Below, in pieces: positions 1 to 64,000 of a stretch of 64,000 bases of DNA. Both the position numbers and the translations under genes were made by a program. The stretch spans positions 1,736,001-1,800,000 of the forward strand of contig JAPEIS010000015.1 in NCBI GenBank assembly GCA_029531795.1. The letters run 5' to 3'. Below the pieces are notes generated by a model. That model did no database searches and was not told where the DNA came from. It saw nothing but the letters and a program-made list of their open reading frames with translations. The DNA is from Sclerotinia nivalis (taxonomy: Eukaryota; Ascomycota; Leotiomycetes; Helotiales; Sclerotiniaceae). How positions within the stretch are numbered: the first letter of the stretch is position 1; each line of letters begins with the position of its first letter.

Positions 1-70
1 GGATCTGAATCTTTTACAGTCTATTCATTATGTCTTCATTAAGAATCTCTTTGATCCTGCGGAATGTCCT

Positions 71-1552
71 TTATATGAAATTTCCATACTGTTGTCTTCG
101 CCATTGGGCTTCCACATCATCTAATCTCCCCCACATTTCACCCCTTCGATCCATCGATCTCCTATTTCCTACAAAACTGTTGACGGAACCTTTTCTTCTC
201 ATCGATCCAATACTAGGCTCATCTTTATACCACGACTTTCCGTTATTAAATCCAAGCACTTCTTCCTCTCTTTCATTGGCATGCTGTGCAACATCATGTT
301 CAGGATTCTGTGTTGGATCGTTTTCAGGATCTCCATCCTGTCCCGGATTGGCCATTTCATATTCCAGCAACTTAATTAATCTGAAGAAGAGAACTGCCAA
401 CCCGGCCCCCAAGAGTGGACCAACCCAATATATCCAATGTTCTCGTGGAAAGTTCCAAACAATCGCTGATGGACCAAAACTACGAGCTGGATTCATGGAT
501 GCTCCAGTAAATGGAACAGCGACCATATGAGCAACAAAGAGAGCCAATCCGATACCGATAGGTGCTACAAATGTTGCTTTGTGCTTCTCCACTGCTAGCA
601 TTATGATAGTGAAGATCAAAGCTGCTGTAGTAATAGCCTCGATAACGAACCCTTGAGCCATAGAAGTGCCGCTTCCAAGTGAGGTGGCGACATCAAGTTG
701 ATTCGGGAAAATCTCTTTTACGAGAATAGCTGCTAAACATGAAGCGCCAAGTTGTGTAATGACAAGAAGCACAGCACGAACTGGTGACACTGCTTTTAGT
801 AAGGCAAGTGCCAGTGTTACCTACTAATGTTAGCTTAAAGCTTCCTCGACAATAATCTTGCATTTACCGCTGGATTAAACAATCCTCCACTAATACGGAA
901 AAATATCCAAGCAGTAACCATAAGACTAGCTCCGAAAGTTGCTGATATATAGAACAAGACCTCGAGATCTGGTGGCTCACGACCTTGAAGTCTCGCAACT
1001 TCAATACCTGCATAGCCAAAGAAAAGAAAAAGTGTCGTGCCGATCAATTCTCCAATAACAGCGACAATATCTGCTACAGTTAGTAAACTCCCAAATATGG
1101 ATTTTTGATCACTCACGATTCTTCCAGTCACTATTCATCCATTTCATCCACGTCGTCACTGGTCGCCTTTTTCTATATCTTCGTATTCTATCTTGTTTCT
1201 GTAAGGTTTGCATCCATGGTCGACTTCTACTCGCTCTCTTATTTTGTATGAAATTATCCCCATTTGTTAGACTGACGAAGCCATCTTCACTTGTTCTGTA
1301 TGGTTGTACTTCTGTATACCGAGTTTCACCGATAGTCGGAAAATGTCTTATGGCTTCGTTTGACCTTCTAGGAAATTCAAACTCTTGCATTGGTATTGGC
1401 ATATTGCTTCGTTGGACAACTCGTCTTGGTGGTGGAAAACTACGATATCGACTATCGTCTAAACGGATTTGAACTTCATCATCCTCATTTGATACGGGAC
1501 TTGCCCTCAATGGTTGGGGATGTTGTGTTATTGTAGGACTTCTCATGATCAT
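71..1552 (-). CDS. Aquaporin (MIP family channel)
   Basis: Membrane channel of the major intrinsic protein family, conducting water and possibly small solutes. Minus-strand exons are 1552-1117, 1073-868 and 820-71, about 463 residues. The introns (43 and 47 nt) have GT/AG ends and CTAAC-type branch sites; removing the second joins the first pore loop as FNPAVTLALA. The second pore loop reads SMNPARSFGPS, so both NPA boxes are intact. The Arg after the second NPA followed by FGPS favours an orthodox water channel over an aquaglyceroporin. The first ~145 residues and the last ~70 are charged hydrophilic tails without membrane segments, as is common in fungal MIPs. A second ATG lies 6 nt downstream of the chosen start. 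Family is firm; substrate and membrane are inferred. Confidence 0.9.
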
Positions 1553-1878
1553 TTTGTTTATGTCGGTATATTGTTACTATGATATGCCAGAAAATATTAT
1601 ATGCAATAGGAGATCATAATCCATTATATGGTTCTGGACTTGATTATAGTTCATGAGTATATGTCACTCCTCTTTCCTCCACCTCACTCTTCGACACAAG
1701 ATTTGTCCACTTGAACAATGCTTGGAAGCTTCTTTACTGATATCGGATTCTCCATAATTGGCAAACAGCTTATCAGCTTTTAGACTTTCCGGTTTCATAA
1801 ATCGTTGTTTTTCATTCGGTATTGATAGATGGATATTCATGCATACATAATGATCAGAAGACCCTCCCCTCACAAGAA

Positions 1879-2067
1879 TTATTTATGCGAAACTTTCATG
1901 ACGATGCTATCTGGGGATATACAAAGTTTCCTGTGGAGTCGAGACCTACCCGGGAACAATAGACGTTTGGAAATAGACGCTAGGCCGGCCGAGAGATCAT
2001 AAAACAACTTATGACGAGATTTTCGCACAGACTTTAACTCAAATGTCTTATTTTTGCTCGGAGGCAT
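1879..2067 (-). CDS. Small hypothetical ORF, 62 aa
   Basis: ATG at 2067, beginning MPPSKNKTFELK, ending in TAA at 1879. It is a basic 62-residue peptide (runs such as SVRKSRHK, SRLHRK) with no signal peptide or membrane segment. It lies about 300 nt upstream of the aquaporin on the same strand. A further open stretch follows at 1873-1664 in another frame, so the two could be exons of one small gene, but I found no convincing splice pair. I do not recognise it, and it may be chance. Confidence 0.2.
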   Translation of the reverse strand: MPPSKNKTFELKSVRKSRHKLFYDLSAGLASISKRLLFPGRSRLHRKLCISPDSIVMKVSHK

Positions 2068-2460
2068 GGTATTGTATTGTGTATCTTCATCGCTGTTTCT
2101 CAACTATCTATCATTTTGTTATCTTCTAAAAGATATCCTGTATACGTAGTAGTGTACAATGCTATACGATGCTATGCGCTATAGTAAGACCACCATGACG
2201 AAAAGTAGATATAAGCAATAACCCCACGCATTTCCAAACCAGCAAAAGTCCACACCTATTGACCACCAAACGATCTTAGCGTCCCGTACTTTACTAGTTT
2301 ACTAGATAAATGTGTATTTGTAGCGCCGCTTACTAGGTTACTGTCGCACGGGTATTAGCTTTTCTATATTTAGGTATATATGAGTAGATGGATGGATGAA
2401 TATCATTATTTGTGCGGAATCGTGCGGAATCCGTGAGATCGACGGACGGATTTGGGAGTT

Positions 2461-2480
2461 GGTTGGTTGGTTGGTTGGTT
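2461..2480. repeat. GGTT microsatellite
   Basis: Five perfect GGTT units. Simple slippage repeat in non-coding DNA. Confidence 0.9.
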
Positions 2481-2801
2481 ACTTTGGAGATTAGAATAGA
2501 AAGGGGTGTTTATGATGGGATTTGGGATAATGAATGAGTGGGGATGGATGAGTGAATGAATGGTTATATTGAGGAGAAGCTTTATTAATTGTAAAGGGTT
2601 CAAGCGTTGATAATGGGTGGGATGTGATAAATGAAGGGAATAAATGGATGGATGGCTATGTTTAGATTTTTGACCAAATCTTGAATTTTTTTGGGCTTGG
2701 TATGGAGTACAAGTCATGTGTTGGCTGGGGGTTTTCTGGAGGTAAGGTTTAGTAATATTTCCAGTTCGACAAATTATTATTACTCTATGTTGTCTAATAT
2801 C

Positions 2802-2897
2802 CATCTCCTTCACCCAACATCTCCGCTATCCACCATCTCCATCATCCACCATCTCCCTCATCCACCATCTCCTTCATCCATCATCTCCGCCATCCAC
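2802..2897. repeat. 16-bp minisatellite, 6 copies
   Basis: Six head-to-tail 16-bp units of the form CATCTCCNTCATCCAC, starting at 2802, 2818, 2834, 2850, 2866 and 2882. The central copies differ mainly at one base (A, C or T after CATCTCC). There are no spacers, so it is a tandem minisatellite and not a CRISPR array. Confidence 0.9.
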
Positions 2898-3011
2898 CAC
2901 TCCTTCATCCATTAATTCCCCAACAAACTCCTCAAACTCATCATCTCCTAACCTCTTTCCACTCCCACTACCCAGCCCCTCCACAATAACCACCAACTCT
3001 CCATACCCCCC

Positions 3012-3705
3012 CTAAATCCAAACCGGAAACAACAAAACCCTCGCACAACTACTAGGAACCACATACGGATCCGGCGCATCAAAATACTTAATCATCTGAA
3101 AAAGCTGCGGCGCATTCAACCCATGACTCCACTCACACACCAGCCACCCATCCGCCTCCTCATCCTGCACCTGAAACCCCGCGCTCCCTTCATTGACAAA
3201 CTTGCCTGTTCCGTATCCGGCCGTAATCGTTACCGGTTCCCAGCGCGCGTAGTTGGTGTCAGAGGGTTGCGCGTTTATGCTGAAGGGGTAGGCGTTTACG
3301 TCGAATTGGAGTTGCGAGGAGTTGAAATACATGCGTGAGCCAGTGGAGTTGGTGGGGTCCACGAAGACGGGGTCCGCCATGCCGGCGCCGGTGTGGAAGG
3401 CTTCTACTGGGGGGGTGTTAGTTGAGGTTCTAATGGTGGGTGGATGGATGGATGGTTTGGTTTTGGGTTATAGGAGAGTGGGAAAAAGGGCTGAGTAGGA
3501 GATGCAGTGACAGTGACTGTGACTTACAAACCCATCCATTGTGTGTGTAATCTCCATCAGTAACAGTCATATGAAGATAGAATTCCCGAGTATTGTTCAA
3601 AGTACCCGGAGTCCAGGCATCCTGTCTCGACTCAATAGTTGGAGCCGCGGACACGAAAGAAAGAATGCTTGAAGCAGCGATTGCGAGATTGCGGATGGAA
3701 ACCAT
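3012..3705 (-). CDS. Small secreted protein, DUF7907-like
   Basis: Exons 3705-3528 and 3406-3012 give 190 residues. The 121-nt intron runs from GTAAGT to CAG and contains a CTAAC branch site; a second AG three bases downstream would also keep the frame. The N-terminus MVSIRNLAIAASSILSFVSA is a signal peptide. The mature protein carries EFYLHMTVTDGD, then EAFHTGAGMADPVF across the splice, then a Trp/Tyr-containing C-terminal half ending in PSSCARVLLFPVWI. The FYL...HTGAG pattern matches a fungal secreted domain of unknown function I know as DUF7907, of similar length. Secretion is well supported; function is unknown. The intron includes a GGAT-type simple repeat. Confidence 0.75.
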
Positions 3706-5089
3706 GATTTTGTCGTTGAGTTATTTGTCAAAATTAAGTATTATATCTAAAGCTCGAGTAGAGTATATGCGAGAGTGATAGAAACTGATGATGATGATAG
3801 AGAAAATACTCTGACTTGGCGTGCACCCAAAGTCCTTATATACATATTCCAGCTCTGGGAACAAACCAACTAAACCATTCCCACACTCCTTGCTTCCAAC
3901 ATAAACCTCACTGCGTCACTCTACTACGCTTCTCATCATTACGAGCCTCTAGCCAGTTTAAATTTCTCGTTTGTCATCCGGACAGAGCGACGCGATATTC
4001 AATATCCAGTTCGTATTTAACATTTCCGTGTCGCATTGATAGGGACCGCGTGAAGATCGTACACATTATACTAAACTATACTGTACGATACGATAGCGGC
4101 ACAAAGATCACAGATTCGCGGTATCGTTGTACATACCCGGTAGTGGCGAACAGCTCACTTCACCTATCGGGGGTTGAATAAGCGAATATCTATGTGTATA
4201 CAGTAGTCGATCGACCCCGCATCACTGCCATTAAACCGACTCGGGATGTAAAGTCTCACAATAGATACAAGAGATTTGAACTAGGTGATAAGTGGCATGA
4301 TTCAAGTATTCGTATTGTCAAGATGATTAATTCTCCGAATCTTCAATCCTTCCCGTATTTAAGGAGAGATGTGTGGTGATTATGTGATGGGAGGAAAATC
4401 AATGTAACCAGTTCAAAGGCCCCGCCTCGTATCGGATTACGTGAGGGGATCTGCAGTGTGTATGCATGTAACCTTACTGTATGTATATAAGCTTCGTGTT
4501 TGGGGAATGGAATATCAGATGATAGGATGTGATATGATATGATATGATATGAGATATAGAATTTTTATTCTTATTTATTTTGCTCATGTATGTGGGAAAT
4601 GTGTGGTGTTGGTGTTGTATTACTTTGGTGATATTTGTCTAGAAGAATGTTTGTACACTTGGTGTTACATGTTTTGTACTCCGTACCGTGAGAGAAGATC
4701 TATTCTAGAGATCGTGCGATAAATCTAATCATTTGAGAATTTACTATACAGAACGTCAGCTCCGCGTACTATGCTCACAGTTTTTGAGGATTGTGGTTTA
4801 CACTGCGAAAATAAAGAACACAAAATATTGCTCACAGAATGAATGTCAAAAATGCATTTTATCATTGCTAGCTTGAGGGAGGAGGTATTATGAATTTGTC
4901 CAATTAATTTTAGAAAAGCTTCTGTAGCACATATATCCCTATAAAAATTCTTGTGGAACTATACACAGCATTGCCTTGAGCACAAGGACGTGTAAGTACC
5001 ACTTCTTAAATTCATACCTTCATTTCCTCCACTTCATAATTCCTTTCCATTTTCAATATCCAAAATCTCAAGACCAAGACCCAAAAACA
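3706..5089. other. Intergenic spacer
   Basis: Upstream region of the secreted-protein gene and 3' side of the glycosyltransferase. It contains the TATA-like box at 3836-3842 and a GATAT pentamer run at 4531-4550. Short open frames at 3816-4379 show no recognisable protein. Nothing else supported. Confidence 0.6.
3836..3842 (-). promoter_or_regulatory. TATA-like box of the secreted-protein gene
   Basis: Sense strand reads TATATAAGG about 130 nt upstream of the ATG at 3705. Position and sequence fit a TATA element; no expression evidence. Confidence 0.4.
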
Positions 5090-6662
5090 CTACAACTTTT
5101 GTAATCCAAATTCGCCCTCAATCAACTCCAATATCTTTCGAGCGGCATCTTTTCTTCCTCCATACTTCTTTCTAACAAGTTCGCCCATTTCCTTTGCCTT
5201 TTCCTTGATAAATTTATCTTCCGTCACTCGAATCAATGCCTTTCCACATTCTTCTCCATCAACATCAGGAGCACAATTCTTACTTCCCCACACACCGATA
5301 CCAAAAAACTCCATCTTCTCGGTATAATCATACGTATCAAACCAACAAGGCAGGATTAATTGAGGAATCCCAGTCTCAATACTCTCAAAATACGAGTTCG
5401 CGCCGCCGTGATGAACAGAAGCTATAATATGGCCGGATCGAAGGATGGAAATAGGTTCTGCCTTGAGCCATTTTACAAGCTTTACTTGAGCGGCAATAGG
5501 TGCGAGGATTTCTTCGATAGCGGGATCGGCTCCTGAGGGTGTAGGTTTGAGTTTCCAAAGTACTTGGATGGATGGATTGTGGGATAGGAGGATGCGGACT
5601 GCGGTTGCAAGATTGCGATTGAAATCTACGCTTCCATTTACATGCGATCCGAAATTGATAAGCACGGTTGGTTTTTTCTCCAACCATTCCAAGAGTTCTG
5701 GATCGCTTTGAGAGAGTGGGTAGGAGGCGAAAGTGAGGGGTCCACAGGCCGTCACATTCTCCGGAATATATGGTAGTTTGAGATCAAACTCTCGTCCAGT
5801 GGGAAGCAAATAATGGATATCTTTGGAGTATGGAACAAAGAATGGATATTGGCCGGGAATATTGGCTTTCTTACGTCCAGCTTCGATGGCTTTGATATTT
5901 GGGCTTGTGACCATGATGATTATGAGACGAATCGTGAGGATAATGTTCAAGGGGATGAGATACCATGGGAGGGGGAAATTGAAACCCGAACATACACTAA
6001 TCAGACTGTTAGATTGGACTTGTTTGAGAGATGGAGCAAGAGACTTACGCGGCCAGACCCCATAATGAAAAGCCATTTGGTTGAGCTTGAGCTAAAGTAT
6101 CCTTAAAACTATTTGGGTTAATACTCATAGTTTTCTTGCCCAAGACTGCACATGCATCAAAACCCTGCGAGCAAAATTTCTCCACCACAATACCGTCCGG
6201 ATTAACACTTTGAACAATTTCAACACAAGAATTAACTCCCTTTACATATTCTTCGGGAGTATAGGACGACAAGATAATTGTCATCTTCGCATAGATTCTC
6301 CATGCTTCTCGAAAACCAACGCCATGTCGTAGACCTTCCTGACCAGGCAAGACTGATGCGAGTTTCTCCACCATCCCAGGGCAGTCTATCGGATGGAAAA
6401 CTGCTTTGATACTACCGGGTGGTATTGGACCATATTCACCAGCATTCAATTCATCGACACGAGTCCGAATGGGCGAACGAAGATTTCCATAGTCGATAAT
6501 ATCAGAGACTTCTTCCGCAAGGGCGCGTGCTTCAAATGAGGCAATATGAACTTCTACTTTGTTGAGAATAAGTTCATAGGCTGTTGCGAATACCACGTTA
6601 CTTTGGCCATACTCGCTGTTCGTCATGAAAAGGATTTTTCGAGGGGGTGTTGAGGTAGGCAT
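5090..6662 (-). CDS. Family 1 (UDP-sugar) glycosyltransferase
   Basis: Exons 6662-6049 and 5996-5090 give 506 residues; the 52-nt intron (GTAAGT to TTAG, branch TCTAAC) rejoins GLAA to VCSGFNFPLPWYLIP. The enzyme should transfer a sugar from a UDP-sugar to a small lipophilic acceptor. The N-terminal half begins KILFMTNSEYGQSNVVFATA, the GT-B acceptor side. The C-terminal half has a donor-binding region with PTVLINFGSH, VKWLKAEPISILRSGHI, then HHGGANSYFESIETGIPQL, which is the UGT signature with its conserved His-Gly-Gly. A hydrophobic stretch (LIPLNIILTIRLIIIM) sits mid-protein. There is no signal peptide, so it is probably cytosolic. Acceptor unknown; no biosynthetic partners lie next to it. 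Confidence 0.88.
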
Positions 6663-7412
6663 GATCGATTTAGAGTAGAAGGTGGGAGTTGAGAAACTAG
6701 TTGTAGAGGATGATGTTGTTTTAGAAGTTTAACAAAAAGTTCGATGGAAAGCTCGAAGATTGCTCATGCCCAAATTAGCTAAATTGAAGCTATTTACTTG
6801 AAAGTGGGGGTTAATCTATCACCCGGCGCCGTAGAAGACAGAAAAGGTCGCAGCTCCCGAGGTTAGGAATCCAATCTCGTTAGAGATTTTGAATTCGCTC
6901 ACGACTGGTGATGGTACTGCGCCGTACTTGAACCAGCATTGATGTGTTGACTCAGTAGTAAATCAGAAACCGCTGGAAGGATTCTTGACTTACCAAACGC
7001 TCTGATCAATATCTGCAGGGTGATATTAGTGTGGAGCTGGTGATTTTATCAATCGCATAGTCATTAGCTCCTATGTTTTAGCGAGAAAACCGACTGTCTA
7101 CTAAAAATACACCACAATTCTTTTAACCTACGGCTTGTCTTAACTTTGAAATGAATCTGTTAACTGACTGCATTAGGGCCTTGATAGTTTTTGTTTCGTT
7201 GTCATAAGGTTTAGTATTTTAGAGATAATTGACTAGCTTGCCGTAGTCATGCAACTGTAGCGGTGTTATCTCCGCTCACTACGAACATGTTGTCGCCATT
7301 AGTTATTCTAGCTTCTAAGACAACCCTTCGACATGAACATTTGGTGTTATTGTAAATGTGAAATTCGAGACAGCTGTGCCCAATCAACTGTTCCCGTCAA
7401 TCAAATCAACAG
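6663..7412. other. Intergenic spacer
   Basis: Upstream region of the glycosyltransferase and 3' side of the HET gene. No coding-looking stretch or repeat seen. Confidence 0.6.
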
Positions 7413-9526
7413 TCAGCTTATTGGAAAGATCTCGAGCCTACGACCGGTATCATCATCATCCAATTCCCCAGCCAATTGATCTTCATAGCGTTTGATTCGT
7501 CTCGCATGAGCCTCATCAATGGCCCGATGCATCGATTTCCACTCAGTAGTATAACACGGAGTGTCAATGTGACATTCGCCCACAAACGTATAATCTGAAT
7601 ATGTATAGTAGGATGCTTCCAAAACTCCGGAGAAATATTTTTTATTTTCTTTCTCCAAATCAGCAAATCGCACACGCTTTGGTCGAAGAACAAAAGGAGT
7701 AGTCAGATCGGCTGCTAGAAAGCAAATAACATCTCCTTTTCTAGCTGTGGCTGGCACTAGAGTTAGAGTTCCATCTTCAAGCGTGGCAAACTTTCTGTTG
7801 TAAAGGACCTCGGAAAAGATCGTCTCGGATATTTCACCATTGTCTATCATGGCATGAGCCCAGAGGATGATACTCAATGTGGAAGCAAAGCGGCTCGCGG
7901 TGGTGATGCTGCTCCGAAAAAAATCTTCATTTTCTTCAAGGAGGTGCAAGTGATCCAGAGACAAAGTCAAAGCAATCTCGTTAAGCACATCCAGCCCCAA
8001 ACCAGATTTAGTAAAAATACTGGTAAGTGGTTGGCGAGGCCTTGAAGAGTCTTCAAGAGGTGGCGCCGTCAGATCAATATCATGATAAAGCGGTTCAATG
8101 GTACTGCACCATCGATTATATATTCCAGTCAAAGCCCGAGTCCAGACCTCTTTAATGGAATCTTTTTGTGGCAATGGAAGTAGGACGTCTTCCTTTTGTA
8201 ATTTCCAGGCAGCTTTTACCGGAGTGATGGCTCGTGAAGTTTTAGTAATAGTGTCTGCCGAACAACCAGAGCATACGAAGGACGATTTGAGCCACCAACA
8301 TTGTAGAGGCTGATAATGACCCCTTCGATTTTTACGGCACGCACTCGGCACAGTACCACCCGCGACATTTGCTATTTCTCGCAAATATCGGTAAGGACGG
8401 GGATAACCTCTCAATGTCCAGTCAGGTGTCCATGATGGCAAACCAAGTTCTTTATCCTTATGCCAACTCTCCTTGCCGCCTTCTATATGTGATAGGACTT
8501 CCAATTTTCTGTCGTCTGGAGATGTTTCAATGCAGTAGCGAGCCAAATCTGTGTAGACATCTTTCACGCTCCTGGAGTAGTCAACCACTAGTGCCATATT
8601 TTGAGAATAGCCAACATCTGGAGAACCTTGTAAGATTCCTTTGTGCGCAAATAGCATATCTCGCGGATCAGAAACTCCTAGTCCTCTTCTTGCCGATAGA
8701 AGTTCTAAAATACCTCTTACGGGAATATCAGAGGGTTTTCTAGTTGGCTTGAAAGCGTCTCGTCTTTGATTCATTGCAACAAATCTACCGAGCGACTCAT
8801 GTAGCCTGGAGGGACGGTAGTCTGATATGGAAATCGTTTCAAATGCATTGAAGAGCTGCTTCCACTTAACACGAAGTCGCCCACACTGCACCCATGGATT
8901 TGCTGAAAAGATCAATTCTTGAAGGACCCATATTCTTGTGAACCAAGGTCGTTCCAATATGTCCAAGAACAAATCCTTTACCCTGTCTAAATCAATGTCC
9001 TTGAAAAGCGAAGCTAAAGTGTCTATTGTCGTCGAGTCTCGGGAGTTCAGGCTCCGATCATGGCTATGTTGAATTGCTTCGAGAAGCAATTTTGAAGATT
9101 CAGTAGACTCGCCGAGATAAATGACTGTGTTTCGTGCGACCTGATAGACTCTTCCAATCTGAACTACTTGTTTGCTCTTTTCATTGTCATTGGTTTGGTC
9201 GATGCAAATTGCATCCACCCATAACAGTTGTTCCCTCGAAGAATCACGTATATGACGTAAAGCCGAATCGAGGTTAGCTGTAACCTCGAATTTTTTTTCT
9301 CGATATAAATCGACTTTGTCACTCGTGCATCACCCCAGACATAGGAGAGCGCGGTATATCCAGAAATGATATCATTGTCGCATTTAGTCAACGTTGTCGT
9401 GAGTAAGGTGCAATGAATACTGGCGGTAATATCAACAGAAGGCTGTAAAACCAAAAGCCGAATCGAATCGAATTCATTTAATGGCTTGTATTGATACCTA
9501 CTTTTTGCCATCACATCACGATGCAT
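7413..9526 (-). pseudogene. HET-domain protein, broken by a -1 frameshift
   Basis: Heterokaryon-incompatibility (HET) domain gene. The first ORF starts at ATG 9526 and contains YTALSYVWGDARVTKSIYIE; the second continues with LLWVDAICIDQTNDNEKSKQ and VARNTVIYLGES, the next conserved HET blocks, then ~500 more residues to the stop at 7413. The two halves lie in different frames. The switch falls at an eight-A run in the sense strand (T8 at 9291-9298); one extra A would give a continuous family-like sequence of about 700 residues. There is no plausible intron at that point. So it is either a real disabling frameshift, an allele, or an assembly/sequencing error in a homopolymer. HET proteins trigger cell death on fusion of incompatible hyphae; the partner here is unknown. 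Confidence 0.8.
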
Positions 9527-10491
9527 GGGAATTGAAGTAGTGTAGTGTACTTTCTCCCACTCTGGTGTGTAATTGAAAGGTCACGTGGCGTCATCAACAC
9601 CTCTTTTCACCCATCCTTCATGAATTTCATATGAACAAACACAATCAACCCAACTTTACAAAACCAGCTCAATTCCCAATAAATAAAATCACAATCAGCA
9701 CCTTCAATCCGCGGATATAAAAACACAACATTCACAACATCCCTTCAAGATTTTCAATGACCTGAAATAAAAAAAGCCCAGCAAATTCATTTCTCCCCAA
9801 AGCCCACCCTTAAGTAGGTAATTATTCATCAAATCCTGTACTCCTTTGCAGCAAAATAAAAAATCAGAAATTATGGTTAATATAAGCAAATCCCTCCTAT
9901 ACTTCACAGCAAATATCATAAATCTCCTTTCCTTTCCTTCCATTATTCCTCCAATTTTTGAACTCTCCGGATTTTAGACTCTCCGGATTTTGTAGCTTAG
10001 CTTAAGAAATAGTTATAAACATTCCAGGAGAATTTTCTGTAGCATCAGCATTTGGGACATATTTTGAAGCCCTTGAGATGATGTCGATATACTTGATAAA
10101 AAGGCATATATATATACTAGGTATCTTTAACGTTATCAAGGTTAATAGCTGCACCGAATCTTTTAAAACGAGTTAAGTACCTATTAATATCTTGATAAAA
10201 CGGAGAGAACAACGGCCACCCTGCACCCTTTGCAATATGGTGACGTGCAAGAATTTTGATTGATTCGAATTACATTACAATCTCTATCTATCAGCCTAAT
10301 CTCTTCAAATCATTTAGTCACGTCTTGTTCATAGTATAGATATTCTTGACTGATATCGATCACAAACAAGGTGGTATTTGCAAAGTGGTATGTTGCGTTA
10401 AACGTTTGGGATACAGATATATACATATATATACAAAATAAACAACATAACAAACAAGAAGTAAATTTCTTATATACAAGCCCAGTGATAT
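9527..10491. other. Intergenic spacer
   Basis: AT-rich spacer between the HET gene start and the dipeptidase 3' end. Short TA-rich runs near 10110 and 10420; a 79-aa open frame at 9704-9943 has no recognisable features. Nothing else seen. Confidence 0.6.
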
Positions 10492-12388
10492 TTATTCCAT
10501 TAAGGCAAGGTCATCCTCAAGAGGCTTTTCGCCCTTCGCCTGTAACCGTGCGGCAAGCTCATCAACATCTTTCCAAACCCTCAAAATATTACCACCTACT
10601 ATCTTTGCAGCGTCTTTATCGCTAACACCTTGTTTAAGAAGTTCGGCTATTAAGTCCGGATACTTGCTTACGTCGTCCAAACCCTCTGGTGTATTTTCTA
10701 TACCGTCAAAATCACTGCCGAAGCCTACATGGTCGTAGCCAATGAGATCACCAATATGCATGACATGTCTGGCCACATGTTCTAACGTTGAGTTGTTTGG
10801 ATAGAAATCCGGAAGTCCACCTGCATTGGACGAGTTCGCGACACATGATACGAAGTCTGGTGCAAAATTGACCATAACGAGGGAATTGGTTTTCTTGACA
10901 AGTCCTAGGATATCATCGGGAACATTACGTGGATGAGGACATATCGCATAGGCAGATGAATGGCTGAAGATCACGGGGGCGAGACTACCCGGCCAGTCCG
11001 CTTCCAAACCCAAGACTGATCGCATAGTATCTTGACTAGTATGCGATAGATCAACAATCATCCCTAGTCGGTTCATCTCATGTATGAGTTGACGACCAGC
11101 TGGAGAGACACCTCCCCAGTGAGGTGTTGACTTTTCAATGTCACCTCCTGGAAGCTCAACCAGTGCCGCATCTGCATAGCGGTTGTGGCAATTGTGTGTT
11201 AGGGTTGCGTAGCGAACTCCTAGATTGTAGTACTGGCGGAGATTGGATATGGAGTTTCCGATTTGATGAAGACCTTCAATAATATATGGAGATATTAGTT
11301 GGCCATTTTTGAAAGCCGACAAAGCTGTGCTACTATTCCCGGGAAGTGAGAAGTACGAAGGATAGGCGGCTTGGAGACGAGTGAGGAGATCAAGTTGGGA
11401 TAAAGTATATGCAACGGCTGAATCAGAAAGTTAGTTGGATTTTTAAATCATTTCAAATCTTTTAGATACATAAGAGAACGTAGGTGAGGAAAGGAGAACA
11501 GTATGACTGGAAAAGAGCGATGAACGTTCTGAACAGGCTGTTCAATAGTCTGAACTAGTAGACTAGACATGAACTTTCAATATCTGAAAACATTTCAATA
11601 TTCAAAGTGAATTCAATATTTCAGAAGATCTGGATATTCAAACGCTTCCGATATTCGAAACTTTTTTATTATTGGATTGCAGTCCGGACTGTTGGATACA
11701 CTGGAACTTTTAAAAAGGACAAGAAGAGATGAGAAGGAATATAAAGCGGCTTGAAAAGGCAATCAGAACACAGCAAAACATCACTAACAATGACCATAAT
11801 TTTCAGTAGAAAAATCACTCCAATTTGAGGGACATGGAGCAAATGCACTCCAAAAAGCTCCCCCATTCTTGCCGGCTTTCAATCGAGGAAGATCCACGTG
11901 ATGAGGCATTCCCCCATTCTCAAAGACATTGGTGAAGCTCTCATCATAGATGCGGCTCTTATAACCGGATCGAATGAAAATTGCAAGATCATTGTGTCCA
12001 TCTATATCCTATTAGCCAAGTCTGAAATTCATATCGTCCAGGTGTGCCAGATGACCATACCTATAAGTGGTGTTTCAGTCAAGATTCTATCCACTCTCTC
12101 CTCAATTGTCTTTGGTTCTTGACTTCCAAATGGCCAACCATGATCGAACGTATCATTGATAAAACCATCGGGTAAAATTAGCATGGTAAGTATAAGGAGG
12201 GAGCATAATCCCAGAACCCCAGCCATTAAATCATTGAATGACCGTTTCCCACGGCCAGTGGTTGGTTCAAAGCAGCCATTTCGGCTATCTTCCGGGTCAT
12301 CAGCATTGATGTTTTGAGGTGACGAACCCTTGATTTCTGGGGATGATTTATCTCTTGATAATAGAGGATCCTGTTCAGTATGAGGCAT
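10492..12388 (-). CDS. Membrane dipeptidase (peptidase family M19)
   Basis: Zinc metallopeptidase that cleaves dipeptides. Exons 12388-12061, 12001-11789 and 11417-10492 give 488 residues. Intron 1 (59 nt, GTATGG to TAG) rejoins ETPLI to DGHNDLAI, which carries the His-x-Asp zinc motif. Intron 2 is unusually long (371 nt); I used GTTAGT at 11788 and CAG at 11418, rejoining ENYGHS to VAYTLSQLDLL. Later motifs include NCHNRYAD, GMIVDLSHTS, VIFSHSSAYAICPHPRNVPD and HVGFGSDFDGIE, all typical of the family. After an acidic N-terminal tail there is one membrane segment (GVLGLCSLLILTMLIL), so it looks like a type II membrane protein. An upstream in-frame ATG at 12475 exists, but MPHTEQDPLLSRD looks like the natural start. 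Confidence 0.9.
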
Positions 12389-13406
12389 GACTATGCGACG
12401 GTAGAAACAAGAAATAAGATCTGGAAGGTTGATGCTCGCAACAAGTGAGAATGTGAGATTACCAACCAATTCCACGTTATCTTTTGATAAGAATTAATCA
12501 CATGATCATCTCATTTCCACCCCTCTCCGTAGTATTCCCCAGTTTGACCCAATGAATTGTCACGAATACGCTAAGCCCCTTTAATGGATCACGGGAAATT
12601 TTCTGACTTAGCTATTTTTGGACTTCATTGACCTTTAAACCTTAAGTTTAAGGCCTCAATTAGCCAGCCAGTTCCCCTTGACTACTCCCTGCACGTCAGT
12701 TCTGCAAATTTCAAGTAATTGTATAGTGAGAGCAGTGCAGTGAAGTCTGTAAAGGTAAAGTTTAAATGCAACTTTATATTTACTCGTATATTAAGATTGA
12801 TTAATATAAAGGTAACTCGAGTATGAATAAATAATCTATGAATAAGGAGAATTCAAATTCTAATCATTCAATACCTAAGGTTACCATACATAGTTCTATC
12901 ATTTTATCTTTTTATGATTCACGACTTTACAAACTCCTTTTCTTTACATCTTTGAATATACCTACATACATACATACATACATACCTACATACCTACATA
13001 TCTACATACCTATATACCTACGTACCTACCCATCTATCTAGTAGTCATAGCCTGTTGGCCCATCAAATCAAAGTACCAACTGTATCATATCTATCCAACA
13101 ACTTTGGTGATAGCTTCACCCATCTCAAAATCCTGAAACCCCCCCCGGGATAAAACGAAATCAACGGCAACTTCGTTCGAAAGGCCCTTGCACTGCTAAA
13201 ATCCGCAATCCGTAATCCTTCTATTTCTATTTCCCTGCCAGCTTTTTTACCACCATTCACTTTCACGTCAAGTCTGTCATTCGTTGAACAATATCCCTTT
13301 TTACAATCAGAAATTCCTCTTCTTCGTTTTGTCTAACCTTTCGAGTACCAACGAATACATTAATCCCTATTATTGAAGTCACGAATCAACGATAGAGGAC
13401 ATAATA
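12389..13406. other. Divergent promoter region
   Basis: About 1 kb between the dipeptidase (minus) and the RhoGAP gene (plus), so it should hold both promoters. It contains a degenerate ACAT/ACCT tetranucleotide tract (about 12961-13030). No other gene seen. Confidence 0.6.
12961..13030. repeat. ACAT/ACCT tetranucleotide tract
   Basis: Degenerate tandem run of CTACATAC-type units, all in non-coding DNA upstream of the RhoGAP gene. Confidence 0.8.
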
Positions 13407-16300
13407 ATGGCGCCCAGTTTTACGGATTCCTTTTGGTCTGGGGACTATGCTGGAGGTAAGGGGCTTTCCTCTCTGCACGCTGTACACATCCTTTCCTGCA
13501 GTCATTTACTAATGCTATTCATCAAAACAGGTCTTGGTGTTCTCTTCGGTAAACTGCAGCAAGGAGTCGCCGAGAATCAACAAGTTCTTACCATTGCGCG
13601 AATGCGAGCGGAAGCCGAAGATGCTTATGGTATAAAATTAGGAGAAATTGGACCGGCAACGGATAAAATAACGGGAGGTTTCAGTAGAGATGATGGAGCC
13701 AGTGTTCGAAAGGTATTGAAGAGCTTCCTCTTGGGTCAATATGAGGGGTGGTTGACTGACAAATATAGGCATACGATGGAGTACGGACGGAGATGGTAGA
13801 AGCTTCAAAAAATCACCGCAAAATCGCACAAAGTATTCGAGATCTTGTTGTCGCCCCCTTTTCGCGTTGGTGTGATGCGCATGAGAATCGAGTTCAAAAT
13901 TCACAGGACGATCTTCAAGCGCGTATAAAACTTCACGACAAACAAGCAGAGCTGGTCAAGAAATTACGCAGTCATTACTTTAACAAGTGTCGATTAGTCG
14001 AAGATATTGAGGAAGAAAATAAACTGGCTTTCCAGGATCCGGAAAACAGTCCCAAGGCCAAGATCCCAGAGATCAAGGTCGGCAATAAGGATGATGAAGA
14101 GGATGATCAGTCTTTGGAGATTGGTGATGAGATCTACAGTTCGGAACAGATCAAGAAGATCTTGACACACCTTTTACAAACAATCAAGCTGGCCGACACA
14201 AAAGTTCCAATCTTGGGTACATATCAAAATACAACATCTGGCGCAGATATAGTGGAATATTTCCAAAAATATATGGGAGCAACGAGTATCAGCCATGCCG
14301 AACGCATTGGGCAAGATTTGGTCTCGCATGGCTTTTTACGATTGATTGGAAATGTTGGCAATATCTTCGCAAATAGTTCCAAGATGTTCTACCAATGGCG
14401 ACCCAAGGGTTTCCAGTTAACGGGAATTCCCGAAAAGAAGCCCAATGTTGGCCGGACTTTCTCTGTCGCCTCTAACTCCGATTTCGCAGATTCTCCTGTC
14501 GTTGGATCAGTTTCTGAATATTTGGCGGGCTGGAATCCCTTGAACAATCAACATCCCAACGAAACCCCGGGCGATCGTCTTCGTAGAGAAGCCGCGGAAG
14601 CAGATGAGAGGTACAAGCAAGGTGTTAAGAAATTAGATCATTTGCGATGTCAACTGGAGGAGGCCATCTTCGAGCATTTGAGATATTTGGAACGTTGTGA
14701 GCTTGATAGACTCAAGGCTATTAAGACCATTATTCTCGACTTCTCCGGAACGATTAGTAATGTCATTCCTAGTCTGCAATCCACTGTAGACAAGATGATG
14801 CTTTATCAAGAAACTGTACAACCACTTGGAGATTTGCGATATCTTCTCGAAAACTATCGCACTGGTGGTTTCGCGCCAAAGGTTATCGTCTATGAGAATT
14901 ACTACAACTCTGCGGACGAACAAACTTTCGGCGTTGATCTGGAGGCCCGGGCTCGAGGGGATAGAAAGAGGGTGCCAGTTATCATTACTACCATTCTCAC
15001 TTTCCTCGACAACAGATATCCTGATCTTGAAGGCGATGCAGCTAGGAGAAGTGTTTGGCTGGTTGATGTCCCCCTACATCAAACTCATCGAGTACGAGGT
15101 GTTCTCAATACCGGAAAAACATTCCCTATAGAAACTTTGGAGCCATATGAAATTCCTATCATTGCAAGCGTTCTTAAATTATATTTACTGGAATTACCAG
15201 GTAAATCCAACCTCCTTGGCCAATTCACGAAGAATTACCTCAACTAACTTCTTGTCATAGATTCTTTAGTGTCATCTCACGTTTATGAAATTATGAAAAC
15301 GATTTACTCAACCCCAGCATCTGAATCTACCGACTCAGCTCGAATCTCAGTCCTACAAAATACCCTCAGTCAACTCAGATTAGCCAACATTGCTACTCTG
15401 GATGCCCTCATGACACACTTCACTAGATTAATCGAACTCACTTCCGCTGATGAGGCCTATATCTCTGAACTCGCAACAATCCTTGCTCCATGCGTCCTTC
15501 GACCAAAGACTGAAACCTCAATGACTATGGAAGAGAAGTACTCATACCGTTTGATTCGCGATCTCTTTGCTCACAAAGACGCCATCTTTTCCGAACTTAA
15601 GCGAGCTTCATCGCTCAATTCTGCTTCAAATATTGACACCAGAAGACCAAGAGCTATTAGCACGGATGAAAGCAATCGACGAGCCAACATGGAAGCTAGA
15701 CAAAAGGCCATAATTGCAGCCGGTGGAGCTAGAAGTCGCGCTACTAGTCCTGCCCCAGGTCCACGTGGCCATCGCAGAGAAAGAAGTTCAGGACCACCTG
15801 CGGCCGAGACACGATTCCCAGTACAAACATCTCCTACAGCTACAACTGATTCCACTAGAAACTCTAGAGGCAGTACGAGACAGAGCCTTGAAGTCCCATC
15901 ATCAGCCGAAGCTAGTCCAGTCGTTGAACCCAAACCATCTCCTTTGTCATCATTGGCTAATGGAACTGAGGCTAGCGTTACAAGCGCCACATATATGCCT
16001 GGATCTGGATCTGGATCTGGATCTGTATCCGGATCCGGAGATGGAATGGATGAAGTCACGTTAGAAAAGAGAACTAGCCTTCCGACTGTTGAACAGAGAA
16101 ACAGTTTAGGGCGAGGCGGGCAAGTTTCGAGAAATAGCATAGGAAGAAAGCCTTATGGCAACGTTGCGAGGATGAGCAAGAATTTTGATATGGTGGCAGC
16201 GGGTAATAGAGATAGTGTAGGAAGCATTGGTGAGGTACCAGAACCAGCTGCGGAGCAAAAGGTCGGGGTTAGTTTGGAGGATAAACCTATGGACGATTAG
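13407..16300 (+). CDS. RGD2: F-BAR/DEP/RhoGAP protein (Rgd2-like)
   Basis: Exons 13407-13455, 13531-13712, 13769-15200 and 15261-16300 give 900 residues. Order of domains: F-BAR start (SFTDSFWSGDYAGGLGVLFG), F-BAR helices, a DEP domain inserted at about 210-290 (ILGTYQNTTSGADIVEYF), the rest of the F-BAR, then a RhoGAP domain at about 460-690 (RVPVIITTILTFL, PIIASVLKLYLLELP). This order matches yeast Rgd2, a GAP for Cdc42/Rho5 acting at membranes in polarised growth. The loop that normally holds the catalytic arginine finger (consensus G-I-F/Y-R-V-S-G) reads RRSVWLVDVP, apparently without it. The C-terminal ~200 residues are Ser/Pro/Arg-rich and disordered, with a Gly-Ser run. Architecture is firm; GAP activity is doubtful. 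Confidence 0.88.
16001..16036 (+). repeat. GGATCT coding repeat
   Basis: Six 6-bp units (four perfect GGATCT, then GTATCC and GGATCC) inside the RhoGAP CDS, coding a Gly-Ser linker. Confidence 0.85.
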
Positions 16301-17685
16301 AGTCGATATGGTATTTGACGGGATTGAAGGGTTCACACGAGACGGTAGGGTGGATGGATGGATGGATGGACGAGCACAAACATGAATGTTATATGAAAAG
16401 TAAATCATGTACGATAATATGGTACGATATTTGCGACTGGCTTTATTCTTTGCCTACAGAGCGAGAAGCGGGATGGTCATTTTGATACCCTTCCCTTGAC
16501 AGTTTCTTTTTTTTGAGTTTGAGTTTTTTGCTTTTTCGATGTTCCCCGGGAGATGAATACCAAAATTGTTCATAGAGGTGTATAGTTTTTGCGTTATGCT
16601 TGTGATTGTGATTGTGACATTTTCGAGAGTTGTCTTCATTGATCTATCTAGTAGATACAGGGTTTATTCAAAGTTTTCTAGACACTTTTTGGGCGGGGGA
16701 AGGGGAAGGGAGGAAATTCTTTTCAATAATAGATGATTCGAGAGATTTAAATGATTTGAGGAAAAATTTGATCCATGTAAAAACTCGAACAATTCAAAAT
16801 TTCATAGTCTCAATCCAATATCTTCAGATATCAAAATCTTGGTATCTCAATATATAAAAAAAGAAATTTATTTATAGGGATCTCGAAGTGGATGGATTGC
16901 TATATGTATACTAGAGAATTAGAGAATTAGACAAGATAGATGTACTAGGTAGAACTGCCGCCAACCATCTCAAGGTCAGTCTGTGAGAATGAGATCATCT
17001 ACCAGCACCCTCGTCCCAATAATCAGACAGCATAATTCCACGCGATCCCGTACTATAGCACATATTTAAGTTGGTTGTATTTTGAAGCAAAATACGTAGT
17101 TCTTTATTGCGGAGTGAGACCGCGGTATAGTAGAGCTAATTGGTGAGCGAAAGATTGTAAATTAGATTGTAGACGTAGATATAGGAAAATTGACTTCGGC
17201 TTTGTGCAGTTGAACTGTTTTGATACTCCTATGTCATGTATTCTCTAGCCGTAGCGGGAGCTATGCGATGGAGCTGATTTCTGTTGTTCTGATGTGCGTA
17301 GGTGGGTATTGTTGCATATTGGGCAATTCTTAGATTGGCGCAAGATTATTTGATGCTGTCAAATCTGGGAGCTTGAAGTTACTCCTATATCGGTATCTGC
17401 AGGTTCTATTGACCAAATTGGCTTCATTATGGGGATCTAGGATTATCTCATTTAGTTACTGTTAAAGTTAGAGGTTTGGAATTGTAGTTTGCTGAGTTCA
17501 CTGTTTTATTTAGATATAGAGTGGATGGAATGGAGTAACTCTTCTTCAATGCCTCAGCTGGGACGTGATCTCCTTAGAACAACTATACAGGACGGAGAAA
17601 CACCACATTCTATTCTACAGTCTTCCCCCCAAGAGTCGACGATTTAGCCATAACAACCCTCGTATTGAATATCTTTCTCCTCAAC
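16301..17685. other. Intergenic spacer
   Basis: 3' flank of the RhoGAP gene. A GGAT tetranucleotide run sits at about 16351-16370. Nothing coding recognised. Confidence 0.5.
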
Positions 17686-18536
17686 ATGTTCACCCTCGAA
17701 GAATTCAAAGGCTGGGCCTTCGACAAAAAATACTTCACCCGTCTGGCTATTTTCCACGGAGATCTGGATAAAATGAGAAATATATATTTCGAGAAGTATC
17801 CGGAAATTATCGTGAAGTTGCGCGTTGAATATTAATGGTGATGCGATTTTGTGAGTTTCGTTATTGTTGGGACCTGTTTTGTGTTTTGTTTGAGGGGATT
17901 AAGTGCTGGTGTTTGGGGTAGTTGACATGGAGCCGCTTGAGTTTGAGAAGGTGTACTGGCTAGGAATATATGCTGTCTCGATGGGGGCGGAAATGAAGAG
18001 GTTGAAGGTTGCTGTTGAGATGCAGGGACTGCGGGTCAAATGAGCACCTCTTGCAAAGCAAACTCCTTCAGCAATAAAAATACCTCCGGCGAAACAAAGT
18101 GGTTCCGCAAAAGCAAGTTCCCGCTCCAAGACAACCCCTTCCACCCATGGCCAAACCAGGTCCTCAATCAAAGTCACCACCACCACCATACGCATACGAA
18201 CTAGAAGCCTCTCCCGTCCTCCAGCCTGCCCTAAATCTTCCCGTCATTCCATAAATGCCTCCAATTCACTCCTTTCAATTTGTTCTCTAAATTACCACTA
18301 TTATATATTTCAACCTCCCCCGTAAACATACATCTCAATAACATCACTCAGCTAACTCAATCACAATACATTAGATCAACCACACAAAACTCGACGCGGA
18401 ACTCTGGGAATATAAATAAGCGAGTATTAAGACGAGGGGGGATTTGGCTTATGCGTTGTATAAGAGGGGTAGGATGTCGGAGGAAGAGTATACGCGGTTT
18501 TGTGCGGAGTTGAGGGAGGGTGTGACTTCTAAGTAG
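17686..18536 (+). pseudogene. Decayed gene of unknown family
   Basis: Four stretches look coding but are broken by stops and frame changes. 17686-17835: ATG start, 49 codons beginning MFTLEEFKGWAFDKKY. 17924-18040: contains MEPLEFEKVYWLGIYAVSMG, ended by TGA at 18041, after which the same frame continues as a Pro/Lys-rich stretch (APLAKQTPSA). About 18090-18254: PQKQVPAPRQPLPPMAK through PPPPYAYELEASP in a third frame. 18372-18536: KLDAELWEYK, TAA at 18417, then ASIKTRGDLAYALYKRGRMS to a final TAG. Both internal stops are one C-to-T step from sense codons (CGA, CAA). I do not recognise the protein. A multi-exon gene that I failed to parse is the alternative. Confidence 0.4.
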
Positions 18537-19851
18537 GGGATTTTTGTGGGGGTTTTGAAATTTTGGATAGTGGATGTGGGTTTTAGATAGAAGTGATGAA
18601 GGGAGTGTGGTGGAGATTTTGAGGTTTTGGGTAATGGGGTGTATAGTTTATCTTGAGATGTCGAGATGGGGTGCTTTTGGCGTCACAGGTTGTGCTGGAA
18701 CTTCGAGGATGAAGCAGTGCTTTATTTTAGATAGTCAAGAAAGATATCTTACATACAAATACGAATTTCTATTTATTCTATACTTGAAGTGTATCAATAC
18801 GTTGATGCAGGGTTCGGTAGTCCCAACTGCAGCTCGGCAATGAAAGGGGGCCGATTCTCGAATTCATCCACCCAAGAGGCCAAAAGCACTCTAAACACTC
18901 ACTCGACTCAGACTACTGGGCCTACCTGGAGTATCAAATCGTACACAGAGACTTATTATAGAGATTTTCAAATTTTCACAAATCTTTAAAAATCCAGAGC
19001 TTCCCGAACGCCGAAGGCTCTTCAAATATCGAAACCTATCCAAATATTTAACACTTTTCAAATAGTAACCTTATGACTCCTAACATCGGATACAGTATAC
19101 TGATGCAAACAATCAAATGCCCTGCTTCAATCACTATTCCCATTCCCCAAAATCTACTTCAAGCTCTATTCTCACTTAATTCAAAAAGTATAATCAACAC
19201 AGAACAAAAACCAATGTTATCTACATTTTCTCTCCAAGATAACAAGTCTCAACAAAACAAAAGAGTTTATTAAACCCCATGCAGCGATTCACGCAGAAAT
19301 TTAAAATATCGACAGTAAGATTTGGCATTGAGGAATCAAAAGGAAGGGGTGAAATGAGTAGCTTGAGATTAATTGATTGATTGAATATATAGAAAATGAT
19401 GTATATTGTATATGGAAGGGAACGCTATCTGCGACAAGAAATTATTCTACTAGATTAGATGATGTAAATAGATGCGCTGCATATATTATATTTTGTGCGG
19501 AGGATTTGTTATTCAGCGTGGGAAATCAAGATGATGGGATATCGATCATTTGAATATGTGAAGGAGGATGGGATATTGCGATTTATATTTCAGTTCAAGG
19601 AAAAATAATTTTGCTGGATGAATATGGGATCATGTGGATGCGTATTATGGAGTATAGGATAGTGACTAGAGTGTGAAGTTTTAAGGAATATTCATGGGAG
19701 TCTACATGGAGCTTTGCGGCCTCTGTCGGCTAGTGGATGGGAAGTATATTAACAACGATTTAGAACGCCAAGGAATGGTGCGATGTATAACGAACAATGC
19801 GCAACGATAACTTGTCGAAATAATCAGCCAGATACTATGAATCTATCGAAA
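18537..19851. other. Intergenic spacer
   Basis: AT-rich spacer between the decayed gene and UTP13 (3' side). The first ~130 nt are G/T-rich on the plus strand. No gene or clear repeat recognised. Confidence 0.55.
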
Positions 19852-22693
19852 TTACACCATAATGGTATCTCCACCAATATCCAACGTTCCAGCTCCAGCT
19901 CCATCATTTTCAATAAACCCTAAACCATCCATTTCCCGTAAAGTATATTCTATAAGATAACTCTCATCAACCAATTCTTCCATTCTCTTATAATGTCTTT
20001 CTGAATACACCCTCAGAGCATCTAGCACTTCCTTCAAACTTCTCTGCCCTTGAGCTCCCTTAACTTTTAGATTCGATAATCTCGAAGCGGGGTAACTTTT
20101 CACAAGAACGGATAATATTCTTTGTGCTACAGATGCAGTTCTGGCGTTGGTATTCCAATCTCGTATTCTAAGAAGAAGACTGAAGATTTGAGCATCGGAT
20201 AGTGAGGCAAGGACAGTATCAACGGCTTTGAGACCAGATATACTTCCTTCTTCTTGAGCGCCAGTGACAACAGTTGTGAAAAGGGAGAGTAACCGTGCAG
20301 GATGATTAAGTGCAAGTGCAAGAACAATAGCTTCTCTATAGCTTCCAGCATGTATGAAATTTTGCAATTCTTGCTCCTGCTCCACAAATTGAGTATTGGC
20401 TGCCTCCCTTGCGGCTATCGTCGCCGATGTCGTATCCTTCCAGAATGTGACCGTTGAGTCCCCGCTTCCTGATACTATCATGTTGGTTTTAGGATGGACA
20501 GCGAGGGCCCAGACTCGATCTTCGTGATTGTCTAATGTGCATTCAGATTCTCCATTTGTCGCACTCCAGACCTTAACGAGCCCATCACCACCCGATGTGG
20601 CTATTTGCACGTGTTTTCTGTTTCTATCTTCAGGGGCAGGTAGTCTCAGCCATGCCACTTTGAGGACAGAGTTGGTATGCCCTTCGAATGTTCGCAGGCA
20701 ACTGTAGTCTGAAAGGTTCCATATCTTAACTGTCTTATCTCCACTTCCAGTGAGGATCAATCCTTTTCCTGAAGCGGGGCCGGAATCTCCTACAAGAGTT
20801 GGGGTATCTTTCGGCGCGAACTTCACAGACCAAACACCACGACGGTGACCACGTAATACACCTTGAACTTCTAATTCATCGGCAGACCAAATTTTAACGG
20901 TTCGATCTTGAGATGCTGATGCGAATAATTGAGAGCTGTGGTTGATGTCCAATGCATTGATATCTTTGTCGTGAGCTTTGCGTGTGTATGAAGCTCTTGG
21001 TGCTTTTCCAGCCACTGTCTGAGCTTGAATATCCCAGCGCTTAATAGTTTGGTCTTGAGAACCGGTCAACAAAAAGCTGGGAGGATGATCCAAGGGAGAC
21101 TTGTAGGCGGCGGAAGATTCTGGCGGTGGCATATGAGGAAGTGCAATAGCACCAAGAGATTCTGCATGTCCGGTAAAAGTTGTATGGCAGGTATATGAGG
21201 AGTTTTCGGGATCAATTCGCCAAAGTCGAGCAGTATTATCTTTAGCTCCAGTGGCAATCCAGTGACCTGACCAGTCAATATCTAAACAGATGATGATATC
21301 TTCATGTCCCTTTAGTTGGGCAACGTCGGCACCGAAATATTTTGTATACTCTGTAGAGTCGGTTGGAGAACCCTGATTTAGGGAAACAATCCGTAATTCC
21401 TCAGAATTGGTAGCTAAAGCAAGAAGGGATTGGTCAGGTAAAAGAAATCCTAAATCAATGATCTCGTCATGAGTACCTGAAATTCGTCGAATTTGAGGTA
21501 GGGCCGAGATGGTGACGGTTGAATCAGCGGTTTCCACGGGAGTTGTTGAGTGAAGGATTAAAGTATGATCCGCTTGAATTGATAAAATGAAAGGAAGACC
21601 GGGGAACGAGAGCGCGTCTACTATAGCATCTGCCTCCGCACCACTCTCCTGCGGTTGTGTGACTTCTCTGCCATTCTCCGTTTGCCAAAGCCTGATGCTT
21701 CCATTCGATCCTCCTGTATATGTGAACTTTCCAGCACTGATAAAACCTGCAGCTTCCACTTCTTCAAGCACGGGTATAACTTTTCTAATCTTCCACGTCT
21801 TCGCATCCCACCACATTATTGTCTTATCTCGACTTCCAGTCAGTAGCGCATTTTCTTCTGGTGAATAGTCTAAAGCTCGAACATCCGATACATGTGAATC
21901 TAAAACTGAAGCACAATTTCTCTTGTAAAGATCCCAAATACGGACTTTTCCATCTTGACTACCAGATGCGAGACGGAACCCTCTCGCGGTCTCGTTCTCG
22001 TTGCTTTCATCATCCGCTTGACTCTTTCGATGTTCCTTCTTTCGATTTCGTGCTGAAATGCCTAATTCTTCGACCCTACCACTCGCGACCAATTCGAAAA
22101 AATGTAAGGCGGAGATGAGTACATTAGGACCTCGAAATGTATGTGTGACATAACCCCCAGCAATATCCCAGACTTTCACCACTCCATCTGCTGCTCCAGT
22201 TGCCAGTAGTGTGCTCGTCTGATCCACAGCTAAAACCACCACTGGTGTAGCATGCGGCTTCAGAGTTCGAAGAAGTTCGTAGGTGAGAGTAAGGTCAGAT
22301 GCAAGTGATGGTCGTAGGGAGTAAATTCGCATGGATAGCGATCTCGAACATATGATGAGATGAGAAGCAGATGGGGTAACTGCAGGTTTGTTAATAATCT
22401 TTAACAAGAAGAATCAATGCACTATGACTTACGACTTAATGTCGAGATGACCTCTCCATCCTTCACGCTCGAGTTAGCAATTGGAAAGGGTTATTGTAAG
22501 GAGGAAAGCAACTCACTCCTTCTATCCGGGCTAATTCTCTCCCTGTATTTAAATCCGTCAATAATGCATCCTCCCCAAGAGTTGTAGCAAGTATGCGCCC
22601 CGTTTGATCAAGCGCAACACTTCCTCCAGTATAAATTGGCTGTATAGTATGCTCAGGTTCAAATGTCGTTTTGTAAGGGGCTTTGGTAGCCAT
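19852..22693 (-). CDS. UTP13: U3 snoRNP WD40 protein Utp13
   Basis: Component of the UTP-B subcomplex of the small-subunit processome, acting in the nucleolus on early 18S rRNA processing. Exons 22693-22517, 22460-22433 (28 nt) and 22379-19852 give 910 residues; the introns are 56 and 53 nt and splice through DGEVISTLSLTPSASHLIIC. About a dozen WD40 repeats are visible, e.g. LATGAADGVVKVWDIAGGY, LASGSQDGKVRIWDLYKR, FASASQDRTVKIWSADEL, LTGSGDKTVKIWNLSDYS, followed by the helical Utp13 C-terminal domain (from about QEQELQNFIHAGSYREAI). An in-frame extension upstream lacks a better ATG, so MATKAPYKTTFEP is taken as the start. It diverges from the next gene across 383 bp. Confidence 0.94.
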
Positions 22694-23076
22694 AATGAAC
22701 CAAATTGATAGTCTGGTGAATTCGTTTTCTCGATACAATGTCTAGATATCCCGGAATTGAAGCTGATGATGTTGATATCCTCTACCCTCAATATTTTCTC
22801 TGCAATCAAAAATATTTTGATGTTGACAGGGGTGAACGATAAGCTTAATCTTAGCGTATATTATCACGTGCCTACGTGTATTCACAGTCATTCTTCCTTT
22901 GTTTGAAGAGAAGAGTAGAGTTTGAAGTACATAGTAGCTACCTACTGGTAATTCTCTTCATCAAAATTATTTGATCGCCGTTATATGTTACGGATTATTG
23001 CGATTTGCAATTCTCATGGAAGGCAAACCATGCGTTGGCGCAATAGTTCTAATCACTACATAAATAACCAGCAATC
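22694..23076. promoter_or_regulatory. Divergent promoter, UTP13 / membrane protein
   Basis: 383-bp region between two start codons facing away from each other. No specific factor site recognised. Confidence 0.45.
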
Positions 23077-24953
23077 ATGGGAAGGCTTGAATCATTGACA
23101 GCTTGGGCATTGGTACGTTTTCCCTTTTTCTTGCTAACCCGCCGGCGAAGGGTTTCCTTATCTTGTAAATTTATTGCGCCAGTTGTCCTGTCTCATTACC
23201 TCTCACTCAATTAGTATTTTCACAGTGTTTTTCACAGTTGAAACACTCATGGAAACTCCAAATTTGACAAAATAACTTTCCGCCAAAACGATATACCCAC
23301 AAAAGCTTTATACTCACAAATCCTAGGGTCGAACGCCGTATGAAGATCAAGTAATCTGGCCCACCCCACCAGATATTTTTGAGAATTCTGGCTATATACA
23401 GATATACGATGAACATGGCCATCCAAGGAATCCAGAGACAAAACGGAGAGAACGTGAGAATATTCGTGCAGCTAATGAAGTAATGCAAGTCACGGGTATT
23501 GTTGAAGATTTGACTGCTGTGAGGGCAGCTGCGAAGCTACACAACACTCAAAAGATTGAAGAGACAATCAGAGGTCTAAGAATATTAGAAGCTGGCCGTG
23601 CCACGCTCCATGCTGGTGTTTGGGGTGTTATTGCGTTTAGGCGAAGGGTTTTGGTGCGTTGATTTACCAACTCGATGCAGTGCTATACTTACAAGTTGAA
23701 GCTCTACAGATCATATTCCGATATTGGAATCCTAGCGCTGATCCAGCGTGAGAGAGCTGGAAGATCTGTCACGAACTTATGCTTCTCTGGACTTCATACT
23801 GTCATAGCATATCATATATCAGACTGGGTGGGTTGCTTCTTGGAAGTTGTCCTAGATCAAATGTTTGATGAAAATGAGAGGAAACTTACCCCGCAAGAAG
23901 TATGGATCAAGTACGTAGCGGATAAACTGTGAGTATTTACATGTCCAAAAAGATTTCTGCGGCAACTGATAATTTCGCAGCCTTTACATAGGCTTTCGTT
24001 ACATTACATTGCACTTACGAATGTTTGCCATGTTTTACCAGTTTGGCTTGGTCAAATCTAACCAAATCTTACCTCCATTAATGTCATTAATTCCATTCTC
24101 GAAGACATCAATACTTCACGCGCAGCCTCCACCTTCTGCAAACATCATTTCGATTCTCTCATGGTCATTGGCCTTGGTTCGTTCTACAACTCCAATTGTG
24201 GCTGTTTTATTCCATGGAAAAATCAAGTATATTGTGTCGCGCCTCATGTATCGACCCATATATAAATCTCTACCGCGACCGACAGGAGAGAGTATGTTTG
24301 CTGGACTTGGGGTAGAAGCTCCTATCTTGGAATTTGACACTCCGGATGACGCCGAATTGAATGGTCCAGTTCGCGGTGGAGAAGAAGATACTCTACGAGC
24401 CCTTGAAGGATTACCTCCTTTAGAAAGAACAGAGCCTCGATCTCGGCGCCATACTAATGCCTCGATGAGTGTTGATGAGGATGAGGATGCGCGGCCAACA
24501 CTAATCAGCTTTGATGTCGATTCTACATCTACACCAGCCGAACCAACTTTTGGTCTTGGGACATGGTCGGCAGAGTTACGGAGTGCAAACGATCCTGGCC
24601 AATCGAAAGACATCAAATATCGCAAAACCGGACTTACCATGCTTCCAACCATACTTGCCGCAGAAGGATTTAGAGAATTGGCCGCTTCTATTCTTATAAC
24701 GCCACTTGAAGCCTTGATGATACGGTTCATTGGTAGAGCATACGGGAACAGAGTTGGTATCAATTTGGCGGATTTCTATAAAATAAGTTTCCAAATGCCT
24801 AGCTTGAAGCATCTGGTCGCTTCGTGGGCTTTTCAGTTTATAGCAACAGGACTTGTCTGGGGTGGATTTACCTTCGTCATTGAGTACATCGCAGACAGGA
24901 AGAAGAAGATAGCGCAGGGTAAACTAGCTCCCCTCGAAAGCGACTCTGACTGA
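23077..24953 (+). CDS. Conserved-looking membrane protein of unknown function
   Basis: Exons 23077-23112, 23327-23653, 23702-23928 and 23981-24953 give 520 residues; introns are 214, 48 and 52 nt, and all junctions keep frame (MGRLESLTAWAL to GRTPYEDQVIW, FRRRVL to LYRSYSDIG, VADKL to LYIGFRY). Several hydrophobic segments are visible, including HTVIAYHISDWVGCFLEVVL, IISILSWSLALVRSTTPIVA, and the C-terminal WAFQFIATGLVWGGFTFVIE. Between them lies an acidic, Thr/Ser-rich loop of ~120 residues (VDEDEDARPTLISFD). The C-terminus is short and charged. I recall similar uncharacterised proteins in filamentous ascomycetes but no assigned role. The long first intron could hide a further small exon. 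Divergent from UTP13. Confidence 0.75.
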
Positions 24954-27119
24954 GGTGATTCCTTTGGTTATAAAATATCAACGTCGCTAATTTCATACAA
25001 CTGTTGTAGTTTGAGCCTGTGTAATCGGACCGAGAGCATCCCCACGGGCATTCGATTGATGGTTCGTTCCAAACCAAATGATCTGGAGGTTGGGGAATGG
25101 AGACTGGAGTTCGTGGGACAATTGCATTACTCCACCCTTGTGGCATGGCTTGTCCCGTGGGAGACAAACTTTTGCCTTAAACTGTATATCAGGGGTCACT
25201 CATTATGTGGAGCTGTGAACTAATGATCTCCTGACTCGATTAGGAATTTAGGATTGAAATACTTTGACTGGTCACAGATGCAGTTGGGATGTTTAGGGAA
25301 GGCACATTGACTTGAGTGTGGCTCGTGTTTTATGGAGCCAGAGAATCTTAGATTCGGTCTCTTTGTGGGTAGAGGAATTTTCATGTCTAGCTGAAGCTAG
25401 GGTAGATTAACTTTTACTGGTCAATGGTCACGAGGGAAACGACGAAAAAGCACCGGAAATAGCCATAGCTTACCCCATACAAAGTATACCCCGTACCGAG
25501 GTATGCATAGCAATGGAACTTATGGAAGACACCAAGAACAATTGAGGTGATTTTGTTTTGGAAACTAACGCTTTTTATTTTCCGTGGTGAAAACGCCCGA
25601 TTCAAACTTGAAAGCTTGGTAAGCCATCCGAAAGGTCTAACTAACGCCTTGTTTAGAGTCAAGACTTTGGGCGTGGTGCTTGACTCGTTTTTAGTCAGTC
25701 AAGGAGATGTGCCGACAGCGGGACAAGGAAGCTTGGGTTCAATAAATTACTAACTAAGCTTTCGCTGAAAAAAAGTGGTTGGTCTACTGGTAAACATCCT
25801 AGATTGTTGGACTCAACCGAAATTCGCCCGCTCGGACATTTTGATTATGCGCAGACGACGATAGTAGTCAACCGGTAGCTCACTCACTAGAGAGCTCTCG
25901 AATTTCCTACACATTGCTTACATTCCGCAGTTCTGTGGATAATTCAATCGCCAAGCAAATGCAAGCTGTCAAATTGTCAAGATGCCAAAGATGTCTATCA
26001 GATCGACATAAGCATATCGACGAACTCAAATGCCTCAACAACCAGTCAGTCGTGCCAATCTTAAAAAAAACTTTTCTCTCCAGGAGAAGATTTTTAACAA
26101 ATCCAGCTATTCGTATCAGGTCCGTGTGCGATCAACAATCATCTTCGGCGTTTTTGTGGATTCTACACCAGGATACCCGTATGGAGTATTCGATAAATGA
26201 ACCTAGCTTCAATATAGTGCGAGAATTTGAGCGACCAACAAATGATATTAGTTGACATTCGCGGGGGGAAGAATAACCATGCGACATATTTTAACCCTTT
26301 TTGAACTTTCTCGTCATTTTATCCAATAAGGAGATCTCACAAGTATAAGCTACCAGCGAACCGCCAGACGCGGGCCAAGGATTCCTTCACGCATGCGTGG
26401 CATGACTGCATAATTCTCACTCTGACGCCAAAATTTCTGCATTTTCCATCAGACGCGTAAACATCAGTTCCAACCAAGTATTACCGATATTCTACCAGGT
26501 TACCAACCCACCAGATGGAAAACTCCACTCCCCACTCCCCACTCTCCAGACCCCATAAGACTCCATGGGAGGGGAAGTTTATGCAAATTTCCCATGGAGA
26601 GAGGATGATCTCTGCAACATTTAGTAGTGGGAGCCGGAGACCCCAGGGCAGATTTTATTATGGAATTTAAGAATCTAGTCCTATGATCTAAGTGGCTCAT
26701 TCGGATATGCGCCTGCTTTTGTGATTCGTTCCAGACTTTCACTTACCGAAAGACTTTCCCAGAGAATCCAACGACAACATGGCATTCTTCTACCACCTTA
26801 CCATAATAGGAAAAACTAAGAAGCAAGTTCCCATCTGTCAACCATAAAAGTCTAATCCTTGAAGGGAATATGCTTCGGTTGGAAACTCGAGCAAAAGAAA
26901 GTTATCTTGGTGCCCCAGTGTTTTAAATCATATATCTTCATGCATTCCCCTCATCTGTTCTGCACTCCCCCGTCTTCAATACTTTTAATTTTCTTTTCGC
27001 ACCCTGAGACTTTTTCAAGGGGTCCCTATTATTAGCACAGGGTGGACAGTTCCCTCTAGCCGATTTTTTCCTGCGCGAAATATTTTTAGACACATCATAT
27101 CATAATAAAATTCTCAATC
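24954..27119. other. Intergenic spacer
   Basis: 2.2 kb between the membrane protein and the transporter; the right half should hold the transporter promoter. A 113-aa open frame at 25914-26255 has no recognisable features. A short CCACTCC repeat lies near 26524-26545. Nothing else supported. Confidence 0.55.
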
Positions 27120-29017
27120 ATGTCAGATCTCCATACGAAGGAGACCGTCGATCATGACATCAGTTCCTCTCACTATACCAAACCAGCTAAGCTGAGTGAA
27201 GAATTATCAGATTTCGGCAACGAAAAGGGCGCCATTCCCACCCGCCCAAATCATATTGGTAGTCGAGTTTCAGAATGGGAGGCAATACAGATCGCTGCTG
27301 CAGGTGATATGGAAACGATTGATAATGAAGTGCAAGATTTGGAAGCAGAGGTCACAGCTAGAGGCAAATCTCGTTCCGATGTATTTCAGTTGAGCTTCAA
27401 GGACCCCAGACATTACACCTGGTATGTACTTGATTGGCGATAGCATGTTGATACATTAGCTAATACATGTCGTCCAGGTTATTAGTTGCCTTTGCCTCTA
27501 TGGGAGGTCTGCTTTCCGGTATCGATCAATCTTTAATTTCTGGCGCAAATCTATACATGCCTAAATCGCTTGGCCTCGATACAAAACAAATTAGTTTGGT
27601 CAGTTCGGGTGTACCATTAGGTGCTGTTGGTGGTGCATTAATGCTTGGTCCTTTGAACGAAGCCGTTGGACGAAAGCAAGCTATTGTATGGTCTTTATTC
27701 CTCTACACAATTGGCGCTGCACTAGAAGCCGGTGCCGTCAATTTTGCCATGATGATGGCTGGACGTGTTATCCTCGGTCTCGGTGTTGGTTTGGAAGGTG
27801 GAACTGTTCCTGTCTACGTCGCTGAGAGTGTCTCGCCCAAGTATCGAGGTAATCTCGTCTCTCTATACCAATTTATGATTGCCCTTGGAGAAGTTCTTGG
27901 TTATGTCGTCGCAGCCATGTTCGTCGGTGTTAAATCTGGTGGTTGGAGATTTATGCTGGGATCATCGCTCGTCTTTTCCACCATCATGCTCGTCGGTATT
28001 CTTTTCATGCCAGAGTCGCCTCGTTTCCTCATGCACAAAGGAAAAACTGCCGATGCTTGGGGTGTCTGGAAACGTATCCGTGGTACAGATGAGACTGCTC
28101 GTAAGGAATTCTTCGTCATGAAACACTCAGTCGATTCCGAGCGTGAGATGGAAGGTGCCCGCAAGAGATTTGCATGGCTTGATTTCATTACCGTTCCTCG
28201 TGCTCGTCGCGCCATCGTTTACGCCAATGTCATGATCTTCTTAGGGCAATTTACCGGTATCAACGCCATTCAATACTACATGGCCACACTTATGCAACAA
28301 GTTGGATTCGATGATAAGGAATCTGTATTCATGTCCCTCGTTGGTGGTGGAGCTCTTCTCATTGGTACCATCCCAGCCATTCTCTATATGGAGAAGTTCG
28401 GTAGACGTTTCTGGGCCATTGCTATGCTTCCTGGTTTCTTCATCGGTCTTGTCATTATCGGATGCTCATACTTGATTCCTTTGAGCAACAAGGCCGGCTC
28501 GCAAGGTACTTACATCGCCGGTCTTATCGTCTACGAAGGTTTCTTCGGATCCTACGCATGTCTTACCTGGGTCATTCCATCCGAGGTATACCCCACCTAT
28601 CTCCGCTCCTACGGAATGGAAACTTCCGATACCATTCTCTTCCTCTGTTCGTTCCTCGTCACATACTTCTTTGCTGAGATGCAAAAAGCCATGTCGAACA
28701 TCGGTCTCACACTCGGTTTCTATGGTGGTATCGCAGTACTTGGTTGGTTCTATCAGGTTTTATACATGCCTGAGACTAAGAACAAGACGTTGGAGGAAAT
28801 CGACGTTATCTTCAGCCAACCTACAGGTCAACTTGTTCAGGAGAACTTGAGAAGTAGTTTGGTTACCGCCAATGATTTTATTCATGGACGATGGGGCAAG
28901 GTCTTCTCTCCTGTTTCCGAAAGCGATATTTTCAGGAAGGAGAATGGACATAAATCTGATGAGGGTGGTATGGGACACACTAAGCATGAAGAGTTGATGC
29001 AACCAGAGTCCTTGTAG
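27120..29017 (+). CDS. MFS sugar/polyol transporter
   Basis: Sugar porter of the major facilitator superfamily, probably a plasma-membrane proton symporter for a sugar or polyol. Exons 27120-27421 and 27478-29017 give 613 residues; the 56-nt intron (GTATGT, GCTAAT branch, CAG) falls inside the Trp codon of DPRHYTW. Twelve membrane segments can be traced. Signatures: GRKQAIVWS after TM2, YVAESVSPKYRGNLVSLYQF, FMPESPRFLMHKGK before the central loop, GQFTGINAIQYYM in TM7, and YMPETKNKTLEEIDVIF after TM12. The N-terminal ~100 residues and the C-terminal tail are hydrophilic. The start of TM1, GGLLSGIDQSLISGANLYMP, resembles fungal polyol/inositol-type porters, but substrate cannot be set from sequence alone. 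Confidence 0.92.
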
Positions 29018-30839
29018 ACGATGGATTGATTAATGGTTCATGGTGAATGATTTCGAAAAGGGGGAGGATAAATGCTGAATCATGATGAGATGATTGTAAG
29101 ACTTGAGAAAAAATTGGATGGGTGGAATATGGAAAGGTTATATTTTTCGGATGAGTAATGATTGATGTGTAAATAACAATGATATCCCTTGATTTTAATA
29201 ATACGTTATACTATTTTCATGCTCAAATTCATTATCTTGATGTTTTCAATGCTTGAGTATAAAGTCAGAAACTGGAAGTGTAGTTCCGACAAATCAGACT
29301 GTGACGGGATATTGGAAGCTCTGGAAGAATCGGGGGAGGAATCTGTCTGCGAGAAGAGAATTCGTGGCAGACGCCATTGTAGTGATTAGAAGTAGCAGAT
29401 GCTTGGTAGCCGAAACGGAGCAGTCGTTTATTGCTATCAATCTACGTGTAGAAGTATCTATATAATCCCGAACATTGTAGAGATCACACAAATATCATTA
29501 ATTTTTGAGATGCCTGTTGTTCTTTTTATCCTTCTTTTGCGTTGATAATCGCTACTGCACTATTTCTTCTTTTCTACCGGTCAATATTGATTCATCTCAA
29601 ACTTCATTCATATTCCCTCTCGAAAGGTTTACATACTTCGCATATAATACCAAATTCTTCAACGCTCTCCTTTCATTTTGTACTCCAGCCCAAATGTACG
29701 TTTTATCATGTTCTATGGTGCATAATTTGGCGAGGAGGTTGGTTCACATTGCTGTACTCGTACTAGTGTGATCTGGACAATGACAGTCAAACAGCGACAC
29801 TGTAAGATTACTTGTAAGATTACTTGCGTTGCGACTCTTCTGGCGATACCTGACTAACATCTCTCCTCCTATCCCCAGCTCAGCTCCCAACACGGAGTAA
29901 ATGCGCAGATATCAGTATAGGTCAACTCCTCTTTCCTGATATAATAAACTCAAAGTTCATCGACTTCGTGAGTACAGATGGTGAAAGTCAAAATATGATC
30001 TATATGAATGAATCATTTAGCTATTGGCTTCGTTTTTACTAAGCAGAAGAATCACAATATTATTTCCATTTTCTTCGTTCCTTCCTTCCTCCGTTCACTG
30101 AAACGAAGAAAGCCATAGACTCATTTAGGTAAAGGCAGATAATCTTACACCAAGCTCACTCACTGCAAAAATTGGCGTCTGCGCAACATTAACCTCCAGA
30201 TCCCATGGCTTGATTATGAAAACACAGACGAGAGACGGGAGACGAAGGTAGAAAACAGAAGTTGAGTATAAAAGTCATGGAGAGAGAAATGGTCATATTG
30301 CAGTTAATTTTGCTTTATCAACCCTGTGACACGGAAACATTGGATCAAATTCTAGAGAACTTGAAGTAAATGGGCTATTTTTCACATGATTCTATTCAAT
30401 TTTATCTACTACGATCATGATACAAGCATGCAACTAGAGCTCAATGGTATACAAGCAAGTCAAGCAGTGAATAAAGAACTCTTTGAAGTGGGACCACCAC
30501 CATCCAAAACATTCACTCTCCTCCTCGCTTAACACAATATATATATCCAGACAACCTTACAACCTCCATCAAACATCTCATCGAGTCGCCTTGGCGCAGT
30601 TGGTCGACCGCTGCGTTGTAACCACCCTCGGGTGGCTGGGGTGGTTTGGGTGTTTGATATCGACAGTGATGTCCCCATAACGTAGGGTACAGCTGCAAAT
30701 AAAATCTCATATCGGAGGGGTTTTTCCTGTGGACGGTTTTTTGCCATTTTGAAGTGTGGTGGTGAGTGAATGTATAGAGAGTGGATAGGAAGACGGGATT
30801 GGATGGATGTTTGAAAATTATCTTTTTGTAAGTCTCAAC
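29018..30839. other. Intergenic spacer
   Basis: 1.8 kb between two convergent genes (transporter and glycosidase). Short open frames are unconvincing. A tRNA A-box look-alike at 30591-30602 was examined and rejected. Nothing else supported. Confidence 0.55.
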
Positions 30840-32953
30840 TTAATAAGTTATCGTTACAGTCCAGTTTCCTCCAGCCACATCTTCAACTGCATATTTTCCA
30901 TTTGTCGCATTACCCGCCGCAATTTGATGAGTCGTAGCAACAGACCTTCCATCCTTTCTCTGCAAACTCATTGTTGCGGTTTGGTTGGTATATGGCACGC
31001 TTATCGAACCAATTGTACCCGCTGGAGTGGTGATCTCAATACTTGCCAATTTCCCTGACGTACCCACGGCCTTAACCGCATAACTACCAAGAGATGTCTC
31101 AAATCCCGCCTCCACATCTGTTAAGCCTCCTAGATTTGGAGCCACACTCCAAGTCTTTCCAGCACCACCGGTAACCGTCAATCCTGCTCCGTGAAACGTA
31201 AGTGCAGATGTAGGGCCCGTACTCCAGCCATGAGCATGCGATACCCTCGGATCATTCGTATATGGCGCATAGTGTAAAGTACCATCTGTTGAATATCCTT
31301 CAATGAAAGTACTATTTGTCATGCGTGGATCATCCAGCATGAAATCTCCCCACATGAATTTAATCATTTGGACAGCGCGATCGGCTCGACCGGCTAGATA
31401 ATGCGCTTGAATTTCGAAACTGCTGACGAAGGGAGAAACAACGTTACCGTCACCTTCAGGGGCTGGAGCACCATATTTATTCCAGCGAGCGGCCAAAGAG
31501 TCGGAGACCAGAAGTGCTCGGGATGGAGAATCTACCAAGCCGGAGAAGATGGCCCATGCATTCCCGTCTTGTGGGTGGAGTGTTGTCAAGGGAAGGGTAT
31601 CATTATCTCGGTAAAGATTTGCTGTATCATCCCAAAGGTTGGCGTTCGCGGCTGACTTGATGCCAGCTGCGTAACTTGGCCATGAGGAAGTAGCAGCCGA
31701 GTCATCAAGGATCTTCGAAAGCTTCGTGCCTAGATTGAGAGTGTAGTAAAGAATAGAATTCGCCTCGATATTATGACCACCCATACCGACTCGTAACCAA
31801 TCAGGATTACCTACGGGAACATTGGCCATCTTCGTCTCATCGATGAAGCTCAGGGAGTAGTTCATTCCCAACTTGAATTGTCCCCAATGTTCTTGTAGAT
31901 AGTCAACATCACCGGTAAACAAATAGTAATCGTGAATATCGATCAGTGAATGAAGATGATAGGTAAAACTCCAGGTATTAATGACCGTAGTGAAGGGAAT
32001 ACCGGCATATGGTAGTGCCCCTGATGAGTTTTGGAGTACTAGTAATGAGTCGAGAGAATTCTTAATGGTCATCATGTCATTAGTTGAGACGAAGACTGAA
32101 GGCCCGGAAATTGCTATGTCTCCAGGCCATACGAGACGGTCTCTCTTGGCCCCATCTGTAAGAACACTGGTACCATCTGATAATCACTTGTTAGTCTTTT
32201 CCCATGGCATGGAATAGGGCACATACTGGCAATGGTGTAATTATTCCACCATGTTACAGGCTCAGTGATAGTACTATTTGAGTTGATCTCGCCCAGATGG
32301 ACTAATGAATTCCCAGCTGTAGGATCGATAGTACACATATCATTAGTATACGCTCCGGCATACCATACTCGATTAACCTGATCATCATTACTATGGAAGT
32401 AGCCAGTATAAGATCTGAGTTCGTTCTCCGCTTTATGAGGTAAAGCCGTGTATTGTATAGTCAAATTTGAGACGTCAACAGATCCGGAGGTATTGTGATA
32501 GACATTTAAATATCTGAATCCACCTCGTTGGTGCTGTGTTTCCGCTTTGTAAAAGCCGCCACTTGTGACTGAAAACCATAAAGCTTCATCAATTCCTGCA
32601 TCAGCTGTGGCATCACATCCATTCTCATTAATCCACAGTGAACTTTCAGTAAAGCTAATCCCGATAAATTGATCTTCGTCTCCATCGATAGAACCAACGT
32701 TGAAGGAGACGATACCGGCGATGTTCTTTTCGAAATCATAAGTAACAGCAGAAGAGGAGGCAAATATCGCTGAGCTTGAACACCCGGTTCCTGTCAATGC
32801 TTCTGGGCTGGTGACTGAACCATTAACATTGTATACTGACACAGGTACAAGTGTTCGGGTATTTGGTGTGAGAATGTATTCTTCATATGGTACAGCTGCA
32901 GTTGATACGACAAACAAGCCAAGAAGACTGATAGAATTGGATGAGAAAATCAT
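30840..32953 (-). CDS. Secreted alpha-L-rhamnosidase-like six-hairpin glycosidase
   Basis: Extracellular glycoside hydrolase with the fungal rhamnosidase-type layout (GH78-like). Exons 32953-32227 and 32176-30840 give 687 residues; the 50-nt intron (GTATGT, GACTAAC branch, CAG) rejoins YTIAN to GTSVLTDGAKRDRLVWPGD, the best-conserved block of the family. The N-terminus MIFSSNSISLLGLFVVSTAA is a signal peptide. A beta-sandwich region follows (to ~220), then the alpha/alpha barrel (IPFTTVINTWSFTYHLHSL, NPDWLRVGMGGHNIEANSIL, HGWSTGPTSALTFHGAGL) and a C-terminal beta domain. Many N-x-S/T sites fit a secreted glycoprotein. Likely role: removing rhamnose from plant cell-wall pectin or glycosides. 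Exact activity is inferred. Confidence 0.85.
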
Positions 32954-33846
32954 AGTGGGAATTTATACCATGAATTGAAGAGACAAGTATAAAGAATCCA
33001 TGAATGTTTGAACCAAGACTGAAGATGAAAAGCCTTGCAGCTGTAGGACGTAAGCATTCGATGTGCTTCCTCCATGGTGAGTTTATATATTTTTGGCCTG
33101 CCAAGAATGTGTTGATCTCTTTTCTATTTCTCGCAACATTCGGTATAACAAAGGACGAACGTGGTAAACCTTGACGTATTTCGAGCAGTGGATATCAGTA
33201 GGGCACGGCGCCGGAAAACTGGTTTCGATGATCTTTTCCTTTTTCTTTTCCTTTTCTACTCCGCATCGTTGGGGAAATTCTGCGGGGCAATCCTTGGGTG
33301 AAGGCTGGCTCGGCTGGTACCCCTGTTTTTGATGCATTTGGATACCCCGCAATAATGTCCAGAGAGTGGACGCAACCCTTGTTCCGAGTTTAATTGTACG
33401 TTATATTGGTAATAATAAGTTGATTTCGGTGAAATTTTAAAGATGTGTGTCAAAAGGATTGCTGAATAGTGGAAAGTCTAAACGTATAGTGGACGTAAAG
33501 TGAGTCCGGACTTGGAGGGTTTGACACCTTCTTTGTCGGAGTCAAGTTCCATTCATTCAAGAGTGTCATGAGGAGGTGTCTATGCCCGAGAGATCATTCA
33601 ATTGCCCGGTGTAATTTCAAATGTTCAAGATCTTTGTATATCTAAGGAATGATAACAATTCTCCTCCGACTCTGCTGGGTCCCGCGACAAGTCACTATTT
33701 CATTTTTGAACTTCACATGATTTTCTCCCAAGTGGCATCTTGAATGAAACAAGTGAACGTGATATTCCATACCCGCTATCATTATTAATATACACACGTA
33801 CGCCCAAATGCCCAATCTTCCATGTAAAAGCCCTCGCATGCCTGTT
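32954..33846. other. Intergenic spacer
   Basis: Promoter side of the glycosidase and 3' side of SF3B1. Sense strand of the glycosidase has a TATA-rich stretch near 33080-33090. Nothing else seen. Confidence 0.5.
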
Positions 33847-36800
33847 TTATATCACAATTGCCAGATCTGGCCTGTCCATCTTCTCGTCATCCATGTTTGG
33901 GTAGTAAGGCACGATAGCATCGGCCGATAATACATAAGCGCTGTTGTAGAGCGTCCAATAAGCTAGAAATATAGTTAGTACTAATCCTATAGATGGGCAA
34001 TGGGATTTCAAAAAAGTGACTTACGTTGTCTAACTTTGCGTGCTGGATGGAATAATCCAGCCCAGACATAGTTGAGAACAAGACCTGGTCCAATTGCCAT
34101 CCTGATAGCTTCAATAGCTTCGACAATGCGGTCGATGACGTGAGGACTCGTCTCGAAAAGATTGGGGTATAGTAAGTTGAGAAGATGAAGCATAGCATCT
34201 TCACAACCAAGACCAACCACACCCAATGCTACGTGCTTGACAACTGAGGCAGCAGTCTGTCTATGAACTTGGTCACGATCAATCAATGCATCTTCAAGTA
34301 AAGGTGTAATGGCATAGACATAATCTTTGGCCATCTCACCAATGTACTCAAAGAGGAAGGAAAGTGATTTTAGGACACCATTTTGAACGTTGAGTTCGGG
34401 AACACGGTATTCGTTCATTAATGCTGGAAGGACTGTGAATGGAGCGCAAGTTTCTGCAACAATACCAATTGCTACAGCTGTACAGACACGAGATTGACGT
34501 TCTTGAACTCGAAGATTGTTTAAAAGAGTCGCGAGAACATCCTGAGGTCCAATGGCTTTGGCGATGAAACCGAATGTGTTATTGGCAGCTCGACGAATAC
34601 CTTTCTTGTGAGCCTTGAGCATATCTAAAAGTTCGAAACAGATTCTCATCCATTCTCTAGCATTAACACTCTCAGGTCCACGATCAGCGATACGACCAAC
34701 CAAATCAATGGTATTTTCTTGTACCTTCTCGTGTCGATTTCGTAAAATTGGTGTAAGTCGAGGAAGCAAGTCCTTGATTGGAGGTTGCATTTGGTTGATA
34801 CCAACCACAGTGACAATAGAACGCAAGGCGCCAAGGATAGAACCAAGAACTTCGGGGTATTCTTCACCGAGGTATTCGTAAAGCACAACACCTAGCTTGC
34901 CCATCAAAGCATCTTCACCACATTGCTTCATAACCATTGCTATTCGAGAGATCAAGTCCGCCGCTTGCTGTCGGACAGTCGCGGATTTGTTGTTTAATCG
35001 CCACAAAATGGTACTGACAATCTGGGGAAGGTATGGCTTACATCTCGTACCAAGAGCGTTGACCACAGTTCCGAACCCATTCAACATAACAATATCCTCG
35101 ACACTCTGTTCCTGGAAAGAGTGCAAGATACCATCAATAAGTCGTTCTTCAAGTCTTTCACCGATATCTGCAGCACCAAGACTAGCAATGACCTTCTCAA
35201 TCGTCTCCACAGTCATTTTGCGGTACGCCTCGCTTTCATCCTTCAAGTTGTTGACGATGCGCTCGACAATTTCGCCAACACCAACCTTTTGTCCCAGATC
35301 AACTGTGGTTTCAACCACTTGTCTGTAGTTACGCTTGTCCAATGCCATTCTACGAACCCAGAAACTTTTGAAAAATTCATCTAATACGTTCTCTTTGAGG
35401 TATCCTGCCGTGACTCCGTCGGTCCCAGCACACTGTGAAACAACCTTGAGTACTACTTTTTTCATTTCCTCGTCAGGAGATGAAAACTCTCTTAAGAGGA
35501 TCTCCATGATCTGTCCGGTATAGTAGTTGGCGTATTCTTCGTCCATTAAAGGAATGATGTATCCAACAGCCTTCAAAAAACCAGCGAGACCCTTTCCACG
35601 TTGTTTCCTACTCATGAGTCAGTATGATGTATTCCGAATGTTTGATCCGAGAAGAAAGGAAAATGTTTTTCGAATGTTTCATCCGAGAAGAAAGGAAAAT
35701 GTATTTCGAATGTTTGATTCGAGAGAGTCCAGTCCGGTCCAAAGGGACGAGTAGTGATGTATGAAATGAAGTCCAGTCCAGTCCAAAAGAGGTCCAAAAG
35801 ATAGTCCTAGGAAGTCCCTTTAGTCAAGCTTAGGGCTCGACAAAGCATCTTAATGCCTAACACTCTTGTTGTGCCTATTAAGATGACCAACAATCTTGAA
35901 AGCAGCATTACATAGAAAACATTTGTAAGGTTTCTCAGTGGACGTCATATCTGCTGCCTTTCTGATGTGTGCTGGCGTAATATTGTGCTGATCTAGTCTA
36001 TACTGTGATACCTTAGAGATCTTACAGATATCACAATAGTAGACCTTAGCTTTTCTGATTCTTGTCCTAGAATCCTTGTTGAGCTTGTTATGATTCTTTT
36101 TACGCTCAATAGATAAAGCTTCAAGCTGTTCTGCTGATAATGCTCTATCACCTATGATAGGTTCTGATAAACAACAGTGCCCACAGCATCCATCATACTC
36201 TAAGGTTGTATGATCCCAAAGACAGCAAAAACTCATTTTAGCATCTTTCTCAACGCTTCTCATAGCCCACAAAATGTAGGTAAATGTAGCTTCAAGAAGT
36301 AAGAAGAACGTACGAAGGATAGGAACACGAGCAGGGGGTGGAATATCAATCCAGCAGAGCAAGCCGACATGAGTGACCTTGAAGCCATGGTTGAGAGCTG
36401 TAGCAACATACCTAGGCAAGGTATACTCGCCATAGTAAGCTTGTACTCGTCTCCAAACCCCAGTCTTCCCACCAGTGCCACTCCCAATGTATATCTTAGG
36501 TTTACAACCAGGCTTCTCAAGCACCACAAGATAGATAGCCCAAAGTCGATCAGTCTTGACTGGGGCACGAAGAGTCTTGAGTGTGTCAATGGTTGGTGGA
36601 GTAATAGCTTGAAACATTTCCCAAAGGCAAGTAGAAAAGGTAAGGGAAACACTAGAGGCGATTTCTTCAAAGACGTCTTGGCTGCTGTAGACCTGATCGT
36701 AAATAGTATCCTTATTGATCGACGATGTCGTATTGAGTACAAGCCAAGTAGCTGATAGTATAAACTTAAGAAGTAAGGCCTCCATACTCTTCAACTTATT

Positions 36801-39199
36801 AGCATAGTCAATCATGTATGAAGTGATTACTTACAAGATAGATGAAACCCAAGTTCTTTTAGTACCAAATGTTCAATCACTAATGATCGATTCCTTAAAA
36901 CAAGAGTGCCGAAGGGTCTAATTTACTCAACAGCGTATAGCAGTAAGAAAAAAGCTCGAAATTAATCCCACAATCCGTTTTAACAGGGTATATTGTTTGG
37001 CAGATGTTGTAGAATGTTACTTCATGAGTTGTGAAGAGGGTGCCGATGAGTAGATTAGAGAGAAGGGAGTGAAAAGAAATCCAGAAGATCAATCCGACAA
37101 GTGCCATCTTGGAGTCATGTAGAGGAAGGTGTGGCTGCATCCTCAAATGGAAGGCGTTGAGACAGGGGTTAGTATCCAGGCAGGGGTCGTGAGTATAGTC
37201 GAGCATCCAGGGGGATATCCAGATAGTTGTCATGAGTAGAGAAAAAAAAATGAAGAAAATAATACACTGACCTTGATCCGCTCCACAAGGGGTTCAAGAT
37301 ATCATCGAAACTTTCAATACCATAAGGATTCGCTGCCTCTGCTAAAGCTGCAATTGCCAAACTGGTGACAGTTCGAACCTTTGTCTGATCGTCATTAAGA
37401 TTACCACCGATACAGTCAACCAACCCTTTCAGATGAGGAAGGACAGCACAACCCATCAAGATAGGAATTTGTTGAACGATCTTAACACCAGTATGTCTTG
37501 CTTGCCATGACTTCTTACTCCTACAAACCGCTCGGAGGAAAGGAAGAAGTGCAGGGATACCTAGTGCAGAAGCGACAACAGCAAAGGCTCTCGCAGTGGT
37601 ATTTCGGACATATTCATCAACATGATCAATATCTGGTCGCATAGTACTGATCATGTGGGCCAGCCCTGCTGCTTTACTGAGATTGGAGATAATTTCTCGA
37701 CCTTCAACTCGAGCATAGTAATCTTGGTCGATGAGCAATGGTTCGATAACGACCAAAATCTTGTGGACATATGGTCTCACAAGATCATCAAGCTTGTAGA
37801 GAATACGATCAATAACCTTGACTAGCAAATGGCGCTCTTGGTCTTCCAATGTCTTTTCCATAAGCAATGGAAGAATTTGATTGAACAAGGGTCCAGCACC
37901 AAATTGTCTGGCGTTATCAGTGAGTTGACGCAAAGCTGTCTTTCGCATCGGTGGAGTACCATTCTTGACCTTAAGTAAAAGTCTCATGATCTTTCTTTCC
38001 TTGAGTTCTTCGACACTCATAGAGTTTTCGTCGCTACCATCAGTGAGCTTTCCGAAATATGCCATATCCTCCGCCTTGAAGAATTGTAGATCTCCCACGC
38101 CTGGTATTTCTGTTGGAAGCTGCTTTGCTAGCTGTCTTCCGCTGTCTGAATCTTGCATCATGAATCCACCAGCAGGCAATGGTGTAGCCATGACCTTTTG
38201 TGCAATAGTTCGAATTGGAGCGTAACCAGGCGGAGGTTCTAGAATTTTGTAGCCTTCAGATGGCAACATCATGTCCAGCTCCTCGTCTGAAAGTGGCGCA
38301 TTTCGTGATGAAATATCAGTCCCGAATGTAGTTGGCATAGCTGGGCCACCCATTTGTGATGGATGCATTGGAGTTACTAATCCTTGATTGCCCATAGGAG
38401 TGGCAGCAGGTGCTTGATCCCATCTAGATCTTCTCTTAGGAGTTTCATCAACTGAGGCACCTCCAACCGCCGGTGTTTGATCCCATCTCGAACGTTTAGT
38501 TTTACCCTCCGCTGATGGTGGAGCCATACTGGCATCTTCTTCAGTGCCCACATCCCATCTCTTCTTTCTTTTGCGCCCGCTTGCGACAGCTTCCGTAGAG
38601 CCAGCTTCGTCGTCCTCCTTATCATCACTGTCTTCCTTGATCAGCGTTGCAGTATGGTGGACAACCTCGCCGTTCGCCTTCTTGTCCTCGATGGCTTTCC
38701 TAACTCTTTCTTCTTCGCGCTCGAGCTCTCTTCTGGCCATAACATCTCTGTAGCTCTCGGCATTTCCATCAGCTCTGGTGGGAGTTAGGACTCGGTCGTG
38801 TCGACGCTTCTGGTAATCGGTTTCGCGATCGGAAATTCGTGCACTTTTTTCTCTGCCCAAGAGAATATCTTCCTCCTCGACCCCATTACCATGCGCGAAT
38901 TCGTTCATTTGTTCCTTGGAAGCTGTATACTGGCCTACCAATCGTCGACTGGTGTCAGCTTCCTCCATTTCATCATTGTCACCATCTGTCACTGCAATGG
39001 AAGTGTTATAGCCTGCGAATCTATCAACGCCATCGCGCTCATAAAGACTGGTATCGAAGCTTTCTGTTAGGGAGGCCTTGGTGGAAACATCAGTTCGCTG
39101 ACTTGACGGATCAAATGTCTTCGATCCCTTCTTACCAGCAGAGGCAGCATTCCTCTCAGCCTGTAGCTTCCTGATCGTCTCGAAATCAGTGTCGGACAT
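33847..39199 (-). CDS. SF3B1: Splicing factor 3B subunit 1 (SF3B1/Prp10/Hsh155)
   Basis: Scaffold of the U2 snRNP SF3b complex that clamps the branch-site helix in the nucleus. Exons 39199-37272, 35607-34025 and 33962-33847 give 1208 residues, close to fission yeast Prp10. The N-terminal third is charged and disordered, with three Arg-Trp-Asp motifs ([27 protein letters not shown]) of the kind bound by UHM domains. The rest is a long HEAT-repeat array ending in the SF3B1 tail [20 protein letters not shown]. Intron 2 (62 nt, TACTAAC branch) is ordinary. Intron 1 (35608-37271) is 1664 nt, splits the conserved block [20 protein letters not shown] within an Arg codon, and contains a GIY-YIG ORF. 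All exons are intact, so the host gene appears functional. Confidence 0.95.
35612..35619. repeat. 8-bp direct repeat, left copy
   Basis: TCATGAGT, identical to 37230-37237. Candidate target-site duplication around the SF3B1 intron insert. Confidence 0.55.
35635..35725. repeat. 36-bp tandem repeat, 2.5 copies
   Basis: Copies start at 35635, 35671 and 35707, each beginning CGAATGTTT and continuing through CGAGAAGAAAGGAAAATGT. Copies 1 and 2 differ at only two positions; copy 3 is partial. Located near the 3' end of the host intron. Confidence 0.9.
35726..35830. repeat. GTCC-rich subterminal stretch of the element
   Basis: Irregular repetition of GTCCAGTCC and GTCCAAAAG words on the plus strand, between the GIY-YIG ORF stop and the 36-bp repeats. 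Confidence 0.5.
35850..36815 (-). CDS. GIY-YIG nuclease-like protein with two C2H2-type zinc fingers
   Basis: Uninterrupted 321-codon ORF nested in SF3B1 intron 1, same strand as the host. The GIY-YIG core runs from about 92 to 185: AIY at 93-95, YIG at 109-111 in [20 protein letters not shown], an Arg pair at 122-123, and a Glu at 175 in [10 protein letters not shown] that fits the metal-binding Glu. The block [13 protein letters not shown]...GLLCW is typical of a fungal GIY-YIG group. C-terminally there are two fingers of identical spacing, C-x2-C-x12-H-x5-H (C261/C264/H277/H283 and C299/C302/H315/H321), giving likely DNA binding. A Cys-rich patch lies at 197-215. A second ATG at 36785 ([10 protein letters not shown]) is possible, and a GTAAGT at 36834 could mark an upstream exon. 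Nicking or homing activity is inferred, not shown. Confidence 0.8.
   Translation of the reverse strand: MIDYANKLKSMEALLLKFILSATWLVLNTTSSINKDTIYDQVYSSQDVFEEIASSVSLTFSTCLWEMFQAITPPTIDTLKTLRAPVKTDRLWAIYLVVLEKPGCKPKIYIGSGTGGKTGVWRRVQAYYGEYTLPRYVATALNHGFKVTHVGLLCWIDIPPPARVPILRTFFLLLEATFTYILWAMRSVEKDAKMSFCCLWDHTTLEYDGCCGHCCLSEPIIGDRALSAEQLEALSIERKKNHNKLNKDSRTRIRKAKVYYCDICKISKVSQYRLDQHNITPAHIRKAADMTSTEKPYKCFLCNAAFKIVGHLNRHNKSVRH
36895..37233 (-). CDS. 112-codon ORF upstream of the GIY-YIG ORF
   Basis: Open from ATG 37233 (a later ATG at 37107 begins [18 protein letters not shown]) to TAA at 36895, in the same intron and orientation as the nuclease-like ORF. It is hydrophobic in the middle and has no domain I recognise. 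It could be an upstream exon or a second small product of the element, or may not be translated; its first codons overlap the right copy of the direct repeat. Confidence 0.3.
   Translation of the reverse strand: MTTIWISPWMLDYTHDPCLDTNPCLNAFHLRMQPHLPLHDSKMALVGLIFWISFHSLLSNLLIGTLFTTHEVTFYNICQTIYPVKTDCGINFELFSYCYTLLSKLDPSALLF
37230..37237. repeat. 8-bp direct repeat, right copy
   Basis: TCATGAGT, identical to 35612-35619, close to the 5' end of the host intron. Confidence 0.55.
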
Positions 39200-39709
39200 G
39201 GTGGCGCGTTGTAGTGATGCGCATTGGTGTTTTAGGATAATTTTGTATCGATTTTGTAATCTAGAAGGTAGCTTTGATAGCCAGCACTAGCTCGTGTTAC
39301 TAGCCACCCGCCACACGAAGTGGGTATATCACGTGATATCGAGTATCTTACCGTAACCAGATTGGACGAACTAGAGGTCCTTTCGAATCGTGAATTCTTG
39401 AATTCTAGGTCATCTCTGCTTGAGGGAAAATAGTTAATAGTCAATCGCTTTAGTACATCAAATCTTTTCCATATGAAGTAAAGTATGATGATACATAGGC
39501 TCATAATAACTCTTGATTGACCCAGGTCGAGAAGCGCAATTAGCATACAAATGAAAAAGGGAGCTATTGAAAATCACGTCACAAAGGATACAAGACGATA
39601 CAACTCACAATACAAAAGCCTTTGAAAGTTTTGTAATATGCAGTACCGCTCAATTTCAGTTTTCGTGTCATACATTCGCCTAGCCCAAACTCCCAATCGT
39701 CTTCTATCC
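39200..39709. other. Spacer, SF3B1 promoter
   Basis: 510 bp between the SF3B1 start and the ARPC2 stop, both genes on the minus strand. Nothing specific recognised. Confidence 0.5.
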
Positions 39710-40928
39710 TTACCCTTGGACCTTGAAAGTTCGTCCGCTGGCTGTCTTTCTCTCCTTTTCTTCGTTCTCTGGACGTGCTCTTCTAAGAACTATTAATTGT
39801 CAGTTGAATTGAAATCCATGCCTCAGAAATGGAGCTTACCTTGCAAGAAGTCTGCTGTACGTCTACGCATTCTAGAGTGAATGTATGCCTAGGATATATT
39901 AATACTAGATCATGAATTGGTTGTGTTTCATGAGGGTACCTTTGATGCTTTGATATGGTAATGGAAGTAATCACGGAATGTTTGGATGTGGGAAATAACT
40001 TCATCTCTTCGTTGGAGAGTAAGGTGACGTGGAAATAAAACTGTATGAATTAGCAAATTGAGAATGAGGCTTGGAATACCGAAGATATTGAGCTCACCAA
40101 ACGTAACGTAGCCAATATCTCCACTACCATTGTCTTTTACTCCTGGAACATCTTGAAGCTCCAATGGCGGGTCGGTTCTGAATAATACTTGAGGGGCGTT
40201 TTGGATAGCTCTTCTTCGTGCATCTACGAATTCTTGAATAAAAACCCTTCCGAATACCCTATCTGTTTCCTCACGGAATACTGTGCTGAAAATAACCGTA
40301 ACTCTGTCGTGGCTGGCCTTGATATAGATCGCTTCCTCATCACGGTAATGAATCGCCATAACATCTCCACCTTCTCGGACACCTTGGGGAGCTTCCTCGG
40401 ATGTGAACTTCGATGCTTCCTCCTGTAATTTATGGAATTCGTCAAAGGCATGCTCGAAAGGTGCAGCCATTGCATTTCGCTTTAATAGAGATATGCGTCT
40501 GATCAAATCATCTCGTGCTTCTATAGGTAGAGGGATTTAGTATTTGCCATGCATTGGTTACTGGAATTCTTACCCTTCTCTTCTGGCAGACTGTCCAAAT
40601 CAACCTGCACCGAGAAATTGTAACCACTTTCCGGCGCAACAACATATGGACCGTATTCCCGCTCAAGAACCTGCTGAGCGCCATATCGTAGAAGCTCATC
40701 ATAGCATTTAACTTGTATTGAAACTAGTATTTTGGTCTTCGATTCAGGGGTGGAGATATGGAAAGTAACACCATCGAAATCGGCTACAGTCTGGTCGATG
40801 TTCACCGGTGGTGCTCTGGCTTGAATTAGTTAAGTTTGAGCATAAAGGATTCTGGTTTATACAAACCCCGAGAACCTTTCCGTGAGTACGGATTGAATGA
40901 GTACATTTTGATAATCGAGAAGAAGCAT
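39710..40928 (-). CDS. ARPC2: Arp2/3 complex 34-kDa subunit (ARPC2)
   Basis: Structural core subunit of the Arp2/3 complex, which nucleates branched actin at endocytic patches. Six exons: 40928-40867, 40815-40574, 40520-40098, 40040-39940, 39888-39840 and 39789-39710, together 318 residues, the normal length. The five introns are 50-57 nt and all junctions keep frame, e.g. ERFSG to APPVNIDQ, GYVTF to VLFPRHLTLQ, HYHIKASK to AYIHSRMRRR. Family hallmarks: DFDGVTFHISTPESKTKI, SLLKRNAMAAPFEHAF, VMAIHYRDEEAIYI, DRVTVIFSTVFREETDRV, HIQTFRDYFHYHIKAS, and the C-terminal ADFLQ/VLRRARPENEEKE. It diverges from UTP12 across 309 bp. Identification is firm. Confidence 0.95.
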
Positions 40929-41237
40929 TTTGGTAGTGGGGAGAAAGATTTGTATTCCTCGTGTGATGTTTCCGGTACTATGTAATTCAAGCTACTGCTC
41001 TACCTGTTGTGTTGTAGGTTCGGGGGGCTGACGACGTGGGGCGGATGGTTTAGCTTATAAATTTCAAGCGGCATGATAAATATTGTTTTTTCTATGGAAA
41101 GCGCCTCTCATTCGACTGCTGCTTTTACAAGCTCGAAAACCCATGCTTATCGGGAGCACTAAGGAATTTTATCGATTTTATCGCATAGCTCAGAAAAAAA
41201 GTTCTTGAACTATTTACTTTTGCGCCAGATTGTAAAT
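40929..41237. promoter_or_regulatory. Divergent promoter, ARPC2 / UTP12
   Basis: 309-bp region between two start codons facing away from each other. No recognised factor site. Confidence 0.45.
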
Positions 41238-44194
41238 ATGGTCAAGTCTTACTTGTAAGTCTTCAAAATGAAGTGAAATGAATATCAATCACTAATTTGC
41301 TTAACTCTAGAAAATACGAGCATTCGAAATCATTCGGTCTTGTCAATTCAAGTACTTCAAATGTTGTTTGGTCAACAGATGGAGCGGGCGTCTCGAGTCG
41401 AAATACAGGTTCGGGAAGAGCTATAGTGGCCGCTAATGAGGAGGTATTATGTTGGGAAATAAAGACAGGAGAACTTTTGAGTCGGTGGAGGGACAATGAT
41501 TGCAAATCTCAAGTCTCAGCCATTGCGCAGAGTAAAACAGACATAGACATTTTTGCCGTCGGGTACGAGGATGGTAGCATTCGATTATGGGACTCGAAAA
41601 TTGCAACTGTCATAGTCAACTTCAATGGTCATAAATCTGCTATTACTACACTGGCATTCGATAAATCAGGGGTGCGATTGGCTAGTGGTTCGAGAGATAC
41701 CGATGTTATTGTATGGGATCTGGTCGCCGAGGTTGGCTTGTTCAAATTGAGAGGCCACAAAGATCAGATCACTGGGCTCCAATTCATTCAACCAGAGACG
41801 CCACAAGAATCTGGCGAAGATGAAGAAGGAGCCGAAGCGGAGGACGGCGGTTCATTTGAGGGATTTCTTCTCACCACTGGCAAGGACGCCCTCATCAAAC
41901 TCTGGGATATGACATCTCAGCATTGTATTGAAACTCATGTCGCTCAAACAAATGGAGAATGCTGGGCTCTAGGTACTTCACCGGATGGTAGCGGATGTAT
42001 CACGGCAGGAAATGATGGTGAAATGAAGGTGTGGTCTATTGATACAGCTGGTCTATACAAATTGTCGAAACAAGTAAATGGTGCAGTTGAAGCTCGATAT
42101 TTACAGAGCAGAGGAATATTACACCGTCAGGGGAAAGATAGAGCACTGGAGATTAGTTTCCACCCACGCTTAGACTACTTTTCGGTTCATGGTTCGGAAA
42201 AGTCGGTTGAAATATGGAGGATACGATCAGAGGAGGAAGTAAAGAAGAGCTTGGCAAGAAAGCGCAGAAGGAGAAGAGAAAAGATGGCCGCCACTGACAA
42301 GTCAGTTATGGAAGTGGATGAAGCGGATGAGAAGGCGGAAGACATTTCAACTGCTGATATTACAGATTTCTTTGTCCCATACGTTATCGTTAGAACAGGT
42401 GGGAGAGTTCGATCGGCAGATTGGATACGCATCAAAGGCACCAAATCCATACAATTACTGATAGCGACTACGAACAATCAGTTGGAATTATACACAGTAG
42501 TCACAAAGGAAAAGAGCAAGAAGTCTAAGAGCGAAGAAATACCAGATTATTCAAGAACACTATCGGTGGAAATGCCAGGTCACAGAGCAGATATTCGAGC
42601 GTTAGCTTTGAGTTCGGACGACAGGATGTTGGCATCAGCATCTAATGGCGCTTTAAAAATCTGGAATGTCCGCACGAGAACTTGCATACGAAGTTTCGAA
42701 TGTGGTTATGCCCTATGTTGTGCATTTTTACCAGGAGACAAAATTGTAGTGGTTGGAACAAAATCTGGTGAATTGGAATTATTTGATGTAGCTTCAGCTG
42801 CTATGCTTGAGACTATCAAAGCGCATGAAGGCGCCGTTTGGAGTTTACATGTTCATCCAGATGGTCGTTCTGTTGTATCCGGAAGCGCAGATAAGTCGGC
42901 CAAATTCTGGAACTTTGAGGTATTCCAGGAAGAAATTCCAGGAACCAGACGGACGACCCCAAAATTACGACTTGTTCATACCAGGACCTTGAAAGTATCG
43001 GATGATATTTTGAGCTTGAGATTTTCACCAGACGCACGTCTATTAGCTGTGGCTCTTTTGGACAATACTGTCAAAGTGTTCTTCGTCGATTCTCTAAAGC
43101 TCTTCCTCAATCTTTATGGTCACAAGTTACCTGTGCTTAGCATGGATATTTCCTTTGATAGCAAGCTCATCGTCACCTGCTCCGCCGACAAAAACATACG
43201 TCTCTGGGGTCTCGACTTCGGAGATTGTCATAAAGCATTCTTTGGGCATCAAGACAGTATTTTACAAGTCGCGTTTATTCCTCATAGCCAAGACGGCAAT
43301 GGACACCATTTCTTTAGTAGCAGTAAGGATAAAATGATCAAGTACTGGGATGGCGACAAATTCGAACAGATCCAAAGATTAGATGGTCATCACGGTGAAA
43401 TCTGGGCTTTGGCAGTCAGTCGAACAGGTGACTTCTTTGTTAGCGCAAGTCACGATAAGAGCATCCGAGTGTGGGAACAAACGGACGAGCAAATATTCCT
43501 CGAGGAAGAAAAGGAGAAGGAATTGGAAGAATTATACGAGTCAACTCTAACAACGTCCCTGAACCCTGATAAGAACGAGGAAGGTGATGATAATGAAGTT
43601 GGGGCCGCTGGAAAACAAACAGTCGAAACTCTCATGGCCGGAGAAAAGATTGTTGAAGCCCTCGAAATTGGCACCGTCGATCTGGAATTAATGGCCGAAT
43701 ATGAGATCGCCAAAGCCAGTAATCCCAACACCGCTCCTCCAGCCCGCAATCTCCTTTTCATGGCTCTCGGTAATATCAGCGCCGAAAGACACGTTCTTAA
43801 TACTCTCCAGAAAATCAAAGCGGCAGCTCTGCACGATGCGTTACTCGTCCTTCCTTTCTCCACTCTCCCCATGCTCTTCACTTTCTTAAATATATTCGCC
43901 ACAAAAGAAATGAACATACCACTTACATGTCGAATATTATTTTTCATGTTAAAAACACACCATAAACAAATTGTGGCAAGCAAGACCATGAGGACTATGT
44001 TAGATGGTATTAGAGAAAATCTGAGGAAGAGCTTAAAAAGACAAAAGAATGAGATGGGATTTAATTTGGCGGCTTTGAAGATTGTTGGAGAGAGAGTCAA
44101 GGATATGAAAACTAAGGATTATGTCGATGAGGAAACTTGGGACGAGGACGATGGGTCGAGTAAAAAGAAGAGAGGATTTGTACAAGTTTCGTAG
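41238..44194 (+). CDS. UTP12: U3 snoRNP WD40 protein Utp12 (Dip2/WDR3)
   Basis: UTP-B subcomplex protein needed for early pre-18S rRNA processing in the nucleolus. A 17-nt first exon (41238-41254) is joined across a 56-nt intron to 41311-44194, giving 966 residues that begin MVKSYLKYEHSKSFGLVNSS, the usual Dip2 start. WD40 repeats fill two propellers: IFAVGYEDGSIRLWDSKI, LASGSRDTDVIVWDLVAE, TTGKDALIKLWDMTSQ, a Lys/Glu-rich linker at ~330-360, then SGSADKSAKFWNFE, VTCSADKNIRLWGLDFGD, FVSASHDKSIRVWEQTDE. The C-terminal Utp12 domain follows (LEIGTVDLELMAEYEIAK to the Lys-rich tail). The short first exon is supported by GTAAGT, a TTAACT branch and a TAG acceptor. Confidence 0.95.
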
Positions 44195-44554
44195 AGTGTT
44201 GCATTGGTTGGTAGATTCATTGGGATGGGTTAAGTGGGTATCAAAAATGTAAGATGTACAAGTTATGATTGAAATGATAGCAATTCATGGTGGAATATTT
44301 CAGTACACATATTTGTAAAATTCACAATTTGAGAGGGAAAGAGGTATGTCTTCCGATTTCAGCCAGTAATTGACTATCCATTCTCCAGGATTCATATCCA
44401 TAATTTGATTCATCCTATGAGAATTTTACTCACTCATCCAAGTGTAATCTACCTGTCCACAAAGGCTTGAAGAGATGGGATCGACAATTGATAAATATGC
44501 GACTCGCGCAACGCATATGCCCCAAGATACGAGCAAAGCGGACCCTAAAACATC
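44195..44554. other. Spacer between convergent genes
   Basis: 360 bp of 3' flank shared by UTP12 and the coiled-coil gene. Nothing specific seen. Confidence 0.5.
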
Positions 44555-45730
44555 TCAGTCGAACAATGCACCAAGAAAAGAAGTCCAGCACCATCCCCTT
44601 TCCTTATTCTCCCCCTTCATCTTCTCTATCTCCTCGTGTAGTAGGTCTGACTGTCGCTTCTCTTCATCACATCTTCCCTCCGCTTCTTTCAACTGCCGAC
44701 GGGCCTCATCTCTCTCCTTCTGCGTTCCCTCTCTTAGTAATTTCTCCCACAGTAATTTCCCTACTCGTACTTCCGCTTCATTTTTCAGTTTCTGCGCTTG
44801 CTTCGTCTGTTCCAAACTCTCAGCTGCAACTCGCTGCGCTTCTTTCAATTGTTCCAATCTCTCGACTGCAAGTTGCAGCGCCTCATCTCTTTCCTTCTTC
44901 GCCTGCTCTGTCTCCTCCAATCTCTTCGATGCAATTCGTCGAGCTTCATCTCTTTCCTCCACCCTTTCCTTCTGAAATTCATAGATCCGCGTCACAAGCT
45001 CCAACGCATCATCTCTTTCCTTCTCCGCTTCCTTCTTCAATTCCAAACTGTCCGATTCACGCGTAACAGCTTGATCCCTCTCAGCCTGAACCAAAGCTAA
45101 TTTCCCTTCCCAAAATATTCCGTTCCGTCTCTTCTCCAACCTTGAGATCTGATGACGTGTTTTCCAAAGTTGTTGTTCTGCGTCGTCTTTTTCCTTCTCC
45201 ACGATGTCGAATTTCGTCTTTAGATCCGATGCGCATAAAACTGCTTCATCTCTTTCCTTTTTCAGAGTGGAGCTTTTGGCTCTTTCCATCTCGAGTTGTT
45301 CTCGGAGGTCGGATTTACGTTGAGTTGCTTCGTCTATTTCTTTTATCGACTCCTCGTCTCTCTGTGATGAGCCTTGATCAGACACGGTGCTACTCATGGA
45401 TTCAGCTGAAGACGTGAGTAGAGATACGATTGGAGATACGATAGGAGATACGATAGGAGATATGTCAAAAGGTTCATGTGTAGATCCAGGTTCGAGTTCC
45501 TCGGGTGATTCAATTTCCCAAGATTTTCTGTGGAGAAATCGTGGGTGATAGGCAGGTCCAATGTCGACGGAGATGCTACACGGTGCGGATAGTTTTTCGT
45601 CACAATATCTCGCGTTATCGCAAGAGGTTCTGACCCGTAAGGCTCTTTGATCAAGGTTGTCAGACTCAGAATATGAACGAAAACTCCCAGAGCATGGAGG
45701 GGGGGAATCTGTTGAGGGTACCATTTTCAT
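44555..45730 (-). CDS. Coiled-coil protein, hypothetical
   Basis: Single ORF of 391 residues starting MKMVPSTDSPPPC at 45730; the open frame extends upstream only through a non-ATG codon, so this ATG is preferred. The first ~140 residues are Ser/Pro-rich and contain DISPIVSPIVSPIV, coded by a 12-bp tandem repeat. From about residue 150 to 370 there is almost continuous heptad-type coiled coil rich in Glu, Lys, Arg and Gln (e.g. RDEALQLAVERLEQLKEAQR, with recurring ERDEA words). It ends WCWTSFLGALFD. No known family recognised. A decayed copy lies just upstream (46216-46847), so this is one of a local pair. Confidence 0.7.
   Translation of the reverse strand: MKMVPSTDSPPPCSGSFRSYSESDNLDQRALRVRTSCDNARYCDEKLSAPCSISVDIGPAYHPRFLHRKSWEIESPEELEPGSTHEPFDISPIVSPIVSPIVSLLTSSAESMSSTVSDQGSSQRDEESIKEIDEATQRKSDLREQLEMERAKSSTLKKERDEAVLCASDLKTKFDIVEKEKDDAEQQLWKTRHQISRLEKRRNGIFWEGKLALVQAERDQAVTRESDSLELKKEAEKERDDALELVTRIYEFQKERVEERDEARRIASKRLEETEQAKKERDEALQLAVERLEQLKEAQRVAAESLEQTKQAQKLKNEAEVRVGKLLWEKLLREGTQKERDEARRQLKEAEGRCDEEKRQSDLLHEEIEKMKGENKERGWCWTSFLGALFD
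45421..45468. repeat. 12-bp coding tandem repeat
   Basis: Four 12-bp units of GAGATACGATAG form on the plus strand, coding repeated Ser-Pro-Ile-Val on the minus strand of the coiled-coil gene. Confidence 0.85.
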
Positions 45731-46215
45731 TTGGGTTGATAGGTTGTGTAGAAGTTGTGGTGTACGGGAAAGAGATGTGGGATTGTTATGTGCCTTTATA
45801 CTACTCTTAATGTGCAAATTTTCTATCGTGTTTCAACTACTATGTTATCTTTCTCTCTTACTTCGAAACAGAAACACAAACTTATACATTAGGAACTAAG
45901 AAAGAAAAGAAAGGCATTGTGACCGGAATCTTCTCATAACAAATCATGAATTCAGCTCGAATTACTTTATCGAAGCTCCAGGAATGATCCTAATCAACTA
46001 AGAAGTTCTCCCTTAGAAGCAATGACAAGGACCAAACACATTCAAAGAGATTCTTGCACGCCTCATGTATCAGCACATATGTCACATCTGGACAGTTTTC
46101 TGTGAAAGATTATTTTTGGAAGACTGAAAACCTCATTTTTATTGGATTGAGAAATACTTATAAATTTCCAAAATGTTCTATTGGGGTTTCCTCCAGGCTC
46201 TTCATTTACTTTCAA
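45731..46215. promoter_or_regulatory. Promoter region of the coiled-coil gene
   Basis: The sense strand carries AGTATAAAGGCA about 70-80 nt upstream of the ATG at 45730, a good TATA box. The decayed paralogue has GAGTATAAAGGCA about 80 nt upstream of its own ATG. Confidence 0.5.
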
Positions 46216-46847
46216 CTATCTCTCACATTGATATCTGCTCCTTAGTTCTGCTTCACGATTCCTCGCTTCCATCTCCTTCTTCTTCTCTGCTTCCATCTCT
46301 TTCTTCTTCGCTAGATCCAGTAAAATCTTACCTATGGATGCTCATCCCACTGTTGAGTCCTGTTCCTTTTCAAGTCTTTCGCTGTTTGTCTTTTCCCTAT
46401 CTAATTCCTCCCTCAGTCTCATCACTTCACGAATAGCTCCATCTTGTTCGTTCTCAGCATTCTCTTGCTTAAAAAGAAAATTATTAATCTCCTTTCACAA
46501 CTTCTTTATTCTCTTCGCCGCCCCCTCCGATTCCTTTTTCATTTCTTTCAATTCCTTCTTCGTCTTTTTCAATTCCTCCTTCATCTCTTTCAACCTTTGC
46601 TCAGCTGAAAACTTCTTTAGTTCAAGCTCAAAAATTGTCGCTAACATCTTATAGCCATCTTGGATACTACTTGTTGATTGAATTGATTCAGTGATGGCAT
46701 TTAAGGTATGGCTAAGATTCGGAAGACCTGATGCTGTCGAAGATTGTGGAAAGGTGTTGTCTGGTAATGTGGGGATTGCTGATGGTGAAAGTGATGGGTT
46801 CCTTTGAGAGCCGATGAAGTCGGCGAGTCTGAATTTGGAGTCATCAT
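46216..46847 (-). pseudogene. Decayed paralogue of the coiled-coil gene
   Basis: Starts MMTPNSDSPTSSALKG at 46847, resembling MKMVPSTDSPP of the neighbour. That frame soon runs to a stop, while the coiled-coil frame opens elsewhere (ELELKKFSAEQRLKEMKEEL, then KESEGAAKRIKKL), implying a frameshift. The coiled-coil frame then hits TGA, continues as KEINNFLFKQENAENEQDG and REVMRLREELDREKTNSERL, hits a second TGA, and continues as ILLDLAKKKEMEAEKKKEME to a TAG at 46216. Both TGAs are single-base changes from CGA or GGA. Unspliced read-through gives no intact product, so it is called a pseudogene. Confidence 0.6.
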
Positions 46848-49125
46848 TATGATTGATCTTCAAGTTCAAGTACTTTGTATTGGATTTGAAAATATGCAGC
46901 AAAAACAATCGGGAATTTTCTCTTGCCTTTATACTCACTTCAAGTCTCTATTCTTCGCCTAATTCAACCATTATGCCGTTGTTCCATGTTTCATGCTGTC
47001 TTGAAACTCTTCTCAAATGTTGTCTCGAGGAAGTCTTACAAAGAGAGGCAATGAATGTATCTGCGTGGATATTCTAGATAAATCTCTCTTTTCGAGATAT
47101 TTCATGTTTATGCTCCGTAAGGCGCGAAGTTGCTGCCGCACTCTCGAATAAATAGAACAGTCATGAATGATATAACCATATCCATTTAGCCCTTCTTGGA
47201 TCGAATTATCGGATATCTAATCTAGCTTTCGACATTATATCCTCAAATAATTTTTAAAAAAATTATCCAACTGTTATACCGTTGAAATATTCTCAGAAAG
47301 TAGTCTCATAGCGCTAGCCCTGAAGATTATAATATTGACAGATTATAGCATCTCATGTACGAGTTTTATGATGAATTGTTCTTTTCACAATGATAATGGT
47401 CCGATTTTTCTGTTTACTATTCTACTTCAATTAATACCCATCAATCGAGCCCCCTTTCAAGATTCATTTGCTATTCCACGCATCTCATCGAAGGTCCTCA
47501 CTACCTCTACTACTATTTCTTATCTCTACAATCTCCAATATCCCCTCTCCCTATCCATACCCTCCATTTATTTCCACACCCCACTCCCTAAGCAAATCCC
47601 ATACAAATCCCCCAAGTTCATTCCATATCTATCCCTAGCTGTATCTAGCTGTATCTACATCTGTATGCCTGATGTAACAACCTCAAAGTCAAATTAACTC
47701 GGCTTTCAAAGCTACACCATGTATAAGATCTTACATAGCTACATATACACCCTTCAACCACACAGCTGCACCCCTTCCTCTCCTTCTACTCCAACCATAT
47801 CAACATCATTTTCTTTCCTTTCCACCTTCGGCTACTCTTTCCCTCCCTGTTCCTCCGTCCCGCGTAACCTTCTCCACCCTACAACCATAAAATAAATATC
47901 TTTCCCCAAATTCGTCCTCCAATTTTGTTCTGCAAAAATCACTCCCCAGACCACTTCGAGCCTACATCCCCCCAACCCCAGCCCAATATCTTAACAGTCA
48001 ACACCACACAAATTCCGAAAATCAAATATACTAACCACATCTTTCTTTCCCTACATCACTAATATTACGCTCCATTACACATCACTCAACACTACTCCAT
48101 CCCTCCATCCCTCCACCTCTCTCACTCCTCCATTGACTTCTCTCTCTCAACTTAAAACCCTAAACACACTCCCATTGCAATCTCCAATCTCCAATCTCCA
48201 ATCTCCAATCTCCAATCTCCACCAAACAAACCCCTTGACCATAAATAAACCTACAAGGCACACCACCAAACAAAAACCCAGCCCAATCCAACCCAACTAC
48301 AAAAAGATACAATATATTAAACCCATAATCCTCAATCCCCCCCTATCCCACCACCTCTCAAGTATAACCCACACAAATTCTTCAATTCCCATACTTATTT
48401 CACTTCAATTCTTCCATTCTTCGTTCGCTTACTCCCATCCCATCCCATCCCCATAGATCCCATGCATTTCCCTCCTACTACCCATACAACACTCCTCGAG
48501 TATCTACTATCTGTCGACATAACAATATCCCACAAGCAAACCCCACATATCCCTATTCCAATCAACTGAAATCAAAATTTGCATCGCATCATCAGTATGA
48601 AATGTCCAATCACTCAGGATATAGAATGATTCAGTCTGACAAACCAAACCAAATCCAAGCTTTCATATATTCGATTTTGGAAATCACTGCAATCATTCAT
48701 TGAATAATCCATCTGAATTTGTCATCCCATATCCACCTTTCAAGCACGTCATTCATTAGATCACTCCAATTTCCACATCAATCCATCAACGTCGAGAATT
48801 AAACCCCTTTCATTATTAGACTAAAGTCCAGGCTGTTGATTTGACGCGCTATGAATCAATTTCAAGATCAATCGATTCTTATTCCCATTCCATCGCTGTG
48901 CATTAACCGTCCTTCTTTAATGCCTGCATTTGAACCTAGTCCCCCTGAACACCTTTTGAGATTCTATACGCCACGCTCGCGCAAGCCAAGCCAAGCCAGA
49001 CCTCAAGGACTAAAATACTACCAAATTAATGATTTGCTCCCCAGCCAAATGCACCCATCATAACCACTAGCATCTCCCATTCCCATTCCCACCACCCTTC
49101 CCCTTCTCCCTACCTCAATCCCCCC
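46848..49125. other. Long pyrimidine-rich spacer
   Basis: 2.3 kb without a recognisable gene. From about 47440 to 49125 the plus strand is strongly C/T/A-rich and G-poor. It includes the CAATCTC repeat at 48178-48219. Short open frames here (e.g. 48133-48456, 48851-49063) are low complexity or unsupported. It could be a long 5' leader or non-coding transcript of the plus strand; no direct evidence. Confidence 0.5.
48178..48219. repeat. CAATCTC 7-bp tandem repeat, 6 copies
   Basis: Six perfect 7-bp units in the pyrimidine-rich spacer. Confidence 0.9.
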
Positions 49126-52100
49126 CTAAAGCCTCTTCCAAACAACATCCTTCTCAAAAATCCTCACATCCTGCACATCCTGAAACTCAAACCCATCCAA
49201 ACTTTCAACTTTCAACCCAAAGCCACTCTCACCAAACATACTCTCATCCTCACTGTCGCTATCAATTGCAGGTTCAGTCTTCTTTCCCAAGTGAACCTTG
49301 GGTATTCTTGCTTTCGGTGGATTTTCTTTAATACGACGATAAATACGGATTATCGAATTTCTAAGAGCAAGATATTCGAGTTCACAGTCGGGATTATGAG
49401 CGATACTGTCTATGGTGAATTTTCGGAATTCGCTCCTCACCAATTGGCAGGTATCTTCAGAGCGGAATTCGATTGCGTGGAGAGCCCGGAGGTTTTTGAG
49501 GCCCGAGAGATTTTGGTTAAGGATGTGCTAATTTCAGGGTTAGTACACGACTTTTGAATGTTTAAATGGACTTGTAACATCTGGATGTGGACTTTGACAA
49601 CTTTGCTAAATCCACAATTGTCATGTGCATCGAAACGAGAATGCTGAAATATCAAGAGAAACGAACTTTTAAATGTCCAAAAAACATTACAACATTGAAA
49701 TATCTCTCACAACAGAAGAGCTGTGAAACAACACAGAACAAAAATGGGGTGAGGTTAGACATAAACATACCATAACTGAAACATCAAAAGCAGCAGCCAA
49801 TTCCTCCAACCCTTTAGCTTTCCGACACAACAGCACAGTAGTTTTGGCATCTAAATCCCATGCAAAAGGTGTTAGTTGGTGAGGAAGACTTTCCTGATGT
49901 ATAGAAAGGACTTTCAATGTCGGGGCATGTTTCTTGAGAGCCAATCTTCGGATTTGCTCTATGGAGACTCTTTTCTTTGAATCTGCGGGGTCTACCTTTG
50001 TTCTGGATGCGCGTTCAAGTATACATAACTCGGTGACTTTTGCAAGTTTTCCGATGCAGTCTAGGAAAGTTAAGGTAACGTTATCTGTGTAGATTTCATG
50101 TAGCGGGAGAGGATCGATCTTATTTTCGCGTGCTACCATAGACCAAAATGGAGTTTGAAAGCCAACACTGAGTAAAGTAATTCTTCTCAATACTCTGATG
50201 TCAATAGCCTTTGATATAACGGAACTTTTTAAAGGTATTAGGTATAGTGATAAGTTCTCAAGGGCAAGACCTCGCGTTTTTCGAATGTACTCGCTCATGT
50301 CCTTGTTGGTATTGACAACTGGGGCCTCAATTTCTGTTAACTTTCCCTTCTCGTTTGTCTTAACCTGCTCTAGAGTTTGTTCAAACTTCTCAGCAGAAAC
50401 TCCTCGAGCAGGAATAGTTTCTGAATTAATCAGCTCATCAACAACTTCCGAGGCTTGATGTTCTTGCACTTCCATCGGAACTGGCTCGAAATCCGTCTCG
50501 GTTTCAGTAGTAATCCCTTCAACAAATTCCAAATCTACCACAAGCTCCGGTTCTTCAATATCGATGTCATCTGGATCTACGATATCCTTGGATTTAGAAA
50601 TTCTTGTCTCCGTTGTCGATTCGTCAAAAAGACCGGGTTGATCTTGAGATTCGCCCTCGTCCATGACAGTTTCGTCTATTGGGTCGGCCACAATTGGTAA
50701 TTCGGAATTCTTCCCATTGACCTCTTCCGCATTATTTTCATTTGCATTACTGGATTCCGCCTTGCTACTTTCGCCATTATTACCTTCCGTATTACTGGTG
50801 CCTGACTTATCAGAAGATTCGCTTTCCCTTTTCAAGCTCTTGAGGTAAACCTGAGAACCCTTCTCGATCGTTTCCTGGACGAGTTTTTGCATGCCCTCGG
50901 ATTTATGTTCAGCCATGGCCTTCGCCGATTGTTGCATTAACGCTACAAACATCTTCAAGGGACTGGACTTTTCTGTCTTTTCCTCTGGTCCACCCTCTGG
51001 CTCATCGGCCTTTTGACTAGGTGAATCCGTACCGCCTTTCGAAGTTGACGAATCAGTACTAAAGATCTTTGCCAAAGCTGCTTCTTGTGCTTTTTTTTCC
51101 TCCGTAACTGTCATCCCTTTTAAAACAAACGCATCAGGTACAGTATCTGAGGCGGTGACAGGAAGTGCTATCAATTGGCCAAATTCATCCTCGGCTTCAG
51201 ATTCATCATCTTCGACGGGAATTTCCACAGCTGGCTTTCTGGTTCTGGAAGCAAGCAGCTCCGAAAATGACAATCTTAGTGAACTCAAAGTTGTCGATGA
51301 GTTCTGTATACAGTCTCGAATTTCAGATAGACAATCCAAGGCATCTATATCAAGAACAGCCAGACTCTTTAAGTTTTTGAATCCTGAAATAGTTTGAGAT
51401 GTCCCATCCGCAATCGGAGTCCGACCTTTTCCTCCATTTTGTTTTGACTTAGTTGATGTGAGAGATGACTGGCTTGGTACGAAGACTGGAGGAAAACCGA
51501 ATGTTGAGGGGTTGTAGTTCGTCGAGGAAGTTGGATTTGGATTAGTCGGAGGAACATGTATTGAACTTTCAGCTTGCATTCTGACATGGAAATGTTGTAG
51601 AGCTTCAATACGATGTAATTCTTTGAAAATCTGCCCACTCAATTTCACACGAATATCCCATCTAAGAATCAGAAATTAGCATGGTCACATATTGTTAGCA
51701 GGGTCAACCAACAGGAAAGTCTCGAGAGCTTTAGCTTTGCGCAAAGTCAAAAGCAACAAAGTATTCATGAATTTCCCACAAGAGGTATCATATAGATAAG
51801 GACGGTATGCTAGCTCTCCTTTTTGACTTCCATTCAAAGGCTCAAGTATAATTTCCTTTAGGTGTTGGGAGTAATCGTAATCACTTGTAACGAAAGTATC
51901 CAGCCCCGCCGCCAAACTATCGATAGGGGAATCATTAAGTGCGTCATTGTCATCTGGAAAGACAATATGGAAGCTTCGATATAGTTCCTTGGCTGCTAGA
52001 TTTCTGAGATGCTTCGAAACGAGAGAGAGCGCAATCAAATCGGCGGTTGACGTCTAGAATAGAAGACGTGTTAGGATGTGATGCGGCGCAAAGATGACAT

Positions 52101-52204
52101 GATGAGAAGTTGTTCAACCCATCTTGACTTACATGTTTCAATATAGCTGATTGAACCTCCGAAGGTAGGTCAAGAATTCCGTTGTTCAGATCCTTATCAG
52201 ACAT
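49126..52204 (-). CDS. F-box protein with long acidic insert
   Basis: Exons 52204-52133, 52053-51713, 51661-49771, 49643-49572 and 49527-49126 give 925 residues. The F-box (SCF ubiquitin-ligase adaptor binding) is at about 10-45: ILDLPSEVQSAILKH joined to TSTADLIALSLVSKHLRNLA. Leucine-rich blocks follow (FKNLKSLAVLDIDALDCL), then an acidic, Ser/Glu-rich disordered segment of ~220 residues, then more LRR-like sequence (IRVLRRITLLSVGFQTPFW, GLEELAAAFDVSVM, NLSGLKNLRALHAIEF). The 72-nt fourth exon and the 44-nt intron after it keep frame and have a TACTAAC branch, but the donor GTCCAT is weak. An upstream ATG at 52249 is also in frame. Likely a substrate receptor; target unknown. Confidence 0.75.
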
Positions 52205-53096
52205 TGTTCCTGTATTTTTGAAGGAAGAGTCGACTTGATGATTATGCAATGTGTGAGTTTCATAAAGAGGGATTCTATAATTGAATCTCGATCTCGCCCG
52301 TCATTCCCAGCCACAGTTCCAATATTTCTAGATTCCGATCTGTATCCGTTATCATCAAGATTATGCTTATTCTTCTCCTCTGTAGATTTCTAGGATTCCA
52401 GACCAGCTCAAAATTCAAAGTTCGTTGTAAAAGATCTCGTTGTAAAAATCAAATTTGGAATAGTTCTAATGATTCCTATGAATTAAATCAACTCCGTCAA
52501 AATATAAGTATGAGAGTTAAAAGAAGGAACACCTACCTACCTTATGTAACTTCCCTTTTATTGGCGTGACTTACTTTTACTAGAAGTCGTAACAAAACCT
52601 AGTCTAGTAGTTACAAGGCTGAAATGAATGATAATTGGTTGAATGTCTGATGTTTGATTTGATAAGTGATTGTTTATTGTCTGTGGGGGTTTGTTTGTTA
52701 GTGAAATGCGGGGGTGGCAACGGAACGGGACATTCTAATGGGGATATATATAGCTTCACTCGTACAATAATGATAATGATAATGATAAATCAACCCCAGG
52801 ATGAGTATAAAAGTATATATAAGCCTTAATTATTCTCCATTCAATTAAATTTATCTATCCCATCCTATTCTATCATAATCTCAAAGAACCCTCTCGCTTC
52901 CAAACGTCTTTCTATACACATATTTTTATCGAGGGTAATAACATCTCGTTACGTTGCAGAGTATATTTCATCAAAAAAAAAAAAAAAAAAAAAAAAAAAC
53001 ATTCAAAAACCTTTCACTTGCCCATTTTCCCAGTTCCCGAACGTCGACCATATATTTCTCATTGCCCTTTGTCCTAACCACCGAAGTTCACGACCC
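52205..53096. other. Intergenic spacer
   Basis: Promoter side of the F-box gene and 3' side of the homeobox gene. Holds an AATGAT run near 52767-52787 and the A27 tract at 52973-52999. Nothing coding recognised. Confidence 0.5.
52973..52999. repeat. A27 homopolymer
   Basis: Twenty-seven consecutive A on the plus strand, about 100 bp downstream of the homeobox gene stop (T27 in its sense strand). Confidence 0.85.
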
Positions 53097-56000
53097 TCAC
53101 CAAAGCCTCTCCCTCCCCCCTCTCAAAAAATCATACCCCTTCATCCCATCTCCCATCCCAACTCCCACCTCGCCATTCCCAGAATTTCCTTTTCCTCTCG
53201 CCAACCTCTCAGATGCCCTCCTTCTCCACGGACTAGCCGTCGCCGTATTAACCTTGTGCAACTCAGCATATTCAATCTGCTTATTCATTTCCTCCTCACT
53301 AAGTCCTTCAAAATCGAATCCCTCGTCTATTTCCTCCATTTCCTGTAATCCGTTTAAGCCATTCATCCCATTCGACAACTGAACCCAAGGTTCCGCGTCG
53401 TTATTTTCCATCCCCATATTCATATTCATATCAAAATCCATAATAGCACCCTCAGTTAGACCAGTAAATGACGGTGCAGAAACGGCTGGTCCTAGCGTTG
53501 AAGAAGGATCATTTGAGAGGAAATCCATGTTGGCGGGTGATGAGGTATTAAACCCCAAGTCCATATCACAATGATCAAGTAATGCCTCATCGAAAGAAGC
53601 TAATAAATCATCATCGTTGAGAAAAGCTGGAGGTTGTTGCGTGGAAAATGAGAGTATTGATTGAGCTTGTGGTTGATACGTTTGAGTTTGTGAATGTGGT
53701 GAATGATTTTGTTGTTGATCCGTTGAAGGAACTCTATAATGAGTTTTGAATTTCTCCAAAAGTTCCTTGTCATCCGCTGCTGTGTTCGGCACATTCAAAA
53801 CATCCCTTGCTCTGGCCCTCAATGATTCATCGGTTGGGACGTGGCCTTGTTCTTTTTCTGTCCTAACTAAATCGAGTAATGCTTCTTCTAATTCCCTCGA
53901 GCAGAAAACCTGTGCGGGCATTTTGTATCGCTTTTTGAGTCCCTTAATATATCCATTTGCGGTTTCTCCTCTCAACCTCACCATCTTCTCGCTTTCGTCT
54001 ATTTTCGCAAGATTGACTTCTATTTCTGCAGTATCACATGCCTTAACATTCTTTCCTGGATTTAAGTAAGGTGGACAGAAACCTGAGCCGCCTAAAGAAA
54101 CTCTCCAGGAGACATTTGCTGTAGGAAGACCTGGCCCGGATTCTTGAGGTGACAGACCGGCATCACGTTTAAATCGCATTAACCATTCTGCGTTGTCAGC
54201 TGCGGTTTGGTTCCATGGGTCGTCGTCATCGTAAATTACCCAACGAGCTTGGTTTTGAAGTTCGGCATCCGTTGGAATCTACTCTTTGTCAGTACATCAA
54301 AGAGATTATCGAGTAAAGAGATGGTCTTACATGTTGATTGGGATTATTTGGCGACATACATCTCGCCACAAATCTGGAAAGTTCTCGGACTAATCGATTG
54401 TAACAATTTGCATCATTGAGGAAGTACTTCAGAGGTTGTGTAGGGTTAGAGTTTGTCGATGGTTGATTCGATGCTTCAAGTGTATGAACTGGCTGATTGT
54501 AGTTCATGTTTGGCGAATTCCCTTTACTTCCTGGACGACTACGAGCCTCGTAATTCTCCAACTCCCAATGTGAGGTTCGTGATGGAGATGCGGCTCGCTC
54601 AGGAGAATCTATAGCTGTTGGAAACATAACGGAAGGTTTATTTTCTGCGGCAGGCGCAAGTGCGTTTCTTGTCTTGAATATATGAAGATATAGTGGATCG
54701 TCAGCCCAGGTTTGATTCCATTGATCATCATTTCCATAAACGATGAGCCTAGCGTGTCGCTGAAGGTCAGAATCTGCAGGCTTTATACCCAGGGAGAATT
54801 GAAGTTGCACATAATCTTTCATCTCTGCTTCGAGTCGAGCGTAGTTATGTATGGCATGATCAATAGAAGTTTCGTCCTTCGATCTTACACCCTCATTAGC
54901 CATTTCACAACTCCTAGGTAAGCCTGCACGCCTTCTGAAATCAGCGAGCCAGCCAGTCGAATCCTTTATCAGGTATTTGAACCACGAAACAGCGCCCTTA
55001 CAAGGTACTGCAGCTGTTAATTCAGCTTCGTCAATAATCCTACATGCTTCCACTTGTAGTTCAGAATCCGTAGCAGTTAGACCAAGCATTTGTCTCGAAG
55101 TAACGTAATTTCGTAGGGCTCTCTCTTTTGGACATTGATGCATTGATGGTGTTGCATCAATCAATGAGCGTTGAATTGTTTCAAATGGCTTGCTTCGTGA
55201 CATTTCAAGGACGTCTTGTTCGTCTGTCTCGCAGATATCCGACCTGGAGAACAAGATCAGGTCTCTTAACCAAGAGCCTTGGGAATAATGCTGCGAATCA
55301 GAGACAGCATCCAAATTGCGGATTATTTGGCGTGCTATACCGAGCAACTCCTTGTCAGTCGGTGTTATGCCTTGTACAACCTTATCATTGACGTATTGAG
55401 TGAGACCGCTCTTGACCAGGTTTTCTGGTGTGCGCTCTACATTAAAAAGATCTTGGGAAGCTTCAAAAGGCCGCATGGTCATTCGTTCTTCGTGAATCAG
55501 ATCTATTACAGCATTAGTCATCGCGAACGCAGAAGGATGGGGAACAAAAATACTTACAAGGGGGAATTCCATTCTCAACGATGTTGAGAATTTGTGGTTC
55601 GAAACCCCAGTCACCCTTCCAATCAACCATACTTTTTCCACTTTTGAAATGTTCGGCCAAATGATCAACTCTAGCTGTCCAAGAATCCATCACTATGCCG
55701 CAGAAGCCGCATCTAGAACGTATTTCTGGCGTTATGACTTTCCAGCTTTCCATACTCCAACTAACAAATTTCACGTCATGAACAAGGTTCAAATGTTGAC
55801 GTAGGTGGTCTTTCCTATAGAATGTCCTTTCTCCAATTGACTTCTCGGCACAACTTGAATGGTTATGTGTTTCAGCATGACCAGCTGATGGGTTCGGGTG
55901 ATCGCAATATACGCAAGCTGGTCGTCCATGCTCCTTGTTGTATTGTATAGGGCCATTGGGACAACAGATCCACCTCTCAAGGGATAAATGTAGAGATTTC

Positions 56001-57508
56001 TCATGCCTCTGCCAATCATGTTTTGTCTTGAAGGATTCGGTACAGAAAGTGCATTGAAAGGTACGGGCGGGACCTGCAGCTATGACTTTTGCTGGTTTTG
56101 GTGCTTGTCGACGACGACGACGTCTGCCTTTGTGTCCGAAAGAACCAAAAGAGCCAAACGATCCACGAGATCTATGAGAATATGCCGAAGCAAATGAACC
56201 AGCGCTAGAATGAGAAGTTCCCAAACTACTCGCCGACGATACATTGTAAAGGGATCGGTTCGAACCATCATCAGCGTAACTGGTGTATGGACTATCCATA
56301 CCAGAATCGAAACTAGAAGCCGTAACGGCCTTTGCTATAGCGGTTGCCGATGCAGGTTCATGTTCGGGTGGAGAGTGCTTCCAACGTTCCAAAGGATTCA
56401 TGTGCTCCAAAGCAGGGGTAGCTTTCCTTGGAATATCCATGGCATTTGCATAATTTCCGACAGTTGGCGGAGTAACAGTCGGCCTCGTCTTCCCTCTTCG
56501 GCGTGCATTCGCGAGCCAATTCGTGATTTGCGTTTTGTTCAATCCAGTTTTAGACATTAGAATCTCCCTCTCCGAATCTGTCGGGTATGGATGATGATGG
56601 TGTAGTCCGAGCCAATCCCTCAGAATTCGTACCGACTGTCTTGAGAATCTCGCTCCAACTTTAGGACTATTTTCCCCAACATCCGATTTGAGATTTTCTG
56701 TGGAAGTTTTAAGAGTTGATAAATCTGTCGAAGAATCATTTCGAGATGCTGAGTATGAATTATACCCTTCAAAAGGAGACATGGGTGATACGAGAGGATT
56801 GGATTGAGAGAGACCTTCCGCTATCTGCCAATCATTGTGTTGTACCAAGCTACAAGGTCGGTTCAATACCAGGCAATTTTGACAAGCGAGATTCTCTCCC
56901 TCTGATGATACTTTGCATGGTTCAGCAGATACTCTGCAGTACTCACACTGCTTGACTGAAGATATGATTTCTTCCTCGTTGATGTCTCGATTTCCCTGGC
57001 TGTCACCAGCACAATTAACCTTGCCAGAGGCACGATAATCATATGATTTTCTGCCCGTGATATTCAAATCTCGTGTTAAGCTGCATTGTCTCGCAAGCGC
57101 CACACAACATGTGCAAGAACCCTTACGGAAACCCTCTTTGATAACTTTGCAATGAGTGTTCTCTTGACGACATCGTGTACAAGGCTTGGTAGGCTCCGAC
57201 ATGCCATCAATCCATCTTGGAAAATCTTGGAAGTCGTGTGCTTCAAGGGCCGTTGTATCAAGTGTCGATGTATTGACCAACCCATTTCCAAAAGCTTGGG
57301 GAAGTTGTTCTTCTGGAGCGGAGAAATGTTGAAGGCATGTGAATGAGTTCTCATCTCCTTCAGGATCCGCAAAGGCTAGGTCGATATCATAAGCACCTAC
57401 ACTCGAAGCAGCATTGAGATGACTAAAGTCATAATCGAATTGATCAGTGGTCGAATGAGTGGCATCCTCAAAATTGAAAAACTCGTCCATTTCGTCAATT
57501 GTGGTCAT
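53097..57508 (-). CDS. Large TALE homeobox / C2H2 transcription regulator
   Basis: Exons 57508-55558, 55502-54331 and 54278-53097 give 1434 residues; introns are 55 and 52 nt and keep frame (VENGIPP to YLIHEERMTM, NPNQH to IPTDAELQ). Domains: two Cys clusters with Zn2Cys6-like spacing (110-142 and 188-219), a homeodomain at ~285-341 ending LNKTQITNWLANARRRGK (TALE/KN type), a Ser/Gly-rich stretch with a GRRRRRR nuclear signal near 461, and C2H2 fingers at ~484-507 and further ones to ~635. The second half has five repeats around PTD-x-EL-Q-x2-AR-x-I (e.g. PADSDLQRHARLIVYGNDD, PTDAELQNQARWVIYDDDD) that resemble helix-turn-helix units. The C-terminal ~250 residues are Gln/Asn/Met-rich and acidic, like an activation region. 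A nuclear DNA-binding regulator; targets unknown. Confidence 0.85.
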
Positions 57509-58854
57509 CTAGAGGGCGCGGTGGTCGGATGAAATGTAAGGACTCAATTGAGTAGGTGAGATGCGGGGGATGTACTCTGGTACAGAAAACCCCCTCCTCC
57601 AGAACTACTCGAGTAAGGCAAAGGCAAAGGAAAATGATGATATTGATAAGAATCAAAGAAAGGGCGTGAGAAAAGAATGAATAATCTTGGGTGTATGGGT
57701 ATATATTGCTGGATGAATGACCGATGTAAGATTAAAAATGGAAGATTAAAATATCGAAGAGAAACCTATCAAAAACAGACTCAGACTCACTGGTCCTTCA
57801 TCTAGAACAGTCATCTTCATGTTCAATTGAATCCTTGTCAGAAAATGTCAACAACGCCCTTCGACAACCACATCTGACCTTAGTCAATCATAACCGTGCA
57901 TTAATCCCCACACCACACCATTGTAAATGCGGTGAAACTCCGATTGGATATCATCAATAATATAAATGCCTTACCTAACTATTACAAAGAGGAATCCTTT
58001 CTTTACTTTCCCGACCTTACTCGAGTACATCGCTTAATTTCCTTTTTAGGCTGTTTATGGGGTTTTCAAAGGTTATGCCTCCATGTCAAGTCCATCTGAC
58101 AAAACTGATGGACCAAACACCAGTTGTATCATAAGATTAACCTATAACATCTAGAGCATGCCTTTCATTGCAACTCATACCCTTCTGATAAACAGTAAAC
58201 TCGACGTTTTAGCGAATGGATTTCAAGCTGACACGCCGACATCGCAATTCCAATAGTTGAAGCCTGGGATTCTACTAGGAATAAGCATAGGTATGGCTGC
58301 AGATGCGCATACGAAGTATTGTTCATTTTTTGGTGGCAGAGCTTGACGATCACTCTGGTTATAAATGGGGGTGAGAAGCGCGATTTGCTTGCGGTATAGG
58401 AATTTACCGACGGATCACGGCTAATTTTTAAGGGGAGGAATGCGGGAAATATAAATGCTCTTGTGTTTACTCACATGTGCACGTGTATTCTAGATGGCTC
58501 CTCCTGAAATTCGTGAAAAATCTCGACGTTGATGCTACATACAGATTTCCTCCATGAGTCATTTCCCGTATGTTCATCAATTCAAGCCATATCCAGCCAG
58601 CGCTTTGTAAAGTCGTCCACCCTTAAGTTCGTACAATGAAATGCGATTCAAATAGCTGACCCCGCGATAATTATGATGGTCGGTCCAAAATACAATGAGA
58701 TCCCCCCGTTCTGTAAGTCTTTCGAAAGAAAATGGTCGAAAGTCCTGCTCTTCGTGTTCATATATTCATGCAAGTAATTTTGCCAACTCCTCATATCCCC
58801 CATTACCCCAAACCTTCAACCTCAACTCCAGTATTTCTTTTACAATCCAGGGTA
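57509..58854. other. Intergenic spacer
   Basis: 1.35-kb upstream region of the homeobox regulator and 3' side of the membrane protein. No convincing ORF or repeat seen. Confidence 0.55.
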
Positions 58855-59643
58855 TTACCTCCTCCGTTCGCCTCTCCTGCCTTCCCCACCAACGACACCC
58901 CCAACGCTCAATGGGTCCACTGTTCGGAATCCACTGTTCCTCTTCTCCCTCTTACTCTTTGACCTCCTCGGTGGATCATGTTCTTCAATTACCACAACCT
59001 CATCACTGTTCCCACCACTTGTACTCGAACTTCTCTCATCCCTACTCCTCCTTACTTCCCTTCTCTCTTCAACAATGACTCTCTCGACAGGTGGAGGTCT
59101 CCTCGTTTCTTGTCGCACTTCCTCCCTAACCACTCGTACAGGAGTGGGACTTCGACTGCGTTGACGCCTAATCTCGACTTTCTCAGTGGTGCTCACCCTT
59201 CGACTATGTGGTCTCGGACTCCTGTGCGAGTTATGAGATCTCCGTCGTGAATTCTCTTGGAAAGTTACATCTTCAGTAAAGGTAGACTCCGCAGCTGGAC
59301 GTCTCATGGTGGAGCATGTATATAAGAGCCAGAGAAGGAGTAGAAACCCTCCAACCGAACCTAAAACTATGCCGACAATTGTACCAGGTGATGAGGAGTT
59401 ATTCTGTTCTCCGTATGTAGTAGGAACTATGCTAGGATCACTACTTGTAGTTTGTCGCGATATTAGACGAGTCAAAATTTTCGCAAATTTCGAAGGAGAA
59501 GGTCGTTCGGCATTTCTGCGTTGGAGAAATGTAGAGATTGGCTGTAGGAGTGTTGTCGTTCTCAAGGTCAACGAAGCTAAATGCGAAATATCCCTTGATA
59601 TGGTCGAAATCCCCAAGAATAGAGAAAGTGGAATAGGTGCCAT
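58855..59643 (-). CDS. Single-pass membrane protein with basic cytosolic tail
   Basis: ORF of 262 residues from ATG 59643 (MAPIPLSLFLGISTISR); the frame extends a little further upstream only from a TTG codon. After a Ser/Thr-containing ~80-residue N-terminal part comes SSSPGTIVGIVLGSVGGFLL followed by LLWLLYTC, one clear membrane helix with Gly-x3-Gly spacing. The tail is strongly Arg/Ser/Glu-rich (RRQRSRSPTPVRVVREEVRQ) and ends RRGERRR. This resembles a class of fungal type I membrane proteins often annotated as hypothetical. No enzymatic motif; a sensor or scaffold role would be a guess. Confidence 0.7.
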   Translation of the reverse strand: MAPIPLSLFLGISTISRDISHLASLTLRTTTLLQPISTFLQRRNAERPSPSKFAKILTRLISRQTTSSDPSIVPTTYGEQNNSSSPGTIVGIVLGSVGGFLLLLWLLYTCSTMRRPAAESTFTEDVTFQENSRRRSHNSHRSPRPHSRRVSTTEKVEIRRQRSRSPTPVRVVREEVRQETRRPPPVERVIVEERREVRRSRDERSSSTSGGNSDEVVVIEEHDPPRRSKSKREKRNSGFRTVDPLSVGGVVGGEGRRGERRR

Positions 59644-61159
59644 GTTTAATAACAAAACCTACGAGCGATGATACGCTCGAGGCCGTAAGGAATTCTCTCT
59701 TAATATATTCAAAGACTATGCGCCGGAGAATATGATGTGTTTTCATGTGCTGCGTGTTGATAACTTTGATTGATTTGTTTACGATTGAGCTGTTGAATGA
59801 GCTGGTCTGAGCTTGACGGGGTGATATTCAAGTGGATTGGAGGGGTAATGCTTGAACTTGATAAGTTGATTTCCGAGGTTGTCAAAGATGGAATTAAGTG
59901 AATAACAAGAATAACGAACGAACGAGCGCACAATGGATAAGATAAGATAAATTGGAGTATGAGGATTGAGGATATACAATGCGAAAAAAGAGAGAGGGGG
60001 GAGAGTAGGAAGAAAGGATATAAGAGAGGATATAGGAAAGGATAATATGGGAAAGGAAAAGTTGGAAGGGAATTGAAAATAACCTACCTATCTATCCATC
60101 TACTCAGGCCTAACCTAGATAATGTCATCCCGAATATTCCTTCACACCAAGAATCTGCACCTGGTCGAATCACTTGCGTATGTAAAATGTAAAATGTAAA
60201 ATCTTAACTCCTTTGGCGCGCCCAAAGTCAAGGTATTCTCATCATCTCGAAAGCGCTTGTGTATGTGAAGATACAGTTTGAATTGATTCGCATGTTCTTC
60301 CTCCACTGTGGAGAGACTCTCTTTACTCTCTTTGCCGCCAATGTGTGTGATGATGCGCAGTTGCGCAAGTTCCATGGGTTGGGTTATGTTATGGTTAGAG
60401 GCTCCACCAAATAGAGTACAACTAAAACATCCCACCCAAATCATAATAAAATCCAACAAGTCGCTTCCCCCCCCTCTCTCTCTTCCACTCTGAAGTCTGG
60501 ACTTCGTTGATGAAAAAGATCTCTATCTTCCGAATATCTGCTGCATCCGATGTTTGCATCAATTTCTCCTGATGAAGAAAGGTGTCGGTCGTCTTTCATG
60601 AGATGTACTCAATCAAATGTGTCGCCGGTACAAGGACAAGTTCAGTATTACGATTTGTGTGCTAAGCCACTTATCGAATACCAAATTTGCGACAATAAAT
60701 GTACCAAAAGTAAAAGCCCAAGAACTCCAAATACCAAGCATTTCTTTATTTCTTTTTCTTTTTCTTTTTCTTTTTCTTTTTAATACCAAAGGTAATCTCT
60801 AGAACTTCCAATTCTACGTTTTCATCTTCTTTTTCTTTCAGCTTCTGGTTTTTGCGAATAAGTATATATTTTCATTCCAAATACTTATACCCCAGGATTT
60901 ACCTTGCGAACCACATATTTGGATGCGAAGTCAAATATAGTTTTGATCTTAATTAATGTAGCCATCTTGTATGACGTTGATCTAGAATTAGATCGTACCA
61001 AGAGCCACTATCTACATATCTGTCTTAATAAGAACGATCGCCTTCTGTCTACAAAACACCTTACCCCAATTCAATCACTCGAACAATATCAGACAATTTT
61101 CGAAAGTTTTAACACGACACTCACCAACACCGCATTGAATCCTCAACAACTCTATAACA
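59644..61159. other. Intergenic spacer
   Basis: 1.5 kb between divergent genes. Includes a TTTTTC hexamer run at 60751-60781. A 105-aa open frame (60459-60142, minus) has no recognisable domain and was not called. Nothing else supported. Confidence 0.55.
60751..60781. repeat. TTTTTC microsatellite
   Basis: About five TTTTTC units upstream of the CYSTM-type gene. Confidence 0.85.
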
Positions 61160-61573
61160 ATGTCTAAGAAATACGAAGAAGGACCTCCACCTCCAGCCTA
61201 CGGTTCGGATGGTCCTAGTCAAAACCCCGCACCCGTCATGCCTCAAGCAGCTTATATGCAACCTTCTCCTTCGCCCCAACCTCAATATCAACAACAGCCA
61301 TACCAACAGCCGTATCCTCAGCAATATCCACAACAAGGGCAACAATACCCTCAACAAGGATATCCACCACAAGGAGGATACTATGCCCCAGGTCCGCAGA
61401 TGGGATATCAGCAACAACCACAATACGGATACCAACAACAGCCTTATGGATATCAGCAGGGATATGGACAACAACCCTATGGACAACAGCAGAGGGGTTC
61501 TTCTAGTGAAGGTTTTTTGGGGGCTTGTTTGGGAGCTTTAGCTTGTTGCTGTTGTCTGGATTTGTTGTTTTAA
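61160..61573 (+). CDS. CYSTM-type small Gln/Pro/Tyr-rich membrane-tail protein
   Basis: Intronless ORF of 137 residues. It begins MSKKYEEGPPPPAYGSDG, has a low-complexity Gln/Pro/Tyr/Gly middle (repeats such as YPQQ, GYQQQP), and ends in GFLGACLGALACCCCLDLLF, a cysteine-rich hydrophobic tail typical of the CYSTM module. CYSTM proteins are small tail-anchored membrane proteins linked to stress tolerance in fungi and plants. The four adjacent Cys could be palmitoylated. Upstream DNA is AT-rich with a TATATATTTT-like stretch near 60865. Module assignment is good; role is inferred. Confidence 0.8.
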   Translation: MSKKYEEGPPPPAYGSDGPSQNPAPVMPQAAYMQPSPSPQPQYQQQPYQQPYPQQYPQQGQQYPQQGYPPQGGYYAPGPQMGYQQQPQYGYQQQPYGYQQGYGQQPYGQQQRGSSSEGFLGACLGALACCCCLDLLF

Positions 61574-62817
61574 GGAAGGCCAGTGAAGAGGATGAAAGGG
61601 ACGGGGTGGGGCGGCGCATTCGGGAATAGAAGGGATTGGGAGGCATACTGCACGAATTTGACAATAGAAACGAGAGAAAGTACACGATATGGAGAATCTC
61701 GAAGGTCAGACATACATCTTCGGTAACTAGGATCTTTGAACGTTGGATAGGAAGGTCTGTAAAAAAAATACATAATAGGCGTATTGGGCTGGCTGGACCT
61801 GTCACGGAACGACGCTGGATGCGATGATTACAAGGGTCAGATGTATGGGTCGGATTGTTTGAATGCAAAGGAGTCATAGGAGGATAAAGTCTGGGCGTGG
61901 AAGGATTAGGCTCTTTATTCCATAATTCTCATAATCAACAATTTTCTCACATACCTCTACTCGACATATTCGACAGCAAAGATATATCATTCCCCACTAC
62001 TCTGCCTCCACGGCAGTGGCTCCCGGAGGGCCAGCGGAGCGTCGTTAAGCAAGAAATTGTGATTAAGTTAACTTATTGATTCCAACTATTATTATGGGGA
62101 CAAGCCCCCAAACCCATACCGGTAGCTCGCTCAAAGGTTGATTACTTCTATCAGAAAGTCACTTTCTTCATTCGTACACCAACCGTTGGAATGTTTCATT
62201 TACATTCAACCCTGATGAATTGCGTTATGTTTTCATCAGTTCACATTATTAATTATTCTCAACCAAATAAATTTTCCCACTATTTATTATCCAAGAGGAT
62301 CAAACCTTACATGGTAAAAAGTGTCAAAATATCAAAATCAAATTATCTGTGGGGAGATGGGATTTTTAGGATTTCCATTTTGGTCCCTGCCAAGACATAC
62401 GAAACATAAACTCTCCCGTCCAATTGAAACCAGTCCAAACCCAGTTGAAGATCTCCTACTCGGAGTACATAAATTCAACTCTGCCGCATCACAGCCTCGT
62501 GCTGAGTATTTTCATTCCACTCTTTCAAACAGTTGGTTGTCATGACCTGAATCCTTCAATAAAAACTCGGTACTAATTTTCATTATATCATTGCTCGTTC
62601 GTTTTTTTCAATCCTTCTAATATCATTCCACCTCACTGTCGTTTCTCGCCGCGGACTCGTTATGACAACATAAGATCTTACATGAAGTGAAGCATTTAGG
62701 CAATACACTCGCTCGCCCCACCTTCAACAAGTATCTCTACTGTTTTCTTGGCTACTACAATTACCCTCGCTTTCAAACGTTGGTCAAAGTTACGGCAATT
62801 CGATTGTATCGCACATC
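61574..62817. other. Intergenic spacer
   Basis: 1.2 kb between two plus-strand genes. A short GC-rich patch with a GGGG/CCCC hairpin lies at about 62000-62140; the rest is AT-rich. No gene recognised. Confidence 0.5.
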
Positions 62818-64000
62818 ATGGCCGATGTCGAAGAGCCGCAGTTTACCACCCTTGCGCAGCGCATTGCTGCTTTGAAGCAACAACAGGCAGATGACTCTCT
62901 GGTCCCTCAAAATAATACTCTGACAATAGCTAAACGACCACCACCACCCCCTATCCCAAGTTCCAATCGACCTCCCCTTCCTACGAGACCAAAGACTGCC
63001 AACAATCCTCCAATTCTTACATATGGTTCGTTCGTGAACCAGAAACCATTCAATGAACCGATTGGCGCAAAGTCAAACTCACAATCAGTCGATCGCGATG
63101 GTCCGACGAATAATGCCAAGGGTCCTGCTCTCCCACCTCGAAATGCTCCTCCTCCATTGCCCACCAGGAAAGCTTCGACTCCATCTCTGCCACCGAGGAG
63201 AGCATCTACATCAACACAATTGGCAAGAAGAAGTTCGGGAGACTCGATCATATCACAAGTTTCCACTGTTTCCGCCATATCATTGAACAGTTATGGCAGA
63301 CCTGCCTCTTCAATAACATCTATTGGGTCAACGGATAAGAGAATGTTGCCCCCTCCTTTGGATATGGCAAAACTTCCACCTTTACCACCTTCAAGGAGGG
63401 AATTGCAGGAGAAGGCAAGATTGGAGCAGAAGGCTAAAATACCACTCGTTTCTGTAAGTATTATTAGTAGATTTTATACCATTGTTGGTTTTGGATTTAG
63501 TTGGATTGATCTTCTATTATCAAATTCCATTCATTTCATGTAGAGCTTCAGGCACTGTTAGTGCAACTTTCCTGCTAGCTTCCAATAGTACAGAGTTAAC
63601 AAATTTATATTACAGACCAAGTCAGCTCCAGTTGTTCTTAAGCAGCCTCAAGTTGTTGATCGTGATATGCCACCCAAGATGCCTTCAAGACCAAGTGGCC
63701 CACCAAAAATGCCTCCAAGACCAATTGCAAACATTGAGGAAGGAAAGTCAATCGCTTTACCACCACGAAGATTACCACCTCCATCTTCTACTCGTTCTGC
63801 TTTATCTCTAGGGTTCGGTAACAAATCAACCGAAACACCAAATCCTGCACCAAGACCAGCCCCTACACACAATAGACCCCCTGCACCTGCCGTCCAAGAA
63901 CTGGACTCCGATAATTTTGATCGTGTCGTTCTCTCTGGGAAATTTGCTCTTGTGGATTTTTATGCTCCATATTGCAAATATTGTGTCGAATTGGACCCAC
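62818..64000 (+). CDS. Polyproline protein running into a thioredoxin-like domain (partial)
   Basis: Starts at ATG 62818 (MADVEEPQFTTLAQRIAALK) and is cut by the right window edge. Exon 1 62818-63453, intron 63454-63615 (162 nt, GTAAGT to ACAG), exon 2 from 63616. The first ~315 residues are disordered and carry many SH3-type polyproline motifs (RPPPPPIPSSNRPPLPTRP, PPRNAPPPLPTRK, MPPKMPSRPSGPPKMPPR). Exon 2 then enters LDSDNFDRVVLSGKFALVDF and APYCKYCVELDP, a thioredoxin fold start with a CKYC active site; the usual Trp before the first Cys is Tyr. I associate the N-terminus with fungal actin-patch or cytokinesis-type proteins, from memory. The thioredoxin continuation is unexpected there. 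The rest lies outside. Confidence 0.7.

Follow-up and report, generated by a model that had tools for sequence, protein, structure and literature searches.

Homing elements of conserved nuclear genes include the VMA1 intein VDE and the PRP8 inteins, which are removed by protein splicing, and new spliceosomal introns are supplied by introners, which lack an endonuclease and spread in numerous copies that are almost identical. VDE is named in a report on the WHO/HO elements of budding yeasts (PMC7282813), and introners are named in a report on the shintrons of mirusviruses (PMC12768974). In the available part of the latter, mirusvirus shintrons are described as spliceosomal-border introns that carry an endonuclease gene (GIY-YIG among others), have no group I or II signature and show target-gene preference; homing, with endonuclease-driven insertion of whole introns, is proposed for them, and the association of such endonucleases with spliceosomal introns is stated to be previously unobserved (PMC12768974). 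The WHO/HO elements combine nuclear homing with a zinc-finger fusion and a conserved target, FBA1, and in Kazachstania an intron is reported in FBA1 at the inferred WHO cleavage site (PMC7282813). The available part of a review of organellar introns gives no nuclear example (PMC8393795). In the open-access literature, which leaves most subscription papers outside its scope, no report of endonuclease-driven homing introns in fungal or other cellular nuclear genes was recognised.

The locus described here is a spliceosomal intron with an endonuclease ORF in the SF3B1 gene of Sclerotinia nivalis. We regard it, with a probability of roughly 0.68, as belonging to a family of spliceosomal homing introns carried by nuclear genes of ascomycetes. 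In anatomy and proposed mechanism this family is like the mirusvirus shintrons (PMC12768974); the hosts of the latter are viral morphogenesis genes, whereas the present family occupies fungal nuclear housekeeping genes and has C2H2 fingers, of which the available part of the shintron report makes no mention. On the best reading, the family represents elements of the shintron type, as known from mirusviruses, in cellular nuclear genes. The WHO/HO elements and the present family are both nuclear, zinc-finger-bearing and directed at conserved housekeeping targets, but the WHO/HO nuclease is intein-derived and lies beside the host gene (PMC7282813), whereas the SF3B1 element lies inside an intron. 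Membership in the WHO/HO group was rejected on the GIY-YIG-like fold, the intronic location and the intact SF3B1 host gene. The closest solved fold is found among the GIY-YIG homing endonucleases that group I introns encode, I-TevI included, and these share the same catalytic positions; in contrast to the I-TevI type, the SF3B1 element belongs to a spliceosomal intron and has two C2H2 fingers as the predicted DNA-binding part. Inteins also lie in conserved nuclear genes, and VMA1 hosts both kinds of element, but removal of the present one would be spliceosomal. Unlike introners, the family has an endonuclease, and its copies are few, differ considerably from one another and occupy particular conserved sites.

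The SF3B1 intron and its open reading frame

The window (the whole 64,000-nt stretch of Sclerotinia nivalis DNA that was analysed) belongs to a 50.3-Mb genome in 31 contigs, and the contig itself is 2.19 Mb long. The features of the locus are collected in Table 1, together with the family copies and chimeric proteins discussed below. The intron borders read AAG/GTCAGT and TAG/GAAACA, consistent with spliceosomal donor and acceptor sites, and CTGAC, which we take to be the branch-like site, stands from 15 nt before the end. Joining the exons across the intron at 37271..35608 gives 17 residues identical to those of Sclerotinia trifoliorum SF3B1, which shows 100% identity to the window SF3B1 over the 141 residues compared. 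The intron borders are as the sequence-only reading had claimed; its estimate that the intron is some 30 times longer than its neighbours was right about a much greater length, the figure being about 27-fold against the 62-nt SF3B1 intron, the only comparator read. An Rfam cmscan of positions 35400–37500 gave a spurious microRNA as its lone match and thus no sign of a group I or group II intron, and a group I intron with a homing endonuclease was rejected because the SF3B1 intron has no Rfam group I match. Elsewhere in the window, GC skew is strongly negative at 46001–50000 (−0.32 and −0.40 per 2-kb block), the window's extreme.

Table 1. Features of the SF3B1 locus (window coordinates), family copies in the Sclerotinia nivalis genome and chimeric proteins of other ascomycetes
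Feature	Position	Strand	Remarks
SF3B1 coding exon upstream of intron	37272..39199	-	ATG at 39199; Sclerotinia trifoliorum SF3B1 differs by scattered substitutions
Spliceosomal intron with ORF, 1664 nt	35608..37271	-	GTCAGT donor, CTGAC near end, TAG acceptor, host frame restored
5' splice site GTCAGT	37266..37271	-	read from DNA
Endonuclease ORF, 321 codons + stop	35850..36815	-	probable start is second Met, 36785
GIY-YIG domain, residues 90–215 (AIY 93–95, YIG 109–111, R123, E175)	36171..36548	-	predicted
C2H2 finger 1, residues 261–283	35967..36035	-	
C2H2 finger 2, residues 299–321	35853..35921	-	
Remainder of family C-terminal tail	35820..35849	-	in frame after stop
Tandem repeat, 36 bp, 2.7 copies	35627..35724	none	near intron 3' end
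Branch-site-like CTGAC	35618..35622	-	presumed from consensus
3' splice site AG	35608..35609	-	read from DNA
SF3B1 coding exon downstream of intron	34025..35607	-	read from DNA
Next SF3B1 intron, 62 nt	33963..34024	-	comparison; read from DNA
SART3/Prp24-like gene copy	546-nt intron	host strand	C-terminal half left
ATP synthase beta (ATP2) copy	531-nt intron	host strand	fingers left
Clathrin heavy chain copy	1876-nt intron	host strand	fingers left
Contig C17 copy	L004 4505-4978		at least 4 stops; no host gene found
ATP synthase alpha chimera	host up to APFTG		Colletotrichum tanaceti
V-ATPase A chimera	host up to EASIYTG		Cadophora
Aconitase chimera	host up to GWASPK		Lachnellula subtilissima
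Aconitase chimera	host up to about SIIEYH		Zymoseptoria tritici
Aconitase chimera	host from QWDRRD		Vermiconidia calcicola
Carbamoyl-phosphate synthase chimera	host from TTYNAS		Glarea lozoyensis

The open frame within the intron comprises 326 codons on the host strand, 321 when counted from the first Met, and in the alignment most relatives start near the second Met. The earlier description of an intact same-strand ORF of 321 codons holds in that the frame is open and its core undegraded; the ORF nevertheless stops slightly early compared with several relatives, because the family tail (ALSS-x-x-LD in those relatives) continues in frame as DALSSPKLD in the 9 codons past the stop. The GIY-YIG positions first proposed from the sequence (AIY, YIG, Arg and Glu175) are present and conserved in a 79-member alignment (A2, with 78 hand-picked relatives), which shows no variation at Y95, G111 and E175 and at least 90% conservation at Y109 and R123. 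Both zinc fingers, described as identically spaced, do read C-x2-C-x12-H-x5-H. The predicted structure of the ORF protein has a mean pLDDT of 95 (320 of 321 residues modelled), and its best structural match is the catalytic domain of the homing endonuclease I-TevI. A Foldseek search with the model gave nothing at E ≤ 0.001 in PDB or BFVD, with zinc fingers heading the PDB ranking, and zinc-finger proteins were found among the best 60 of 323 matches, as far as these were named, of a PDB sequence-profile search; Pfam gave no name to the domain of the ORF. Model and sequence together point to a GIY-YIG fold with the catalytic Tyr, Tyr, Arg and Glu (Y95, Y109, R123 and E175), to which we presume catalytic roles by analogy. 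Judged by its sequence and predicted fold, the product of the SF3B1 intron is a putative endonuclease of a homing superfamily.

Family copies in Sclerotinia nivalis and other ascomycetes

A single-sequence search detected 34 relatives at E ≤ 1e-3 (the best-scoring 49% identical, none above 55%), and a profile of 26 members, scored against the 7997 candidates with the most shared words, detected 215, of which 120 were listed; the ORF is therefore not a product of chance. The same-genome search suggested by the sequence-only reading, performed with ten single proteins, revealed four more family copies, all partial or decayed and three of them in introns. DNA-level reading of the SART3/Prp24, ATP2 and clathrin introns gave their borders and a CTAAC site in each, and showed that the host frame is restored. 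The clathrin heavy chain fossil is the copy of which we are least sure, since it was matched by one query only, at E 5.6e-4; in a small local search, 75 of the 129 family sequences matched its intron with E ≤ 0.01, the lowest value being 2e-8. No host gene for the C17 copy was found with Pfam among 10 nearby ORFs, SAS4, about 1.2 kb downstream, being the only one named. Weaker genome matches (E > 0.04) lie at C1:7331029, C6:824990, C1:6464602 and C9:2338433.

Four of the five copies in the genome thus sit in same-strand introns of conserved genes, and the chance of at least four of five doing so is about 3e-5 if such introns make up 5% of the genome, an assumed figure. A distribution of paralogues over random intergenic sites, considered at the outset, is not what was found for these four, and only the C17 copy stands without a host gene. 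The fossils also bear on the idea that the SF3B1 intron is an artefact of contig joining or of faulty gene prediction. Such an artefact is conceivable inasmuch as junctions in other species are known solely from predicted proteins, but the window lies in a 2.19-Mb contig, and three more host introns, on other contigs, hold fossils at the DNA level with clean borders, so that its probability is close to negligible.

In other ascomycetes, six annotated chimeric proteins consist of host sequence fused to the endonuclease. The junction was taken as the end of host similarity in the predicted protein, with a precision of a codon or two, and host segments were sought where Pfam labels or names hinted at them (17 full sequences, the 34 relatives of the first search and the ends of 11). 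The gene models concerned (P0034, P0068, P0073, P0094, P0107 and P0116, of aconitase, ATP synthase alpha, V-ATPase A and carbamoyl-phosphate synthase) are misannotations. The name cpa2 is attached to four endonuclease-only proteins, from Elasticomyces elasticus (twice), Neophaeococcomyces mojaviensis and Recurvomyces mirabilis, which probably lie within the cpa2 gene. Colletotrichum kahawae protein P0121, a single gene model, appears to contain a tandem pair of N-terminal/GIY-YIG endonuclease units. Scans for viral relatives (viral_contigs) and prokaryotic relatives (genome_contigs) found none; both were weak, as each used a single short peptide pattern.

All six readable chimera junctions fall in conserved housekeeping genes, and together with the four intronic copies of Sclerotinia nivalis they bear out the suggested preference for highly conserved exons. 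The link to splicing genes that had been drawn from SF3B1 proved incidental, because ATP synthase alpha and beta, V-ATPase A, clathrin, aconitase and carbamoyl-phosphate synthase are also hosts; besides SF3B1 and SART3/Prp24, the hosts are non-splicing genes.

Two further explanations can be weighed against these data. The intact core of the 321-codon ORF would suit a nested host gene, recruited to a cellular role and merely housed in the intron, and intronic location alone does not prove mobility; yet copies across genes and species, together with decayed copies in one genome, suggest a mobile, turned-over family, and the single-sequence search gave no orthologue above 55% identity; we consider a nested host gene highly improbable. 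Retroelements of the Penelope kind join a GIY-YIG nuclease to reverse-transcriptase machinery. A remnant of this kind, landed in introns by chance, would explain the GIY-YIG domain and the dispersed copies, but no reverse-transcriptase-like ORF was noted among the ORFs of the 1664-nt intron (ORF list read by eye), the single-exon chimeras of other species carry the nuclease alone, and the placement in conserved genes at recurrent positions also speaks against chance; we consider this origin even more improbable than a nested host gene.

Filled, intronless and ORF-less sites

Sites filled in other species were compared with their counterparts in Sclerotinia nivalis. VMA1 runs continuously through IYTGITVAEYFRD, so that the Cadophora site has no intron, and aconitase is uninterrupted, without an intron, at the Lachnellula and Zymoseptoria sites. 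An ORF-less intron of 379 nt (L071 2689-3067) occupies the Vermiconidia aconitase site and one of 893 nt (L072) the Glarea carbamoyl-phosphate synthase site, and ATP1 has an ORF-less intron of 435 nt (L025 1977-2411) that lies about 8 nt downstream from where the Colletotrichum element sits. A protein-level search of these three introns gave no match with the family at E ≤ 0.01, the aconitase piece in that search being 325 nt, mostly but not wholly intron. By eye, all three are rich in degenerate short repeats.

The SF3B1 junction is uninterrupted in 119 of 120 listed relatives (of 1839 in total) when matched to the pattern without an insertion, and the 120th is contiguous by eye; proteins from annotated genomes are already spliced and therefore uninformative on introns at this position. 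For 14 of the 120, hand-picked for their short contigs, the longest contig leaves 169–1451 nt beside the coding sequence, which is too little for a 1664-nt intron, although a short one could fit.

These observations bear on the chief rival explanation, namely that the mobile units are the endonuclease genes alone, which find a safe haven in old spliceosomal introns that do not themselves move. It is favoured by the ORF-less introns at the exact Glarea and Vermiconidia positions and by the one close to the Colletotrichum ATP1 site. The VMA1 site and two aconitase sites are, however, intronless in Sclerotinia nivalis, the 14 short SF3B1 contigs lack room for a long intron, if not for a short one, and the ORF-less introns, at 379–893 nt, are long and may be what is left of elements since lost. 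We therefore hold colonisation to be unlikely. The initial proposal of a free-standing gene sheltering in a spliceosomal intron is modified, since the three sites filled elsewhere are intronless: the moving unit is probably the whole intron and not a gene placed into an old one.

Sequence comparison also suggests site specificity in one part of the family. The insertions in the paralogues ATP1, ATP2 and VMA1 align at the same TG column, and in the tree the elements of ATP1 and VMA1 fall together in a clade of 10 rows (support 100/100). The ATP2 fossil (fingers only, outside the tree) has five best matches, at 83–89 bits against 58 for the next, and these are the five-row subclade that contains the VMA1 element; the ATP1 element is annotated without fingers and is thus not comparable with the fossil. 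Two aconitase elements, from different sites, stand apart in a weakly supported 25-row group, and the third lies elsewhere. The tree comprises the window ORF and 123 of 128 relatives (five with fewer than 150 matched residues were left out); its bootstrap is not settled, with 58 of 120 inner branches open and a poorly supported placement of the window ORF. The three ATPase insertions fit nucleases that each have their own site, a preference seen for three insertions only, none of them in SF3B1.

Codon usage is odd at two of the eight host flanks tested, downstream in ATP2 (38 of 20000 random draws equally extreme) and upstream in clathrin (107 of 20000), counts that are uncorrected for the eight tests; the remaining six flanks look ordinary. 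Equally low codon scores occur in 71 (ATP2) and 9 (clathrin) of the 4256 windows taken from these genes. The odd exon pieces adjoin the ATP2 intron (L020 1959-1997) and the clathrin intron (L024 3727-3765), and ATP2 reads AEEFREEG against AEYFRD/GEYFRD in VMA1 and ATP1. The two flanks give a hint, and only a hint, of co-converted or recoded exon sequence.

Proposed mechanism and significance

Intron anatomy, a predicted fold with its catalytic positions, a family, recurrence in conserved genes, intronless counterparts and one clade-site link are seen in the sequence. Under the preferred reading of a spliceosomal homing intron, expression of the intron gene would yield an endonuclease that combines a GIY-YIG domain with zinc fingers at its C terminus and would cut an intronless host allele, with DNA specificity, at or near the intron position; with the filled allele as template, repair of the break would then insert the entire intron and so complete homing. 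The host spliceosome would strip the intron from the mRNA in vivo, and insertion would cost little because of this removal. As far as sequence goes, the data support the claim that spliceosomal splicing shelters a GIY-YIG/zinc-finger gene. After fixation the ORF would decay, leaving fossils and perhaps long ORF-less introns. A broader version, to which we give even odds, is that of a large, old ascomycete family of spliceosomal homing introns that continues to supply new introns to the most conserved genes, with many long ORF-less introns as its relics and with one lineage moving between the paralogues ATP1, ATP2 and VMA1 by recognising the same conserved exon.

The family accounts for the fused gene models met with in a number of public fungal genomes. 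Next to inteins and WHO elements, it would form a further class of selfish element in the nucleus, and its occurrence in culturable fungi would make endonuclease-driven intron homing testable. To the question of how spliceosomal introns originate and spread, an endonuclease route would contribute the insertion of whole introns into intronless exons; some nuclear introns may thus be selfish travellers.
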